From contig NZ_JAUKTR010000006.1 of assembly GCF_030504955.1 (NCBI RefSeq), positions 62,001 through 126,000 of the forward strand: a DNA stretch of 64,000 bases, in the 5' to 3' direction. Position numbers and translations under genes: made by a program. The stretch is from Peiella sedimenti (lineage in GTDB: Bacteria; Pseudomonadota; Alphaproteobacteria; Caulobacterales; Caulobacteraceae). The number at the start of each line of letters is the position of its first letter. The first letter of the stretch is position 1. Shown piece by piece: positions 1 through 64,000 of the stretch. A model generated the notes under the pieces. It worked only from the letters and a program-made list of their open reading frames with translations. It did no database searches and was not told the DNA's origin.

Positions 1-722
1 GTCAACCCCTGGACGGCGAACTGAGGCTTCGCGCGGCATCCGCGCACGACGCCCAGGGCCGGCCGGTGGAAGGCGGCAGCCACGCCTACCCCGAACTGGC
101 CGCCGCGGGCCTGTGGACCACGCCGTCCGACCTGGCCCGCTGGCTAATTGGGGTGAGCGAGGCTCGCGCAGGGCGAGATGATCGTGTGCTGGAGGCCGGT
201 ACAGCGCGCGCCATGACCACGGCCGGTCTGGGCGAATGGGGCCTGGGCGTTCAGGTTCGCGGCGAGGGCGACGGTCTGGAGTTCCGCCACACAGGCTCGA
301 ATGAAGGCTTCCGATCAGTGGTGGTGGCCTTCCCGGAGCGCCGCCAGGGAGTCGTCGTCATGATGAACGGGGAGGCAGGCGCCGAGGTGATGGGCCCGAT
401 CGTACAGGCGGTCGCCCAGGAGTATGGCTGGCCGCACTATCCGCCTCGGGCGATTCCTTTCGTCGCCACACCGTCAGAGACGCTGGCGCAGCTCGCGGGG
501 GCCTATGGCGTCGCTCCCCGGCGTCTCGAGGTGGAGATGTCGCCGTCAGGGGACACCCTGTCGCTGCAACTTGGACGTCGCCGTCTGGAGCTGATCCCGC
601 AGGGTGGCGACGTCTTCCTGGAGTCTCGCGGCCTCGGGCGGGCTGAATTCGAGCGCGGAGACGATGGAGCGGTCGTTGCGATCTCGTTGAACGGAGCGCG
701 CTTTGAGCGTCAGGCTCCCTGA
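1..722 (+). CDS. Serine hydrolase / beta-lactamase family protein, C-terminal part
   Basis: This frame is open from the left window edge (codons begin at base 3), so about 239 C-terminal residues are visible and the N-terminus with the expected SxxK nucleophile lies outside. The piece AAGLWTTPSDLARWL is the class-C beta-lactamase/EstB-like helix, and HTGSNEGF looks like the KTG-type third active-site motif. The last 80 residues are beta-rich, resembling the accessory domain that often follows the hydrolase fold (DUF3471-like). The likely role is a penicillin-binding-like esterase or peptidase; the substrate cannot be told. The GTG at 66 is internal and is not the real start. Confidence 0.8.
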   Translation, partial: QPLDGELRLRAASAHDAQGRPVEGGSHAYPELAAAGLWTTPSDLARWLIGVSEARAGRDDRVLEAGTARAMTTAGLGEWGLGVQVRGEGDGLEFRHTGSNEGFRSVVVAFPERRQGVVVMMNGEAGAEVMGPIVQAVAQEYGWPHYPPRAIPFVATPSETLAQLAGAYGVAPRRLEVEMSPSGDTLSLQLGRRRLELIPQGGDVFLESRGLGRAEFERGDDGAVVAISLNGARFERQAP

Positions 723-791
723 CTTGGCGTGCCTGAGGACTTAAAGTCATCCCCCACCGGCGCCGCGAAGCGCTCAGCGGCGAGGACTGGC

Positions 792-1997
792 TCAGTCCCC
801 GAAAAGGGGCGGCGAGCCCTTGCGGCACATGGTCAGCAGCCCGCGAGGGGTTCGCAGGATCAGCTGGCCCTGTTCGTTGAAGCCGAAGGCGTCGGGCGGG
901 GCCACCGCCAGGAGGGAAATCTCGCCGCCGATCCCGACGGGCTCTCCAGGGATGAAGGGTGCGGCGCGGTCGGCGCAGGCCGCGCTCGTTTCCAGTCGCA
1001 GACTGAGGTGCGGCCCGTCGGCGCTGTATTCGGCCGCGCATCCGGCGTTGTCGCGCATCCGTCTGAGGTCGATGCCCAGGGTGATCGGCCCCTCGTGATA
1101 GGCCCCCAGCATCGTGTTCCCGCAGGCCTCATACTCGCCCACGAGACGACGGTCCGGCGGCGGCGGCCGACGCGCCGCCAGGCCTGGGCCGCCGGTCAGG
1201 AACAGGCGGTCGCCTTCCACCCGATAGGCGGTGGCGGAGGTGATGGCTCGCGCCATCAGCTCGTCTTCGGCCTGATCCTCTGGCGCGCAGCCGATGGCGG
1301 TGGACATGACCGGTCCTTCCACCTGAAGGCGTCCCGGGGCGGGCGTCGTGAAGGGGCTGCCCATGCTGTTGCAGTCAGCGTAGGCGCCGATGTTGCCCAT
1401 GCCGATGGAGAGGGTGGCGGGCCGTTGCTCCGTCACCAGAGGCTCGCCGCCAATCCTCTCGATCAGCCAGCGGCCGGCGATATCGGGGTTAGGCTCAGTG
1501 GGCCGCGTCAGAACCGCCCGCTCGCCATTCGCCCCGGCTAGAATCAGCGTCCGGGGGTCCGGGCGGCTCCAGCCGCTGATCTGGTCGATAAAGGCGGCGA
1601 GGCGTCGCTCGCTTGCGACCGCGGCAGGTCTGCGGCCGGCGGGAGCGGCGGCGCACAGACCGGTCCTTACCGCCTCGAGGCGGGTGACGCTGATCCGCTG
1701 GCCTTCCAGCCGGTAGAAGGCCGGGAAGCCGCCGCTGCATCCAGCGCCGTGATTGAGAAAGCCGCCTTCGCTGAAGTTCACCCAGGCCTGATAGCGAGCA
1801 AAATCCTCATCCCCGATCCGCTCAAGCCGCCACTGCCCGCCCAAGGGGTCGATCTGGCTGAGGTAGGAGCCGTCGTCCGCGACAGGCGCGATGGGGACGC
1901 TCGCGGCCGCCGCGTCAATCGTATCCGGCGCAGGCGCCTCCGCCGGGGCGGAACAGGCGCAGATGAAGGCGAGGGCGGTCAGGCACAACGAGCGCAT
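792..1997 (-). CDS. Lipoprotein with three META/HslJ-like domains
   Basis: The 401-residue product opens with a short signal peptide and a lipobox ending at Cys15 (FICAC), so it should be lipidated and held in the envelope. Three consecutive segments share the HslJ/META pattern (GxWRLExI...F...G.NH or CNS...): about residues 52-165, 172-275 and 288-398, each with paired cysteines. META proteins are linked to heat shock, novobiocin resistance or motility in other bacteria, but no biochemical role is established. It begins 40 bp downstream of the TonB receptor stop on the same strand, so it may be the second gene of that Fur-controlled unit. The third repeat is weaker than the first two. Confidence 0.75.
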   Translation of the reverse strand: MRSLCLTALAFICACSAPAEAPAPDTIDAAAASVPIAPVADDGSYLSQIDPLGGQWRLERIGDEDFARYQAWVNFSEGGFLNHGAGCSGGFPAFYRLEGQRISVTRLEAVRTGLCAAAPAGRRPAAVASERRLAAFIDQISGWSRPDPRTLILAGANGERAVLTRPTEPNPDIAGRWLIERIGGEPLVTEQRPATLSIGMGNIGAYADCNSMGSPFTTPAPGRLQVEGPVMSTAIGCAPEDQAEDELMARAITSATAYRVEGDRLFLTGGPGLAARRPPPPDRRLVGEYEACGNTMLGAYHEGPITLGIDLRRMRDNAGCAAEYSADGPHLSLRLETSAACADRAAPFIPGEPVGIGGEISLLAVAPPDAFGFNEQGQLILRTPRGLLTMCRKGSPPLFGD

Positions 1998-2037
1998 GAC
2001 CGCCTAACGCCGATCGATCGAGTCCGGTGCCCGAGGC

Positions 2038-4137
2038 TTAGAACCGGGCCGTCAGCGAAACCCTCAGCGCGCGGGGTGAACCCGGCGTGATATTGTTGTT
2101 GCTGTGCGCCGTGGACCAGTAGCGCTCGTCGAACAGGTTCTCGACGTTGGCCTGGACGCGGATGCGCCGGCTCACATCGTAGAAGACCGCGGCATCGACA
2201 CGGGTGAAGCTGGGCAGCACGACGGCGTTGTCGATGCCGGCGAAGACTTGGCCCTGGTGGATGATCCCCAGGCCGGCGGCCCAACGCGGGTCGAACTGAT
2301 AGCGGTTCCACAGCGAAGCGCTGTGCTCAGGGACGAGCGGCACGGTGCGGCCCGCCGGCGCGGCGGTGGTGTCGCTGGTGATCTTGGCGTCCTGCCAGGC
2401 GTAGCCGCCCATGATCTCCCAACGCTCGGTGATCTGCCCGCTGAGGCCGAGCTCCAGTCCCTCGGTCCGCTGCTCGCCGGTCTGGACGATCAGGGCGGGG
2501 TCGAGCGGATCGCGAGCCGTCGTGTTGCTGCGCTCGAGGCGGTAGAGGGCCGCCGACAGCATGAGGCCCTCGACAGGCTCCCAGCGCGCCCCAAGCTCGT
2601 GATTGATGAATTCCTCGGGCTCCAGCGAAAGGTTCGACGCCGAAAGCGAAGCGAACTGATCACCCGAGGCCGGCAGGAAGGAGCGCGCATAGCTGCCGTA
2701 GAAGCTGAGCGCCTCAGTAGGCTGATAGATGACGCCCAGGCGCGGCGAGACCATCTCGTCCGTGCGCTCGAAGCGGTCGCCCGTGCGGTTGTTGGTCAGG
2801 TCCAGGCCGAAGGAATCAAAGCGCAGTCCCGCCACCACCTGCCACTGCGGATTCAGCTGAATCTGATCCTGAACATAGAGGCCGAGGATCGAGGCCTCAC
2901 CGTCGTTGTCGGCGTCACTGGCGCTCTGGCGAAAGTCCACCACCATGCCCGATAGGGTGGGCGAGGCGACCGGCACGGTGATCGAGGTGGCCGTGCCGCC
3001 GAAATAGCCGGTCTCGCGGAAGTTCCGGGTGTCCTGGCGGCCCAGCTCTACGCCGGCCAGCAGGCGGTGTCCGATCGAGCCCGTCTGCGTCTCGAGGATG
3101 AAGTCGGTCTGGGTGAACAGATTCTCGCGGCTGGTCAGGTTGTTGTAGGCCGAGATGGACACGGTCGATCCACCGCCGCCGACCGCGCCGGGGTACACGT
3201 TCTGATAGAATTTGTCGTAGGCGGCCAGGACCGTGCGGTTGCGGATGATGAGGCCGTTGGAGCCGACCCACTGCACCGCGCCGCTCAGCCAATCCACGTC
3301 GGCCGTGGAGTAGCTGAGATCCGGGTCGCCGAAGAAGGTTGAAACATCCGTCTCAAGGGGGCGGCCCAGGTAGGACGGGACGCCACGATCAACGGTGCGT
3401 TCGTCCTCGAAGTGTTCGTAGGACAGCACGAAGGAGAGCTGCTCGCTGGGGGTGAAGGCGACGGTGGGATTGATACCCCATCGCTCGACCCCGACGTGGT
3501 CGCGGTAGCTGCCGGAATCCTCGATGACCAGATTGAGACGGCCCGAGGCCATGGCGCCCAGGGGCTGGTTCAGGTCCAGGGTGGCGCGGCGATGATCGAA
3601 GGAGCCCAGCTCGACCGAAAGGCCGCGCTCGACGGACGAGAAGGGGGTCTTGGTGACGCGGTTGATGACGCCGCCGCCGCCGCCGCGCCCAAAGATCATG
3701 GCGTTGGGGCCGCGCAGAACCTCGACCCGCTCCAAGTTGTACACGTCGCGATAGTACTGAACGTCGTCCCGGACCCCATCGGTGAAGAAGTCCGCTGTGG
3801 TCGCCTGGCCGCGGATGGTGGGGGCGTCGCGGTGACCTTCGCCCTGGCCCATGGTGACGCCAGGAACGTAGCGAACCACATCCGCCATGCTGTCCATGGC
3901 CTGATCTTCAATGGCGGCGCGGGTCACGATGGCCACGGACTGGGGCGTGTCCTCCAGCGCCGTGTCCGTGCGGGTGGCGGTCGCCGTGCTTTCCACCCCA
4001 TAGCCCTCGGCCCGCGCGCGGCCATAGACCGTCACCTCGGCGACGGGCGTGGACGGTCCTTCAGCCTCTGCAACTCCCTGATCGGCATAGGTGACGGGCG
4101 CGAGCAGGGCGGCGAAGAGCGGGTAGGCGGGGTTCAT
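2038..4137 (-). CDS. TonB-dependent siderophore receptor
   Basis: A 699-residue outer-membrane receptor. It has a signal peptide (about residues 1-18), a TonB-box-like stretch EVTVYG near residue 35, a plug domain (about 55-165, including PQSVAIVTRAAIEDQ and VEVLRGPNAMIFGRGGGGGVINRVTK) and a 22-strand barrel that ends in an aromatic residue (LTARF). The plug wording matches the ferrichrome/catecholate class (FhuA/FiuA/FpvA). No FecR-type signalling extension is seen, so it should transport only. A Fur-box palindrome lies just upstream at 4157-4175. The exact siderophore cannot be predicted. Confidence 0.93.
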   Translation of the reverse strand: MNPAYPLFAALLAPVTYADQGVAEAEGPSTPVAEVTVYGRARAEGYGVESTATATRTDTALEDTPQSVAIVTRAAIEDQAMDSMADVVRYVPGVTMGQGEGHRDAPTIRGQATTADFFTDGVRDDVQYYRDVYNLERVEVLRGPNAMIFGRGGGGGVINRVTKTPFSSVERGLSVELGSFDHRRATLDLNQPLGAMASGRLNLVIEDSGSYRDHVGVERWGINPTVAFTPSEQLSFVLSYEHFEDERTVDRGVPSYLGRPLETDVSTFFGDPDLSYSTADVDWLSGAVQWVGSNGLIIRNRTVLAAYDKFYQNVYPGAVGGGGSTVSISAYNNLTSRENLFTQTDFILETQTGSIGHRLLAGVELGRQDTRNFRETGYFGGTATSITVPVASPTLSGMVVDFRQSASDADNDGEASILGLYVQDQIQLNPQWQVVAGLRFDSFGLDLTNNRTGDRFERTDEMVSPRLGVIYQPTEALSFYGSYARSFLPASGDQFASLSASNLSLEPEEFINHELGARWEPVEGLMLSAALYRLERSNTTARDPLDPALIVQTGEQRTEGLELGLSGQITERWEIMGGYAWQDAKITSDTTAAPAGRTVPLVPEHSASLWNRYQFDPRWAAGLGIIHQGQVFAGIDNAVVLPSFTRVDAAVFYDVSRRIRVQANVENLFDERYWSTAHSNNNITPGSPRALRVSLTARF

Positions 4138-4156
4138 GAGGACACTCGAGAAAGAT

Positions 4157-4175
4157 AATGCGAAGCGTTCGCATT
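4157..4175 (-). promoter_or_regulatory. Fur box upstream of the TonB-dependent receptor
   Basis: A perfect inverted repeat, AATGCGAA, then GCG, then TTCGCATT, sits 20-38 bp upstream of the receptor start. It fits the 19-bp Fur operator layout and follows GAT, giving GATAATGCGAA, close to the classical GATAATGAT half-site. The gene type (siderophore receptor) is what Fur normally represses under iron sufficiency. Confidence 0.75.
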
Positions 4176-4333
4176 CGCATAGGGCGCGGCCATGGGGGTG
4201 TCAACGGCTTGGCCGGAAGAGTCTCGTCCCGCCATGACAGCGCAGCATCGGCGCCACACGAGCGCGACCGGCCTCGCGGACATACGGCCGTCGTCGACGC
4301 TATCGGCGCCGCTTCACCGCCGCCCCGACGGGT

Positions 4334-4350
4334 GCTAAGGCGCGGCCATG
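4334..4350 (+). promoter_or_regulatory. Leaderless-type promoter: GCTAAG, 8 nt, ATG of liuA
   Basis: GCTAAG (4334-4339) matches the Caulobacterales housekeeping -10 element and lies exactly 8 nt before the ATG. There is no Shine-Dalgarno sequence, so transcription probably starts at the A of the start codon. The same 15-nt string from TAAG to ATG recurs at the DUF1489 gene (17296-17310). Confidence 0.55.
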
Positions 4351-5502
4351 ACCCAAGCGCCCTTCATGGACTTCGCCCTCGGCGACACCGCCGACGCCAT
4401 CCGCGAAACGACCGCCCGCTGGGCCGCCGACCGGCTCGCGCCGCTGGCCGCCGAGATCGACGAGAAGAACCAGTTCCGCCGCGAGCTCTGGCCCGAAATG
4501 GGCGAGCTGGGACTGCACGGGATCACGGTGGAGGAAGAATACGGCGGCCTCGGCCTCGGCTATCTCGAGCACGTGGTGGCGATGGAGGAGGTGAGCCGCG
4601 CCTCGGCTTCGATCGGCTTGTCCTACGGCGCCCACTCCAACCTGTGCGTCAACCAGATCCGTCGCTGGGGCACGGAGGAGCAAAAAGCCCGCTACCTGCC
4701 CAGGCTTATCTCGGGCGAGCACGTGGGGTCGCTGGCCATGTCGGAGGCCGGCTCGGGCTCCGACGTCATGTCCATGCGCACGCGGGCCGAGAAGAAGGGC
4801 GACCGCTATGTGCTGAACGGCACGAAGTTCTGGATCACCAACGCGCCCTCGGCCGACACGCTGGTGGTCTACGCGCGCACCGGCGAGGGCAACGGCGGCG
4901 TCACCGCGTTCCTGATCGAGAAGGGCTTCAAGGGCTTCAGCGTCTCCAAGAAGCTGGACAAGATGGGCATGCGCGGCTCGGACACCGCCGAGCTGGTGTT
5001 CGAGGACTGTGAGGTCCCCGAAGAGAACGTCATGGGCGGGGAGGGGCGCGGCGCCGCCGTCCTGATGTCGGGCCTGGACTATGAGCGCGCCGTGCTGGCC
5101 GCCGGCCCGCTGGGCATCATGCAGGCCGCGCTGGACGTGGTCCTGCCCTATGTGCGCGAGCGCAAGCAGTTCGGAAAGCCGATCGGCTCCTTCCAGCTGA
5201 TGCAGGGCAAGATCGCCGACATGTACGTGGCCCTGAACTCGTCGCGGGCCTACGTCTACGCCGTGGCCAAGGCGTGCGACGCGGGCAAGACGACACGTTT
5301 CGACGCGGCGGGCGCGATCCTGATGGCCTCGGAGAATGCGGTGAAGGTCAGCCTCGAGGCCGTTCAGGCCCTGGGCGGCGCCGGCTACACCAAGGAGTGG
5401 CCGGCGGAGCGGCTGGTCCGCGACGCCAAGCTCTACGACATCGGCGCCGGCACCAACGAAATCCGCCGCTTCCTGATCGGGCGGGAGTTGCTGGGCGCCT
5501 GA
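4348..5502 (+). CDS. liuA: Isovaleryl-CoA dehydrogenase
   Basis: FAD flavoenzyme of leucine/isovalerate breakdown that oxidises isovaleryl-CoA to 3-methylcrotonyl-CoA and passes electrons to ETF. The 384 residues show the N-terminal helical, central beta and C-terminal helical acyl-CoA dehydrogenase domains. The catalytic glutamate is in the isovaleryl-CoA position (Glu246 in LDYERAVLA) and not in the usual C-terminal loop, where IGAGTNE has Ala; this separates it from medium- and short-chain acyl-CoA dehydrogenases. The other liu genes follow on the same strand but are dispersed over 12 kb. Confidence 0.93.
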
Positions 5503-5590
5503 TCCTGCGGAAGGATTTCCTGATCGCCTCTTGAGAAGCCACGGCGGCCCTCGAAGCGCAGTCTGATCTCCGAAGTTAGGGGAGGCCGCC

Positions 5591-6763
5591 ATGACGCGCC
5601 TGATCGTCGTAACGTCCCTGCTCGCGGCTATCGCTGCCCCCGGCGCCGCGCATCAGACCCCGCCGCCTGATCCCGCCTCGCCCGAGGCGGTCGGCGCCCG
5701 ACTGCGCGGGCATTATCAGATGATCGAGCCTGTCGCTGAGCGGGTTCACATGATCCGCCAGATCGAACCTTTTCAGGTCAGCGTCCTGGGAAATATCGGG
5801 GTGATCGAACAGTCGGACGGGCTGGTGCTGTTCGATGCTGGGGGCGATCCGGCGGCCACGCGCCGGGCCCTGCGTATGATCGCCACTTTCAGCGAAAAGC
5901 CGGTCAAGGCGGTCATTATAAGCCACTGGCATAGCGACCATTTCGGCGGCCTTGGCGAGATCGTTGACCGCTGGCCGAGCGTGCGCATCATCGCCCACGA
6001 GCAGACCCTGAGGAACCTGACGGAGCTGGGAACGGGCCTTCCCGCCCAGGCCGATCTGGCCGGAGAGCCGGACACATTCGGGGCTATCCTCGCGGGCCTC
6101 GCCCCCATCCGGGCCGCCCAGGCCGCCGCCGGGCCGGAGCTGGGGCAGGGCTATGAGGATCTGATCGCGCTTTCGATGATGACCGGCCGGGACTCCGAAG
6201 GCGCTCGCCTGGTTCTGCCCACTGAAACCTTCACCGACCGGCTGGTCCTGGATGATGCGGTCGCGCCTATCGAGGTCATCCATCTGGGGAACGGCAACAC
6301 CTCGGGCGAAGCGCTCGCCTGGCTGTCGCGCCAGAGGGTGCTTTTCACTGGCGATACGGTAGTGGGGCCGTTCCCCTATGGCATCGCAGCCTTCCCAACG
6401 AGCTGGCGCCGGGTGCTGGGCCAGATCGACGCCATGGACTACGCGGTACTGGTCCCCGGCCATGGTGAGATGCAGCGCGATCACACCTACGTCCGCGCCA
6501 TGATGGCCGACATGGATGAGTTGAACGCCTTCGTGACGCCCCTGGCGCGGGCCGGCGTCTCCCTGGAGGACATCCGCGCCCGCCGGCCGTTGGCCCGCCA
6601 GGCCGAGGCCTTTGCTCAGGGCGACGCGTGGAAACGCAAATGGTTCTACCGTTACTGGATTGATCCCCTGATCGGCTGCATGGCGGCTGAGGCGCGTGGC
6701 GAGACCATCGCCTATCCGGTCGGGTCGGCGACGTGCACGGGGCCGGGATCGCTCGGCTTCTAA
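5591..6763 (+). CDS. Secreted MBL-fold metallo-hydrolase (paralogue of the 49.8 kb gene)
   Basis: A 390-residue metallo-beta-lactamase-fold protein with a signal peptide (cleavage near residue 20, GAAHQ). The HxHxDH motif is H112, H114, D116, H117; the bridging Asp is D255 (FTGDTV) and the last His is H291 (PGHG). The position that usually holds the third zinc His is Asn236 (GNGNTSG). The RBS GGGGAGG is immediately upstream of the ATG. A clear paralogue with the same layout is at 49777-50961. The substrate is unknown; lactonase, hydrolase or beta-lactamase-like activities are all possible. Confidence 0.85.
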   Translation: MTRLIVVTSLLAAIAAPGAAHQTPPPDPASPEAVGARLRGHYQMIEPVAERVHMIRQIEPFQVSVLGNIGVIEQSDGLVLFDAGGDPAATRRALRMIATFSEKPVKAVIISHWHSDHFGGLGEIVDRWPSVRIIAHEQTLRNLTELGTGLPAQADLAGEPDTFGAILAGLAPIRAAQAAAGPELGQGYEDLIALSMMTGRDSEGARLVLPTETFTDRLVLDDAVAPIEVIHLGNGNTSGEALAWLSRQRVLFTGDTVVGPFPYGIAAFPTSWRRVLGQIDAMDYAVLVPGHGEMQRDHTYVRAMMADMDELNAFVTPLARAGVSLEDIRARRPLARQAEAFAQGDAWKRKWFYRYWIDPLIGCMAAEARGETIAYPVGSATCTGPGSLGF

Positions 6764-6764
6764 C

Positions 6765-6789
6765 GGAACCGCCGCGCGGGTGCGGGGTT
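6765..6789 (+). promoter_or_regulatory. EcfG-type promoter of the DUF3008 gene
   Basis: GGAAC (6765-6769), 16 nt, GGTT (6786-6789). The alphaproteobacterial general-stress sigma factor EcfG/SigT recognises GGAAC-N16/17-CGTT, so this differs at one base. It sits just after the MBL stop codon and 23 nt before the DUF3008 start, leaving room for a short leader with the RBS. Confidence 0.55.
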
Positions 6790-6812
6790 GCTCCAGCGAA
6801 AGGAGCATCCCC

Positions 6813-7004
6813 ATGCCTGCCAAATCCAAAGCTCAGCAGAAGGCCGCCGGCGCCGCCCTGTCCGCCAAGCGTGGCGATACGCCCAAGTCGGAGCTGAAGG
6901 GCGCGTCCAAGTCCATGTACGAGAGCATGTCGAAGAAGGAGCTGGACGAGTTCGCCTCGACCAAGCGCAAGGGCAAGCCCGAGCACGCCTCAGACGCCCG
7001 CTGA
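6813..7004 (+). CDS. DUF3008 family small basic protein, probably stress-induced
   Basis: A 63-residue protein rich in Lys, Ser and Ala (starts MPAKSKAQQKAAG, contains SMYESMSKKELDEFASTKRKGKP), matching the DUF3008 family of small, probably disordered proteins. The ATG at 6813 is chosen because AAAGGAG lies 7-14 nt upstream; longer readings run into the preceding gene. The function is not established. An EcfG-like promoter just upstream suggests it belongs to the general stress response. Confidence 0.8.
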   Translation: MPAKSKAQQKAAGAALSAKRGDTPKSELKGASKSMYESMSKKELDEFASTKRKGKPEHASDAR

Positions 7005-7073
7005 GTCGCCGACCACTGGCGCGGAGGCACAGCCGCGCTTACCTTCCGCGTCGCGAAAGGAAGACCGCCCCCC

Positions 7074-7712
7074 ATGAGCCCCGCTGACGTCCGCCAGCCG
7101 CGCGCCTTCTCGACCGTGCTGGAGGAGCTGGGGACCGCCGGCGGACCGACGCTGCACGTGGCCGACATGGTTCAGGCCTTCGGCCACCGCGGCCTGGGTG
7201 CGGTCATGCTGCTGATCGCCCTGATCAACCTGTTCCCATGGCCTCCAGGCGGCACAACCTTCGTGGGCTTTCCGCTGCTGTTGATCAGCCTGCAGCTGGT
7301 GGTCGCTCGTCAGGGCGTGTGGCTGCCCCGGGGCATCCTCCAGGTAGGCCTATCCCGTGAGGGCTATCGCAAGGGCCTCAGCCGGTTCCTGCCGGCCATC
7401 CGCTTCGCCGAGCGGCTCACGCGTCCCCGTTGGGGCTTTCTGTCGAACGCCGGGGCCAAGGTGCTGATCGGTCTGGTCAGCTTTGTGCTGTCCTGCGTGC
7501 TGGTCCTGCCGGTGCCGGGCGGCAATCTGCTGCCGGCGGCGACCATGTCCCTGTTCGCCCTGGGCCTGATGCAGCGGGACGGCGTCGCCATCCTGCTGGG
7601 CTGGCTGGCGGCCGCAGCCAGCTTCGGCGCGCTGGTCCTGGCCTGGAGCGTGATCAAGGCGGCGTTCCTGCACGCCTGGAACTATGGAACCCAATTGATC
7701 GGGACCGGATAA
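7074..7712 (+). CDS. ExoD family exopolysaccharide synthesis protein
   Basis: A 212-residue integral membrane protein of the ExoD family. The signature is LINLFPWPPGGTTFVGFPLLLISLQ around residues 50-75, with about four to five hydrophobic segments (roughly 45-60, 66-83, 124-142, 150-165 and 175-195). ExoD in Sinorhizobium affects exopolysaccharide and alkaline tolerance, but its mechanism is unknown. GAAAGGAAG upstream supports the ATG at 7074. A hairpin terminator follows the stop. Confidence 0.85.
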   Translation: MSPADVRQPRAFSTVLEELGTAGGPTLHVADMVQAFGHRGLGAVMLLIALINLFPWPPGGTTFVGFPLLLISLQLVVARQGVWLPRGILQVGLSREGYRKGLSRFLPAIRFAERLTRPRWGFLSNAGAKVLIGLVSFVLSCVLVLPVPGGNLLPAATMSLFALGLMQRDGVAILLGWLAAAASFGALVLAWSVIKAAFLHAWNYGTQLIGTG

Positions 7713-7716
7713 GACG

Positions 7717-7744
7717 AAGGGCCGCCGGTCGCCCGACGGCCCTT
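7717..7744. terminator. Terminator between ExoD and the 19-codon ORF
   Basis: AAGGGCCG (7717-7724) pairs with CGGCCCTT (7737-7744) around a 12-nt loop. It lies 5 nt after the ExoD stop and, on the opposite strand, 34 nt after the small ORF at 7838-7779, so it can serve both. Confidence 0.6.
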
Positions 7745-7778
7745 CCATTCTCCGCCGAAACGGAAAACCGGCTGACGC

Positions 7779-7838
7779 TTACGCGCGGACCTCGCCGGAG
7801 GTCCAGGTCGCCGTCTCGGGCATACGAGAATGAGACAC
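7779..7838 (-). CDS. Candidate 19-residue peptide with an extreme Shine-Dalgarno
   Basis: A GTG-started reading frame of 19 codons (VSHSRMPETATWTSGEVRA, then TAA). It is preceded by GAAAGGAGGTGATCCA, the perfect complement of the 16S rRNA 3' end, with a 7-nt spacer from GGAGG to GTG. A hairpin terminator follows 34 nt after its stop. It lies about 108 bp downstream of the patatin gene on the same strand and may be read from it or from its own promoter. No family is recognised. It could be a regulatory or toxic peptide, a leader, or untranslated; the strong RBS plus terminator is the whole argument. Confidence 0.45.
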   Translation of the reverse strand: MSHSRMPETATWTSGEVRA

Positions 7839-7945
7839 TGGATCACCTCCTTTCAGCTGTTGAACAGGACGACCAAGATGGGATCGATTCCGTGCATCGA
7901 CAACGGCCTGGGGAGTCGTTGGCCAAGATGCCGCGGCGCCGCGAC

Positions 7946-9784
7946 CTAATCGCCACGCTTCTTGCGACCCCATCGGGACGGCCGCGCGCGCAGTGGCCAG
8001 GGCTCCGGCGGCGGCTCCAGAGGCGCCTCGGGGGGCTGCGCGACCAGCCTTTTCCTCACGCGCAGGTGGGTGAGGGGGCCATCCAGCAGGGCCAGCGCCG
8101 CCTCAGTGGCCGCACGCCCCGCCGCCACGGCCGGCTCAAAGGCCTTCCAGTCACGGATCTCGACCCCATCCAGGTTGGGTGAAACCAGGACGTCGACGGC
8201 TTGGCGCGCCGCCTTCACATCGCCCTCGCTGGACAGAGTGGCTGAGCGCATGAGGATCGAGACGATGGGCGGCCCCTGGCGCCACCGGCCCGAGCGGACC
8301 CAACGCCACGCGGAGGTCAGGCCGTCGACCGCCTCGGGCTGGACGCCGCGGGCGCGGGTGACGTCGACGCCGACGATGGGCCCCGCGTGTTCGGCGCGCA
8401 GCACGTCGGCCGGAAAGTTCTTCACCACCGCGCCGTCCACCAGCACCGCACCGCCCTGGATGACCGGCGGCATCACGCCGGGCAGGGAGATGGTGGCCCG
8501 CAGCGCCTCGCGCAGTTTGCCGCGCCTGTGGACGACGAAGCCGCCGTTGGTCAGGTCGGTCGAGACGCACAGCCAGGGCAGGGGCATGTCGCTGATCTCG
8601 ATATCGCCGAAATGCGTCTTCAGCAGCTGCTCGACTTTGCGCCCCTGAGTCATGGCCAGGATCGGCAGGGCTATGTCGGACAGCGGGCTAGCCTCGACGA
8701 ACGCCTCGCGGATCCGCGTCTCAAGCTCGGCCTGCGTCCAGCCCAGCGCAAGGCCCGCCGACACGATGGCCCCCATCGAGACCCCGGCGAAGACGTCGCA
8801 ATCGACTCCCGCCTCGCTGAGGGCCTTGGCGGCGCCGACATGGGCATAGGCGCGAGCGCCTCCGCCCGACAGCACCAGCCCCACCGCCGTGCCGGTCAAC
8901 AGGCGCGCCAGCCGCGCCTCGTCGGCGGCTTCGCCCTCGATCATGTGCAGCCAGCGCGCCGGCTGGATGGCGTCGAGCCAGGCGGGCGTGCCCTTGGGCG
9001 GCTGAGGTCCCCGGCGGATCAGGATCAGGTCGGTCAACCGCTCGTCGCCGGGCAGGGGCCTCGCCGCCGCCTTGCTGGCCGTCGGCCGGTCAGCCATGTC
9101 CGCCATGAGGAACAGCCGGTCCACCTGACGCCGGATGAAGTGGGCCCAGGCGCTCTCCTCGGTCTCGGCCACGTAGAGGATGACGTCGTAGTCGTCCTCG
9201 ATCGATGAGAACCACTCCGCCACCGAAGGCATGGCGTCCGAGCCGATCACCCGGGCCGTAAAGCCCAGCGCCTCCATCTCTGCGGCGATGCGGTCGACGA
9301 TGGGCCGGACCAGCGGCTCGCGCAGGCCGATGAAGCCGAACACGCTGGGTTCTGCGACGCCCGAGCCCTGGTCGCGGGCCCGACGGATCATCAGCCGCGC
9401 CATCTCGGTCATGACCTCAGGCTCTCGTCGGGCGGCTTCGAAGAAGGCGTCGCGGGGCAGGGCTAGAAGTTCACTGTCGCGCAGGGCCACGACGGTCGAG
9501 CTGTGCGGCGTGCCGGCCAGCAGGGACATTTCGCCTACAGGCTCGCCCGGGCGCACCACGCCGAGGAACTGAGACGGACGACCCTCTTCCCTCCTGAAGA
9601 CGCCCAGACGCCCCGCCTTGAGCAGGAACAGGGTCTCGGCGGCGTCCCCGGCGGAGAACAGGCGCTCGCCCCCGGTCAGCGAGAACCACGACGCCTGACC
9701 GCCCGGCGCGGCGCGATCTCCGGCCACGGCGAACAGGCGCGACAGCGCCGCCTCAAGGTTGTTGTCCTGACCCCGCTTCTTCAC
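7946..9784 (-). CDS. Cyclic-nucleotide-binding patatin-like phospholipase
   Basis: A 612-residue, NTE/RssA-like protein. An N-terminal cNMP-binding beta-roll covers about residues 25-135 (FSAGDAAETLFLLKAGRLGVF, GEPVGEMSLLAG), a linker domain follows, and the patatin hydrolase spans about 298-500. It has the oxyanion loop GGGARAY (307-313), nucleophile Ser336 in GVSMG and the dyad Asp450 in VDGAVV. The expected role is phospholipid or lysophospholipid acyl hydrolysis gated by a nucleotide or other ligand. The start is GTG at 9784; the gene faces liuB divergently. Confidence 0.88.
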   Translation of the reverse strand: MKKRGQDNNLEAALSRLFAVAGDRAAPGGQASWFSLTGGERLFSAGDAAETLFLLKAGRLGVFRREEGRPSQFLGVVRPGEPVGEMSLLAGTPHSSTVVALRDSELLALPRDAFFEAARREPEVMTEMARLMIRRARDQGSGVAEPSVFGFIGLREPLVRPIVDRIAAEMEALGFTARVIGSDAMPSVAEWFSSIEDDYDVILYVAETEESAWAHFIRRQVDRLFLMADMADRPTASKAAARPLPGDERLTDLILIRRGPQPPKGTPAWLDAIQPARWLHMIEGEAADEARLARLLTGTAVGLVLSGGGARAYAHVGAAKALSEAGVDCDVFAGVSMGAIVSAGLALGWTQAELETRIREAFVEASPLSDIALPILAMTQGRKVEQLLKTHFGDIEISDMPLPWLCVSTDLTNGGFVVHRRGKLREALRATISLPGVMPPVIQGGAVLVDGAVVKNFPADVLRAEHAGPIVGVDVTRARGVQPEAVDGLTSAWRWVRSGRWRQGPPIVSILMRSATLSSEGDVKAARQAVDVLVSPNLDGVEIRDWKAFEPAVAAGRAATEAALALLDGPLTHLRVRKRLVAQPPEAPLEPPPEPWPLRARPSRWGRKKRGD

Positions 9785-9844
9785 GGAACGGGATCATGGC
9801 GCCGATCTGGATTCGGCGCTCTCTTTTCGTGAGGGGCCGGGCGG

Positions 9845-9858
9845 GCTAAGCCAGCGCC

Positions 9859-9861
<3 letters not shown>
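9845..9861 (+). promoter_or_regulatory. Leaderless-type promoter: GCTAAG, 8 nt, ATG of liuB
   Basis: GCTAAG at 9845-9850 is exactly 8 nt from the ATG at 9859. No Shine-Dalgarno is present between them. The spacing is the same as at liuA, rlmE, DUF1489 and mutY. Confidence 0.5.
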
Positions 9862-11481
<1,620 letters not shown>

Positions 11482-11542
11482 AGTGGGCCTGCGTTAAGCG
11501 CGAGATCGTCGTGACGGCGGTTCAAAGGGTCAGGAGGAACAA

Positions 11543-11752
11543 GTGCGTCTGCACCTACCGCTGCCATTGTTCTTGTTGCGCCCAATCGTCAGGAAGAATC
11601 CTTGGCTTCTGGGGGACGATTTCTCCACACGTCGAAACACGACCATTGATCTTGGCCTATTCGGATTGGAGGTCGAGGCGGAGATGGAGCTTCTGCCAGA
11701 ACAGAAGTCGCGGCTCCGGGCCGAGGCTCATGCGGGCACCCTGTTCCGTTGA
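11543..11752 (+). CDS. Small hypothetical protein, 69 residues
   Basis: A GTG-started frame with a good RBS (AGGAGG at 11532-11537, 5-nt spacer). The product begins MRLHLPLPLFLLRPIV and ends with a charged stretch (EVEAEMELLPEQKSRLRAEA). No family is recognised. Base composition is less GC-biased than the neighbours, so it may be recently acquired or non-coding. It is the only feature between liuB and the DUF2200 gene; the rest of 11482-11773 shows nothing else. Confidence 0.45.
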   Translation: MRLHLPLPLFLLRPIVRKNPWLLGDDFSTRRNTTIDLGLFGLEVEAEMELLPEQKSRLRAEAHAGTLFR

Positions 11753-11773
11753 TCTTCCAACTCAGCGCTTGGC

Positions 11774-12160
11774 CTAACCTCTCGTCGCCCGGGCCGAGCA
11801 ATCGCTCCGCAACACCTTCTCTATCGCCCTCCCCTTGGCCACCTCGTCCACCAGTTTGTCCAGGTGGCGGACCTCGCGCATGAAGGGGTCCTCGATCTCC
11901 TCGACCCGATGGCCGCAGATCACGCCGGTGATCAGGAAGCGGTTCGGGTTCATGGCCGGCGCCTGATCAAAGAAGGCCTCGAACGTCGTCCCGTCGGCCA
12001 GCAGGGCCTCCAGCTTGCTCTGCGAATAGCCGGTCAGCCAGCGCGTGACCTCGTCCACCTCGGACTTGCCGCGCCCCTTCTTCTCGGCCTTGGCGATGTA
12101 ATGCCTGTAGACGGACGCCACGCTCATCTTCTTCAGGCGTTCGGCGGCGCTGACCGCCAT
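11774..12160 (-). CDS. DUF2200 family protein
   Basis: A 128-residue DUF2200 protein. The conserved run [65 protein letters not shown] is complete. The ATG at 12160 is chosen because family members start just before the MSxASVYxHY segment and because it lies 2 nt after the stop of the upstream lipoprotein gene, so the two are probably co-transcribed. The function of the family is unknown. Confidence 0.88.
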
Positions 12161-12162
12161 GG

Positions 12163-12954
12163 CTAGCGCCCCGCGCCCAGTTCGAGCGCCAGGATCGGGT
12201 CGGTGCCTTCCACCTCGGCGCCGCGTCGAATCTCGACCGTTCCCGTGCCGTCGCGGGCGGCGTTGATCACATAGGTGAAGCGGCCCCTCGGGAAGAGGTA
12301 GCTGTCGGCCGCGCCCGTTCCCATCACCTCGCCGCCACGCAGCTCCAGCGAAGGGGTCGAGCTGCGCTGGCCGCCGTCCGGCCTGACCGGCTGGGCAGTA
12401 TCGGCGTCGGCGAAATTGAAGCTGCGGAAAACTAGGCCTGAGCCCGCCTCGTCGGTGATCAGAACGGTGCGGTGGCCGGTCACGGCCATCAGCCGCGTAT
12501 TGGCCAGCCAGCGGCATTCCAGCTCCTGATCCGCCAGCCGAACGCTGGTGACGGGCGGGGTGGTGGCGCTGTTCGGATCGGCCAGCACGCCGACACTGAG
12601 CCTGCGGATATGGCCGGCCTCGGCGCCGTCCAGCGTCAGCGAGCGGAAGACGCTGCCCGCGGCGCCTTCCTCAGCTCCCAGCTCATAGGCCTGGGCCGTG
12701 ACCCGATCGGGTGCGGTCTTGTCGATGCGCCGGATGCGCACCTGATCGCCCACCGGCTGCTCGGCGATCAGAACGACCGGCTGGTTGATCGCGTCGCAGA
12801 TGAACCAGGCCGGCGCGCTGAGGGCGGGGAGGGGCTGGGTCACGTCCTCGGCGGGCGTGGGCGCCGGGTCGCCGGCGCCGTCCGGCTGCGCGGGCTGGCA
12901 GCCCGCTAGGGTCAGTGTGGTCGACAGAGCCGTGATGACGCCGATCCGTGACAT
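12163..12954 (-). CDS. Hypothetical lipoprotein
   Basis: About 263 residues starting at MSRIGVIT, with a lipobox ending in Cys (LTLAGC) and an acidic, Pro-rich linker, then a beta-rich domain with three pairable cysteines. A start 5 codons upstream (12969) is equally open. No family is recognised; the periplasmic or outer-membrane location is the only confident inference. It is followed 2 nt later by the DUF2200 gene. Confidence 0.7.
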
Positions 12955-12998
12955 GCCTGACCTTCTCATCAGCGGCCTGGGCGGAGTAGATAAGGCCC

Positions 12999-13847
12999 AT
13001 GACCAATCCTATCGTTGATCCGCTGGTTGAGAACCCCACGCCGGGCGTGGACCTGGAATCGGGCGGCCCGGTGCTGCTGGACGCCAGCCCGTCGGGCGTA
13101 GCCTTCGTCACCATCAACCGCCCCGCCAAGAAGAACGCCTTCAACGCCGAGACCATCAACGCCCTGCGGGAGGCGTTCGAGACCCTGCACGGCGCGGACC
13201 ACGTGCGGGTGGTCTTCCTGCGCGGCGCGGGCGGGACCTTCTGCGCGGGCGCCGACCTGGAATGGATGCGCGACGCGGTCGAGTGGTCAGAGAGCGACAA
13301 CCGCACCGACGCCATGGAGCTGGCGCTGATGCTGAAGGCGCTGCGCGACGTGCCGGCCCTGACCTGCGCCATCGTGGAGGGCGCGGCCATGGGCGGGGGC
13401 GCGGGCCTGGTGGCCGCCTGCGACATGGCCGTGGCGGTGGACGGGGCCAAGTTCGCCTTTTCCGAGGTGCGGCTGGGCCTGATCCCAGCCACCATCGCGC
13501 CCTATGTGATCGAGGCGGTGGGCCCTCGCACCGCACGTCGCCTGTTCACCTCGGCCAATGTCTTTGATGCCGAGGCTGCGCGTGACTTCGGGCTGGTGGA
13601 TGCGGTGTTGCCTGAAGCCTCGTCGATCCAGGGCTTCGTGGATCAGCTGTCGTCCCTGACCAGCGCCTGCGCGCCGGGCGCGGTGGGCGACGCCAAGCGC
13701 CTGGTCAACGACATCGCCGGCAAGCCGCTGGATCACGATCTCATGCACGAGACCGCCCGCTGCATCGCGCGCGCCCGCGTCTCGGACGAGGGGCAGGAAG
13801 GCGTGCGCGCCTTTCTGGAGCGCCGCAAGCCTAGCTGGTTCGTCTGA
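12999..13847 (+). CDS. liuC: Enoyl-CoA hydratase family, probable methylglutaconyl-CoA hydratase
   Basis: A 282-residue crotonase-fold enzyme. Oxyanion segments are RPAKKNAFNAE and FCAGADLEWM (about residue 80-90); the active-site region AAMGGGAGLVAACDMAV carries the GGG turn and the FAFSEVRLGLIPATIAPYV helix, typical of methylglutaconyl-CoA hydratase. It would hydrate 3-methylglutaconyl-CoA to HMG-CoA. Its place between liuB and liuD supports that assignment over a generic hydratase. GATAAG lies 4 nt before the ATG, so the leader is very short or absent. Confidence 0.85.
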   Translation: MTNPIVDPLVENPTPGVDLESGGPVLLDASPSGVAFVTINRPAKKNAFNAETINALREAFETLHGADHVRVVFLRGAGGTFCAGADLEWMRDAVEWSESDNRTDAMELALMLKALRDVPALTCAIVEGAAMGGGAGLVAACDMAVAVDGAKFAFSEVRLGLIPATIAPYVIEAVGPRTARRLFTSANVFDAEAARDFGLVDAVLPEASSIQGFVDQLSSLTSACAPGAVGDAKRLVNDIAGKPLDHDLMHETARCIARARVSDEGQEGVRAFLERRKPSWFV

Positions 13848-13850
13848 TCC

Positions 13851-14795
13851 ATGGCCGCGGAGGGGGGTGCGGCCGCACCGAAGCCGAAACGGACGCGGCG
13901 GGCGGCCAAGCCTAAGGGGCCTGCTTGCGCCAACTGCGGGACCGAGCTGGTCGGCGCCTACTGCCATGGCTGCGGGCAGAAGGCGCACCTGCATGACCGC
14001 CTCAGCCACCTTTTCGAAGAACTGATCGAAGGCATCGCCCATTTCGACGGCCGCATCTGGAAGACCTTGCCGCGGCTGGCGATCGACCCCGGCGGACTGT
14101 CGCGCGACTGGATCGCCGGAAAGCGGACGCGTTACGTGGCGCCGCTGCACCTGTTTCTGTTCGCGGTCTTTCTGTTGTTCCTGATCCCGACGGTCACGGG
14201 TCAGCGCCTGATCGACTTCGGAGAGGCCTCGCGGATCGAGCGCACAGAAGGCGTGGATCAGGGCGGGCTCACCTTCAGGCTCGACACCGGCGAGGAGGGG
14301 CAGGGACAGCCGGTCGTCGCTGAAAACCGCATGCCGACCGAAGCCGAGATCGCTGAGGCGCCCTGGCTGGTGCGGGCCGTGGTGAAAGGCGTGAGCAAGC
14401 TCACATCTGATCCGCACTATTACGGCTATAAGATTGAAACTCTTGCCTATAAGCTGTCCTTTCTGCTGGTGCCCCTGTCCATGGGCGTCTTGGCCCTGCT
14501 GATGCTCTTCAAGCGGGAGGTGACCGCCTATCGGCACGGGGTAGTGTCGCTGTACGGCCTGGCCTTCGCGGTGCTGGTCATCATCCTTCTGGTGCTGCTG
14601 CCCTCGCCGGTGTCGGGCTGGCTGTTCTGGCCGGCGATGATCTTCCTCATGGTCCACGCGGTCCGCCACCTGAAGGACGCCTATCCCATCTCGTGGCCCG
14701 GAGCGGTGCTGAGGGGCCTGTTCCTGGCCATCATGACCGCCACGGTGTTCGGTCTGTTCATCGCAGGCGTAGTCGCGCTGGGCGTGGCGGGTTAA
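13851..14795 (+). CDS. DUF3667 membrane protein with zinc ribbon
   Basis: A 314-residue protein. A Lys/Arg-rich N-terminus is followed by a four-cysteine zinc ribbon (CANCGTEL...CHGCGQK, about residues 24-43), the DUF3667 stretch LSHLFEELIEGIAHFDGRIWKTL, and four or more membrane segments (about 100-118, 198-218, 232-250 and 255-275, plus a last one near 295-312). The function is unknown. It begins 3 nt after liuC and ends 9 nt before liuD, so it sits inside a liuC-liuD transcription unit. Confidence 0.82.
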   Translation: MAAEGGAAAPKPKRTRRAAKPKGPACANCGTELVGAYCHGCGQKAHLHDRLSHLFEELIEGIAHFDGRIWKTLPRLAIDPGGLSRDWIAGKRTRYVAPLHLFLFAVFLLFLIPTVTGQRLIDFGEASRIERTEGVDQGGLTFRLDTGEEGQGQPVVAENRMPTEAEIAEAPWLVRAVVKGVSKLTSDPHYYGYKIETLAYKLSFLLVPLSMGVLALLMLFKREVTAYRHGVVSLYGLAFAVLVIILLVLLPSPVSGWLFWPAMIFLMVHAVRHLKDAYPISWPGAVLRGLFLAIMTATVFGLFIAGVVALGVAG

Positions 14796-14804
14796 GAGGC
14801 GCCC

Positions 14805-16859
14805 ATGTTCACCTCCGTCCTGGTCGCCAATCGCGGCGAGATCGCCTGCCGCGTCTTTCGCACCGCCCGCGCCATGGGCATTCGCACGGTCGCCGTCTAT
14901 TCCGAGGCTGACGCCGACGCCCTGCACGTGCGCGAGGCCGATGAGGCCGTCCTGATCGGCCCGGCCGCGGCCCGCGAATCCTATCTGGTCCCTGAGAAGA
15001 TTCTGGCCGCCGCGAAGCAGACCGGCGCGGAGGCCATCCACCCGGGCTACGGCTTCCTGTCCGAGAACGCGGAGTTCGCCGAAGCGGTGACCAAGGCCGG
15101 GCTGGTCTGGATCGGCCCGCCGCCCTCAGCCATCCGCGCCATGGGCCTGAAGGACGCCGCCAAAGACCTGATGGACAAGGCTGGCGTGCCCGTGACGCCG
15201 GGCTATCTGGGCGCCGACCAGTCGGAAAAGACCCTGGCCGCCGAGGCCGCGCGCATCGGCTATCCGGTGCTGATCAAGGCCGTGGCCGGGGGCGGCGGCA
15301 AGGGCATGAAGCGCGTGGACCGGGCCGAGGACTTCCTCGCCGGCCTCACCAGCGCCCAGCGTGAGGCCAAGGCGGCCTTCGGCGACGACCGGGTGCTGCT
15401 GGAGACCTACATCACCCGCCCGCGCCATATCGAGGTGCAGGTGTTCGGGGACGGGCAGGGCAATGTGGTCCACCTGTTCGAGCGCGACTGCTCGCTGCAG
15501 CGCCGCCACCAGAAGGTCATCGAGGAGGCCCCGGCGCCGGGCATGGACGCCAAGACGCGCGAGGCCGTCACCTCCGCCGCCGTCCGCGCCGCCAAGGCCG
15601 TGAACTATGTGGGCGCCGGCACGGTGGAGTTCATCGCCGACGCGTCGGAGGGCCTGAAGCCGGACCGGGTCTGGTTCATGGAGATGAACACCCGGCTCCA
15701 GGTGGAGCATCCGGTCACCGAAGCCGTCACCGGCGTCGATCTGGTCGAATGGCAGTTTCGCGTTGCCGCCGGCGAGCCTCTGCCGCTGAAGCAGGACGAG
15801 ATCACCCTGAACGGCTGGGCCATGGAGGCCCGCCTCTACGCCGAGGACCCTGAGAACGGCTTCCTGCCCTCCATCGGCGCCCTGAACCATTTCGTTCTGC
15901 CGCCCGCTGATGATCCCCTCGATCTCGAGGGGGACGAGAAGGCGACGCTGCGCGTCGACGCCGGCGTGGAGGAGGGCGGAGAGGTCAGCCAGTTCTATGA
16001 CCCCATGATCGCCAAGCTGATCGTCCACGCCGAGACGCGCGAGGGCGCCGCCACACATCTGGCGGACGCCTGCCGCGAGGTGGAGGTCTGGCCGATCCGC
16101 ACCAACGCCGCTTTTCTGGCGCGGTGCCTGGATCATCCGCGCTTTGTGGCCGGCGATGTGGACACGGCCTTCATCGGCGCTGAGGGCGAGACGCTTCTGG
16201 CGCCTTGGACTCTGGACGAGGCGGGGGCCGCCGCAGCGGCTGGAGCCCTGCTGCGACAGGGGCTAGAGGCGTTCGCGGATCCGGACGATCCATGGCACGG
16301 CGCCTCGGCTGCGAGCGGATTCCGTCTGAACGCCCGGCCGGGCTTCAGCATCCCCGTCCGGGCCGAAGGTTTCACGCATACGGTTCGAGTGGACGCGGCG
16401 GCCGACGGCGGATGGCGGGTGAATGTCGAGGGGGAGTCGCAGACCCTGTCCTTCTTCCCCGGCGACAGCGCCCAGGAGGACTGGTTCCGGCCCTCAGTGA
16501 CGCTCGCGCCCGACCAGCCGCCCGTCAGCTATGCCTGGATGCCTGAGGAGCAGGCCGTTGTCCTGTTCCGCGAGGGCCGCGCCTGGCGCATCGACGCCCG
16601 TCCAAGGGCTGCGGCCGCCGCCGCCGCCTCGGACGGCTCTCTCCGCGCGCCCATGCCGGGCAAGATCGTCGCCGTTCCGGCCAAGCCCGGCGATAAGGTG
16701 GGCAAGGGCGCGCCGGTGATCGTGCTTGAAGCCATGAAGATGGAGCACGCCCTGACCGCCCCCTTCGCCGGGGTGGTGGCCGAGGTCTCCGCCTCGGTGG
16801 GCGATCAGGTGACCGACGGCGCGGTGCTGGCGGTGGTGGAACGCGAGCCTGACGCTTAA
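14805..16859 (+). CDS. liuD: 3-methylcrotonyl-CoA carboxylase alpha subunit (biotin carboxylase/carrier)
   Basis: 684 residues. The biotin carboxylase domain (1-450) has the ATP-grasp glycine loop AVAGGGGKGMK and the catalytic EMNTRLQVEHPVTE. A BT/linker region spans about 460-600. The C-terminal biotinyl domain carries EAMKMEH with biotin on Lys645. It carboxylates biotin with ATP and bicarbonate for LiuB. Its stop overlaps the convergent ABM gene by 4 nt. Confidence 0.94.
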   Translation: MFTSVLVANRGEIACRVFRTARAMGIRTVAVYSEADADALHVREADEAVLIGPAAARESYLVPEKILAAAKQTGAEAIHPGYGFLSENAEFAEAVTKAGLVWIGPPPSAIRAMGLKDAAKDLMDKAGVPVTPGYLGADQSEKTLAAEAARIGYPVLIKAVAGGGGKGMKRVDRAEDFLAGLTSAQREAKAAFGDDRVLLETYITRPRHIEVQVFGDGQGNVVHLFERDCSLQRRHQKVIEEAPAPGMDAKTREAVTSAAVRAAKAVNYVGAGTVEFIADASEGLKPDRVWFMEMNTRLQVEHPVTEAVTGVDLVEWQFRVAAGEPLPLKQDEITLNGWAMEARLYAEDPENGFLPSIGALNHFVLPPADDPLDLEGDEKATLRVDAGVEEGGEVSQFYDPMIAKLIVHAETREGAATHLADACREVEVWPIRTNAAFLARCLDHPRFVAGDVDTAFIGAEGETLLAPWTLDEAGAAAAAGALLRQGLEAFADPDDPWHGASAASGFRLNARPGFSIPVRAEGFTHTVRVDAAADGGWRVNVEGESQTLSFFPGDSAQEDWFRPSVTLAPDQPPVSYAWMPEEQAVVLFREGRAWRIDARPRAAAAAAASDGSLRAPMPGKIVAVPAKPGDKVGKGAPVIVLEAMKMEHALTAPFAGVVAEVSASVGDQVTDGAVLAVVEREPDA

Positions 16860-17242
16860 CTCAGGCCTTGGCCGCCCAAGGGTTCGGTCTCGATGTGAGT
16901 GTCGAAGCCGGCGATCAACGGCCGGCCCCGCGCGATCGCGTCCCGCACTTGGGGCAGCTCCAGCGAAGCGCGATGGCTGTCGGCGGAGTCCCATACCTCA
17001 GTGACCCAGAGGGCGTCCGCGTCGGCCGGGTCGCGCGCGACGATATAGCTGAGGCAGCCCGGCATGCCGCCGGTGCCCTCGAGAAGAATTGCGGCCAATT
17101 CGTCGCGCCGCCCGGGCTGTGCGCGCATCCTGCCGATGAGTCCGTACATGCTCGTCTCTCCGAGGGACGTGGGGGCAAGGCCGCACAGGGCCAGGCCCAG
17201 CCCAGCGGCCAGCGTTTCGCGGCGGTTGCTCTGCATGCCCAC
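16856..17242 (-). CDS. ABM-domain quinol monooxygenase-like protein
   Basis: A small antibiotic-biosynthesis-monooxygenase (YgiN-like) ferredoxin fold: YGLIGRMRAQPGRRDELAAILLEG, CLSYIVARDPADADALWVTEVWDS. The longer reading (128 aa) begins with SNRRETLAAGLGLALCGLAP, which looks like a Tat signal with the RR pair. An internal ATG at 17149 has a GGAGAGACGAGC leader and would give a 97-residue cytoplasmic form, the usual family length. Both starts are possible. Confidence 0.75.
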   Translation of the reverse strand: MGMQSNRRETLAAGLGLALCGLAPTSLGETSMYGLIGRMRAQPGRRDELAAILLEGTGGMPGCLSYIVARDPADADALWVTEVWDSADSHRASLELPQVRDAIARGRPLIAGFDTHIETEPLGGQGLS

Positions 17243-17293
17243 AGACTAGCGCCTCAGCGGCGTTTCGTCCGCCGTGACGTGAGCCGATTCCGT

Positions 17294-17310
17294 GTTAAGG
17301 CGCGGCCATG
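17294..17310 (+). promoter_or_regulatory. Leaderless-type promoter: GTTAAG, 8 nt, ATG of DUF1489
   Basis: GTTAAG at 17294-17299 lies 8 nt before the ATG at 17308 and there is no Shine-Dalgarno. The last 15 nt through ATG are identical to those at liuA. Confidence 0.5.
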
Positions 17311-17706
17311 CCGCTCCATCTGATCAAGCTGTGCGTGGGCGTCTCTGACGTCGCCTGGCTGGAGAGCCGAGCCCGGCGGGGCGGCGAGCTGATCGTGCAT
17401 ACGCGCATGACGCCCAAGCGCGCCGCCGAGGTCGAGGAAGGCGGCTCCCTCTACTGGGTGATCAAGGGTCAGGTGGCCTGTCGCCAGCCCATCGCGTCGA
17501 TCGACACCAGGGGCGAGGGCAAGGCCTCGCGCTGCGAAATCCGGCTGGAGCCCGTGGTCATCCGCACCGCGCCGCTGGGCCGGCGGCCCTTCCAGGGCTG
17601 GCGCTATCTGGAGGCCAAGGACGCGCCGGTGGACTTGTCTCGCGCCGAAGCCACCGACCTGCCTGATGATCTGGTGCGCGAGTTGCGCGAACTCGGGGCC
17701 TGGTAG
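17308..17706 (+). CDS. DUF1489 family protein
   Basis: A 132-residue alphaproteobacterial protein: MPLHLIKLCVGVSD, TRMTPKRAAEV, GSLYWVIKGQVACRQ, RPFQGWRYL, LPDDLVRELRELG. These match DUF1489 end to end. The function is unknown. It ends 4 nt before the convergent adhesin-E-like gene. Confidence 0.9.
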   Translation: MPLHLIKLCVGVSDVAWLESRARRGGELIVHTRMTPKRAAEVEEGGSLYWVIKGQVACRQPIASIDTRGEGKASRCEIRLEPVVIRTAPLGRRPFQGWRYLEAKDAPVDLSRAEATDLPDDLVRELRELGAW

Positions 17707-17710
17707 GCGG

Positions 17711-18895
17711 CTACATTCCCGGAACCGCGCCGGCCGCAATGGCTTCATCGACGCAGGCGCCCAGGGCCGTGTCATGGGCCCCGGCGTCTCGCGCCTTGGC
17801 GGCGCGCACGGCGGTCAGGGCGCGTTGAGCGCCATCGTCGCTGAGCTGCGCCCGCTCGCTCCACCAGTCACGAATGAACCAGCTGGGCCCGGCGACATGG
17901 CCCGTCGCGGCCGACTCCTCGATCATCAGCTCCATGGCGCCGAGGCAGTAGACGGCCTTGGGCAGCGTTTCTTCGCCAGGGCTTCGGGCGATGGGCAGAT
18001 CCCGCTGCTGGCGATAGGCGGCCAGGAAGGCCTGCGGCTCGACGGGAGGGGTCCACGCGCCGCCGCCTAGGGGGGTCGTGCAAACCATCTTCAGGACGTG
18101 TCGGGCGAGGGCGTTGGACGGCGGCGTCCATCGCGTGCCCGTTCCATTGGTGGTGGGCTCGCCCGCAGCGTTGAAGTAGTGCGCCTCGTCCAGACGCGAA
18201 AGTCCGTCGGCGCAGTTCACCGTATGCCGCATGGTCCAGTAGGCGGAACCGTCCTGCCGGTCCCGCGGCTCAAAGAAGATAGACGCGTAGGTGGCTTCAT
18301 CGCCCTCGCGCCGGATGGTGGACAGGTCCACGAGCTTCACGCCGGTCCAGGTCCCGGCGTCCGGAACCTGACGCACGGCGCCGTTTGCGGAGATCGATCG
18401 CTGCAGCGCCGCCTCGGTGTCCTCGGCTCGCCAGCCAGACGCCTGCGCCTCGTCGGCGGCGGCAAGCGCCAGCCTCCATTGACCCTGAGCGGCGGCCGTC
18501 CGTCCCAGCTCGGCATAGGCGTCGCCCAGATCCGCATGGAAGATGGGATCGATCGCCAGCGTGTGGTGGCCCGGACCCGTCAACCCCTCCAGAATTTCCG
18601 CCGCATCGCCATAGCGGCCCTGTCGGAAACGCAGCCAGGCGCGCGCGTGCTCGACCCACCGCCGCTCGGATCCCCGGGCGGCCTCGGCGACGCCGTCGAG
18701 CTCAGACTCAAGCGCCGCCAACTCGGGCTGGAAGTCCAGCGCGCGCTGGTCCACCCGCTGGCGCCAGGCGCGCGTGCAGGCGACGATGTCGGCATCCGCG
18801 GCGCAGGAGAACCGAGGCGCTTCCGTCGTAGGAGCGGCTGATCCGCCCAAGGCAACGATCGCGACGGCGAGAGCAAGCATGACGAACTCCGACAA
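17711..18895 (-). CDS. Secreted protein with a TPR-like half and an adhesin-E-like domain
   Basis: 394 residues with an N-terminal signal sequence (cleaved around residue 20). The first half is helical and Ala-rich with tetratricopeptide-like segments (RWVEHARAWLRFRQGRYGDAAEIL, HADLGDAYAELGR). The stretch from about residue 183 to 275 (WTGVKLVDLSTI...TVNCADGLSRL...VLKMVC) has the layout of the surface-adhesin E domain. The C-terminus carries three further cysteines. The role is unknown; an envelope or surface location is expected. Confidence 0.65.
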   Translation of the reverse strand: MSEFVMLALAVAIVALGGSAAPTTEAPRFSCAADADIVACTRAWRQRVDQRALDFQPELAALESELDGVAEAARGSERRWVEHARAWLRFRQGRYGDAAEILEGLTGPGHHTLAIDPIFHADLGDAYAELGRTAAAQGQWRLALAAADEAQASGWRAEDTEAALQRSISANGAVRQVPDAGTWTGVKLVDLSTIRREGDEATYASIFFEPRDRQDGSAYWTMRHTVNCADGLSRLDEAHYFNAAGEPTTNGTGTRWTPPSNALARHVLKMVCTTPLGGGAWTPPVEPQAFLAAYRQQRDLPIARSPGEETLPKAVYCLGAMELMIEESAATGHVAGPSWFIRDWWSERAQLSDDGAQRALTAVRAAKARDAGAHDTALGACVDEAIAAGAVPGM

Positions 18896-18947
18896 CTAAA
18901 CGCTCAAGCTGTTGAACGTGGACGGATTTTCGCGTGACCGCAACCGC

Positions 18948-20399
18948 TTATCCGGCGAAGGAGTAGGCGGTCTTGGTCTGCGTGTAGAACTCGACGGCGG
19001 CGAAACCCTGCTCGCGCGGACCATAGCTGGAGCCCTTCGTGCCGCCGAAGGGCACGTGATAGTCGACGCCCGCTGTCGGCAGATTGACCATCACCATCCC
19101 CGCGCGGCTGTACCGTTGAAAATGCCGTGCGTGCTTCAGCGAGGTCGTGCAGATGCCCGAGGACAGGCCGAATACGGATGCGTTGGCCGCTTCCAGCGCC
19201 TCCTCGTAGGTCCTCACCCGGATGATGGAGGCGACGGGGCCGAACACCTCCTCGCGGTTAATGCGCATGTCCGGCGTGGTCTCGCTGAGGATGGCCGGCG
19301 TCATGTAGAGGCCGTCGGTGCGTCCCTGGGTGCGCTCACCGCCACAGACCAGCCGGCCGCCCTCGGCCTGGGCGATGCGGACATAGTCCAGGTTCTGCTC
19401 CAGTTGGCTGGCGTTGGCCACCGGCCCCATCTGGGTTTCGGGGTCGAGGGCGTGGCCGACCTTCAGCGCCCGCGCCCGCTCGGCCAGCGCCTCGACAAAG
19501 CGGTCGTGAACGCCCTCCTGAACGATCAGCCGGCTGGAGGCAGTGCAGCGCTGACCCGTGGCGAAGAAGGCGCCGTCCAGAGCCACGCTCACGGCGCGGT
19601 CCAGATCAGCGTCATCCAGCACCACCAGCGGGTTCTTGCCGCCCATTTCCAGCTGTACCCGCGCCTGGCGCGCCATGCAGGCGGCGGCCACCTGGGCGCC
19701 CACGCCCTGGGAGCCGGTGAAGGAGACGCCGTCGATGTCCCTGTGCGCGGCGATGGCGGCGCCGACGCGGCCAGGGCCTATCACCAGGCCGAATACGCCC
19801 TTGGGCAGGCCCGCCTCGACCAGCACCTCCGCCAGGGCGGCGGCGGTGGCCGGGGTCGTGCCGGCCGGCTTCATGACCACGGCGTTGCCGAAGGCGAGGG
19901 CCGGCGCCGCCTTCCAGGCCGGAATGGCGATTGGGAAGTTCCAGGGCGTGATCAGGCCGAAGACGCCCACGGCCTGGCGATAGGTCTGCACTTCGACGGC
20001 GGGCCGCACGGACTCCAGGTTCTGACCGTGGCGGCGCAGGGCCTCGCCCGCGAAATACTTCAGCACCCGGCCCGCGCGCGCCGTTTCGCCGACGGCCTCG
20101 GCCAGGGTTTTGCCTTCCTCCCGCGCCAGCAGGCGACCGATCCTGTCCTTCCGTTCCAACAGCAGCGTCCCGGCCCGGTCCAGCACGTCGGAGCGCAGTT
20201 CCGGCGAGGCGTCAGCCCAGGCCGGCTGCGCCGCCCGCGCGGCGGCCACGGCGGCCTCCACCTCCTCCACGCCACCGTCGGGTTGCAGCGCCACCAACTC
20301 GCTCAGATCCGAAGGGCTTCGCACCTCGCGCTCGGCCGGGGCGTCGATCCATTCGCCGCCGATCAGGTGTCGCAAGGTCAGGGGGGCGTCGTCGGCCAT
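18948..20399 (-). CDS. NAD(P)+ aldehyde dehydrogenase, alpha-ketoglutarate-semialdehyde type likely
   Basis: A 483-residue ALDH superfamily enzyme with the Rossmann segment PWNFPIAIPAWKAAPALAFGNAVVMKPA, general base Glu251 (QLEMGGKNP) and catalytic Cys285 (GQRCTASSR). The C-terminal VNLPTAGVDYHVPFGG(T)KGSSYGPREQG is characteristic of the 2,5-dioxovalerate dehydrogenase/YcbD group, which oxidises alpha-ketoglutaric semialdehyde in sugar and sugar-acid breakdown. No sugar-acid pathway genes surround it, so the substrate stays inferred. Confidence 0.85.
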   Translation of the reverse strand: MADDAPLTLRHLIGGEWIDAPAEREVRSPSDLSELVALQPDGGVEEVEAAVAAARAAQPAWADASPELRSDVLDRAGTLLLERKDRIGRLLAREEGKTLAEAVGETARAGRVLKYFAGEALRRHGQNLESVRPAVEVQTYRQAVGVFGLITPWNFPIAIPAWKAAPALAFGNAVVMKPAGTTPATAAALAEVLVEAGLPKGVFGLVIGPGRVGAAIAAHRDIDGVSFTGSQGVGAQVAAACMARQARVQLEMGGKNPLVVLDDADLDRAVSVALDGAFFATGQRCTASSRLIVQEGVHDRFVEALAERARALKVGHALDPETQMGPVANASQLEQNLDYVRIAQAEGGRLVCGGERTQGRTDGLYMTPAILSETTPDMRINREEVFGPVASIIRVRTYEEALEAANASVFGLSSGICTTSLKHARHFQRYSRAGMVMVNLPTAGVDYHVPFGGTKGSSYGPREQGFAAVEFYTQTKTAYSFAG

Positions 20400-20528
20400 G
20401 GCCGCTCCTTCGGGCGAAACAGGTTCGGACCCGTCATGGCCCCGCGGCGCGCGGCGGGCAAGACCGCCCTTGGCGGCGCGAAGGCGAGCCGCTATCTCTG
20501 ATGTGCATCGTCAAAGGAGACGCGCCCA

Positions 20529-20834
20529 ATGCCCGATCTGGCCCAGACCACCGATTACATCCGCCAGCGCGTGGGCGAGGATTCCGGCCTCGGCAAGAGC
20601 GTGAAGCTGGACTTCGGGCCCGAGGGCGTCATCCACATCGACGGCGCCTCGACGCCCAATCAGGTGACGAACGAGGACAAGCCGGCTGACGCCACCATCT
20701 CTATGGCCTGGGACGATTTCATCGCCCTGTCCGAGGGGCGGCTGGACCCGATGATGGCCTTCATGCAGGGCAAGATGAAGATCCAGGGCGACATGATGCT
20801 GGCCCAGCGGCTGGCGCCGCTGCTTAAGGGCTGA
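20529..20834 (+). CDS. SCP2 sterol-carrier-domain protein
   Basis: A 101-residue stand-alone SCP-2 domain: VKLDFGPEGVIHIDG, ADATISMAWDDFIALSEGRLDPMMAFMQGKMKIQGDMMLAQRL. Bacterial members bind fatty acyl chains or lipids nonspecifically. A good RBS (AAAGGAGA) precedes the ATG at 20529. It converges on the ECF sigma gene, 7 nt apart. Confidence 0.88.
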   Translation: MPDLAQTTDYIRQRVGEDSGLGKSVKLDFGPEGVIHIDGASTPNQVTNEDKPADATISMAWDDFIALSEGRLDPMMAFMQGKMKIQGDMMLAQRLAPLLKG

Positions 20835-20841
20835 GCAAGCC

Positions 20842-21429
20842 TTACGCCTCGGCCTGCTGGCCGACGCGGCTGTCTTCCGTTGGATCGCCCATCAGATCCA
20901 CGAGCCGCCGGCGCGCCCTGTGAACACGGCTCTTGATGGTGCCCACGGCGCAGCCTGAAATCTCGGCGGCCTCTTCGTACGAGAGGCCCGCGGCGCCCAC
21001 GAGAATGATCGCCTCGCGATGCTCGGGCGGCAGACGCTGCAGCGCCACGCGCAGCTCGGTGACGGAGACGCCCCAGTCCTGATTGGCCTCGGTGGTCAGC
21101 CCGGCCGCATGCTCGCCGTCCTCATCGGCTACTTCGCGCCGGCGCTTAGCCACGGTCGAGTACCAGGTGTTGCGCAGGATGGTGAAAAGCCAGGCGCGAA
21201 GGTTCGTGCCTGGCTCGAAGCGGTCGCGGGCGCTCCACGCCTTGACCATGGTGTCCTGAACGAGATCGTCCGCATCCGCCCCGGAGCGCGCCAGGGTCCA
21301 TGCAAAGGCGCGCAGCGAGGGCAGTTGCGCCTCGAAGTCGCGCCGCCACTGCTCCCGATCGAGCCGACGCCGCGTAGTGGGCGCGGAATAGCGACGCTCG
21401 GTTTCAATGGTTTGAAGGGAAGGGGGCAT
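20842..21429 (-). CDS. ECF sigma factor of the EcfG/SigU type
   Basis: A 195-residue ECF sigma factor. Region 2 (LPSLRAFAWTLARSGADADDLVQDTMVKAWSARDRFEPGTNLRAWLFTILRN) and region 4 (LPPEHREAIILVGAAGLSYEEAAEISGCAVGTIKSRVHRARRRL) are very close to EcfG, the general-stress sigma factor. No nepR or phyR gene is adjacent, so it is better read as a secondary EcfG paralogue, like Caulobacter SigU, which SigT controls. It carries an EcfG promoter of its own (21460-21484). Confidence 0.9.
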   Translation of the reverse strand: MPPSLQTIETERRYSAPTTRRRLDREQWRRDFEAQLPSLRAFAWTLARSGADADDLVQDTMVKAWSARDRFEPGTNLRAWLFTILRNTWYSTVAKRRREVADEDGEHAAGLTTEANQDWGVSVTELRVALQRLPPEHREAIILVGAAGLSYEEAAEISGCAVGTIKSRVHRARRRLVDLMGDPTEDSRVGQQAEA

Positions 21430-21459
21430 TCGACGCCTTACGCTGCACTCCTCTTTCCG

Positions 21460-21484
21460 AACGCCATGGCGTCGGCCCCGTTCC
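21460..21484 (-). promoter_or_regulatory. EcfG promoter of the ECF sigma gene
   Basis: On the minus strand GGAAC (21484-21480) is followed after exactly 16 nt by CGTT (21463-21460), a perfect match to GGAAC-N16-CGTT. The predicted start site is about 25 nt upstream of the ATG at 21429. Confidence 0.8.
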
Positions 21485-21507
21485 GCCGAGGCGACTAGAT
21501 CAAAACG

Positions 21508-21532
21508 GGAACAATCGCTAAGCTTGCGCGTT
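21508..21532 (+). promoter_or_regulatory. EcfG promoter of egtB-egtD
   Basis: GGAAC (21508-21512), 16 nt, CGTT (21529-21532), again a perfect match. The two -35 elements of this promoter and the one at 21460-21484 face away from each other and are 23 nt apart. The likely start of transcription is near 21539, about 50 nt before the TTG start. Confidence 0.8.
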
Positions 21533-21561
21533 CAGGCGCCGGTGGAGCAGAGGGGAAGGCA

Positions 21562-21594
21562 ATGAGAGCACTGAACAGGGCGCGCGGATTTTGA
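21562..21594 (+). CDS. Candidate 10-codon upstream ORF overlapping the egtB-egtD start
   Basis: ATG at 21562 follows GAGGGGAAGGCA, a better RBS than the one at the main TTG. It encodes MRALNRARGF and stops at a TGA (21592-21594) that overlaps the TTG start (21591-21593). The arrangement would allow translational coupling or attenuation of the downstream enzyme. Confidence 0.35.
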   Translation: MRALNRARGF

Positions 21595-23717
21595 ACGCGC
21601 CTCTCACCTCCCTGTGTCCAGGCTGGACCGTCAGCCTTGATGAGTATCGGCGCGTGCGTGCATGTACCGAAGCCTTGGCGAGGCCGCTGTCCGACGAGGA
21701 CTGCGTCGCCCAATCGATGCCGGATGCGAGCCCGGTCAAATGGCATCTGGCGCACACCACCTGGTTCTTCGAGCGGGTGGTCCTGGCCAAGACCGGGCGC
21801 GCCGTCGATCCCATCCATGACCGCCTCTTCAACTCGTACTACGAGGCCGTGGGCGAGCGCGTGGCGCGCCCCTCTCGAGGCCTGCTGACCCGCCCCTCCC
21901 GAGCCGAGGTCATGGCGTATCGGGCGCGAGTCGACGAGGCTATGGCCGACTTGCTCAGCCGGCCGGCTCCTGCAGGTGAGCTGGATGGGCTGGTGCAGCT
22001 GGGCCTCCAACACGAGCAGCAGCACCAGGAGTTGATCCTGACAGACGTGCTGCACCTGTTTTCCTGCTCTCCCCTTGAGCCGGCCTATGGGCCGGCGCCC
22101 AGGCTGCAAGCCGCGACAGGCGAGGGGCGGTTCCTCGCGATCGAGGGCGGCGTGTACCCGGTGGGAGCCGATCACGTCGGCTTCGCCTACGACAACGAGC
22201 AGCCGAGACACGACGCTCTGGTCCGAGATTTCGAGATCAGCGACCGGCTGGTGACCAACGGCGAGTGGCTGGCCTTCATGGAGGACGGGGGCTATCGGCG
22301 GCCCGAGCTCTGGCTGTCGGACGGGTGGGCGGCGGTCCAGTCGGAAAACTGGCGCGCGCCGGGCTACTGGCGTCGGGACGACGGGGACTGGAGCCAGTTC
22401 ACTCTGCAGGGTCGGGCGCCCATCGATCCGTCGCTGCCGGTTTCGCACATCAGCTTCTACGAGGCGGACGCCTTCGCGCGGTGGGCCGGCAAGCGCCTGC
22501 CGACAGAGTTCGAGTGGGAAGTGGCGGCGTCGAAGGCCGGGCTGTGCCAGGTTTACGACGGCGTCTGGCAGTGGACCGCCTCGGCTTATACGCCCTATCC
22601 GGGGTTCCAGCCCGAGCCCGGCGTAGTCGCCGAGTACAACGGCAAGTTCATGTGCAATCAGATGGTGGCGCGGGGCGGCTCCTTCGCCACGTCGCCCGGG
22701 CATACGCGCGCCACTTATCGAACCTTCTTCTATCCGCATCAGCGCTGGCAGTTCCTGGGACTGCGGCTGGCCGCCGATCGGCAGCGACCGGCCCGCCGGC
22801 CCCAGCCGGACGACTTCACCGCGGCCCTGATCGAGGGCCTGTCGGCCTCGCCAAAGACCCTGTCGCCCAAGTGGCTGTACGACGCCCGCGGCTCAGAGCT
22901 GTTCGAGCAGATCACGGATCTGGCCGAGTATTATCCGACGCGCACCGAGACGGCGCTGCTCCGGCGTATCGCGCCCGAGATCGCCGCCCGGCTGGGGTCG
23001 GGGGCGACGCTCATCGAACTGGGCAGCGGGGCCAGCGAGAAGACGCGTCTGCTGCTCGACGCCGCGCCGCAGGTCAGCCGCTACATCCCCATCGACATTA
23101 GCCCCTCGGCGCTGGAGGCGGCCGCCGAAGCCCTTCGCCGCGACTATCCCGATCTGGAGGTGGCGCCGGTGGAGGCGGACTTCACGCGCGACGTGCCGCG
23201 CGTAAATGCGGCGAGTGACCGGTTGGTTTTCTTCCCGGGCTCGACGATCGGCAACTTCCAGCCTGACGAGGCCGCAGCCTTATTGACGCGCGCCCGCAAG
23301 GCGGCCGGCGAGGGGGCGTGGATGGTGCTGGGGGTCGACCTGGTCAAGGACGTGAGCGTCCTGGAAGCCGCCTACGACGATGCCCGGGGCGTCACTGCGG
23401 CCTTCAACATGAACCTGCTGGAGCGGGCCAATCGGGAGACGGGGGCCGACTTCGACCTCGCCCGCTTCAAGCATCGGGCCGTGTGGAACGCCGACCTCAA
23501 ACGCATCGAGATGCATCTGGTCAGCCTGACGGATCAGACTGTCAGCGTCGCGGGGCGCAGCTTCCGTTTCGCCAGAGGCGAGAGCCTTCACAGCGAAAGC
23601 TCCCACAAGTTCGAGCGCGTTGATCTCGAACGGCTGGCGCACCAGGGCGGCTGGTCGGTCGAGCGGGTCTGGACCGACCCGAAGGACTGGTTCGCGCTCG
23701 CCCTGCTGCGCGCCTGA
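21591..23717 (+). CDS. Fused EgtB-EgtD: hercynine-cysteine sulfoxide synthase plus histidine N-methyltransferase
   Basis: A 708-residue single frame. Residues 1-395 are EgtB: the DinB-like helical domain with iron ligands His52 (KWHLAH), His141 and His145 (HEQQHQE), then an FGE-sulfatase domain (KRLPTEFEWEVAA, VWQWTASAYTPYPGF, GKFMCNQMVARGGSFAT). Residues 405-708 are EgtD, the SAM-dependent histidine trimethylase (SPKWLYDARGSELFEQIT, YYPTRTE, LIELGSGASEKT, FFPGSTIGNF). It would carry out the two committed steps of ergothioneine synthesis; the C-S lyase is not here. About 20 residues usually found before the VWEWT motif are missing. The start is TTG at 21591 with a weak RBS. Confidence 0.88.
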   Translation: MNAPLTSLCPGWTVSLDEYRRVRACTEALARPLSDEDCVAQSMPDASPVKWHLAHTTWFFERVVLAKTGRAVDPIHDRLFNSYYEAVGERVARPSRGLLTRPSRAEVMAYRARVDEAMADLLSRPAPAGELDGLVQLGLQHEQQHQELILTDVLHLFSCSPLEPAYGPAPRLQAATGEGRFLAIEGGVYPVGADHVGFAYDNEQPRHDALVRDFEISDRLVTNGEWLAFMEDGGYRRPELWLSDGWAAVQSENWRAPGYWRRDDGDWSQFTLQGRAPIDPSLPVSHISFYEADAFARWAGKRLPTEFEWEVAASKAGLCQVYDGVWQWTASAYTPYPGFQPEPGVVAEYNGKFMCNQMVARGGSFATSPGHTRATYRTFFYPHQRWQFLGLRLAADRQRPARRPQPDDFTAALIEGLSASPKTLSPKWLYDARGSELFEQITDLAEYYPTRTETALLRRIAPEIAARLGSGATLIELGSGASEKTRLLLDAAPQVSRYIPIDISPSALEAAAEALRRDYPDLEVAPVEADFTRDVPRVNAASDRLVFFPGSTIGNFQPDEAAALLTRARKAAGEGAWMVLGVDLVKDVSVLEAAYDDARGVTAAFNMNLLERANRETGADFDLARFKHRAVWNADLKRIEMHLVSLTDQTVSVAGRSFRFARGESLHSESSHKFERVDLERLAHQGGWSVERVWTDPKDWFALALLRA

Positions 23718-23729
23718 GAGGGAGCGGCC

Positions 23730-23966
23730 TTACTGGCCGCCGTTGCGCCCGTCTTCGCGCGCGCCCCGGCGTCGCGTGCCGGTCGACGCCTCTCCGCCCT
23801 TGCGCCCGGCGGCGGCCGCCAGGTTGCGATCCTGAGAGAAGCTGCGCTTCTCGCTGGGGACGCTGGCGCCGCCCTTGCGGGCGATCTCGCGCTGCCGTTC
23901 CGGATCCATCGAGGCGAAGCCTCGACGCGACACTCCAGATCGTTGATTCGTTTGCCCTTCGGCCAT
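23730..23966 (-). CDS. KGG-motif stress protein
   Basis: A 78-residue, very hydrophilic protein with KGG repeats (RRGFASMDPERQREIARKGGASVP, AAGRKGGEA), the pattern of GsiB/YciG-type general stress proteins thought to be disordered and desiccation-protective. The ATG at 23966 has GGGAGC upstream; longer readings to 24227 lack support. An EcfG-like promoter lies 37 nt upstream. Confidence 0.85.
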   Translation of the reverse strand: MAEGQTNQRSGVSRRGFASMDPERQREIARKGGASVPSEKRSFSQDRNLAAAAGRKGGEASTGTRRRGAREDGRNGGQ

Positions 23967-24001
23967 CTCGAAGCTCCCTGAGGGGTGTGTTCGAGGGGCG
24001 T

Positions 24002-24027
24002 AACCCCGACTCGGCGAAGGTGGTTCC
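24002..24027 (-). promoter_or_regulatory. EcfG-type promoter of the KGG stress gene
   Basis: On the minus strand GGAAC (24027-24023), 17 nt, GGTT (24005-24002). It differs from the EcfG consensus GGAAC-N16/17-CGTT at one base and is the same variant as at the DUF3008 gene. KGG proteins are typical members of the EcfG regulon. Confidence 0.55.
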
Positions 24028-24201
24028 GGCCAGAGCGCCACTATTGATGGGGCCCATGGACGCAGGCGCCGCTCTGCGAGTCCGGTCCGACCCGGGGCCG
24101 GGGTCTCGCGCAATCTTGCTAACAAGCCTGCTAAACAGCCCGGCCGTAGTCGTTCCGGGCGCGAAGTCCGTGGATGGATCGCGGCATGCCGGGCGGTCGA
24201 G

Positions 24202-24229
24202 CTTGAACCGGGGGCGATGGCCTCCACAT
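24202..24229 (+). promoter_or_regulatory. Candidate RpoH (heat-shock) promoter of lon
   Basis: CTTGAA (24202-24207) followed after 13-14 nt by CCTCCACAT (24221-24229), resembling the sigma-32 pattern CTTGAA-N13/14-CCCCATnT. It is about 110 nt before the lon ATG. The 374 bp between the KGG gene and lon hold this element and the KGG promoter; nothing else was recognised there. Confidence 0.4.
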
Positions 24230-24340
24230 ACTCTTCAAGAGAGTCGCCCGTTTGGCGACGCCTGAGCCCAGGCTGGAGCGTGTCGCGTCAGAACCAGGCT
24301 GCGGGGCGGGCGTTAGCCTGCCGACGGAGAATGAGAGCCT

Positions 24341-26737
24341 ATGTCTGAGTCCCAAATCCTGCCGGTCCTGCCGCTCCGGGACATCGTCGTCTTCCCGCAT
24401 ATGGTCGTGCCGCTGTTCGTAGGCCGCGAGAAGTCGGTGCGCGCCCTGGACGCCGTAATGCGCGGCGACAAGCAGATCCTGCTGGCCACGCAGATGAACT
24501 CCGCGGACGATGAGCCTGATCCCAAGGCCATTTATGGCGTAGGCGTGCTGGCGACGGTGCTCCAGCTGCTGAAGCTGCCGGACGGCACGGTCAAGGTGCT
24601 GGTCGAAGGCCGCCGCCGCGCTCAGGTGGTCGGCTTCACCGAACGGGACGAGTTCTTCGAAGCCGAGGTCCGCGACCTTGAGGAAGACCCGGGCGCGCCG
24701 GAAGAGGCCGAAGCCCTGTCTCGCGCTGTGATCGAGCAGTTCGAGAACTACGTGAAGCTGAACAAGAAGGTCCCGCCTGAGGCCCTTCAGGCCACGCCCC
24801 AGATCACCGATCCGGCCAAGCTGGCCGATTCTATCGCGGCGCACCTGTCGGTGAAGATCGCCGACAAGCAGGCGCTGCTGGAGGAGCCCTCAGCTCCGCG
24901 CCGGCTTGAGCGCATTTATGGCCTCATCGAGGGTGAGATCAGCGTCCTTCAGGTCGAGAAGAAGATTCGCAGCCGCGTGAAGCGCCAGATGGAGCGCACC
25001 CAGCGCGAATACTATCTGAACGAGCAGATGAAGGCGATCCAGCGCGAGCTGGGCGAGACCGACGACCAGCGCGACGAAATCCTCGAGCTGGAAAAGCGCA
25101 TCCGCAAGACCAAGCTGTCCAAGGAGGCGCGCGCCAAGGCCGAGGCCGAGGTCAAGAAGCTGCGCAACATGAGCCCCATGTCGGCGGAGTCGACGGTCGT
25201 GCGGAACTATCTCGACTGGCTGCTGTCGATTCCGTGGGGCAAGGCCAAGCCGAAGAAGATCGACCTGGCCAAGGCCGAGGAGATCCTCGACGAGGACCAT
25301 TACGGGCTAGAGAAGGTCAAGGAGCGCATCCTTGAGTATCTGGCCGTGCAGGCGCGCACCAACAGCCTGAAGGGCCCGATCCTGTGCCTGGTCGGTCCGC
25401 CTGGCGTCGGCAAGACCTCGCTGGGCCGCTCGATCGCCAAGGCCACGGGCCGCGAGTTCGTGCGCCTGTCGCTGGGCGGGGTGCGCGACGAGGCCGAGAT
25501 CCGCGGTCACCGCCGCACCTATATCGGCTCGATGCCTGGCCGCGTGATCCAGTCAATGAAGAAGGCCAAGGCCGTCGATCCGTTCTTCCTGCTGGACGAA
25601 ATCGACAAGATGGGCGCCGACTATCGTGGCGATCCGGCCTCGGCGCTGCTCGAGGTGCTGGACCCGGCCCAGAACTCCACCTTCGCCGACCATTATCTGG
25701 AGGTGGACTACGATCTGTCCCAGACGATGTTCGTCACCACCGCCAACAGCCTGAACATGCCCCAGCCCCTGCTGGACCGCATGGAGATCATCCGCATCGC
25801 CGGTTATACCGAGGATGAGAAGGTCGAGATCGCCAAGCGCCACATCCTGCCCAAGCTGGCCAAGGATCACGGCCTGACCGACGCGGAGTGGATCGTTCCG
25901 GAGAAGGCGATCCGCGACCTGATCCGCTACTACACGCGGGAGGCCGGCGTACGCTCGCTCGAGCGCGAGCTGGGCGCTCTGGCGCGCAAGGCGGTCCGTG
26001 ATCTGGCGCGCGAAAAGCTCACTTCGATCACCATCGACGACGAGCGTCTGGCCAAGTACGCGGGCGTCAAGAAGTACCGCTACGGCGAGACGGACGCCGA
26101 GGATCAGGTGGGCATCGTAACGGGCCTGGCCTGGACCGAGTTCGGTGGAGACATTCTGACCATCGAAGCCATCAAGATGCCGGGCCGCGGCCGAATGACT
26201 GTGACCGGCAACCTGAAGGAGGTCATGAAGGAGTCGATCTCTGCGGCCGCGTCCTATGTGCGCGCCCGCGCGCTCAGCTTCGGCGTGAAGCCGCCGGTGT
26301 TCGAGAAGACCGACATTCACGTGCACGTGCCGGACGGCGCGACGCCCAAGGACGGCCCCTCCGCCGGCGTGGCCATGACCGTGGCCATGGTCTCGGTCCT
26401 GACAGGGGTGCCTATCCGCAAGGATATCGCCATGACCGGCGAGATCACCCTGCGTGGACGGGTGACCGCCATCGGCGGCCTGAAGGAAAAGCTTCTCGCG
26501 GCCCTCCGCGCCGGGGTGAAGACGGTGCTGATCCCGGAAGAGAACGAAAAGGATCTGGCCGACGTGCCACAGAACGTGAAGGACGCGCTTGAGATCGTGC
26601 CGATCTCGACCGCCGACGAGGCGTTGAAGTGGGCTCTGACCGGCACCCTGGCGCCGGTGGAATGGGACGAAGCGGCCGAGCCCCTGCCGCCCGCGACGCC
26701 GCCCCTGGGCGGTCCGGAAGCCGCGATCAGCCACTAA
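24341..26737 (+). CDS. lon: ATP-dependent Lon protease
   Basis: 798 residues, full length for LonA. The substrate-binding LAN domain is about 10-200, a coiled linker about 205-300, the AAA+ module has Walker A GPPGVGKT at 352-359 and Walker [10 protein letters not shown], and the C-terminal peptidase has the Ser674-Lys717 dyad (DGPSAG, GGLKEK). It degrades unfolded and regulatory proteins; in Caulobacter these include CcrM, DnaA and SciP. A strong terminator follows. Confidence 0.97.
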
Positions 26738-26766
26738 GCAGCGCATCGCTTGTGGAAATTCCTAAG

Positions 26767-26797
26767 AAAGAGGCCGCTTGCGGCCTCTTTCCCTTTT
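26767..26797 (+). terminator. Rho-independent terminator of lon
   Basis: A perfect 11-bp stem (AAAGAGGCCGC / GCGGCCTCTTT at 26767-26777 and 26780-26790) with a TT loop, followed by CCCTTTT. Confidence 0.85.
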
Positions 26798-26897
26798 GAC
26801 GCGAGGGAAAAAGCCGTCTCTTATGCCTGCACAGCGAAGGCGTAGCCGAGTCGTCGGGGGACGGCCGGGCGCCGATAATCAGGGCTGGGAGAACAAG

Positions 26898-27176
26898 ATG
26901 ACGAAAGCGGAACTCATCGCCTCTGTGGCGGACAAGGCCGGCATCAGCCGCGATCAGGCCAAAAAGGCCGTCGACGCCTTCACCGACAGCGTGGTCGACT
27001 CTCTGAAGAATGGTCAGGACGTGCGTCTGGTCGGCTTCGGCACCTTCGCCGCCGTGACCCGCAAGGCGGGCACCGCGCGCAACCCGCGCACGGGCGAGAC
27101 CGTGAACCGTCCGGCTTCCAAGACGGCGCGTTTCCGGGTCGGCGAGGGCCTGAAGAGCGCGCTGAACGGCCGCTAA
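26898..27176 (+). CDS. hup: HU family DNA-binding protein
   Basis: A 92-residue HU: MTKAELIASVADKAGISRDQAKKAVDAF, VRLVGFGTF, RNPRTGETV...ASKTARFRVGEGLK. It binds and bends DNA as a homodimer in the nucleoid. The ATG at 26898 is chosen over 26778 because it has GGGAG nearby and gives the family length. It sits between the lon terminator and its own terminator, so it is monocistronic. Confidence 0.95.
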   Translation: MTKAELIASVADKAGISRDQAKKAVDAFTDSVVDSLKNGQDVRLVGFGTFAAVTRKAGTARNPRTGETVNRPASKTARFRVGEGLKSALNGR

Positions 27177-27202
27177 GTCAGACCAGTCCTTCTGGACAGG
27201 CG

Positions 27203-27236
27203 GGGCGCGGACGGTTACGTCCGCGCCCTTCGCTTT
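27203..27236 (+). terminator. Terminator of the HU gene
   Basis: A perfect 11-bp stem (GGGCGCGGACG / CGTCCGCGCCC, 27203-27213 and 27218-27228) with loop GTTA, then TTCGCTTTT. Confidence 0.85.
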
Positions 27237-27237
27237 T

Positions 27238-27312
27238 GGGCGGATAGCTCAGCGGTAGAGCGTCTCGTTTACACCGAGAGGGTCGGGGGTTCGATCCCCT
27301 CTCCGCCCACCA
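27238..27312 (+). tRNA. tRNA-Val (anticodon TAC)
   Basis: A complete cloverleaf. The acceptor stem GGGCGGA/TCCGCCC, D-arm GCTCAGCGGTAGAGC, anticodon stem TCTCG/CGAGA with loop TTTACAC and T-arm GGGGGTTCGATCCCC are all present, with an encoded ACCA end. The anticodon TAC reads valine GUA codons. Confidence 0.95.
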
Positions 27313-27313
27313 C

Positions 27314-27366
27314 GGACCGAAATCGATTGAGTTGGACCTGCTCCAACGAGGCTCAGATTTCGGTCC
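27314..27366. repeat. Nested palindrome A downstream of tRNA-Val
   Basis: GGACCGAAATC (27314-27324) pairs perfectly with GATTTCGGTCC (27356-27366), and within it TGAG/CTCA and GTTGGA (27331-27336)/TCCAAC (27342-27347) also pair, giving a 53-nt hairpin with a 5-nt loop. It starts one base after the tRNA CCA. It may be a trailer structure, a small RNA or a genomic palindromic element. Confidence 0.6.
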
Positions 27367-27378
27367 AGAACTTAGTGA

Positions 27379-27438
27379 GAGCCTGATGCACGGCATCGGC
27401 GGAATCGCGAAGCGATTCCACCTCAACCGATCAGGCTC
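27379..27438. repeat. Nested palindrome B downstream of tRNA-Val
   Basis: GAGCCTGAT (27379-27387) pairs with ATCAGGCTC (27430-27438); inside, GGAATCGC (27401-27408) pairs with GCGATTCC (27412-27419) around GAA. Alphaproteobacterial RIME/REP-type repeats often carry GGAATCGC/GCGATTCC palindromes, so this may be one copy of such a family. Confidence 0.55.
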
Positions 27439-27444
27439 CAGAAA

Positions 27445-27472
27445 AAGGCCCCGGCGTCGCCGCCGGGGCCTT
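27445..27472. terminator. Bidirectional terminator
   Basis: A perfect 12-bp stem AAGGCCCCGGCG / CGCCGGGGCCTT (27445-27456, 27461-27472) with loop TCGC and A-tracts upstream. It can end both the tRNA-Val transcript and the convergent RcnB-like gene. Confidence 0.8.
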
Positions 27473-27497
27473 CGTCATTCCGGGGAGGAAAAACGGA

Positions 27498-28532
27498 CTA
27501 CCAGATCCAGACCTGGGGGATCACGTCGATGACATAGCCGTCGAAGCGGTCGACGAGCAGAATGTCATTGTTGACGAAGATCCACATGGTTCCCGGCGGC
27601 GGGTAGGGCAGGCCGAACAGGCCCAGATCCCGTACCTGGTACTGCCAGAAGTAGCTGGGGACGTAGTCGCCCTCGCGGAACCGCATGCCCCAGTAGGCGC
27701 GCGGCACGTTGTAGTAGCCGTACCCCGGCGCGAAATAGAAGTTCAGCCGAAGACCGGTGAAGCCGCGCCAGGCCGAATGCCTCCGCCACCAGTCGCGGCT
27801 GTGTCGCCGCTCCCAGTCGCGCCGCCAGTGGTCACGGTTCCAGCGCCGATGCAGCTCGTCCCGATTACGGCGCCGCTGCTCCCAGCGATCACCGCGCCCG
27901 TCGCGGTCACGATCCCAGCGACCATCGCGGTCGCCGCGTCCGTCACGATCCCAGCCGCCGGGGCGATCTCCGCGACCATCGCGGTCGCCGCGTCCGTCAC
28001 GATCCCAGCCGCCGGGGCGTCCGTCGCGACCATCGCGGTCCCCGCGTCCGTCACGATCCCAGCCGCCGGGGCGATCTCCGCCACCATCGCGGTCGCCGCG
28101 TCCGTCACGATCCCAGCCGCCGGGGCGATCTCTGCGGCCATCGCGGTCGCCGCGTCCGTCACGATCCCTGTCGCCGGGGCGATCTCCGCGGCCATCGCGG
28201 TCGCCGCGTCCGTCACGATCCCTGTCGCCAGGGCGCTCCCCGCGATCGCGCCGGTCGCCGGGACGGTCGGGCTGGCCTGGATTGGCGGGCCTGTCGGGGC
28301 GCTCCCCACGACGCTCGTCGCGACGCTCTTGGCGGTTTTCACGCCGTTCCTGGCGGGGCTGCGGGGGCGGGGGCGGCTGATCCGCCTCGGCTGAGGGGGG
28401 CGGGCTCGGATTTTCCTGGCGCCGGCCCTCGCGGCGTTCGCCACGACGCTCGCCCCGATCCTGGGCGGCGGCCTCCACCATGGGGGCGGTCATGACGGCG
28501 AGCGACACGGCCGTAAGCAGAACCTTCTTCAT
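27498..28532 (-). CDS. RcnB-like secreted protein with an 18-residue repeat array
   Basis: 344 residues from MKKVLLTAV (ATG 28532 with GGAG 8 nt upstream). A signal peptide ends near AAAQD, and a Pro/Glu/Arg-rich stretch follows. Then comes a tandem array of 18-residue Asp-Arg-Gly units (PGGWDRDGRGDRDGRGDR), and a C-terminal RcnB-like domain (YGYYNVPRAYWGMRFREGDYVP, YPPPGTMWIFVNNDILLVD). RcnB in E. coli is a periplasmic protein tied to nickel/cobalt efflux; most alphaproteobacterial homologues are uncharacterised. The paralogue at 28690-29286 shares the C-terminal domain. Confidence 0.8.
   Translation of the reverse strand: MKKVLLTAVSLAVMTAPMVEAAAQDRGERRGERREGRRQENPSPPPSAEADQPPPPPQPRQERRENRQERRDERRGERPDRPANPGQPDRPGDRRDRGERPGDRDRDGRGDRDGRGDRPGDRDRDGRGDRDGRRDRPGGWDRDGRGDRDGGGDRPGGWDRDGRGDRDGRDGRPGGWDRDGRGDRDGRGDRPGGWDRDGRGDRDGRWDRDRDGRGDRWEQRRRNRDELHRRWNRDHWRRDWERRHSRDWWRRHSAWRGFTGLRLNFYFAPGYGYYNVPRAYWGMRFREGDYVPSYFWQYQVRDLGLFGLPYPPPGTMWIFVNNDILLVDRFDGYVIDVIPQVWIW
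27893..28246. repeat. 54-bp tandem repeat inside the RcnB-like gene
   Basis: The string CGTCACGATCC recurs at 27941, 27995, 28049, 28103, 28157 and 28211, a strict 54-bp period encoding 18 residues rich in Asp, Arg and Gly. The copies differ at a few positions. The repeat keeps several other frames open, including on the plus strand, but those frames are by-products. Confidence 0.85.
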
Positions 28533-28595
28533 TTCGTCTACTCCAACGGTCCCCCTCAATGCGGCGACCTTGAAACGAAAGGTGAGCCGCGCGCC

Positions 28596-28631
28596 ATGAA
28601 CCGAAGCTGAACGTTAACGGGCAGGCTGAAC
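28596..28631 (-). promoter_or_regulatory. Direct repeats upstream of the first RcnB-like gene
   Basis: On the plus strand TGAAC-N6-TGAAC (28597-28601, 28608-28612), an 11-bp period, with a further GCTGAACG at 28625-28632. They lie 64 bp before the start codon. The same pattern stands 65 bp before the second RcnB-like gene. The layout is typical of OmpR-family response-regulator sites. Confidence 0.45.
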
Positions 28632-28643
28632 GGCCACGAAAAA

Positions 28644-28669
28644 GGCCCGGCGACCGCAGCCGCCGGGCC
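28644..28669 (-). terminator. Terminator of the second RcnB-like gene
   Basis: GGCCCGGCG (28644-28652) pairs with CGCCGGGCC (28661-28669) around an 8-nt loop; on the minus strand the stem is followed by TTTTT. Confidence 0.75.
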
Positions 28670-28689
28670 CTCCTGGTTTGATCGCGCCG

Positions 28690-29286
28690 TCAGTACACGT
28701 CGAACAGGATGTCCGCGATGACGCCGGTCGCCAGGGCGATCAGCACGATGTCGTTGTCGACATGCACCCAGCGATAGCCGCGGGGCGCCGGCCGCAGACC
28801 ATAGAAGTAGGGATCACGCACATAATAGCTGCGGTAGGCGTAGGGCACAACGGCTCCGCGGCGCCACCGATAGCCGTAATAGCGCGGCTCCACCCGATGA
28901 TAACCGTAGCCGGGCGCATACCAGTAGCCGCTGCGCCGGCCGTTGTAGTGGCGGAACTCCGAGCGGCCGCGCCACCATTCGCGGTTGTTGCGGTCCCAAC
29001 GGTCTTCGCGACGATCCCAGCGGTCTTCCCGACGGTCCCACCGATCTTCACGGCGATCCCAGCGGTCCTCACGGCGGTCCCAGCGGCCCCCGTCGTGCCG
29101 GGCGTCGCGCCGGTCTTCCCGGCGGTCCCAGCGGTCCTCACGACGGTCCCAACGGTCCTCGCGGCGATCACGGCGATCCTCGCGCCGGTCGCGGCGATCG
29201 TCCCGTGACTGGGCCTCCGCCATCATCGGCACGGCCGTCGTCGCCAGAACCAGACCGACTATGGCCGCCTTGGTCAGCTTCTTCAT
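28690..29286 (-). CDS. RcnB-like secreted protein with WDRREDR repeats
   Basis: 198 residues. Signal peptide 1-25 (MAEAQ cleavage region), then about ten copies of a seven-residue unit WDRREDR (residues 30-100) and the RcnB-like domain ([45 protein letters not shown]). The repeats are strongly charged, probably an extended or coiled periplasmic spacer. AGGAGG precedes the ATG. The repeats show a 21-bp DNA period. Confidence 0.82.
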
Positions 29287-29350
29287 CTTGGCCTCCTAAG
29301 AACACTCAACGGCCGCGGGCGGCCATTAACCCTAGCTCAGGCTTCAGAGC

Positions 29351-29379
29351 CTGAACCTCGCCTGAACGGCGAATTCAGG
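29351..29379 (-). promoter_or_regulatory. Direct repeats upstream of the second RcnB-like gene
   Basis: CTGAAC-N5-CTGAAC on the plus strand (29351-29356, 29362-29367), 65 bp upstream of the start, followed by the inverted half TTCAGG at 29374-29379. They match the motif in front of the first RcnB-like gene. The site also lies about 70 bp before the divergent GST gene. Confidence 0.5.
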
Positions 29380-29434
29380 TTGCGGAGCCGCGCCCGGCTT
29401 CCGACATCAGGCGCGCACATGAGGAGATGCGCCG

Positions 29435-30154
29435 ATGACCCAGCCGATGCAGCTCTGGTACTGGCCGACGCCGAATGGCTGGAAGATCACCATCGCTCTC
29501 GAGGAAATGGAGCTCCCGTACGAGGTCGCGCCGGTGAACATCGGACGCGGGGACCAGTTCAGTGCGGCGTTCCAGGCTGTCAGCCCGAACGGCCGCATGC
29601 CTGCCCTGGTCGACCCGACCGCAGAGGGCGGGCCGCTGTCGATTTTCGAGAGCGGAGCCATTCTGCAGCATCTGGGGCGGATCTCGGGCCGGTTCTATCC
29701 GCAGGAGACGCGCGCCCGCGCTGAGGTCGAGCAGTGGCTGTTCTGGCAGATGGGCGGACTTGGGCCGATGGCCGGTCAGGCGCATCATTTCCGCAGCTAC
29801 GCCCGCGCCATGACGGATGACCAGCGGCACCTGGCCTATGGCGTGCGGCGCTATACGAACGAGGTGAACCGTCTTTATGGCGTTCTGGACCGCCGGCTGG
29901 AGAGCCGCGAGTTCATCGCGGGCGACTACTCCATCGCGGATATGGCGATCTGGCCTTGGATCCTGCCCAAGGCCCAAGGGCAAAGCCTGGAGGACTTTCC
30001 TCACATGAAGGCCTGGCACGAACGGGTCGGCGCCCGCCCCGCCGTGCAGAAGGGCCGTGCGGTGGGCAAGGAGCTGCGGCGTGATCTTGCGGCTTCAGGG
30101 ACGGAGGCCGAGGCGGCGCGGCGGATGCTGTTCGGTCAGCGAGCGCAAAGGTGA
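29435..30154 (+). CDS. Glutathione S-transferase family protein
   Basis: A 239-residue cytosolic GST. The N-terminal thioredoxin-like domain (WYWPTPNGWKITIALEEMELPYEVAPVNIGRGDQ, NGRMPALVDP, IFESGAILQHL) and helical C-domain (ADMAIWPWI) match the Ure2p/YghU/YfcG subgroup. These reduce disulfides or hydroperoxides with glutathione. The RBS GAGGAGA precedes the ATG. Confidence 0.88.
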   Translation: MTQPMQLWYWPTPNGWKITIALEEMELPYEVAPVNIGRGDQFSAAFQAVSPNGRMPALVDPTAEGGPLSIFESGAILQHLGRISGRFYPQETRARAEVEQWLFWQMGGLGPMAGQAHHFRSYARAMTDDQRHLAYGVRRYTNEVNRLYGVLDRRLESREFIAGDYSIADMAIWPWILPKAQGQSLEDFPHMKAWHERVGARPAVQKGRAVGKELRRDLAASGTEAEAARRMLFGQRAQR

Positions 30155-30318
30155 ACCGTTGATTTCCGAACTCTTTCGCGGCCCTTAACAGTATAAATTC
30201 GCTTCACTTTTGCTTTACGAAAAACATTGGCTGTAAACGCGCCGATTAACCCTGCCTTCACTGGCGGGGCGTTTCATCCTCCACAAGAGGGCCGCAGAAG
30301 CGGCGTGGAGGACCGACG

Positions 30319-30606
30319 ATGCAAGCGCACGAGGACCAGGCTGAAGGCCTGCCCCTGCCGACCCCCGAGATGAGCGGGGACGAGCTGTTCAAGCTGGGCA
30401 TGATGTATTCGACCGGCCAGGGCGGCGCGCCCATGGACCTGGTCTCGGCTCACATGATCTTCAACCTGGCCGCCATGAAGGGCTCGGTCGAAGCCAAGGT
30501 CTATCGCCATGAGCTGTCGCGCGAGATGGAGCGTGAAGACGTGGCTGAGGCGCAGCGCGCCGCCCGCCGCTGGCTGGACGCCGGCTCGGCCCGGCTGGTC
30601 GCCTGA
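30319..30606 (+). CDS. Sel1-repeat-like small protein
   Basis: 95 residues. The segment SGDELFKLGMMYSTGQGGAPMDLVSAHMIFNLAAMKGSVEAKVYRHEL looks like one Sel1/TPR-type helical repeat. Its role is unknown; in Caulobacterales such proteins often join signalling or secretion complexes. The 164 bp before it are AT-rich (30155-30318) and probably hold its promoter. Its stop abuts the convergent hfsD stop. Confidence 0.7.
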   Translation: MQAHEDQAEGLPLPTPEMSGDELFKLGMMYSTGQGGAPMDLVSAHMIFNLAAMKGSVEAKVYRHELSREMEREDVAEAQRAARRWLDAGSARLVA

Positions 30607-31365
30607 TTATCTGTACGGATCGTTCAGCGAATAGCTGAATCCGATGGGCAGGGCGTCGCGGATCTGGCTCATGAAAGCCGCCAGCTCGCCCAGCCCCGAG
30701 CGGCTGACATAAAGAATGTCGAAGCGGCGCAGCGCCACGTTCTCGGGCGTGCGTCCCGACAGGTCCACCTTCCTCAGCATGCGACGGTCGCCGACGCCGC
30801 GCCGGATCAGGGCCACCTCTCCGCGGTTGGCCGAGGGGCGAAAGCCGCCCGCCATGATGACAGCCTGCAGCGCGTCGATGTCGCCGGGCATGTCGTAGAC
30901 GCCCGGCTGGCCGACCTCGCCGCCGACGAACACCTTCAGCGGCCCGGCCTCGCGCAGGGACACCTCCACGATGGGCCGCACCAGCTGCGTGGCGTAGGCG
31001 TCCGACAGATCGGCCTGAAGCTCCGCCAGGGTGCGGTCAGCGGCCATGACCTGGCCGATAAGGGGCATGGCGATGCGGCCGTCCGGCCCCACGCGCGGCT
31101 GTTGGTTCAGCTCGGTGGCCGTGGGCAGACGCACGTCGATCTGGTCGCCGGGGTAGAGACGATATTCCGGCTCAGCCTCGCTCCAGTCCGCGAACGGGAT
31201 GTCGACGAAGCCCTGCGAGCGGTCGCGCTCTTCGGCTCCGAAATCGGGCAGCAGTCCTGGGCGGCGATGGCCCGCCGGCAGGGGCATGCGAGAGCCGCCG
31301 CTGGCGCAGGCGGCCAGGGGAGCCGCCGCGAGCAGGAGCACAAGCTGTCGCCGTCCAAGAAGCAT
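30607..31365 (-). CDS. hfsD: Holdfast polysaccharide export lipoprotein (Wza family)
   Basis: 252 residues. Lipobox ending at Cys20 (LAACASGG), then the polysaccharide export signature YRLYPGDQIDVRLPTATELNQQPRVGPDGRIAMPLIG and an SLBB domain (VFVGGEVGQPGVYDMPG). It should form the outer-membrane secretin-like channel that exports the holdfast polymer. It is divergent from hfsA, as in the C. crescentus hfs locus. Confidence 0.88.
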   Translation of the reverse strand: MLLGRRQLVLLLAAAPLAACASGGSRMPLPAGHRRPGLLPDFGAEERDRSQGFVDIPFADWSEAEPEYRLYPGDQIDVRLPTATELNQQPRVGPDGRIAMPLIGQVMAADRTLAELQADLSDAYATQLVRPIVEVSLREAGPLKVFVGGEVGQPGVYDMPGDIDALQAVIMAGGFRPSANRGEVALIRRGVGDRRMLRKVDLSGRTPENVALRRFDILYVSRSGLGELAAFMSQIRDALPIGFSYSLNDPYR

Positions 31366-31390
31366 GACGCCGAGCCTTCTGCCGGAATGG

Positions 31391-31406
31391 GTAACTCAAG
31401 GTTAAC
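31391..31406. promoter_or_regulatory. Possible CtrA box in the hfsD/hfsA intergenic region
   Basis: GTAA (31391-31394), 7 nt, TTAAC (31402-31406), one mismatch from the CtrA site TTAA-N7-TTAAC. It lies between the divergent hfsD and hfsA starts. Confidence 0.35.
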
Positions 31407-31454
31407 GCGAACCATCCGAGGGTGCGTCGTCAGTTGCTTCGGGTCAGGAATCCC

Positions 31455-32945
31455 ATGCGGTCCAGCGCCGTTTATCCAGGCGAAGGCGGCTATTCGCGGG
31501 CGGGCCCGGTGTGGTCCCGGCCCCGCTATGGAATCGGCGACCTGATCGGCCTGACGCTGCGCCAGCTGCCGCTGATGATTGTGGTCTTCCTGGCGCTGTT
31601 CGTTTTGGGCGCGGGCGCGGCCCTGATGCTGCCCAAGACCTACACCGCGGGCGCCAGCCTGTTTGTCCGCCTTGGGCAGGAATACGTCTATGAGCCGCGC
31701 GCCGGCGACGCCGCGCGGGGCGCCATCCCCGCGATCGACGACGTGGTCCAGTCCGAGGTCGCGATCCTGAACAGCCGCGATCTGCATCTGCGCGTGATCC
31801 GCACCCTGGGCCTGGCCGCCTTTGATCCTGAGCTGGAGACGCGCGCCCAGGGCGGCGACGCTGCTCGCGCCCTCGCCGAGGACCAGGCGCTGCGCATGAT
31901 GCGCCAGGGGCTTGAGGTCTCGACGGCCCCGGAGTCGGGCACCATGCATCTGGCCTTCAAGCACGAGCGGCCGGATTCGGCGGCCCTGATCCTGAACAAG
32001 CTGATCGAGACCTACCTGGCCTACCGGCTCGAGGTCTTCGCTGACGACGGGCGGCGCTACAGTGTTCAGCGCACGGCCATCGAGGACCGTCTGCGCAACG
32101 CCGACGACGCCTACGCGCGCTTCCTGCAGACCAACGGCATCGGCGATTTCGCGGCGGCCAAGGCGGCGGCGACCAGCACCTACCAGACCGTCTTCGGCGA
32201 GCGGGCCTCGGTTCAGAGCCTCCTGGAGCAGAGCGAGGGGCGACTCAACACCCTGCGGGCCCAGCTGGCCGGCGTCCCGCCTCAGATCACCTTGCAGCAG
32301 GACTTGAACCTCAGCGCCTCGGACCAGCTGCTGCAGCTGCGCACGGAGCGCGAGCAGCTGCTGTCGCGCTACCTTCCCACGTCCCAGCCCGTGCGCGACA
32401 TTGAGGCCCGCATCGCCCAGCTGGACCAGTACGTCCAGGGCGGAACCTCGGTCGGGACTCGCGACATGCGGCTCGGCCCCAATCCCGTCTGGCAGGATCT
32501 GGAGGGCGCGCGCATCCGCGAGGAGGCTGAGCGTGACGCTCTGGTTCGCCGCCGCGCCGCGCTTGACGCGCAGCTGGCTCAGCTGAATGCGCGCCTGGCC
32601 GAGCTTACGGACCTGGAATCCCGCAACGTTTCCCTGGCCGCTGAGCGAGACGTGCTTCAGTCAAACATCCGCGAGTTCGCCGCCCGCGAGGCCCAGACCC
32701 GCGCTTCGGCTGATCTGGCCCGGGCCGGCGACAGCAATGTGGTGGTCATCGAGCGCGCGGCGCCCCCCTCTCGCGGGACCAGCCTGAAAAGGCCCGCCCT
32801 GGCCCTGGCCTTCCTCTTCGCCGCCTTCACCGCCCTTTGCGTGGGGCTTGGGCGTGTCCTGATGCGGCGCAACTTCCAGACGGCGGGCTCGGCGGGTCGG
32901 ACGCTGGCCATGCCTGTGCTGGCCGTGGCCCCGGACAAACGATGA
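31455..32945 (+). CDS. hfsA: Holdfast chain-length/export protein (Wzz/GumC-like)
   Basis: About 496 residues from MRSSAVYPG (ATG 31455; a GTG at 31422 is also open). A first membrane segment lies near residues 38-58, then the Wzz region (YTAGASLFVRLGQEYVYEPR), a long coiled periplasmic part (about 170-430) and a second membrane segment near 450-468. It has no kinase domain; that function is separate in HfsB. It is a polysaccharide co-polymerase for holdfast. Confidence 0.87.
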   Translation: MRSSAVYPGEGGYSRAGPVWSRPRYGIGDLIGLTLRQLPLMIVVFLALFVLGAGAALMLPKTYTAGASLFVRLGQEYVYEPRAGDAARGAIPAIDDVVQSEVAILNSRDLHLRVIRTLGLAAFDPELETRAQGGDAARALAEDQALRMMRQGLEVSTAPESGTMHLAFKHERPDSAALILNKLIETYLAYRLEVFADDGRRYSVQRTAIEDRLRNADDAYARFLQTNGIGDFAAAKAAATSTYQTVFGERASVQSLLEQSEGRLNTLRAQLAGVPPQITLQQDLNLSASDQLLQLRTEREQLLSRYLPTSQPVRDIEARIAQLDQYVQGGTSVGTRDMRLGPNPVWQDLEGARIREEAERDALVRRRAALDAQLAQLNARLAELTDLESRNVSLAAERDVLQSNIREFAAREAQTRASADLARAGDSNVVVIERAAPPSRGTSLKRPALALAFLFAAFTALCVGLGRVLMRRNFQTAGSAGRTLAMPVLAVAPDKR

Positions 32946-33009
32946 GGCGGCGCAAGCGCCGGGCCGGCGGCGTGTTACAGTTCAGTGTTCGGTGCGCGCA
33001 GCGATTCGG

Positions 33010-33711
33010 ATGGTAGATCTCACCACGGAAATGGCGGCGCTTTGGGGCGCGCTGGGACCGGCCCGGGCAGGGCGCGGCCGGGTGCTGCTGTTCGTGGCCG
33101 CGCGATCCGGCGAGGGGACCTCCACCGTGGCGCGGGAGTTTGCGCGTTTGGCCGCCGTGCGGGCGCGCAAGCCTGTCTGGCTGGTCGACGGCGACGTCCG
33201 CGAGCCGCGGCAGCAGGCCGAGGTCGCCGCGGAGCCAGACCGTTTCGGGGCCTTGGGCAGGGAGGCTTCGGCCTCGCCCGACGGCAGCGCCTTCTTCGCC
33301 ATCCATCCGCGCCTGAAGGATCGCGAGGGCAAGCCCTTGCCGCCTGGCCGGCTGCTGACGGCGCGCCCTTGCCTTGGGGGACGCCTGTGGGTGGCGAGGG
33401 TGCGCACCGATCGGCTCTCCCCGTCCCATCGGCTCGAGGCGGTCAGCGCGCCGGGCTATTGGAATCTCATGCGGGGCCACGCCGACACCGTCGTGGTCGA
33501 CTGCCCAGCCGCCGACCGTTCCGACCTGGCCCTGACGCTGGCGGGCACGGCCGACCAGGTGGTGCAGATCGTCTCGGCGGATGCCTCCGAAGCCAACGAT
33601 CACGCCCTGCTGCGCGCGGAACTGGAAGCGGCCGGCGCCCGGATGGCCGGCCTCGTCTTCAATCGCGCGCCAGAGGCGCCCCGGCTGCTGCGGCGGCTGG
33701 GCGCGGCCTGA
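33010..33711 (+). CDS. hfsB: Holdfast BY-kinase-like protein with a degenerate Walker A
   Basis: 233 residues (ATG 33010; GTG 32992 is possible). The fold matches the cytoplasmic tyrosine-autokinase partner of Wzz proteins: Walker-A-like RSGEGTSTVAREFA, Walker A' VWLVDGDVREP and Walker B DTVVVDCPA. The Walker A lysine (GEGKS/T) is replaced by Thr, and the C-terminal tyrosine cluster is absent, so kinase activity is doubtful. It follows hfsA and leads into hfsC. Confidence 0.8.
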   Translation: MVDLTTEMAALWGALGPARAGRGRVLLFVAARSGEGTSTVAREFARLAAVRARKPVWLVDGDVREPRQQAEVAAEPDRFGALGREASASPDGSAFFAIHPRLKDREGKPLPPGRLLTARPCLGGRLWVARVRTDRLSPSHRLEAVSAPGYWNLMRGHADTVVVDCPAADRSDLALTLAGTADQVVQIVSADASEANDHALLRAELEAAGARMAGLVFNRAPEAPRLLRRLGAA

Positions 33712-33718
33712 TCCGGCC

Positions 33719-35005
33719 ATGGGCCGCGCGCCCGAGCTTGAGGACCGCTCGCTCTGGGCCTTCTGGGCCGGGACGCTGATGGTCTTCATCTATGCCCAGC
33801 CGCATCTGGCGATCCTGTCTGGATATGGGTCGGGCGCGGCCGATGGCGCCCTGATCCGCGCGGCCTATCCTCCGGCCTACCTGTGCGCCCTCTTCCTGGC
33901 CGCATCGGCCCCCCTGCAGACCGGGCGCGCCGTGCTGGTGACGCCGTTGCTGGGGGCCCTGCTGCTGCTGGCGGCCATGTCCTGGGTCTGGTCGGTGGAT
34001 CCATCGGCGACAATCCGGCGCTTCGTCGCCGTAGCCTTCACCACCCTTGGCGCGCTCAGCCTTGCGGCGCGGTTCCGCTGGCCGCGACTTGCCGAGGTCT
34101 GCGCAACGGCCTTCGCCATCATGGCTGTGCTGTCGCTTCTGGCGGCTTTGCTCATGCCGCAATGGGGGCGGATGGAGCAGCTCTTCCCAGGGGCCTGGCG
34201 CGGCCTTTGGCTCGAGAAGAACAACCTCGGCTCCAACATGGTCGTGGGTTTCGGCCTGTGCGCGGCGGCGGCCATTCTCAACCCCCAGCGTCGTCGCCTG
34301 TGGATCGCATTCGCGGTGCTTTGCGTGGTCATGGTGCTGCTCTCGACCTCGAAGACCTCGCTGGTGGTGCTTATCCTGACCATGGCTGCGCTTGCCGTCA
34401 TCGCCGTCGTGCGGCGAGGTCCCGTCTGGGGCGTCACCCTGACCTGGACGGCCGTCATCGGCCTGGCCCTGACGGCGGCGGTCGGCGTTTACGCGGCGGA
34501 CCTGGTGTTCGAGGCTCTGGGCAAGGACGCCACCCTGACCGGCCGCACCAACATCTGGGCGGGCATCTCCGAGGTGGCGCGGCAGCGCCCCTGGACCGGT
34601 TACGGTTATGGCGCCATCTGGGACGACACCAATCCCTACGCGCCGCTCGCCCGCATCACCCAGGTGGCGGGCTTCCGCGCCGGCCACGCCCACAACGGAT
34701 GGATGGAGCTCTGGCTGAACCTGGGCTGGGGCGCCGTCATCCTGTTCGGTCTCTGGCTGGCCGAGGTCTGGGGGCGGTCGATCATTTCAATTTACCGGGG
34801 TGATGCGGGCTGGTTGGCCGTGCCCTCTGTGCTCGGCTACAGCCTGACCATGCTCACAGAGAGCATCACCCTCAGCTGGCATGATGTGCGCTGGGTGCTG
34901 TTCGTGGCCTTCGCCGCCAAGCTCGCGCTGGGCGAGGCGGCTCAGCCCGTGGCGATGGCCGCCTTGCCGCGCCGCGTTGGGCCGCCGCGGCCGATCTGGC
35001 CGTAG
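33719..35005 (+). CDS. hfsC: Holdfast polymerase (Wzy/O-antigen ligase family)
   Basis: 428 residues and about 10-11 membrane helices. The large periplasmic loop and Wzy_C signature are TLTGRTNIWAGISEVARQRPWTGYGYGAIWDD, HAHNGWMELWLNLGWGAVILF. It should join repeat units in the periplasm. ATG at 33719 is 7 nt after the hfsB stop. Its 3' end overlaps the convergent glycosyltransferase by 64 bp. Confidence 0.88.
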   Translation: MGRAPELEDRSLWAFWAGTLMVFIYAQPHLAILSGYGSGAADGALIRAAYPPAYLCALFLAASAPLQTGRAVLVTPLLGALLLLAAMSWVWSVDPSATIRRFVAVAFTTLGALSLAARFRWPRLAEVCATAFAIMAVLSLLAALLMPQWGRMEQLFPGAWRGLWLEKNNLGSNMVVGFGLCAAAAILNPQRRRLWIAFAVLCVVMVLLSTSKTSLVVLILTMAALAVIAVVRRGPVWGVTLTWTAVIGLALTAAVGVYAADLVFEALGKDATLTGRTNIWAGISEVARQRPWTGYGYGAIWDDTNPYAPLARITQVAGFRAGHAHNGWMELWLNLGWGAVILFGLWLAEVWGRSIISIYRGDAGWLAVPSVLGYSLTMLTESITLSWHDVRWVLFVAFAAKLALGEAAQPVAMAALPRRVGPPRPIWP

Positions 35006-35892
35006 AGGCGCGGCTCGAACAGCGGCATCCAAAGAAGCTTGCCGAGGCCCCGGACCGCCCTGTCCGAAAGATCCGCCCGACGGGGCGAGCGCACGAGCCA
35101 GGCCAGGCCGGCCAGTGCCCCAAACACCGTTGCCTGAGCGGCGCCGATCGCCATCCAGCGCAGGACCGCGATCGGCCTTCGGTCCCGCGCTGCCGTTTGC
35201 GATGGGCCTTGGCCATAGGCGAAGGCGCGCTTCAGGGCGTAGGCGAGGGTGGCGCGCTCCGGCGGCGCGAACTCGTCCACCCAGGCCTGCGCGGCCCAAC
35301 CGAAGACCAGGCCGCGCGCCGCAAGGCGCGAGAACAGGGCGTCGTCCTCGCCGCCCGTCTCGTTCATGCGCGGGTCGAAGGGAGCCGTCTCGCTCAGCGC
35401 CGTGGCCCGCACCAGCAAGCTGTTGCCGCAGCCGTAGGCGTGCTCAATGCGCTGATCGCCAGTAGGACCTTCGCGGCCGAAGAAGCGCGAGAGATAGGGT
35501 CTCAGCCACGGCTCGGCGTCATCCGCCCGCCCGCGGATCGGGCCGAACAGGACGTCGGCCTGAAGTTTCGCTTGAGCGTCAAGCAGGGCGGCCAACCAGC
35601 CGCTTGAGGCGGCCTCGTCATCATCCAGAAAGGCCACGAGATCGGCCTTTACGGCGGCTACGCCGGCGTTTCGGGCGTTTGAGACGCCGGGGCGCGGTTC
35701 ATGAATATAGGTCAGCCTGGCGTCGGCCTGCCTTTCGGCGATGACGGCTCGGCCGGAGCCGTCCGGATCGTTGTCGACAATGATGATCTGGGTCAGCTGG
35801 TCGCCGAGCCCCTCCTGCGCCCACACGGACGCAAGCGCCCGCCTGAGGCTGTCAGGCCTGCGAAAGGTGGGGATGATCACGGCGACGCTCAC
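34942..35892 (-). CDS. Glycosyltransferase family 2, holdfast locus
   Basis: 316 residues starting at GTG 35892 (VSVAVIIPTFRRPDSL), which overlaps the hfsH stop by GTGA. GT2 features: IPTFRR, VDNDPDGSG, the DxD-like AFLDDDEAAS and the acceptor-side TGGEDDALF. The C-terminal part has a hydrophobic segment near 265-285. It extends the holdfast repeat unit; an HfsL- or HfsJ-like role is possible but not assignable here. Confidence 0.82.
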   Translation of the reverse strand: MSVAVIIPTFRRPDSLRRALASVWAQEGLGDQLTQIIIVDNDPDGSGRAVIAERQADARLTYIHEPRPGVSNARNAGVAAVKADLVAFLDDDEAASSGWLAALLDAQAKLQADVLFGPIRGRADDAEPWLRPYLSRFFGREGPTGDQRIEHAYGCGNSLLVRATALSETAPFDPRMNETGGEDDALFSRLAARGLVFGWAAQAWVDEFAPPERATLAYALKRAFAYGQGPSQTAARDRRPIAVLRWMAIGAAQATVFGALAGLAWLVRSPRRADLSDRAVRGLGKLLWMPLFEPRLYGQIGRGGPTRRGKAAIATG

Positions 35893-36638
35893 CGGGCGCT
35901 CCGGATGCGGGCCAGCGCGTCGGCGACGGGCAGAACCTCGGCCCCCGCGTCCTTGGCCCGGTGAACTAGGCGGGCGAGAGCCTCGGGCGTGCAGCCCCAC
36001 CGGCTGGGCCGAGCAGAGACATCGTGGCTGTAAAGGATCAGCCAGGCGCGCCCGCTAGCGGCGCGGTCAATCCAGGCCGCGGCGCGCGCCTCGCCGGCGT
36101 CGCCCTCAATCCCCACGCAGGGCAGCTGATTGAGGTCGGCGCCTCGACGGATCAGGCCGGGGTGAAGGGCGCGCACGGCCTGGAAATGGTCGGCCAGCGC
36201 CAGCTTGGCGGTGACGGAGACCTCGCCGTAGGGGTAGGCGAAGGTTCGCACATCCATTCCGTTAAGGGCCTGGCTGTTCGCGGCGACGGAGGCGTCGATG
36301 GCCTCACGGCCGGCCTTGCCGCAGTCAAGGTGCTCAAAGGTGTGACAGCCGATCTCATGGCCCCGCGCGGCCAGTTCGGCAATCTGCGCACGCGTGGCGT
36401 GGGGGCCCATCGGCCCGGCCCGGCCGTCGAGGCCGGCGCAGACATAGAAGCTGCCGCGCACACCTAGGTTCTCGAGCACCGGCGCCCCGACTGACGCCGC
36501 GCTCTCGGGAATGTCGTCAAAGCTGAAGGAGACGATGGGCCCCGGGATTTCCGCGTCGAGCGGGCGGCGCGCCTGAAGCCTGGCCAGGCGGCGGCGCAGT
36601 TTGCCCTTCAGCGAACGGTCGGCGGCGTAGGCCTGCAT
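35889..36638 (-). CDS. hfsH: Holdfast polysaccharide deacetylase
   Basis: 249 residues, NodB homology domain. The metal/catalytic motif SFSFDD (Asp41-Asp42) and HTFEH (His99, His103) are intact, plus the RTFAYPYGE segment (motif 3). In Caulobacter HfsH removes acetyl groups from GlcNAc, which is needed for adhesion and cohesion of the holdfast. The ATG at 36638 overlaps the hfsG stop as TGATG. Confidence 0.88.
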   Translation of the reverse strand: MQAYAADRSLKGKLRRRLARLQARRPLDAEIPGPIVSFSFDDIPESAASVGAPVLENLGVRGSFYVCAGLDGRAGPMGPHATRAQIAELAARGHEIGCHTFEHLDCGKAGREAIDASVAANSQALNGMDVRTFAYPYGEVSVTAKLALADHFQAVRALHPGLIRRGADLNQLPCVGIEGDAGEARAAAWIDRAASGRAWLILYSHDVSARPSRWGCTPEALARLVHRAKDAGAEVLPVADALARIRSAR

Positions 36639-37561
36639 CACACCACCTCGGCGTAGAGGGCGGCGCGATACAGGCGCAGGGAAAAGGCGCGCGCGCCGGC
36701 GGGCGCCACGGGTAGGCGCGCCACGGCCTTGCACAAGGCGCGCACGAGGCTCCGGCCAGGAATGCGCCGGATCAGGCGGGCGGCGCGGTGCACCGGATAG
36801 GCCGCGATGACCTCGGGATGCCGCTCGACGACCCTGGCGAAGTTCGGGGCCGACTGTTCGTACTTGCCGATCAGGGCCTCGACCGGATCGAGGCCCATGT
36901 GGGTTGCGGGAATGTCGACATGAACGATGGGGCTGATGTCGGCGGCGCGCATGGCCCACTCCACATCCTCCCAGCCCCAGCCCGTGAAGTCGGCTGCGAA
37001 GGAGATACGGTCGAAGACCTCGCGGCGCACCAGCAGGTTCGAGGTGTAGACGTACTTCTCCGGCGTCTTCATCCGTTCGGCGGCGGGCAGACAGTCCGAC
37101 CGCAGCGCCATCGCCCGGTGCACGGCGAAGCGGGGGTCGCGCGGCGCCTGGAGCAGTGAGAAGCCGCCGAAGGCCACGCCGATGGACGGCGCCTTGGCCA
37201 AGGTCAGCCAACGGTGAAGAAAGTCCGGCCGGTCCGGCAGCATGTCGCTGTCCAGGAACAGCAGGGCTTCGGCTCGCGCCTGTTCGGCCAGCAGATTGCG
37301 GCCGCGCGCGCGCCCCGCGTTTTCATGCAGCACGACCAGCCGGATGGGGAGCGTGGCCGCCTCGAGCGCTTGCCGCACGCGCTGGGTGAGGCTCGCATCT
37401 TCCCCGCCGTCGTCCAGCAGGACCAGCTCGACTTCCCTGGCCCCTTGGGCGTCCAGGGCATGGATCAGGCGCGTCGGATCGTCCCGGAAGAAGGGGATCA
37501 GCACGGATAGCCGCGGCTGGGCGCCGCTCCAGCTGGCGTTGTCGTGGACCTGCAGCGTCAT
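36638..37561 (-). CDS. hfsG: Holdfast glycosyltransferase
   Basis: A 307-residue GT2 enzyme: LSVLIPFFRDDPTRLIHAL, LLDDGGEDAS, FLDSDMLPDRPDFL (DxD), GWGWEDVEWAMRA, a set typical of HfsG/GT-A transferases. It adds a GlcNAc-like sugar in holdfast synthesis. It starts with ATGA overlapping the hfsF stop. Confidence 0.85.
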   Translation of the reverse strand: MTLQVHDNASWSGAQPRLSVLIPFFRDDPTRLIHALDAQGAREVELVLLDDGGEDASLTQRVRQALEAATLPIRLVVLHENAGRARGRNLLAEQARAEALLFLDSDMLPDRPDFLHRWLTLAKAPSIGVAFGGFSLLQAPRDPRFAVHRAMALRSDCLPAAERMKTPEKYVYTSNLLVRREVFDRISFAADFTGWGWEDVEWAMRAADISPIVHVDIPATHMGLDPVEALIGKYEQSAPNFARVVERHPEVIAAYPVHRAARLIRRIPGRSLVRALCKAVARLPVAPAGARAFSLRLYRAALYAEVV

Positions 37562-39012
37562 GGCGCCGCCCTCAGGAAGGACAGGCGAGGGTGCCTCAGG
37601 AGCCTTGCGCCATGGTCGCGCACACCGGCGGCATTCAGCATCAGGGTGGCGACGGCGTAGGTCGCTGCGCCTGCCCCGGCCTTGAGGATCAGTTCGGCTA
37701 GCCCGCCCAGATCAGGCAGAACCGAAACCACGGCGGCCATAAGCAGCGCGGCCGCTCCGCAGCGCAGCAACGCCTCAGCCGGGAAGGGCAGGGGCTGCAC
37801 CCGCCCCCCCAGGGCGATGGAGGCGAACACCGCCACACCAAAACTCAGCGCCGTGGCCGCCGCCGCCCCTGTCAGTCCCATGATGGGGATCAGGATCAAG
37901 CACAGGATCAGGTTCGCCAGCGCCGGAATCGCCATGGCCGCGAGAAGCCAGCCGGTGCGGCGCCCCAGCGTAAAGGCCTGGTGGAAATAATAGGTCGTCA
38001 TGCCGGCCAGGAAGGCCCCCGCGGCGATCCAGGGCGTCACCGATGCGGCCGCTGTCCGCAGGTCTTCGCCGATCATCACCTCGGCCATCGGCTGGGCCAC
38101 AAGCGCCAGGCCCACCGCGGCGGGCAGGGCGATCAGCACAAAGACCGAGGCCTGCTCGCGCGCCGCGGCCCTGAGGGCGCCCTGGCCCCCGCGTTCCAGC
38201 GCCATGATGAGGGCGGGACCTCCGGCGGCGCCCAGCCAGATGAAGATCACGTCCAGCGTCCGGTTCGCCAGACTATAGGCGGCGTGGTAGGCGCCGACCG
38301 TCGCCTCATCGAGGAAGGCGGCCAGCAGGAAGCGGTCGGTGGAAGCCAGGGCCAGGGCCAGGGCCAGCGACGCCGAGAGCGGAAAGCCATAGGCGGCGTA
38401 GCTGCGCAGGCGCCCCGGCTCCACCTGGCCGTCCCGCGTCTGTTTGATCTCGCCCGGCAGAATGAAGGGCAGGGCAGCCAGCGGGGCGAGGGCCAGTCCC
38501 AGCAGGGGCGCGGCCCCGCCGGCCCCCGCCAGCGCGAAGGCGACGCCGATGGCGAAACCTCCCGCCGTGGTCCAGATATCCAGGCGGGCCGCAGGTCCGA
38601 CCTCTCCGGCGGCGCGGAAACGTTCCTGGGCAATCTTGGCGGCGCAGCGGACGGGCACGCCGGCCAGACCCGCCGCCACCGCCAGCTTCAGCGGCGCTTC
38701 CACCGGCCACATCCACAACGCCAAAGCCGCGATGGGCGCGAACGCCAAGATAATGATCGCCAGCGTGCGCCAGACCGAGGCGAAGTGGCTGGACATCTCG
38801 TCCGGCTTCTGGGCGGCCCAGAAGCGCGCCATTGCCGCTTCCAGCCAGGTGAAGGCCGCCACGTGAGCCAGCGACATGACCGAGAAAGCCAGTGCGTATC
38901 GGCCGAAGTCCTCAGCGGACAGCAGGCGGGTGAAGATAAGAATCGTCAGCAGGCCGACCACGCCCTGCACGATATTGGCGGGCAGGTAGCCCCAGACTCC
39001 GCGCCAGAACAT
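37558..39012 (-). CDS. hfsF: Holdfast flippase (Wzx/MVF type)
   Basis: 484 residues from MFWRGVWGYLPANIVQG (ATG 39012, TGATG overlap with hfsE stop). About 12-14 membrane helices fill the length and the N-terminus matches the polysaccharide flippase family (LLTILIFTRLLSAEDFGRYAL). It moves undecaprenyl-linked units across the inner membrane. Confidence 0.86.
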   Translation of the reverse strand: MFWRGVWGYLPANIVQGVVGLLTILIFTRLLSAEDFGRYALAFSVMSLAHVAAFTWLEAAMARFWAAQKPDEMSSHFASVWRTLAIIILAFAPIAALALWMWPVEAPLKLAVAAGLAGVPVRCAAKIAQERFRAAGEVGPAARLDIWTTAGGFAIGVAFALAGAGGAAPLLGLALAPLAALPFILPGEIKQTRDGQVEPGRLRSYAAYGFPLSASLALALALASTDRFLLAAFLDEATVGAYHAAYSLANRTLDVIFIWLGAAGGPALIMALERGGQGALRAAAREQASVFVLIALPAAVGLALVAQPMAEVMIGEDLRTAAASVTPWIAAGAFLAGMTTYYFHQAFTLGRRTGWLLAAMAIPALANLILCLILIPIMGLTGAAAATALSFGVAVFASIALGGRVQPLPFPAEALLRCGAAALLMAAVVSVLPDLGGLAELILKAGAGAATYAVATLMLNAAGVRDHGARLLRHPRLSFLRAAP

Positions 39013-40559
39013 CAGCGCACCGCGTGGCGGTCGCCCAGGAGGACAGGGGCGGTGATCGCCATGATCCACAGGTCCAGCCAGAAGGACTGACGCTCGACGT
39101 ATTCGATATCCAGTCGGACGCGCCGCGCCACATCGGCCGCCGTGTGCAGAGGGCCGCGCGAGCCGTTCACGGCGGCCCAGCCGGTCATGCCCGGCTTGAT
39201 CCGGTGGCGATGGGCGTAGTCGGCGACCAGCCGCGCGGACTCCTCATGCCCCGTCTTCATCCCGATGGCGTGAGGTCGCGGGCCCACCAGGGACATCTCG
39301 CCCGAAATCACGTTCAACAGTTGAGGCAGCTCGTCCAGGCTGGTCTTGCGCAGGAAGCGGCCCAGTCGCGTGACGCGGTCGTCATCGGCCGTGACCTGGC
39401 GCTCGGCGCGGGCGTCGGCGCTCTCCACGCGCATGGTGCGGAACTTCCACACCACGATCTCCTCGTTGTTGAAGCCGTGGCGGCGCTGGCGGAAGAAGGC
39501 GGGGCCGGGGCTGTCCAGCTTCACCAGCACGGCGGTCACGGCCATGACGGGCAGGGCGGCGATCAGGATCAGCGCGCCCAGCAGAAGATCCTGCAGGCGC
39601 TTGGCGAAGGCGCGGCGCTCCTCGTTCATCTGCTCAAGGCGCGCCAGGGGGGCCTCGGCCAGGCGGCGCAGGGCTTCGGCCTGGCCGGCGCCGCCGCGCG
39701 CTGGATCGTCAACGACCATCGATACGGCCTGGGGCGCCGACGACAGACGCTCATAGATCTGCCGCGTGCGGGATCGCGCGCCGGGATCGACGGCCAGGAC
39801 GATATGATCGACGGCCGGCATCATACGATGGCCCAGCAGGTCTTCGACATTCCCCAGCACCGGCACGCCGGCCACATCGCGCGGCGCCCGAGAGAGGCGG
39901 TCATCGAAAACGCCCAGCACGTTCAGGTCGCGCCGGGCCAGGGCGGCTTCGATCAGAGTCTGCGCCCGGCGGGTCGCGCCGACGATGACGATGTTGGGGG
40001 TCAGCGCGCCGGAGCGGCGCCAGCTTCGCACCTGGCTCCACCACAGGGCATGCAGCCCGGCCGTGACCAGCAGCGCCGCCGCCGTCCATCCTCCCAATGA
40101 TCCGGCAAAGCCGAATGGCGCGGCCAGGGCGATGCCGGCGAGGCCCGCCAGCGCCATGGCCCCGGTCGTCTTCATCAGGTGTTCGGGCAGGCCCTCGTGG
40201 GCCCGAAAGGCGTAGAGGCCCAGCGTCCTCAGCAGGGCCAGCGCAAGGCCCGCCGCCAGCAGAAACGGCAGCAACTCGGCCACCGCCGCGCCCATCAGGT
40301 CGCGGTTCAGCGCCAGGTGCGCTCCGATCAGCGTCACGGCCGCTAAGCCCATCCAGTCGTAGAGACGGAAATAGTGGGAGGACAGGCGCAGGGTCTGCCG
40401 GTCGCGCGCCGAGGTCAGGCGGGCCGGACGGAACGGGCCCCGCCGCTCGCCCGCCCTCTGGGCCGCCAGCGCTTCAGCATGGCGCGCCAACGTCTCCAAC
40501 CCGGCCGCGGATCGCGGGCGGGCGTCAGGCTTGGGATCGGCCGGGGCCAAGGCGGTCAT
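39012..40559 (-). CDS. hfsE: Holdfast initiating polyprenyl-phosphate sugar transferase
   Basis: 515 residues. N-terminal four- or five-helix membrane part, a nucleotide-sugar-binding-like region (VIVGATRRAQTLIEAAL near 190) and the C-terminal bacterial sugar transferase domain (FFRQRRHGFNNEEIVVWKFRTMR, TSLDELPQLLNVISGEMSLVGPRP). It transfers the first sugar-1-phosphate to undecaprenyl phosphate. It heads the hfsE-F-G-H-GT run, whose genes all overlap their neighbours by 1-4 nt. Confidence 0.9.
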   Translation of the reverse strand: MTALAPADPKPDARPRSAAGLETLARHAEALAAQRAGERRGPFRPARLTSARDRQTLRLSSHYFRLYDWMGLAAVTLIGAHLALNRDLMGAAVAELLPFLLAAGLALALLRTLGLYAFRAHEGLPEHLMKTTGAMALAGLAGIALAAPFGFAGSLGGWTAAALLVTAGLHALWWSQVRSWRRSGALTPNIVIVGATRRAQTLIEAALARRDLNVLGVFDDRLSRAPRDVAGVPVLGNVEDLLGHRMMPAVDHIVLAVDPGARSRTRQIYERLSSAPQAVSMVVDDPARGGAGQAEALRRLAEAPLARLEQMNEERRAFAKRLQDLLLGALILIAALPVMAVTAVLVKLDSPGPAFFRQRRHGFNNEEIVVWKFRTMRVESADARAERQVTADDDRVTRLGRFLRKTSLDELPQLLNVISGEMSLVGPRPHAIGMKTGHEESARLVADYAHRHRIKPGMTGWAAVNGSRGPLHTAADVARRVRLDIEYVERQSFWLDLWIMAITAPVLLGDRHAVR

Positions 40560-40663
40560 GACCCCTGCAGACTGCTCCGCGCGCCGTGCATTTCACGTTA
40601 ACGGGCGGCTTTGGCGCGCCCCGCTTGCGCAGTCCCCGCCTTTTCGATAGCTGGAGCCCTCCC

Positions 40664-40755
40664 GGAGACGTGGCCGAGTGGCTGAAGGCAACGGTTTGCT
40701 AAATCGTCGTACCCTGTAAGGGGTACCGAGGGTTCGAATCCCTCCGTCTCCGCCA
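40664..40755 (+). tRNA. tRNA-Ser (anticodon GCT)
   Basis: Class II tRNA with acceptor GGAGACG/CGTCTCC, long variable arm (TACCCTGTAAGGGGTA), T-arm GAGGGTTCGAATCCCTC and encoded GCCA. The anticodon loop gives GCT, which reads AGC/AGU. Confidence 0.93.
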
Positions 40756-40825
40756 TTCACCCATTCCCGAACAGCCGCGCCGCCGACCGGCGCAACCCGC
40801 GCATCTGACGGGGCGAGCCCGAGCT

Positions 40826-40857
40826 GAAGATCGTCCAGGCAGGGTTTTGCGATCTTC
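40826..40857. repeat. Inverted repeat upstream of rlmE
   Basis: GAAGATCG (40826-40833) is the exact inverse of CGATCTTC (40850-40857) with 16 nt between. It lies 19 nt before the -10-like element of rlmE; it could be an operator or weak terminator. Nothing else was seen in 40756-40889. Confidence 0.35.
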
Positions 40858-40875
40858 GCCTTTGGCTTCAGGGCG

Positions 40876-40892
40876 GCTAAAGAACGGCCATG
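40876..40892 (+). promoter_or_regulatory. Leaderless-type promoter: GCTAAA, 8 nt, ATG of rlmE
   Basis: GCTAAA (40876-40881) is 8 nt from the ATG at 40890. There is no Shine-Dalgarno. Confidence 0.5.
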
Positions 40893-41600
40893 GCCGACGA
40901 ACCGGAAACGCCGCCCCGCCGCCGCATGGTGCGCCCGCCCACGCGCGGCGACGCCGCCGGGCGCGGTATGGGCCAGAAGATGAAGACGGCCGACGACAAG
41001 TCCATGTCCAGCCAGCAGTGGATCAAGCGCCAGCTGGCCGATCCCTTTTCCGAGCGCGCCCGGGCCGAGGGTTGGAGGAGCCGCGCGGCCTTCAAGCTGA
41101 CCGAGATCGACGACCGGCTGGGCCTCATCAAGCCCGGCTCGCGCGTTATCGACCTGGGCGCGGCGCCCGGCGGCTGGGTGCAGGTGGCCTTGGCCCGCGG
41201 CGCGGCCAGGGTGGCGGGCGTGGACCTGCTGATGATCGAGCCGATCCCGGGCGCGGAGCTGATCCAGGCGGACTTCACCGATCCGGGCGTCGACCAGCAG
41301 CTGATCGACCTGCTGGGCGGTCAGCCGGACCTCGTGCTGTCGGACATGGCCCACAACACGGTCGGCCATCGCCAGACCGACCACCTGAAGATCATCGCCC
41401 TGATCGAGATCGCGGCGGATTTCGCCCTGCGCACGTTGAAGCCCGGCGGATCCTTCGTCACCAAGGCCTTTCAGGGCGCCGACCTGGGTCCGATCATGGA
41501 CCGGCTGAAGGCGGGCTTTGAAGAGGTGCGCTTCATCAAACCGAAGGCCAGCCGCAAGGATTCCGCCGAGGTCTTCCTCGCGGCGGTGCGCCGCAAGTGA
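40890..41600 (+). CDS. rlmE: 23S rRNA (uridine-2552-2'-O)-methyltransferase
   Basis: 236 residues, FtsJ/RrmJ family. N-terminal basic tail, then SRAAFKLTEIDDRLGLIKPGSRVIDLGAAPGGWVQVAL (SAM site) and LVLSDMAHNTVGH, with the KDKE-type catalytic positions. It methylates U2552 in the A-loop of the large subunit. The downstream DUF2332 gene overlaps its stop. Confidence 0.93.
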   Translation: MADEPETPPRRRMVRPPTRGDAAGRGMGQKMKTADDKSMSSQQWIKRQLADPFSERARAEGWRSRAAFKLTEIDDRLGLIKPGSRVIDLGAAPGGWVQVALARGAARVAGVDLLMIEPIPGAELIQADFTDPGVDQQLIDLLGGQPDLVLSDMAHNTVGHRQTDHLKIIALIEIAADFALRTLKPGGSFVTKAFQGADLGPIMDRLKAGFEEVRFIKPKASRKDSAEVFLAAVRRK

Positions 41601-42661
41601 GCGAGGCTCAGGTCCGCTCGGCCTTCGCTGATCAGGCGCGGGTGTGCGGATCGCTGGGATCGCCCTTCACGGCCCAGGTCTGCGCGCTGGTCGCCGAGCG
41701 GCTGGGCCGTTCGACGGCGGTGGGTCGGCGGATGCTGGACTGGCCGGGCGTTCCGGACGCGCATGCTGACGCCTTGCCGCTGCGGTTTTGTGGGGCGCTG
41801 CACGCCCTGGCCCGGGCAGGGATCGTGGACGCCGTGCGGGCGGCCTGGCCGCCCGCGCCGACGCCTGACGACGAGATGCTGTGGGCGGCGATCACGGCGG
41901 CGCTGGAAGAGCAGGGCGAGGCCGTCGCGCGCTGGCTGGACGGCCCGCCCCAGACCAATGAGGTCGGCCGGTCCGGCCCGCTGATGGCCGGACTGTTGGT
42001 CCTGGCCGAGCGGTTCGGCTTGCCGTTCAGCCTCTATGAGCTGGGCTCGAGCGCCGGGCTAAACCTGAACCTCGACCGCTACGCCTTCGATCTGGGCGGT
42101 GTGCGGGCGGGCGACCCGGCCTCATCCGTGCGTCTGAGCCCTGACTGGTCAGGCCCGCCGCTGGCGGAGGCGGAGGTGAGGGTGGTCGCCCGGCGCGGCG
42201 TAGATCTGTCGCCGCTTGACCCCACCGATCCCGCCACGGCCGAGCGCCTGCTGGCCTATGTCTGGGCCGATCAGAGAGAGCGTGTCGAGCGGCTGGAGGC
42301 GGCGCTTGGCGTCGCCCGCGCTCATCCCCCAGAGGTCGAGCGCGCCGACGGGGCCGACTGGCTGGAGAGGGTCCTGAAGGTCGAGCCCGAACCCGGCCTC
42401 TGCCGCGTGGTCATGCACACCATCGCCCTACAGTACTTCCCGCCCGAGGGCCGGGCTCGCGTCGCCGCTCATCTTGAACAGGTCGGCGCGCAGGCGACCG
42501 AGGCCGCGCCCCTGGCCTGGCTGGCCTATGAGGCCGCCGCGGCGCCCGACGCGGAGGGCAAGCGCTGGGCCGAACTCACCCTCACCACTTGGCCGGGAGC
42601 CGGGCGCCGCCTGTTGGCGCGCGGCCACCCGCACGGAACTTTCATCGCGTGGGCCGTCTGA
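41597..42661 (+). CDS. DUF2332 family protein
   Basis: 354 residues. GTG start overlaps the rlmE stop by 4 nt (GTGA). The DUF2332 pattern is present: TNEVGRSGPLMAGLLVLAERFGLPFSLYELGSSAGLNLNLDRYAF, VVMHTIALQYFPPEGRA. The core has a Rossmann-methyltransferase-like ELGSSAGLN motif, so an RNA or small-molecule methylase is possible, but the function is unknown. Confidence 0.85.
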   Translation: MSEAQVRSAFADQARVCGSLGSPFTAQVCALVAERLGRSTAVGRRMLDWPGVPDAHADALPLRFCGALHALARAGIVDAVRAAWPPAPTPDDEMLWAAITAALEEQGEAVARWLDGPPQTNEVGRSGPLMAGLLVLAERFGLPFSLYELGSSAGLNLNLDRYAFDLGGVRAGDPASSVRLSPDWSGPPLAEAEVRVVARRGVDLSPLDPTDPATAERLLAYVWADQRERVERLEAALGVARAHPPEVERADGADWLERVLKVEPEPGLCRVVMHTIALQYFPPEGRARVAAHLEQVGAQATEAAPLAWLAYEAAAAPDAEGKRWAELTLTTWPGAGRRLLARGHPHGTFIAWAV

Positions 42662-42692
42662 GCCTTGCCCTTCGCCGCCCGCTAGGGCATAG

Positions 42693-44177
<1,485 letters not shown>

Positions 44178-44195
44178 AAGGGGAGGGCGGGCGTA

Positions 44196-44582
44196 ATGTC
44201 GATCGAGATCACCTATCTGGTCTGGACGCTGCTTCTGGCGGTGGTCCAGATCTTCCTGACGGCGGCGGTCAAGACCAGCGTCTTCGGGCTCAAGTGGAAC
44301 ATGTCGGCCCGCGACGAGCCGCGCGAGCCCACCAGGCTGACCTCGCGCCTGGAACGGGCCCAGGCCAACCTGTTCGAGACCCTGCCCATCTTCATCGGCG
44401 GCGTGCTGGTGGTTCAGATGATGGGCGCCGCCGATGAGCGCACGGCGCTGGGCGTCCAGCTCTACTTCTGGGCCCGGCTGATCTATGTGCCGCTTTACGC
44501 GCTGGGCGTGCCGGTCATCCGCACCCTGGTCTGGGCCGTCGGCTTTGCGGGCCTGATGATGGTCCTGCTGGCGCTTATCTAG
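44196..44582 (+). CDS. MAPEG family membrane protein
   Basis: 128 residues with four membrane helices (about 5-25, 60-78, 82-100 and 105-125). The ERAQANLFETLPIFIGGVLVV and WARLIYVPLYALGVP segments match the bacterial MAPEG (microsomal GST/FLAP-like) family. It may be a glutathione-linked enzyme; no substrate known. It lies in a run guaB-MAPEG-rsmB-guaA with short gaps. Confidence 0.85.
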   Translation: MSIEITYLVWTLLLAVVQIFLTAAVKTSVFGLKWNMSARDEPREPTRLTSRLERAQANLFETLPIFIGGVLVVQMMGAADERTALGVQLYFWARLIYVPLYALGVPVIRTLVWAVGFAGLMMVLLALI

Positions 44583-44598
44583 GAAACGCAAGGACCCC

Positions 44599-45852
44599 GT
44601 GACCCCCCAGGCCCGTCTCTCCGCCGCCGCCCAGATCCTGGATTCCATCGCCCAGGGACGCCAACCGGCGGAGGCCGTGCTCAAGGCCTGGGGTCAGCAG
44701 AACCGCTACGCCGGTTCCAAGGACCGGCGCGCCATCGCCGACCGCGTCTACAAGGTGCTGCGGGCCCGCGCCCGGCTGAGCTGGGCCATGGGCGGACGCC
44801 AGGACGGCCGCGCCCTGGTGATCGGGTCGCTCAGCCTGATCGACGGTATGCCGCTGGCCGAGATCGAGGCGCTGCATTCGGGCGAGGGTTACGGACCCGG
44901 TCCGCTGTCTAACCGCGAACGGGCCCGGCTGATGGCCGAGACCGGCGCGCCGCCCGCCTGGGTGGCGGCGGGTCTGCCGGACTTCGTGGTCGAGGACTTC
45001 AAGACCACCTTCGGCGACCGCTGGGCCGAGGAGGCCGAAGGCCTGATGGCGCCGCGCGCGCCCATCGACCTGCGCGTCAACACGCGGAAGGCCGACCGCG
45101 AGGCGGTGCGCGCGGAACTGGCCGAGGCGGGGCTCCAGGCCGAGCCGACGCCGCTCTCGCCCGTGGGCTTGCGCCTGCCGTCCGAACCGCCGCCCAACAT
45201 CCAGGCCACCGAGGCCTTCAAGGCCGGCCGCATCGAGATCCAGGACGAGGGCAGTCAGCTCGTCTGCGCCCTGGCCGGGGCTGAGCCCGGCATGACCGTA
45301 GTGGACTATTGCGCGGGGGGTGGTGGCAAGACCCTGGGTCTGGCTCAGGCCATGGCCGGGCAGGGGACGCTGATCGCCGGCGATGTGGTGCAGAAGCGGC
45401 TGGACAACATCCGTCCCCGTCTGGAGCGCGCGGGCGTCGAGGCTGAGCTGCGCCTGCTGGGTCAGAACGGCGGCGGCATGGAGGACCTGAACGGTCAGGC
45501 CGACCTCGTCTTCGTGGACGCGCCGTGCTCCGGCTCCGGCACCTGGCGGCGCCGCCCCGAAGACGCCTGGCGGCTGACGGCCGAGGAGGTCCAGCGGCTG
45601 CACGCGCTGCAGGTGCGCATCCTGGGCCAGGCGGCCAGGCTGGTCCGACCGGGCGGGCGGCTGATCTACGTCACCTGCTCGATGTTGAGCGCCGAGAACG
45701 AGGCCAGCGCCGACGCCTTCGAGGCGGCCCATCCCGAGTTCACGCCCGTTCCGCTGGACAATCCGAACGCCCGGCGCGCCCGCCTGCGCCTTTCGCCCGC
45801 CTCGACGAATACGGACGGCTTCTTCGCCGCTCTCTACGAAAGGACCGCCTGA
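44599..45852 (+). CDS. RsmB/NOP family rRNA cytosine-C5 methyltransferase
   Basis: 417 residues. N-terminal NusB-like helical part (about 1-140), then a Rossmann methyltransferase with SAM site VVDYCAGGGGKTLGLAQAM and the two RsmB-family cysteines in DAPCSGSGTWRRRPE and YVTCSML. It should form m5C on 16S rRNA (position 967 in E. coli). Start GTG at 44599; it abuts guaA with no gap. Confidence 0.88.
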   Translation: MTPQARLSAAAQILDSIAQGRQPAEAVLKAWGQQNRYAGSKDRRAIADRVYKVLRARARLSWAMGGRQDGRALVIGSLSLIDGMPLAEIEALHSGEGYGPGPLSNRERARLMAETGAPPAWVAAGLPDFVVEDFKTTFGDRWAEEAEGLMAPRAPIDLRVNTRKADREAVRAELAEAGLQAEPTPLSPVGLRLPSEPPPNIQATEAFKAGRIEIQDEGSQLVCALAGAEPGMTVVDYCAGGGGKTLGLAQAMAGQGTLIAGDVVQKRLDNIRPRLERAGVEAELRLLGQNGGGMEDLNGQADLVFVDAPCSGSGTWRRRPEDAWRLTAEEVQRLHALQVRILGQAARLVRPGGRLIYVTCSMLSAENEASADAFEAAHPEFTPVPLDNPNARRARLRLSPASTNTDGFFAALYERTA

Positions 45853-47406
45853 ATGACCGACCACGAGAAGGTCCTGATCGTCGATTTCGGCAGCCAGGTG
45901 ACGCAGCTGATCGCCCGGCGCCTGCGCGAGGCGAACGTCTACTGCGAGATTCATCCCTTCGATAAGGCGGAGGCGCTGGTCGACGCCTTCCAGCCCAGGG
46001 CCATCATCCTTTCGGGTGGGCCGGCCAGCGTGCTGGAGCCCGACAGCCCGCGCATCGGCCGCAAGCTTTTCGACTACGGCGTGCCGATGCTGGCCATCTG
46101 TTACGGCCAGCAACTGCTCTGCGACGTGTTGGGCGGAAAGGTGGAGGGCGGCCACCACCGCGAGTTCGGCCGCGCCGAGATTGTCATCGCCGAGGAGACG
46201 CCGCTGTTCGCCGGCATCGGCGCCGTCGATCATCGCGAGCCGGTGTGGATGAGCCACGGCGACCGCGTCACCGCCATTCCGGAGGGCTTCCGCGTCGTAG
46301 CCACCTCCGCCGGCGCGCCATTCGCCGCCATCGCCGACGAGGCGCGGAAGATTTACGCCGTCCAGTTCCACCCCGAGGTGCATCACACCCCGCGCGGCGC
46401 CGAGATCTATCGCAACTTCCTCTTCGGCATCGCCGGGCTGAAGGGCGACTGGACCATGGCGGCCTATCGCGACGAGAAAATCGCCCAGATACGGGAACAG
46501 GTGGGCTCCGCGCGGGTCATCTGCGGCCTGTCGGGCGGCGTCGACTCCTCAGTCGCCGCGGTGCTGATCCACGAGGCCATCGGCGACCAGCTGACCTGCG
46601 TCTTCGTGGACACCGGCCTGCTGCGCAAGGACGAGGCCAGACAGGTCACCGAACTCTTCCGTGAACACTACAATATCCCGCTGGTCCACGTTGATGCTTC
46701 GAAGGAATTTCTCGGCCAGCTGGCCGGGACCAGCGACCCTGAGACCAAGCGCAAGACCATCGGCCGGGTCTTCATCGAGGTCTTCGACCGCGAGGCCGCC
46801 AAGATCGAAGGCGCCGAGTATCTGGCCCAGGGCACCCTCTATCCCGACGTGATCGAGAGCGTGTCGGCCACGGGCGGGCCGTCGGCCGTGATCAAAAGCC
46901 ACCACAATGTCGGCGGCCTGCCCGACTTCATGAAGCTGAAGCTGGTCGAGCCCCTGCGCGAACTGTTCAAGGACGAGGTTAGGGCGCTGGGCCGTGAACT
47001 GGGCCTGACCGAGGCCTTCGTGGGTCGCCATCCGTTCCCGGGGCCGGGCCTGGCCATCCGCATCCCCGGCGAGATCACGCCCGAGGCCGTGGCGACCCTC
47101 CAAGAGGCCGACGCCATCTACCTGGAGGAGATCCGCAAGGCTGGCCTCTACGACCAGATCTGGCAGGCCTTCGCCGTGTTGCTGCCTGTGAAGACTGTTG
47201 GCGTCATGGGCGACGCCCGCACCTATGAAAAGGTGCTGGCCTTGCGCGCCGTCAGCTCGACCGACGGCATGACGGCTGACTTCTTCGAGTTTCCCTGGGA
47301 CGTGCTGGGCCGCACCGCGACCCGCATCGTCAACGAGGTGCGGGGCGTGAACCGCGTCGTCTACGACGTGACCTCCAAGCCCCCCGGAACGATCGAGTGG
47401 GAATAG
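45853..47406 (+). CDS. guaA: GMP synthase (glutamine-hydrolysing)
   Basis: 517 residues. Class I glutaminase domain (1-200; nucleophile Cys83 in [15 protein letters not shown]), PP-loop ATP pyrophosphatase ([13 protein letters not shown] near residue 220) and the C-terminal dimerisation domain ending in KPPGTIEWE. It makes GMP from XMP using glutamine and ATP. Confidence 0.97.
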
Positions 47407-47412
47407 GACCGC

Positions 47413-48498
47413 TCAGGCGAACAGGTCCATCTGGGCGCTGAAGGCGCCCGGGACTCTGAACTGGGTCAGATCGACGGTGCGCGGCTCCCGGTTCAGGCCC
47501 AGGCGCTTGCAGGCGGCCGCGAAGCGCGCGCCGACCAGGTCGGCGACCGGGCCGGTCCCCTTCATGCGGCTGCCCCACTGGGCGTCGTAGTCCTTGCCGC
47601 CGCGCGACTGGCGGATCAGGGACATGACGCGCGCCGCCCGGTCGGGCCGCGCCTCGGCCAGCCATTCCTGGAACAGGTCCTTGATCTCCAGCGGCAGGCG
47701 CAGGGTCACGTACATGGCTGAGCGCGCGCCCGCCTCGGCGGCGGCCTCCAGAACCGCTTCAAGCTCGTGGTCGTTGAGGCCCGGAATCACGGGAGCAAAG
47801 CCAACGCCGACGGGCACCCCGGCCTCAGCGAGGGCCCGGATGGCTGCGATCCGCCTGGCCGGCGTGGCGGCGCGAGGCTCCATCGCCCGGGCGAGGGAAC
47901 GGTCCAGGGTCGTCACCGATATGTAGGTGCCCGCGAGGTCGCGCGCGGCCATCCGCCCGATGATGTCCACATCGCGAGTGACCAGGTCAGACTTCGTAAT
48001 GATGCTGAACGGGTGGTTGAAACGTTCAAGCACCTCAAGCACCTGTCGCGTGATCTTAAGTTTTCGCTCGATGGGCTGGTAGGGGTCGGTGACGCCGCCG
48101 ATATGGATGCGCTCGGGCCTGTAGCCCTTTCTCGACAACTCCTTCTGCAGCAGCCGTGGGGCGTCAGCCTTGAAGAACAGGCGGGTTTCGAAGTCCAAGC
48201 CCGGTGAGAGGCCCAGATAGGCGTGGCCCGGCCGGGCGTAGCAGTAGGTGCAGCCGTGCTCGCAACCTCGATAAGGGTTGATTGAACGTTCAAACCCGAT
48301 GTCCGGGCTGTCATTCCGGGCGATGATGGTGCGCGAGCGGTCTGGTTGAAGCTCGGTCTTCAGCGGCGTCGGCGGCTGGTCCGGTTCGGACGGCTCCCAG
48401 CCGTCGTCGAAGGTCTCGCGGACCTGTTTCTCGTAGCGCCCGGTCGCGTTGGAGCGGGCGCCTCGGCCTTTCAAGCTGGGGGGCGGGGTGGCGGGCAT
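47413..48498 (-). CDS. PA0069-family radical SAM protein (SplB-like)
   Basis: 361 residues. The radical SAM cluster motif is RGCEHGCTYCYAR (Cx3Cx2C) near residue 78, followed by the PA0069/SplB-type GLDFETRLFFK and IGGVTDPYQPIERKLKITRQVLE. Related to spore photoproduct lyase (COG1533); the substrate of the PA0069 group is unknown. An alphaproteobacterial SOS box sits 28 bp upstream, pointing to DNA damage. It converges on guaA 6 nt away. Confidence 0.88.
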   Translation of the reverse strand: MPATPPPSLKGRGARSNATGRYEKQVRETFDDGWEPSEPDQPPTPLKTELQPDRSRTIIARNDSPDIGFERSINPYRGCEHGCTYCYARPGHAYLGLSPGLDFETRLFFKADAPRLLQKELSRKGYRPERIHIGGVTDPYQPIERKLKITRQVLEVLERFNHPFSIITKSDLVTRDVDIIGRMAARDLAGTYISVTTLDRSLARAMEPRAATPARRIAAIRALAEAGVPVGVGFAPVIPGLNDHELEAVLEAAAEAGARSAMYVTLRLPLEIKDLFQEWLAEARPDRAARVMSLIRQSRGGKDYDAQWGSRMKGTGPVADLVGARFAAACKRLGLNREPRTVDLTQFRVPGAFSAQMDLFA

Positions 48499-48525
48499 GG
48501 CCGGGCCAGCCTATACCGCCAAACG

Positions 48526-48540
48526 GAACAAAGAAAGAAC
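48526..48540 (-). promoter_or_regulatory. LexA (SOS) box of the radical SAM gene
   Basis: GAAC-N7-GAAC on the plus strand (48526-48529, 48537-48540), i.e. GTTC-N7-GTTC on the coding strand, the exact alphaproteobacterial LexA direct repeat. A TATAGG -10-like element lies 10 nt downstream, so LexA would cover the -35 region. Confidence 0.75.
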
Positions 48541-48542
48541 AT

Positions 48543-49169
48543 CTATTCCGCTGCGGGGCTGAACTCTGCCTCCAGCAGCGCCCGGATGGGGGCGAAGGAA
48601 CGGCGGTGAATGGGGCAGGGCCCGAGCCGCTTGAGGGCCTCCACATGGGCGGGGGCATGATAGCCCTTGTGGTCGGCGAAGCCGTAGCCGGGATAGGCGC
48701 CGTCCAGCTCGATCATCACCCGGTCGCGCGCCACCTTGGCCAGGATCGAGGCGGCGGCGATGGAGGCGGACAGGGCGTCGCCGCCGATCACGGGCCGGAT
48801 CTCGCAGGGCAGGGCGAAGCGGTAGTTCCCGTCCACGAGGGCGAAGGCGGGTCTTACGGAGAGGCCCTCGACCGCTCTGCGCATGGCCAGGCCGGTGGCC
48901 TGGAGAATGTTGTGGCTCTCGATCTCCTCCACTGTGGCGAAGGCGACGGAATAGCAGACCGCCCGGTCCCTGATCTCGGCCTCGAGGGCCTCGCGCTGGA
49001 GCGCCGTCAGCTTTTTGGAATCGTTCAGCCCCTTGGGCACCTTGCGCGGCGCGAGGATGACGGCGGCGGCGAAGACCGGCCCGGCCCAGGGCCCGCGTCC
49101 GGCCTCGTCCACGCCGCAGACGGGCTGGAGGCAGGTCTTCTCCAGCTTGAAAGTGGGGCGGGCGGTCAT
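48543..49169 (-). CDS. rnhB: Ribonuclease HII
   Basis: 208 residues. [21 protein letters not shown] carries the Asp-Glu active site, with the third acidic residue in FALVDGN. It removes ribonucleotides from DNA and RNA-DNA hybrids. The ATG at 49169 overlaps the tag stop as ATGA, so it is translationally coupled. Confidence 0.95.
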
Positions 49170-49759
49170 GTGTCGGCCATAGCGCGCACGGCCTCGTGCC
49201 GGAAGCAGGGAACCAGGTGGTCGTTCACCATGCCGCAGGCCTGCATCCAGGCGTAGACGATCACCGGGCCGCAGAAGTTGAAGCCCTCGGCCTTGAGCGC
49301 CTTCGAGAATTTCTCCGAAAGGTCGGTCCTGGCAGGGATGTCGGCCATGCTCATGAGGCGGTTCTGGATCGGCCGGCCGTCCACGAAGTCCCAACAGAAG
49401 GCCGAGAAGTCCCGGCCCTTGTCCCGCATGTCGAGATAGACCTGAGCGCCGCGGACAGCGGCGTCGATCTTGGCGCGGGAGCGCACGATGCCGGGGTCGG
49501 CCAGCAGGCGCGAGATGTCCGCCTCGCCGTAGCGGGCCACCTTCTCAGGATCGAAGCGGTCGAAGGCGGCGCGGAAGGCCTCGCGTTTCCGAAGGATCGT
49601 GATCCAGGCCAGGCCGGCCTGAAAGCCGTCGAGCACCAGCTTTTCCCACAGGGCGCGGGAGTCGAACTCGGGCACCCCCCATTCCTGGTCGTGATAGGCG
49701 ACGTAGAGCGGGTCGGTCCCGCACCAGGCGCAGCGATGGGGTTCAGCCGATTCGATCAT
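49166..49759 (-). CDS. tag: DNA-3-methyladenine glycosylase I
   Basis: 197 residues. [46 protein letters not shown] and the zinc-snap HxxxC near the C-terminus ([10 protein letters not shown]) identify Tag. It excises 3-methyladenine from alkylated DNA. The start codon sits at the foot of a hairpin (49758-49777). It forms a DNA-repair pair with rnhB. Confidence 0.94.
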
Positions 49760-49777
49760 CGGCTAACCCTAGCCGAT
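49758..49777 (-). promoter_or_regulatory. Hairpin over the tag start codon
   Basis: ATCGGCTA/TAGCCGAT, an 8-bp perfect stem with a 4-nt loop, lies between the MBL stop and the tag ATG. On the mRNA the AGGG Shine-Dalgarno-like bases are at the loop and the start codon's AU closes the stem, so initiation could be shielded. Confidence 0.35.
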
Positions 49778-50961
49778 CAGCCCGGGTTAAGGCTCTGGAT
49801 GATGGGCTCGCCGCGCGCCTCCCGATAGGCGGCGGTGACGATGGGCTGCAGCCAGAAGTCGTTGAACCAGCGTGTCTGCCACGGATCTTCGCCGACGAAG
49901 CCGGTGCGCTGGGCCGAGAAGTCTGTCCGCGACATGATCTGATCAAGCGGCACGCCGGCCTCGGCCAGCGGCGTCACCTGGGCGCGTACGTCCTCAAGCG
50001 CGGCGATGACCTGATCCACATAGGCGGTCCCCTGCAGCACCGGCCCGTGGCCGGGGATCAGCGTCTCGAAGCCCAGCGCCTTCAGGCGGCCGAAAGTCTC
50101 GATCCACTCGCCCGGATAGCTGCCGAAGCCGTAGGGGAAGGGATGCACGACAATGTCGCCGGCGGCGACGATGCGCTGGCGGGGCAGCCAGATGACGGCG
50201 TCGCCGTCGGTGTTGGCCCGGCCCAGATAGAGCACCTCCACCGGACGCTCGGCGTCATCGATCACCAGCCGGTCGGCGACGCCCTCCTGCACGGGCAGGG
50301 TGAGGGCGCCGTCCATGTCGAGGGCGTACTGATTCATCAGCCGCTCCCCCGCGGCCCAGTTGGCGCGTCCGTAGTCGGTGCGGGCATTGGCGCCCATCTG
50401 GCGGATATAGCCGACAAAGCCCTGGATTTGCTGCTGGAAGGCGGCGTTGCGCGCGGGGTCTGGCGCGCCCGGCGTGTTCATGGTGGCGGGCGTGACCAGG
50501 TGCGTTTGCGTCTGCACCGTGGCGATGGTGCGGGCGTTCGGCCAGGCTTCGAGGATGGCGGACAGGCCTTGCGGATGGTCGCCATGCCAGTGGGTGATGA
50601 CGACCGCCTTCACCGGCTTGGGACTGATTTCGCGCACCATATCGACGATGCGACGACCGGCGCCGGGGGAGCCGCCGGAGTCCACCAGCACCAGGCCGTC
50701 GGCCTGTTCGATGACGGCCACGTTGCCGATGGGCTGGACCTGGAAACGCGGCTGCCGCAGCAGCCAGACGCCCTCGGTCACCTGCTCAGGAACCTGGAAA
50801 TAGCCGTCTTCAGGGGTCGGCAGTGAGCCTTCCACGTTCGGGGCGATGGGAAGCGGCTGGGCGGCGGGCGCCTCTGCGGGCTGCACCGAAAGGTCGTGGC
50901 TGCGGGCGGGCCCGTGAAGCACCGTGGCGGCCACGGCCGCGGCCAACATGATCTTGCGCAA
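49777..50961 (-). CDS. Secreted MBL-fold metallo-hydrolase (paralogue of the 5.6 kb gene)
   Basis: 394 residues with signal peptide (about 1-20) and a Pro-rich stretch. HxHxDH is H124, H126, D128, H129; bridging Asp D269 (AAGDIV); final His H305 (PGHG). As in its paralogue, the third-ligand position is Asn250 (GRANTDGD). The two proteins share long blocks (PKPVKAVVITHWH, VIEQADGLVL, PFPYG). Substrate unknown. Confidence 0.85.
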   Translation of the reverse strand: MRKIMLAAAVAATVLHGPARSHDLSVQPAEAPAAQPLPIAPNVEGSLPTPEDGYFQVPEQVTEGVWLLRQPRFQVQPIGNVAVIEQADGLVLVDSGGSPGAGRRIVDMVREISPKPVKAVVITHWHGDHPQGLSAILEAWPNARTIATVQTQTHLVTPATMNTPGAPDPARNAAFQQQIQGFVGYIRQMGANARTDYGRANWAAGERLMNQYALDMDGALTLPVQEGVADRLVIDDAERPVEVLYLGRANTDGDAVIWLPRQRIVAAGDIVVHPFPYGFGSYPGEWIETFGRLKALGFETLIPGHGPVLQGTAYVDQVIAALEDVRAQVTPLAEAGVPLDQIMSRTDFSAQRTGFVGEDPWQTRWFNDFWLQPIVTAAYREARGEPIIQSLNPG

Positions 50962-51028
50962 GGTCAGGCTCCTCGTCGTTCTGCGAAGACGCTGGCGAGG
51001 GAGGAGTCGGGGGGCAACTCAAGAAAAT

Positions 51029-51574
51029 CTAAGGCGCGCGGCGGTCGCCTCGAAGCGCCCCTCGCCCGAGGCGAAGCAGGGCCTCGCGCAAGGGCTCATC
51101 CGGCACTGTTTCGGTCGCCCGGGTCAGTTCGGCCTCGGCGCCCGCATCGAGCGGAGGTTTGCGGCGTGGGGGGGCGGTCTTTGCGGCCAGGGGCTTCACC
51201 GGTCCCTGAACGATGCGCAGGCGATCGACGGCGCCCGCGCCGAGGAACAGGTTCACCCGCTCGATGATCTCGGCCGAGCGATGTTGGACCAGGCCCGCGG
51301 CCGCACCGACGACCCGCAGCTCCAGCGTCGCTCCGCCGGACTTGGACTTCATCAGCCGTTCCGGGCGGCAGACATTGGCGAGCGGCGCATCGCCCAGGAT
51401 CTCTAGCCAGCGCGCCTCCAGTCCCGACACGCCCTGGCCGAAGCGGCCGTCCAGCGTGCGGATCAGCTTGGCCAGGGCACGGCCCGCACGCGGCGCCGGG
51501 CGGCGCTGGGGCAGGGTGCGCCGGCGCTGAAGGATTTCGGCGGCCTCGGCCTCTGTGGGCAGTCTTCGCTTCAC
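51029..51574 (-). CDS. DciA-like protein (DUF721)
   Basis: 181 residues from GTG 51574 (VKRRLPTEAEAAEILQRRR). The KH-like DUF721/DciA region is about 45-130 (LDGRFGQGVSGLEARWLEILGDAPLANVCRPERL). DciA loads the DnaB helicase where DnaC is absent, the usual case in alphaproteobacteria. The 22-bp gap to the divergent mutY start is very short. Confidence 0.75.
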   Translation of the reverse strand: MKRRLPTEAEAAEILQRRRTLPQRRPAPRAGRALAKLIRTLDGRFGQGVSGLEARWLEILGDAPLANVCRPERLMKSKSGGATLELRVVGAAAGLVQHRSAEIIERVNLFLGAGAVDRLRIVQGPVKPLAAKTAPPRRKPPLDAGAEAELTRATETVPDEPLREALLRLGRGALRGDRRAP

Positions 51575-51582
51575 GAAAGCCT

Positions 51583-51599
51583 GTATACCGCGCCTGATG
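51583..51599 (+). promoter_or_regulatory. Leaderless-type promoter: GTATAC, 8 nt, ATG of mutY
   Basis: GTATAC (51583-51588) is 8 nt from the ATG at 51597 and no Shine-Dalgarno intervenes. It lies within the 22 bp that separate mutY from the divergent DUF721 gene. Confidence 0.4.
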
Positions 51600-52616
51600 A
51601 TCAAGGTCGCGCCCTTCCGACGACGCCTGCTGGACTGGTACGACCGCGAGGCGCGGGCGCTGCCCTGGCGGACGCCGCCACGCTCGGGGATGCGGCCTGA
51701 TCCGTACCGTGTGTGGCTGTCCGAGGTGATGCTGCAGCAGACCACCGTGCCGCACGCCATGCCCTATTTTCTAGAGTTCACGCGCCGCTGGCCGACCGTA
51801 GAGACCCTGACGGCGGCCGAGGACGCCGAGGTCATGTCGGCCTGGGCGGGCCTCGGTTACTACGCCCGGGCGCGCAACCTGCTGAAGACGGCGCGAGCGG
51901 TCGCCGCGGATCATGGCGGGGTCTTTCCAGACACCGAGGACGGATTGCTGCGCCTGCCCGGGGTGGGGCCCTATACGGCGGCGGCGGTGGCGGCGATCGC
52001 CTTTGACCGGCCCGCCAATGTGGTCGACGGCAATGTGGAGCGGGTCGTGGCGCGCCTCCATGCGGTCGAGACGCCGCTGCCTGGCGCCAAGCCCGAGCTG
52101 AAGCATCTGGCCGGCGGTCTGGTCGCCGCGGACCGGCCCGGCGATTGGGCCCAGGCGCTGATGGACCTGGGGGCGACCATCTGCCGTCCGAGGGCGCCCC
52201 TGTGCGACCGATGTCCCGTGGCCGTGGACTGCGAAGCCTTCAGGCAGGGCGAGCCGGATCGCTATCCCCTGCGTCTGAGGAAGGCCGCGCGGCCCCGTCG
52301 ATATGGCACGGTATGGGTGCTGCGAGACGGGCAGGGCCGCATCGGGCTGATGCGGCGGCCGCCCCAGGGCTTGCTCGGCGGGATGCTGGGTCTGCCGACC
52401 AGCGAGTGGTTGGACGCGCCGGTCGAGGCCGAGCCGCCGATCGCCGCTGCCTGGCGGGCCGTGGGCGAGGTCGAGCACGTCTTCACCCACTTCCACCTGA
52501 CCCTGCGGGTCATGACCGCCGAGGGGCTCGCCGACAGCCTCATCTGGGATGAGGACGCCGCCGGACTTCCCAGCGTGTTTCTCAAGGCCGTGCGGCTGAC
52601 GCGCCCAGAGCGCTAG
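51597..52616 (+). CDS. mutY: A/G-specific adenine glycosylase
   Basis: 339 residues. Helix-hairpin-helix LPGVGPYTAAAVAAIAF, catalytic Asp in VVDGNVERVVAR, the four-cysteine iron-sulfur cluster CRPRAPLCDRCPVAVDC and a C-terminal NUDIX-like domain. It removes adenine mispaired with 8-oxoG. Its stop overlaps topA by 4 nt (convergent). Confidence 0.95.
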   Translation: MIKVAPFRRRLLDWYDREARALPWRTPPRSGMRPDPYRVWLSEVMLQQTTVPHAMPYFLEFTRRWPTVETLTAAEDAEVMSAWAGLGYYARARNLLKTARAVAADHGGVFPDTEDGLLRLPGVGPYTAAAVAAIAFDRPANVVDGNVERVVARLHAVETPLPGAKPELKHLAGGLVAADRPGDWAQALMDLGATICRPRAPLCDRCPVAVDCEAFRQGEPDRYPLRLRKAARPRRYGTVWVLRDGQGRIGLMRRPPQGLLGGMLGLPTSEWLDAPVEAEPPIAAAWRAVGEVEHVFTHFHLTLRVMTAEGLADSLIWDEDAAGLPSVFLKAVRLTRPER

Positions 52617-55201
52617 GTCTTGGCCTTGGCCGCCTTCTTGGCTGGAGCCTTCTTAGCGGGAGCCTTCTTGGCCGGCGCCTTCTTCGCGGCGGCCTTTTTG
52701 GTCGACCCCTTGCCCGCCTTGGCGGCGATCAGGGGGAGAGCCTGTTCCAGGGTCAGTTCGGCCGGGTCCACCCCCTTGGGCAGGGTGGCGTTGACCTTGC
52801 CGCACTTCACATAGGGGCCGAAGCGGCCGGCCATGACCTTGATGGGCTCGCCGGTCTCGGGATGGGCGCCCAGATCCTTCAGAGCCGACTGCGAGGCGCC
52901 GCGCCCGCCGGGTCGCCCCGCGCGCTTCTCGGCCAGCAGGGCCACCGCCCGGTTGAGGCCGATCTCAAACACCTGATCGATGTCCTCGACGTTGGCGTAG
53001 GTTCCTGCGTGCTGAACGAAGGGGCCGTAACGGCCGAGGCCCGCCGTAATCGGCTGGCCGTCTTCGGGGTGCACGCCCACCTCTCGCGGCAGGGACAACA
53101 GGCGCACGGCCTGACCCAAGGTCAGCGCTTCGGGAGACCAGCCCTTGGGCAGGGAAGAGCGCTTCGGTTTGCCGTCATCCCCCTCCATTTCGATGTAGGG
53201 GCCGAAGCGGCCGATCTTCAGCTGAACCAGCCTGCCCGTGGCGGGGTCGGCGCCCAATTCGCGGTCCTGGGCCGCGCCGGCGTCCGTGGCGTCGCCGCCG
53301 AAGCCGCGCGTGTAGCGGCACTCCGGATAGTTGGAGCAGCCGATGAAGGACGACTTCATCTTGAAGCTGGCCTTCAGGTGAAGACGGCCCGAGCCGCAGG
53401 CCGGACAGCGGCGCGGATCAGAGCCGTCGCCCTTGTCGGGAAACAGGAAGGGTCCGATGGCCTCGTCCAGCTCGTCGATGACGCCCTGGCGGGCGATGAC
53501 GCCGTCGGTGGCGGGCTTGAACTGACTCCAGAACCGTTCGAGCAGCACCTTCCAGTCGAGGTCGCCTTCGGACACCTCATCCAGCTGAGCCTCAAGCCCG
53601 GCGGTGAAGTCGTATTCGACCCAGCGGCTGAAGAACTGCTCGAGGAAGGCCGTGACCAGCCGTCCGGTGTCCTCGGGCACGAAACGGTTCTTGTCCATGC
53701 GGACGTAGCCCCGGTCGCGCAGGGTGGTCAGGATCGAGGCGTAGGTGGAAGGCCGGCCGATGCCGAGTTCTTCCAGTCGCTTGACCAGGGTGGCTTCGGA
53801 ATAGCGCGGCGGCGGCTCGGTGAAGTGCTGCTCCGTGCGAATGGCCTGGACTGAGGCTGAGGCGCCTTCGCTCAGGGCCGGGAGCCGAGTGGTCTCGTCC
53901 TCGTCGTCGTGGCTGGTCTGACGGTCATCGCGGCCCTCCTCATAGGCGGCGAGGAAGCCGTCGAAGACCACCACCTGACCGGTGGCGCGCAGGGCCGTGC
54001 GGCCGTCGGCGGTCTCGATGTCGACGGTGGTGCGGTCCAGCCGCGCCTGCTCCATCTGGCTGGCGATCATGCGCTTCCAGATCAGGTCGTAGAGGCGGGC
54101 CAGGTCGGCATCGAGGCGCAGCGTGTCCGGGTGGCAGGCCATGCTGGTGGGGCGGATCGCCTCGTGCGCCTCCTGGGCGTTCTTGGCCTTGGCCTTGTAG
54201 TGGCGCGGCTCAGCCGGGACGTAGGCCGGCCCGAAACGGTCGGCGATGGCCTTGCGTGTGTCGGCGATCCCCTCCGGGCTGACGAAGACGCCGTCGGTCC
54301 GCATGTAGGTGATCAGGCCGCCCTGGTCGTCCACGCCCTCGTAAAGCTTCTGGGCCGCCTGCATGGTGCGCTGGGCCGTGAAGCCGAGCTTGCGGGCCGC
54401 CTCCTGCTGCAGGGTCGAGGTGGTGAAGGGCGGGGGCGGCGAGCGCTTTACAGGCTTCTTCTCGACCGAGCGGATGGTGAGGGGCGAAGCCTGGATCGCG
54501 GCCCGGGCCGCCTGGGCGGTGGCTTCATCCTTGATGTCCAGCCGCTGGACGCGCTTGCCCTCGTGCTTGACCAGCCGCGCTGTGAAGGGCGGGCTGTTCG
54601 CCATGAGGTCCGCCTCGACCGACCAGTATTCCTGAGCGCGGAAGCGCTCGATCTCGAGTTCGCGGTCCACGACGATCCGCAAGGCCACGGACTGGACCCG
54701 CCCGGCCGAGCGGGCGCCGGGCAGCTTGCGCCACAGCACCGGGGACAGGGTGAAGCCCACCAGATAGTCGAGCGCGCGGCGAGCCAGGTAGGCCTCGACC
54801 AGCTCCATGTCGATCTGGCGCGGGGCGGCCATGGCCTGCTGCACGGCCTGCTTGGTGATGGCGTTGAAGGTGACGCGCTGGACGTCGGCGCCCTTGAGCG
54901 CGCGCTTGCGGTTCAGGACCTCGAGCACGTGCCAGCTGATCGCCTCGCCCTCGCGGTCGGGGTCGGTGGCCAGGATCAGGCGATCGGCGCCCTTTAGAGC
55001 CTCGGCGATTTCAGCGACGCGCTTGGCCGCCTTGGGGTCGAGCTCCCACTCCATGGCGAAGCCTTCGTCCGGCTTCACCGATCCGTCCTTGGGCGGCAGA
55101 TCGCGGATATGGCCGTAGGAGGCCAGCACCTTGAAGTCGGAACCCAGGTATTTGTTGATGGTCTTGGCCTTGGCCGGGCTCTCGACGACGACGACGTTCA
55201 T
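52613..55201 (-). CDS. topA: DNA topoisomerase I
   Basis: 862 residues. TOPRIM (VVVVESPAKAKTINKYLG), topoisomerase central domain with catalytic Tyr299 (ITYMRTDG), one four-cysteine zinc finger (CPACGSGRL...CSNYPECRY) and two further repeats of the C-terminal domain. The tail after residue 835 is a run of KKAPA repeats, a basic DNA-binding tail common in alphaproteobacteria. It relaxes negative supercoils. Confidence 0.96.
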   Translation of the reverse strand: MNVVVVESPAKAKTINKYLGSDFKVLASYGHIRDLPPKDGSVKPDEGFAMEWELDPKAAKRVAEIAEALKGADRLILATDPDREGEAISWHVLEVLNRKRALKGADVQRVTFNAITKQAVQQAMAAPRQIDMELVEAYLARRALDYLVGFTLSPVLWRKLPGARSAGRVQSVALRIVVDRELEIERFRAQEYWSVEADLMANSPPFTARLVKHEGKRVQRLDIKDEATAQAARAAIQASPLTIRSVEKKPVKRSPPPPFTTSTLQQEAARKLGFTAQRTMQAAQKLYEGVDDQGGLITYMRTDGVFVSPEGIADTRKAIADRFGPAYVPAEPRHYKAKAKNAQEAHEAIRPTSMACHPDTLRLDADLARLYDLIWKRMIASQMEQARLDRTTVDIETADGRTALRATGQVVVFDGFLAAYEEGRDDRQTSHDDEDETTRLPALSEGASASVQAIRTEQHFTEPPPRYSEATLVKRLEELGIGRPSTYASILTTLRDRGYVRMDKNRFVPEDTGRLVTAFLEQFFSRWVEYDFTAGLEAQLDEVSEGDLDWKVLLERFWSQFKPATDGVIARQGVIDELDEAIGPFLFPDKGDGSDPRRCPACGSGRLHLKASFKMKSSFIGCSNYPECRYTRGFGGDATDAGAAQDRELGADPATGRLVQLKIGRFGPYIEMEGDDGKPKRSSLPKGWSPEALTLGQAVRLLSLPREVGVHPEDGQPITAGLGRYGPFVQHAGTYANVEDIDQVFEIGLNRAVALLAEKRAGRPGGRGASQSALKDLGAHPETGEPIKVMAGRFGPYVKCGKVNATLPKGVDPAELTLEQALPLIAAKAGKGSTKKAAAKKAPAKKAPAKKAPAKKAAKAKT

Positions 55202-55327
55202 GGGGCCGATCTGCTGGAAGAGGGGCGCGGAAAGTGGGGGCGCGCACGGGGCCGTGTCAACGGCGTCCGGCTTTACAATCTTAACGCGCGTGGACTAAAC
55301 CCAAGGTTGGATGTCGGGAGTTCGACC

Positions 55328-55531
55328 TTGGCTGACTCATCGAGGATCACAGGAATGGATGGCGAAGGCCAGCGACTCGCCCCCGCGGAGGGGGCGGCGA
55401 TTCTGGCCTATGTGGCCGACATGGCGAGGCAGCTCGCCGAAATGGCTCGCCAGGAGGGGGAAACCCACCTCAGCGAACTTCTGAGCCTCGCCAGCGATTA
55501 CGCCGGCAGGGATCGGTCATTCGATAGCTGA
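55328..55531 (+). CDS. Small conserved-type hypothetical protein
   Basis: 67 residues from TTG 55328 (GGGAG with a 7-nt spacer) or 58 from ATG 55355. The helical core AAILAYVADMARQLAEMARQEGETHLSELLSLA resembles a family of short alphaproteobacterial proteins of unknown role. The stop overlaps the convergent dprA stop by 15 nt. A longer frame from 55109 runs into topA and is not supported. Confidence 0.6.
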   Translation: MADSSRITGMDGEGQRLAPAEGAAILAYVADMARQLAEMARQEGETHLSELLSLASDYAGRDRSFDS

Positions 55532-56608
55532 GACCATACCGCCGGGCAGAAGCTGCGCTCGGCCGGCCAGGGACAACTCGACCAGCGCAGCCAGGACAGC
55601 CGCGGAAGGGGCGCCGAGCGCGCGGACGATCTCATCGCGAGCGACAGCCGTCGGCGAAAGCAGGGCCGCGACCTGTTCGCGCAGGGCCTCGTCCGCCTCG
55701 AAGTCCGCGCCCTCGTCCTCGATGACCGAGGCGGCCGGCAGGGCGCGAAGCCCGCTCAGCACGTTCAGCACGTCGTCGGCGCCTTCACACAGGGTGGCGC
55801 CCTGGCGGATAAGGTCATTGACGCCGCGTGCGCGCGGATCGAGCGGAGAGCCGGGCACCGCCAGAACCTCGCGCCCTTGCTCGGCGGCCAGGCGGGCGGT
55901 GATCAGGGAGCCCGAGCGCAGCTCGGCCTCGACCACGACCACGGCCCGGGACAGCCCGGAGATGATGCGGTTGCGGCGGGGGAAGTCCCGGGCCTGGGCG
56001 CGTGCGCCCGGCGGGCTTTCCGAAAGAATGCAGCCCTGCTGGGCGATGCGGCCGTAAAGATCGCGGTGTTCGGGCGGATAGACGTCGTCGACGCCGCCCG
56101 CCAGCACGGCCACGGTCGCCCGGCCCGCGCCCAGCGCGCCCTCGTGGGCGGCGCCGTCGATGCCGCGCGCCATGCCCGAGACGACCATCAGACCCGCCTG
56201 GGCCAGGTCGGCGGAGAGCTGGCGGGCGAACCGCTGACCGGCGGCCGAGGCGACGCGCGCGCCGACCACGGCGACGGCCCGGCTCGACAGGTGCGTGGGA
56301 TCGCCCAGCGCCCAAAGGATCGGGGGCGGCGGATCGACGGCGGCCAGCATGGGTGGAAAGTCGGGATCGCCCAGCAGCAGCAGGTGAGCGTTCAACGCCT
56401 GACCCCGTGTGATCTCGTCCTGGATGCGCGCGGGATCGGGCAGGCGATAGGCGGCGGCCCCGGCCTTGCGCGCCAGATCGGGCAGGGCCTTCAGCGCTTC
56501 GACGCCCGAGCCGAAGCGGCGGATCAGCTGGCGGAAGGCGACTGGCCCGACGCGCTCGGCGCGCGCCAAGGTCAGGCGGGCCAGCCGCTCGGGATCAACC
56601 CCGCTCAC
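55517..56608 (-). CDS. dprA: DNA-processing protein DprA
   Basis: 363 residues from GTG 56608, which overlaps the plsY stop (GTGA). N-terminal SAM-like helices, then the Rossmann core ([94 protein letters not shown]) and a C-terminal winged-helix-like domain ([12 protein letters not shown]...EIVRALG). It loads RecA on incoming single-stranded DNA. Confidence 0.94.
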
Positions 56609-57276
56609 CCCTTGTTCGCGCCGATGCGGGGCTCTTCGCCCTTGAGAAGCCGCCCGATGTTGGCGGCATGGCGGATGTAGATCAGCACGGCCATGAAGGC
56701 GGCCAGCATGGCCACAGGTCGCCAGTCGCTGACCAGCGGCGGCGCGGCCCAGGGCGTACCCATGGCCCAGGCGATGAGGGGCGCCGCCGCGGCCGCCGTC
56801 AGGGCCGACAGGGACGAGTAGCGCATCAGAACAGCCATCAGGATCCAGACTGCGCCGGCCGCGACGCCCACCGGCCAGGCCATAGCCAGGAGCACGCCGA
56901 AGAAGGTGGCCACCCCCTTGCCGCCCTTGAAGCCCAGCCAGACCGGGAACAGGTGACCGACAAAGGCGGCTGCGCCGGCCACGGCGGCCAGCTGGGTTCT
57001 GAATCCCAGGTCGCTGAAGATCAGCATGGTCGCCAGGACGGCGAAGGCGCCTTTGCCGCCGTCGAGGATCAGGGTGGCCAGGGCCAGGTCCTTTCGGCCC
57101 GTGCGCAGCACGTTTGTCGCGCCGATATTGCCCGAGCCGATTTTGCGCACGTCGCCCAGGCCCGCGGCCTTGGTGATCATCACGCCGAAGGGGATGGCGC
57201 CGATCAGATAGGAGACGGCGGCCACGATGCCGGTCCAAAGGGCCGGATTCTCATAGGCCATGGAGTCGAAGGTCAC
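56605..57276 (-). CDS. plsY: Glycerol-3-phosphate acyltransferase PlsY
   Basis: 223 residues from GTG 57276 (GAGGGGAA 6 nt upstream; the ATG at 57261 is internal). Five membrane helices and the PlsY motifs [39 protein letters not shown]. It acylates glycerol-3-phosphate with acyl-phosphate, the first step of phospholipid synthesis. dprA follows in the usual order. Confidence 0.95.
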
Positions 57277-57328
57277 GGCGTTCCCCTCACGCGATTCCCG
57301 AAAAGCGTGTGTAGCACGCGTCGGGCGG

Positions 57329-58618
57329 CTAGGCCTGATGGATGATGCGGCCGCCCACCATGGTTCGGCGCACGACGCCCTGCAGGGTGCGCCCATCGAA
57401 GGGCGAGTTCTTCGAGCGCGAGCGCAACTGGGCGGCGTCGAAGCGGCGCGGGGCGTTTGGATCGAACAGCACCAGGTCGGCGGGCGCGCCCTCGGCCAGG
57501 CGACCGGACGGCAGTCCCAGCAATTCCGCGGGGCCGCAGGTGACCGGGCGTAGCGCGTCGATCAGATCGACGCCCTCTTCATGATGGAGACCCACCAACG
57601 CTGAGAGCAGTGTCTCGAGGCCCACGACACCGGGCAAGGCCTCGCTGAAGGGCAGGCGCTTGTCCTCGGCCGGGGCGGGCGTGTGGGCGGACGTCACCAC
57701 GTCGATGCGGCCGTCGCGCAGGGCCTCGATCAGGGCGCGGCGGTCATCCTCGGCGCGCAGGGGCGGATTGAGACGGAAAAAGGTGCGGTAGTCGCCGATA
57801 TCCAGCTCGTTGAAGCACAGGTGAGCGATGCCGACGCTGACGGACGCCTCGACCCCGCGCGCCAGGGCGCGCTCCACGGCTTCCAGGGCGGCGCCGGTGG
57901 TGATCTGGTCGGCCAGCAGCCGCCCGCCGGTCAGCTCGGCCAGCACCAGGTCGCGCTCCAGCCCGATGCGCTCGGCGGCGGCGGGGGCGCCGGGCAGGCC
58001 CATGCGTGCGGCCAGTTCCCCCTCGGTGGCGCAGGCGCCGCGCGTCAGCCAGGGATCAGCCGGTCGGTGGGCGACCAGGGCGTTGAACCCTCCGGCATAG
58101 GCCAGCACGCGCCTGAGCACCTGGGAATCGGTGATGACCTGGTCGGCGTCGGTGAAATAGGCGGCGCCCGCCTCGGCCATGAGGCCGATCTCGGCCATGC
58201 GCTCGCCCCTGAGCCCCTGGGTGGCCGCACCCGCCGTCAGCACGTTGACGAGGTTCAGGTCGCGCGCGCGTCGGGCCAGGAAGTCGACCATGGCCGGCTG
58301 GTCCACGGGCGGGTCGGTATCGGGTTGAAGGACGATGGTGGTCACGCCCCCGGCGGCGGCGGCCTGGGCCGCGCTTTCCAGGGTCTCGCGGTGTTCGGCC
58401 CCGGGCTCGCCGGTCTTGACGCGCAGGTCGATCAGGCCGGGGGCCAGCACGGCCCCGCTGCAGTCGATGCGCTCGGCTTCGTCAGGGAGGGAAGCAGCCT
58501 CGCCCGCGCCGAGATCGGCGATGCGACCATCCTTGACCAGCAGCCAACCGGGACCGTCGCGGCCCTCGGCCGGATCGATCAGACGGGCGCCGGTGAGGGC
58601 GAGGGGGCGGGGGCTCAT
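57329..58618 (-). CDS. Dihydroorotase-like protein, catalytically inactive type (PyrC')
   Basis: 429 residues with the dihydroorotase barrel. The D-x-H-x-H zinc motif is replaced by Asp64-Leu-Arg66-Val-Lys68 ([11 protein letters not shown]), and the DHAPH motif reads SAHTPAP, so the metal site is lost. Such proteins form the non-catalytic partner of aspartate carbamoyltransferase (pyrB-pyrC' of Pseudomonas). It overlaps the pyrB stop by 4 nt, which fits that role. A true dihydroorotase must be elsewhere. Confidence 0.87.
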
Positions 58619-59607
58619 CGGCGAGCCCCTTCGTTGTCGACCCGCGCGGCCAGCGAGGCCAGGACGGCCATGCGCGCGGCCACGCCCATCTCGACCTGGT
58701 CCTGGATCAGGCTGACGGCGGGGTCGTCGGCGATGTCCGAGTCGATCTCGACCCCCCGGTTCATGGGTCCGGGATGCATGACCCTGGCGCCCGGGGCGGC
58801 CTTGGCGAGGCGCGCGGCGTCCAGGCCCCAGAAACGGAAATACTCGCGGCTGGACGGGACGAAGGCGCCGGACATCCGCTCAAGCTGCAGGCGCAACATC
58901 ATGACCACGTCCGCTCCGGCCAGCCCCTCGTCCATGTCATGGTGGACCGAGGCGCCCCAGCGGTCCGCGTCGGCCGGCATAAGTGTCGGCGGTCCCACCA
59001 GCCGAACGCGGGCGCCGAGGGTGTTCAGCAGGGCGACGTTCGAGCGCGCTACGCGGCTGTGCAGCACGTCGCCGCAGATGGCGACGGTCAGGCCGCTGAC
59101 GTCGCCGAAGGTCCGCTTCAGGGTCAGGGCGTCGAGGAGGGCCTGGGTCGGATGCTCATGCCCGCCGTCCCCGGCGTTGACCACGGCGCACGCCACCTTA
59201 CGGGCCAGCAGATCGGCCGCGCCCGAGGACGAGTGGCGGATGACCAGCAGGTCCGGCTGCATAGCGTTCAGCGTCACCGCCGTGTCGATCAGGGTCTCGC
59301 CCTTGGCGACCGAAGAGGTGCGCGGGTTCATGTTCATGGTGTCCGCGCCCAGCCGCTTGGCGGCCAGCTCGAACGAGGCCTGGGTGCGGGTCGAGTTCTC
59401 GAAGAAGAGGTTGATGAGGGTCCGGCCCTTGAGCAGGTCCGTCTTCTTGGCGGCCTGGCGGCTGAGGCCCACCATGGCGTCCGCAAGGTCGAGCAGGGCC
59501 AGCGCGTCCGGCGTGTTCAGCTGGCCGGCCGACAGGAAATGCGAGTGCGGAAATGGGAACAGCCGCGCGCGGATCAGATCTGTGACGGCGTCGGAGCTGG
59601 TCATCAA
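58615..59607 (-). CDS. pyrB: Aspartate carbamoyltransferase catalytic subunit
   Basis: 330 residues. [20 protein letters not shown] carries the carbamoyl-phosphate site, [11 protein letters not shown] and [12 protein letters not shown] complete the family. It makes carbamoyl-aspartate in pyrimidine synthesis. The start may be the ATG at 59607 or the adjacent one at 59604. It is followed by pyrC', with which it should form a dodecamer. Confidence 0.95.
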
Positions 59608-59676
59608 AGCCCCGCTATAGGCCGATGCGCGCCGGGTCTCAAGGCGATGGTCCTCAAGGTTACGGCCCTAGGGCGC

Positions 59677-60600
59677 TCAGCCGTAGCCGAAGAGGATCAG
59701 CATCAACGGCATGACCGCCGCGGCCGCCAGCGTGGTCGCCGCCGTGATGCCCGCCATCAGGGGCGCATCGCCGCCCATCTGGCGAGCAAGGACATAGGAG
59801 GCGGCGGCGCCCGGCGCGCAGCCGCAAAGCAGGGCTACGCCCTGAGCCACGCGGTCGCCTCCATAGAGGCCCGCCAGCAGGAACATAAGCACCGGTAGGG
59901 CCAGCATCTTCACCGCCGTGACGCTAGCCAGCGTCACCGGCCTGAGCGCAAGACCCCGGAAGCTGAGGCCCGAGCCGGCGACGATCAGACCCAGCGGCAC
60001 CCCGGCGGCGCCGAGCATCTGCAGAGCCTCGAACACGCCCGGGATCCTGGGAACATTGAGCAGGTTCAGGGCCAGACCCACCACGCAGGACATGAACACC
60101 GGGTTGGTGGCGAGGGAACGCGCCAGGGCGCGGGGGGCGACCCCGGCCTGGCCTTCGCCCCAGCGCGACAGCACCAGCACGCAGAGGATGTTGATGAAAG
60201 GGATCAAGGAGCCGACGACCACAGCGCCCAGGGCCGCACCGTCGCGTCCGAAGACCGATAAGGCCACGGGCAGGAAGACGAAGGCGTTCCAGCGGATCAC
60301 GCCCTGAAACACACTGGTGAAGCTGGCGTCCGGCAGGCGGATCAGGGGCTTCAGCAGGACTGCAGCCAGGGCGACGATCCCAACCGCGCTGACTGAAGCC
60401 AGACCGACGGGACCCGCCGCCAAACCCGAGAAGTCGGCGTTCCAGATGGTCGGGATCAAGAAGCCGGGATAAAGGACGAAATAGACGAGCCTTTCGATGG
60501 GTCGCCAGGCTTCGTCCATCAGGAAGCGGCGCGCCTTGAGAGCCCAGCCCAGGGCGATCAGGCCGAAAACCGGCGCCACGCCCAACAGAATGGCGGTCAC
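59677..60600 (-). CDS. AEC family transporter
   Basis: 307 residues, about eight to ten membrane helices. The auxin-efflux-carrier fold is visible in APVFGLIALGWALKARRF, the conserved Pro/Asn kinks and the C-terminal GCAPGAAASYVLARQMGGDAPLMAGITAATTLAA. It exports or imports organic anions; substrate unknown. GTG start overlaps the ruvX stop (GTGA). Confidence 0.87.
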   Translation of the reverse strand: MTAILLGVAPVFGLIALGWALKARRFLMDEAWRPIERLVYFVLYPGFLIPTIWNADFSGLAAGPVGLASVSAVGIVALAAVLLKPLIRLPDASFTSVFQGVIRWNAFVFLPVALSVFGRDGAALGAVVVGSLIPFINILCVLVLSRWGEGQAGVAPRALARSLATNPVFMSCVVGLALNLLNVPRIPGVFEALQMLGAAGVPLGLIVAGSGLSFRGLALRPVTLASVTAVKMLALPVLMFLLAGLYGGDRVAQGVALLCGCAPGAAASYVLARQMGGDAPLMAGITAATTLAAAAVMPLMLILFGYG

Positions 60601-61073
60601 GCGCTGAACCCCGCCTTCAGCCGGTCCAGCGCGCCCTGAAGAATGAAGGCGGCGGCGGTGCGATCGATCACATTGGCGCGGCGCTTGCGATTCAGATCGA
60701 GGTCTTCGATCAGGAACCGCTCCACGGCGCTGGTGGACAGGCGCTCGTCCCAGAAGGCCACCGGCACGTCGCGCAGGCGCTGCAGGTTTCGGCCGAAGGC
60801 GCGGCAGGATTGAGCGCGAGGACCTTCGGAACCGTCCATGTTCAGGGGAAGGCCGATGACCACGCCTGTGGCGCCTCGCTCATCCATCAGGCGGAACAGG
60901 GCCTTGGCGTCGTCGGTGAACTTGGTCTTGCGGATCAGCTGGGCGGGACTGGCGATGGTGCGGGTCAGGTCGCTGACCGCCACCCCGATGGTCTTTTCGC
61001 CCAGGTCCAGGCCCACGAACGGCGTATTCGGCGGGCAGGCGGCGGGCAGATCGGCGAGTTCGACAACGGCCAT
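60597..61073 (-). CDS. ruvX: Putative Holliday junction resolvase RuvX/YqgF
   Basis: 158 residues. FVGLDLGEKTIGVAVSD (first acidic residue), VIGLPLNMDGSEGPRA, FWDERLSTSAVERFL and IDRTAAAFILQGAL match YqgF. Involved in 16S rRNA 5' processing and junction resolution. ATG at 61073 is chosen because the longer reading has no homology. Confidence 0.92.
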   Translation of the reverse strand: MAVVELADLPAACPPNTPFVGLDLGEKTIGVAVSDLTRTIASPAQLIRKTKFTDDAKALFRLMDERGATGVVIGLPLNMDGSEGPRAQSCRAFGRNLQRLRDVPVAFWDERLSTSAVERFLIEDLDLNRKRRANVIDRTAAAFILQGALDRLKAGFSA

Positions 61074-61146
61074 GGCGCGGCGGTAGGGCTGGTCACCACC
61101 GCTGTCAAAGGCGATTATCGCTCCGGACGCTGCGGGAGGCCTCAAC

Positions 61147-61638
61147 ATGCGTTGCGCGACATTGCTTGCGGCAGGGCTGTTGCTTGCAGGCTGCGAGCCC
61201 GCGCAGCAGAGCGCGGCGCGGCCAAGTCTGGCGCCGTCGCAGCCCTTCCAGGCCGCCGGGCCGACCGATAGCGTCGATCCCGAGATCGAACCTACCCTGC
61301 AATGGGCCGCCTCGGTCGTGCAGCTGCACGAGCTGGAGGGGCAGGGGGCCAAGGTGTTCGGAACGGCGGGCGGAGATCCGGCGGTCAACGGCCTCTACAC
61401 CTACATCGCCTTCTACGAGAGCCCGGCCGAGGGCTGGCGGGTGTTTCGCCTGGGCGACTTCGAGTCCTGGACGGTGGCGGGTGAGGGCCCGGGCCGTGTC
61501 GAGCTGGAGGCTCGCCAGAGCAGCGTCGATCAAACCAGCGGCGAGATCACGACGCGTCCTGTCCGCCTGATCGTCGCCTGGACGAAGGGGCCGGAAGACC
61601 GTCCGCCGGCGCGGGTCGAGGTGACGCCCGCGCGCTGA
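61147..61638 (+). CDS. Hypothetical lipoprotein
   Basis: 163 residues. Signal peptide with lipobox LLAGC (Cys17), then a beta-rich domain (LYTYIAFYESPAEGWRVFRLGDFESW). No family recognised. It lies alone between ruvX (divergent) and gatC. Confidence 0.7.
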   Translation: MRCATLLAAGLLLAGCEPAQQSAARPSLAPSQPFQAAGPTDSVDPEIEPTLQWAASVVQLHELEGQGAKVFGTAGGDPAVNGLYTYIAFYESPAEGWRVFRLGDFESWTVAGEGPGRVELEARQSSVDQTSGEITTRPVRLIVAWTKGPEDRPPARVEVTPAR

Positions 61639-61710
61639 TGGGGCGGCGGCTTGTGAAAGCGCCTCAGCCCCTTTAATCCCCCGGCTTCGTCCGTTCGTCT
61701 GGAGGGCCTG

Positions 61711-61998
61711 ATGGCCGTCGATTCCGCCACCGTGAAGAAGGCCGCGCATCTGGCGCGCATCGCCCTGCCCGAGGAGCGCCTGGAGCCCATGGCCCAGGAG
61801 CTGAACGGCATCCTGGCCTGGATCGAGCAGCTGAACGAGGTGGATGTGGAGGGTGTGGAGCCCATGACCTCCAACGTGGAGCAGCCGCTGCGCCTGCGCG
61901 ATGACGTGGTGACCGACGGCGCCAAGGTCGAGGCGGTGCTGTCGAACGCCCCCAAGGCGGCCGACGGCTTCTTCGTCGTGCCCAAGGTGGTCGAGTAA
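61711..61998 (+). CDS. gatC: Asp-tRNA(Asn)/Glu-tRNA(Gln) amidotransferase subunit C
   Basis: 95 residues. The helical pair [45 protein letters not shown] and the FFVVPKVVE end match GatC, which fixes GatA to GatB. gatA follows 3 nt later; gatB is not in the window. Confidence 0.95.
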
Positions 61999-62001
61999 GC
62001 C

Positions 62002-63480
62002 ATGAGCGACCTGACCTCCCTGACGTTGAAGGCCGCGCTGGACGGCCTGAAGTCCAAGGCGTTTTCTTCGGCCGAGCTGACCCAGGCGTTCCTGGCCAAC
62101 ATCGAAGCCGCCAATCCGCGCCTGAACGCCTATGTCGAGGTGACTGCCGACAGGGCGCTGGAGATGGCGCGCGCCTCCGACGCCCGCATCGCCTCGGGCG
62201 AGGCCGGAGCGCTGGAAGGCGCGCCGCTGGGGATCAAGGACCTGTTCTGCACGGACGGCGTCCAGACCACGGCCGGATCCAACATGCTGCGCGGCTTCGT
62301 GCCGCCCTATGAGAGCACCGTCACCGCCAATCTGTGGCGCGACGGGGCGGTCATGCTGGGCAAGCTGAACATGGACGAGTTCGCCATGGGTTCGTCCAAC
62401 GAAACCAGCGCCTTCGGGCCGGTGGTGAACCCGTGGAAGTCCAAGGCCTCGAACGCGGATCTGACGCCCGGCGGCAGCTCGGGCGGTTCGGCCAGCGCGG
62501 TGGCGGCCGACCTGTGCCTGGCGGCCACGGCCTCTGATACGGGCGGCTCGATCCGCCAGCCCGCCGCCTTCACCGGCACGGTGGGGGTCAAGCCGACCTA
62601 CGGCCGCGCCAGCCGCTACGGCATGGTGGCCTTCGCCAGCTCGCTGGATCAGGCCGGGCCCATCGCCAAGACCGTCGAGGATGCGGCCCTTCTGCTGCGC
62701 TCCATGTGCTCGTTCGACGAGAAGGACTCCACTAGCCTGGAGGTGGAGACGCCCGACTGGACGGCGGCCGTGGGCAAGTCGGTCAAGGGTCTGCGCGTCG
62801 GGGTGCCGGCCGAATACGTCATGGACGGCATGCCGGCCGAGATACTGAACCTGTGGGAGCAGGGACAGGCCTGGCTGAAGGATGCGGGCGCCGAGATCGT
62901 GCCCATCAGCCTGCCGCACACCAAATACGCCCTGCCGGCCTACTATATCGTCGCGCCGGCCGAGGCCTCTTCGAACCTGGCCCGCTACGACGGCATGCGC
63001 TTCGGTCATCGCGCCGAGGGGGCGAAGTCGCTGGGCGACCTTTACGAGAAGACCCGCGCCGAGGGTTTCGGCAAGGAAGTGCAGCGGCGCCTGACCATCG
63101 GGGCCTATGTGCTGTCGGCGGGTTTCTACGACGCCTTCTATGTGCGGGCGCTGAAGGTGCGCCGCCGCATCGCCCAGGACTTCGACGAGGCCTGGAAGGC
63201 CTGCGACGTGGTGCTGACGCCCTCGACGCCGTCGGCGGCTTTCGCCATCGGCGACAAGCAGATCGACCCCATCACCATGTATCTGAACGACGTCTTCACG
63301 GTAACGGCCAATCTGGCGGGTCTGCCCGGCGTTTCAGTGCCGGCGGGTCTGGACGCCGGGGGCCTGCCGCTGGGCCTGCAGGTGATCGGCCGCGCGCTGG
63401 ACGAAGCGACCATGTTCAGCGCCGCCGCGGCCCTGGAGCAGGCGGCGGGCTTCACGGCGCGGCCGGAAAAGTGGTGGTGA
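62002..63480 (+). CDS. gatA: Asp-tRNA(Asn)/Glu-tRNA(Gln) amidotransferase subunit A
   Basis: 492 residues, amidase signature family. Catalytic Lys in GIKDLFC (near residue 77) and the Ser-cisSer pair in [17 protein letters not shown] and [11 protein letters not shown]. It releases ammonia from glutamine for transamidation of misacylated tRNA. Confidence 0.96.
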
Positions 63481-63542
63481 GAGGCTCAGAGCCGCACTAG
63501 AACGCCGTTGCGGCCGTGCGTAGGGCCGCTGCTGGGACGTCC

Positions 63543-64000
63543 ATGGATCGTATCGTCATCGAGGGCGGGGCCGCCCTGAAGGGAACCCTGCCGGTCAGCG
63601 GGGCCAAGAACTCGGCCATCAAGCTGATGGTCGCCTGCCTGCTGACCGAGCAGCCGCTGACGCTGCGCAACATGCCGGACCTGGCGGACACGCGCTTTCT
63701 GACGGTGCTGCTGCAGCGGCTGGGCGTGAAGGTCACGCGCGAGGCCGACGTGATGATCCTGGACGGGCACGACGTGTCCAGCGCCTTCGCCCCCTACGCC
63801 TTGGTGCGCAAGATGCGCGCCTCATTCAACGTGCTGGGGCCGCTGCTGGCGCGCATGGGCCACGCCAAGGTGTCGCTGCCGGGCGGATGCGCCATCGGCG
63901 CCCGACCGGTGGACCTGCACCTCCAGGCGCTGGAGGCGCTGGGGGCCAACCTGGAGATGCACGAGGGCTATGTCTACGCCACAGCCCCGCGCGGCCTGAA
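63543..64000 (+). CDS. murA: UDP-N-acetylglucosamine 1-carboxyvinyltransferase, N-terminal part
   Basis: 152 codons are visible before the window ends. [27 protein letters not shown] shows Lys22-Asn23, and the phosphoenolpyruvate Cys116 lies in [13 protein letters not shown]. It catalyses the first committed step of peptidoglycan synthesis. The ATG at 63543 fits the family N-terminus. Confidence 0.95.

Follow-up and report, generated by a model that had tools for sequence, protein, structure and literature searches.

A divergent pair of EcfG-type promoter sites between a second EcfG-class sigma factor gene and a fused egtB-egtD gene in Caulobacteraceae

The promoter sites and the genes that they face

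Are an extra sigma factor gene and an ergothioneine gene switched on together from the short region that separates them, and which sigma factor would read each promoter? The question is raised by a locus in the window (the whole 64,000-nucleotide stretch of Peiella sedimenti DNA that was analysed), where the earlier note had described two perfect GGAAC-N16-CGTT sites on opposite strands, 23 nt apart. Both matches are exact and the coordinates agree with that description: GGAACGGGGCCGACGCCATGGCGTT is the minus-strand match at 21460-21484 and GGAACAATCGCTAAGCTTGCGCGTT is the plus-strand match at 21508-21532. The locus is composed of the following features.

20842-21429, minus strand: ECF sigma factor gene, EcfG class, 195 aa, Pfam Sigma70_r2/r4_2
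21460-21484, minus strand: EcfG-type promoter toward the sigma gene, -35 GGAAC at 21484-21480, -10 CGTT at 21463-21460
21485-21507: spacer between the two -35 elements, 23 bp
21508-21532, plus strand: EcfG-type promoter toward egtBD, -35 GGAAC at 21508-21512, -10 CGTT at 21529-21532
21562-21594, plus strand: upstream frame of 10 codons, ATG...TGA, its stop overlapping the TTG start of egtBD
21591-23717, plus strand: EgtB-EgtD fusion gene (egtBD), 708 codons, TTG start, TIGR03440 and TIGR03438 in one ORF

EcfG-dependent promoters are expected to carry GGAAC-N16/17-CGTT upstream of a gene, and this arrangement is found at both sites, with predicted start sites near 21453 for the sigma gene and near 21539 for egtBD. 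Across the 64-kb window there are no further exact matches to the N16 motif and none to its N17 version. Shuffled windows contained a mean of 0.26 matches, and two or more were present in 4 of 100 shuffles. Over the whole genome, the bare motif shows no enrichment (29 sites versus 26 for a reversed-pattern control), so the case for these promoters rests on position and conservation, not on motif frequency.

The egt-facing site had been proposed to read into egtB-egtD. The ergothioneine enzymes are indeed encoded there, but by one fused ORF and not by two genes, with the ergothioneine sulfoxide synthase N-terminal and the histidine N-alpha-methyltransferase C-terminal. Both parts score above their family cut-offs (EgtB, TIGR03440, 536 bits with a cut-off of 360; EgtD, TIGR03438, 401 bits with a cut-off of 291), and the solved structure nearest to the EgtB part is an entry called EgtB (Cabther). 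An EgtBD match is present in 124 of 131 Brevundimonas genomes, with full-length relatives in most. EgtB and EgtD occupy separate adjacent ORFs in genomes G059, G034, G122, G115, G094 and G026, and likewise in several genomes of the genus designated g22. As the gene is fused in most relatives and split in some, the fusion was probably gained or lost within the family.

The 10-codon frame upstream of egtBD is putative, read from the sequence, and is preceded by its own Shine-Dalgarno-like AGGGGAAGG. By-eye comparison with a relative (L150) finds ATGAACGCACC, with an ATG start, where the window has TTGAACGCGCC; this ATG, in the position that corresponds to the TTG, favours a plain TTG start of egtBD over a frameshift at the TTTT before the gene. 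No EgtE-type C-S lyase reaches the cut-off in the genome, the best TIGR04343 match being 63 bits versus 400; the best sub-cut-off matches to the EgtE family, at G000:C1:803711-804535 and 809217-809921, score 63 and 58 bits. The last step of ergothioneine synthesis is thus left without a clearly assigned gene, a point against the stress-branch reading proposed below, although another lyase may serve it.

On the other side, the target had been named as an EcfG/SigU-like sigma gene. Its product is an ECF sigma factor with regions 2 and 4 that is nearest to EcfG proteins, and its best solved-structure match is 5uxx (E 1e-44, 153 residues). It shares 51% identity with the canonical EcfG of the same genome and 55-61% with many sigma factors of Rhizobiales encoded beside phyR/nepR, and by these sequence comparisons it is a second EcfG-type paralogue in the genome. 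Neither nepR nor phyR was found beside the window sigma gene or in the loci of the named divergent-type relatives. In a tree of 114 sigma sequences, which is unrooted, has long branches and carries no claim as to order of descent, the canonical EcfG (SigT type) of the family groups with its nearer paralogues in one cluster (support 98/88). The clade of the window sigma lies outside this cluster, nearer to Rhizobiales and Azospirillaceae sequences; the Rhizobiales members are mostly canonical, encoded beside phyR and often with a detectable nepR. Because SigT and SigU are reported to cluster tightly (PMC3892343) and the window clade falls outside the canonical cluster, the window sigma is probably not a SigU orthologue, SigU being placed here by the published clustering and not by its own sequence. 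Thus, the assignment to the EcfG class holds, while "SigU-like" probably fits the setting of the gene and not its descent. A small SCP2-domain gene (20529-20834, plus strand) is convergent with the sigma gene and ends 7 bp before its 3' end.

The canonical switch is located elsewhere in the genome, with EcfG, NepR (PF18557) and PhyR encoded together at G000:C2, approximately 269.7-271.5 kb. A GGAAC-N16-CGTT match at C2:270522-270546 lies directly upstream of nepR-ecfG. In this genome the motif is therefore at its textbook place, where it is presumably used.

Conservation of the pair and egtBD loci without the sigma gene

Retention of the promoter pair in related genomes, a check suggested in the earlier note, was assessed across Caulobacteraceae in 96 distinct pairs of divergent sigma and egtBD genes. 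Strict sites were found facing the sigma gene in 94 pairs, facing egtBD in 57 and in both directions in 55, compared with dinucleotide-shuffle means of 0.31, 0.37 and 0.01, respectively, and a reversed-motif control gave one sigma-facing and one egt-facing match. When similar regions were removed, 87 of 88 sigma-facing and 52 of 88 egt-facing sites remained. The pair is indeed kept, although a strict egt-facing site is absent in 39 of the 96 pairs, which was counted against the shared-control explanation; with relaxed -35 and -10 elements, an egt-facing site is seen in 77 of 96 pairs versus about 7 in shuffles. The sigma gene runs divergently from egtBD for 73 of the 81 orthologues retrieved, representing 12 of 15 genera, and a sigma match at E <= 1e-45 occurs in 90 of 299 genomes of the family. 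Judged by sequence, each of the two sites behaves like a conserved promoter of the EcfG type. Were the sites incidental, with both genes transcribed from housekeeping promoters, the lack of genome-wide enrichment of the bare motif would be expected; however, their retention across 12 genera makes this highly improbable, and for the conserved pairs the 96-pair count refutes it.

Gap lengths between the promoters cluster at 21-23 and 33-35 bp across the pairs. This hints at helical phasing, which we do not claim, as the scan for periodicity gives a broad peak around 12 bp and the sequences come from related lineages.

EcfG-type sites also face egtBD where the sigma gene is missing. In Brevundimonas egtBD loci without the sigma gene, a relaxed egt-facing site is present in 89 of 90, versus 7.6 in shuffles. 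In genus g22, EgtBD matches occur in 61 of 75 genomes, and the search for the sigma gave a single 64%-identity match (G341) among the 75, all others being at 54% or below. An exact N16/N17 site faces egtBD in 12 of 12 g22 loci examined, and no adjoining sigma gene was detected in these same 12 loci. The persistence of these sites suggests that EcfG-type control of egtBD can do without the neighbouring gene. The earlier note had both genes induced together from one shared region. The pair is kept, but in most relatives egtBD has an EcfG-type promoter and no such sigma gene next to it; sharing a region therefore appears to be one solution and not the cause of co-regulation. At L183 (G056:C60:152401-152724), what stands next to egtBD is a remnant of the sigma gene, 71% identical and carrying an in-frame TAG, which suggests that the gene is decaying at that locus.

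Two sequence classes of promoter

Sigma-facing and egt-facing promoters belong to different sequence classes. The extension R-S-W follows GGAAC in 78 of 94 sigma-facing sites (83%; 75 of 87 when merged promoters are excluded) and in 3 of 50 egt-facing sites of the same pairs. The pairs on which this difference was tested are those in which it was first spotted, and Fisher values overstate its significance because the sequences are related. Firmer support is provided by the comparison sets, in which R-S-W is found in 0/36 egt-only sites, 2/61 core-locus sites and 0/51 Rhizobiales core sites, and by a scan of 40 Phenylobacterium genomes, in which the extended motif has 35 matches versus 11 for the control, at least 19 of the 35 falling exactly on the sigma promoter. 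R at +1 is present in all the representatives of eleven genera. At the sigma-facing site of the window, GGAAC is followed by G-G-G, which agrees with R and S but not with W. A general preference of Rhizobiales EcfG for an extended -35 was also considered and was rejected on the 0/51 count.

Given this difference between sigma-facing sites and core EcfG sites (78/94 versus 2/61), canonical EcfG may read the sigma promoter poorly, and the extended -35 hints at self-recognition by the sigma. Carried further, the sigma promoter would be read mainly by its own product and canonical EcfG would read only the egt-facing promoter, leaving a separate, self-sustaining branch. The concentration of the extension at sigma-facing sites and the Phenylobacterium scan are consistent with this. 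However, the core GGAAC and CGTT are common to both classes, W is missing from the site in the window, expression of the comparable sigU of Caulobacter crescentus is SigT-dependent (PMC3892343), and another protein might bind the extension. We regard such a branch as a genuine possibility, albeit not one that we would expect to be correct. As for another protein, the extended -35 would then be an operator overlapping the sigma promoter and unrelated to sigma specificity. The signature, often ccGGAACGG, does include a short inverted repeat, CCG-N3-CGG, and is close to unique within each genome, but an extension of 3-4 bases, directly after the -35 and tolerant of R/S/W degeneracy, makes an operator unlikely.

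In 7 of the 96 pairs, cases whose independence is uncertain, the two promoters are merged into GGAACG-N15-CGTTCC, so that the -35 of each strand overlaps the -10 region of the other. This symmetric element is not enriched genome-wide in Brevundimonas (40 of 131 genomes, with similar control counts), and six of its Brevundimonas matches fall at the sigma/egtBD region. A tentative and rather doubtful extension of self-activation is that Caulobacteraceae possess a separate EcfG branch, with a private self-activating GGAAC-R-S-W...CGTT promoter wired to egtBD, and that in certain species the two promoters have been condensed into a symmetric bidirectional ECF-type element.

A predicted stress branch and its counterparts in known systems

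The reading that we favour, and consider likely, is that the DNA between the sigma gene and egtBD serves as a divergent general-stress control region for both, with a proposed feedback. We infer the sigma-promoter assignments, the inducing conditions and the feedback from sequence. Under stress, phosphorylated PhyR would remove NepR from the canonical EcfG (encoded at G000:C2), and RNA polymerase with EcfG would then start at both GGAAC-N16-CGTT promoters. The expected output is the fused EgtB-EgtD, for ergothioneine synthesis, and the second EcfG-class sigma, which would probably act on its own promoter and possibly on that of egtBD too, and this feedback would amplify or prolong the response. 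Such an arrangement suggests that the cell turns on a sigma copy and an antioxidant enzyme together. From the joint stress branch originally proposed, the conserved EcfG-type sites, the gene identities and the PhyR-NepR-EcfG switch stand, but a single EcfG driving both genes is not the sole reading.

For asking what extra EcfG sigma factors do, the pair is a conserved and testable case, in which a solitary paralogue has a promoter class of its own and is linked to a single defined output, ergothioneine. The pair also broadens the evidence for counting ergothioneine synthesis as part of the alphaproteobacterial general stress response. If self-activation is true, the two genes share DNA but not one regulator.

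A limited literature search found no description of the sigma/egtBD pairing or of the R-S-W promoter class. The placing of egtB and egtD in an EcfG regulon (PMC7083833) and a SigT-dependent extra sigma (PMC4814048) are already known. In Sphingopyxis granuli TFA, egtB and egtD are in the EcfG regulon, with the motif GGAAC-N16-CGTT (PMC7083833). The fused ergothioneine gene here similarly carries an EcfG-type motif; in Sphingopyxis, however, the enzymes are under separate locus tags, and the available part of that report mentions no divergent sigma gene. In C. crescentus, sigU expression depends on SigT (PMC3892343, PMC4814048), and SigU (EcfG2) does not bind NepR and has been proposed to be a mild amplifier (PMC4814048). 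As with SigT/SigU (EcfG1/EcfG2), a canonical EcfG and an extra EcfG-type sigma are present in one genome, but unlike the reported SigT/SigU cluster (PMC3892343), the window sigma lies outside the canonical cluster and its gene is set against egtBD. The divergent phyR / nepR-ecfG core locus of Rhizobiales likewise has GGAAC-N16-CGTT sites set back to back in a single intergenic region, although its genes encode the switch itself and R-S-W is absent from its sites. Finally, the merged element resembles the symmetric bidirectional promoters of bacteria (PMC12825309) in that pseudo-symmetric DNA would serve both directions, but it is built of ECF-type -35 and -10 elements, and in the window the two promoters are separate.
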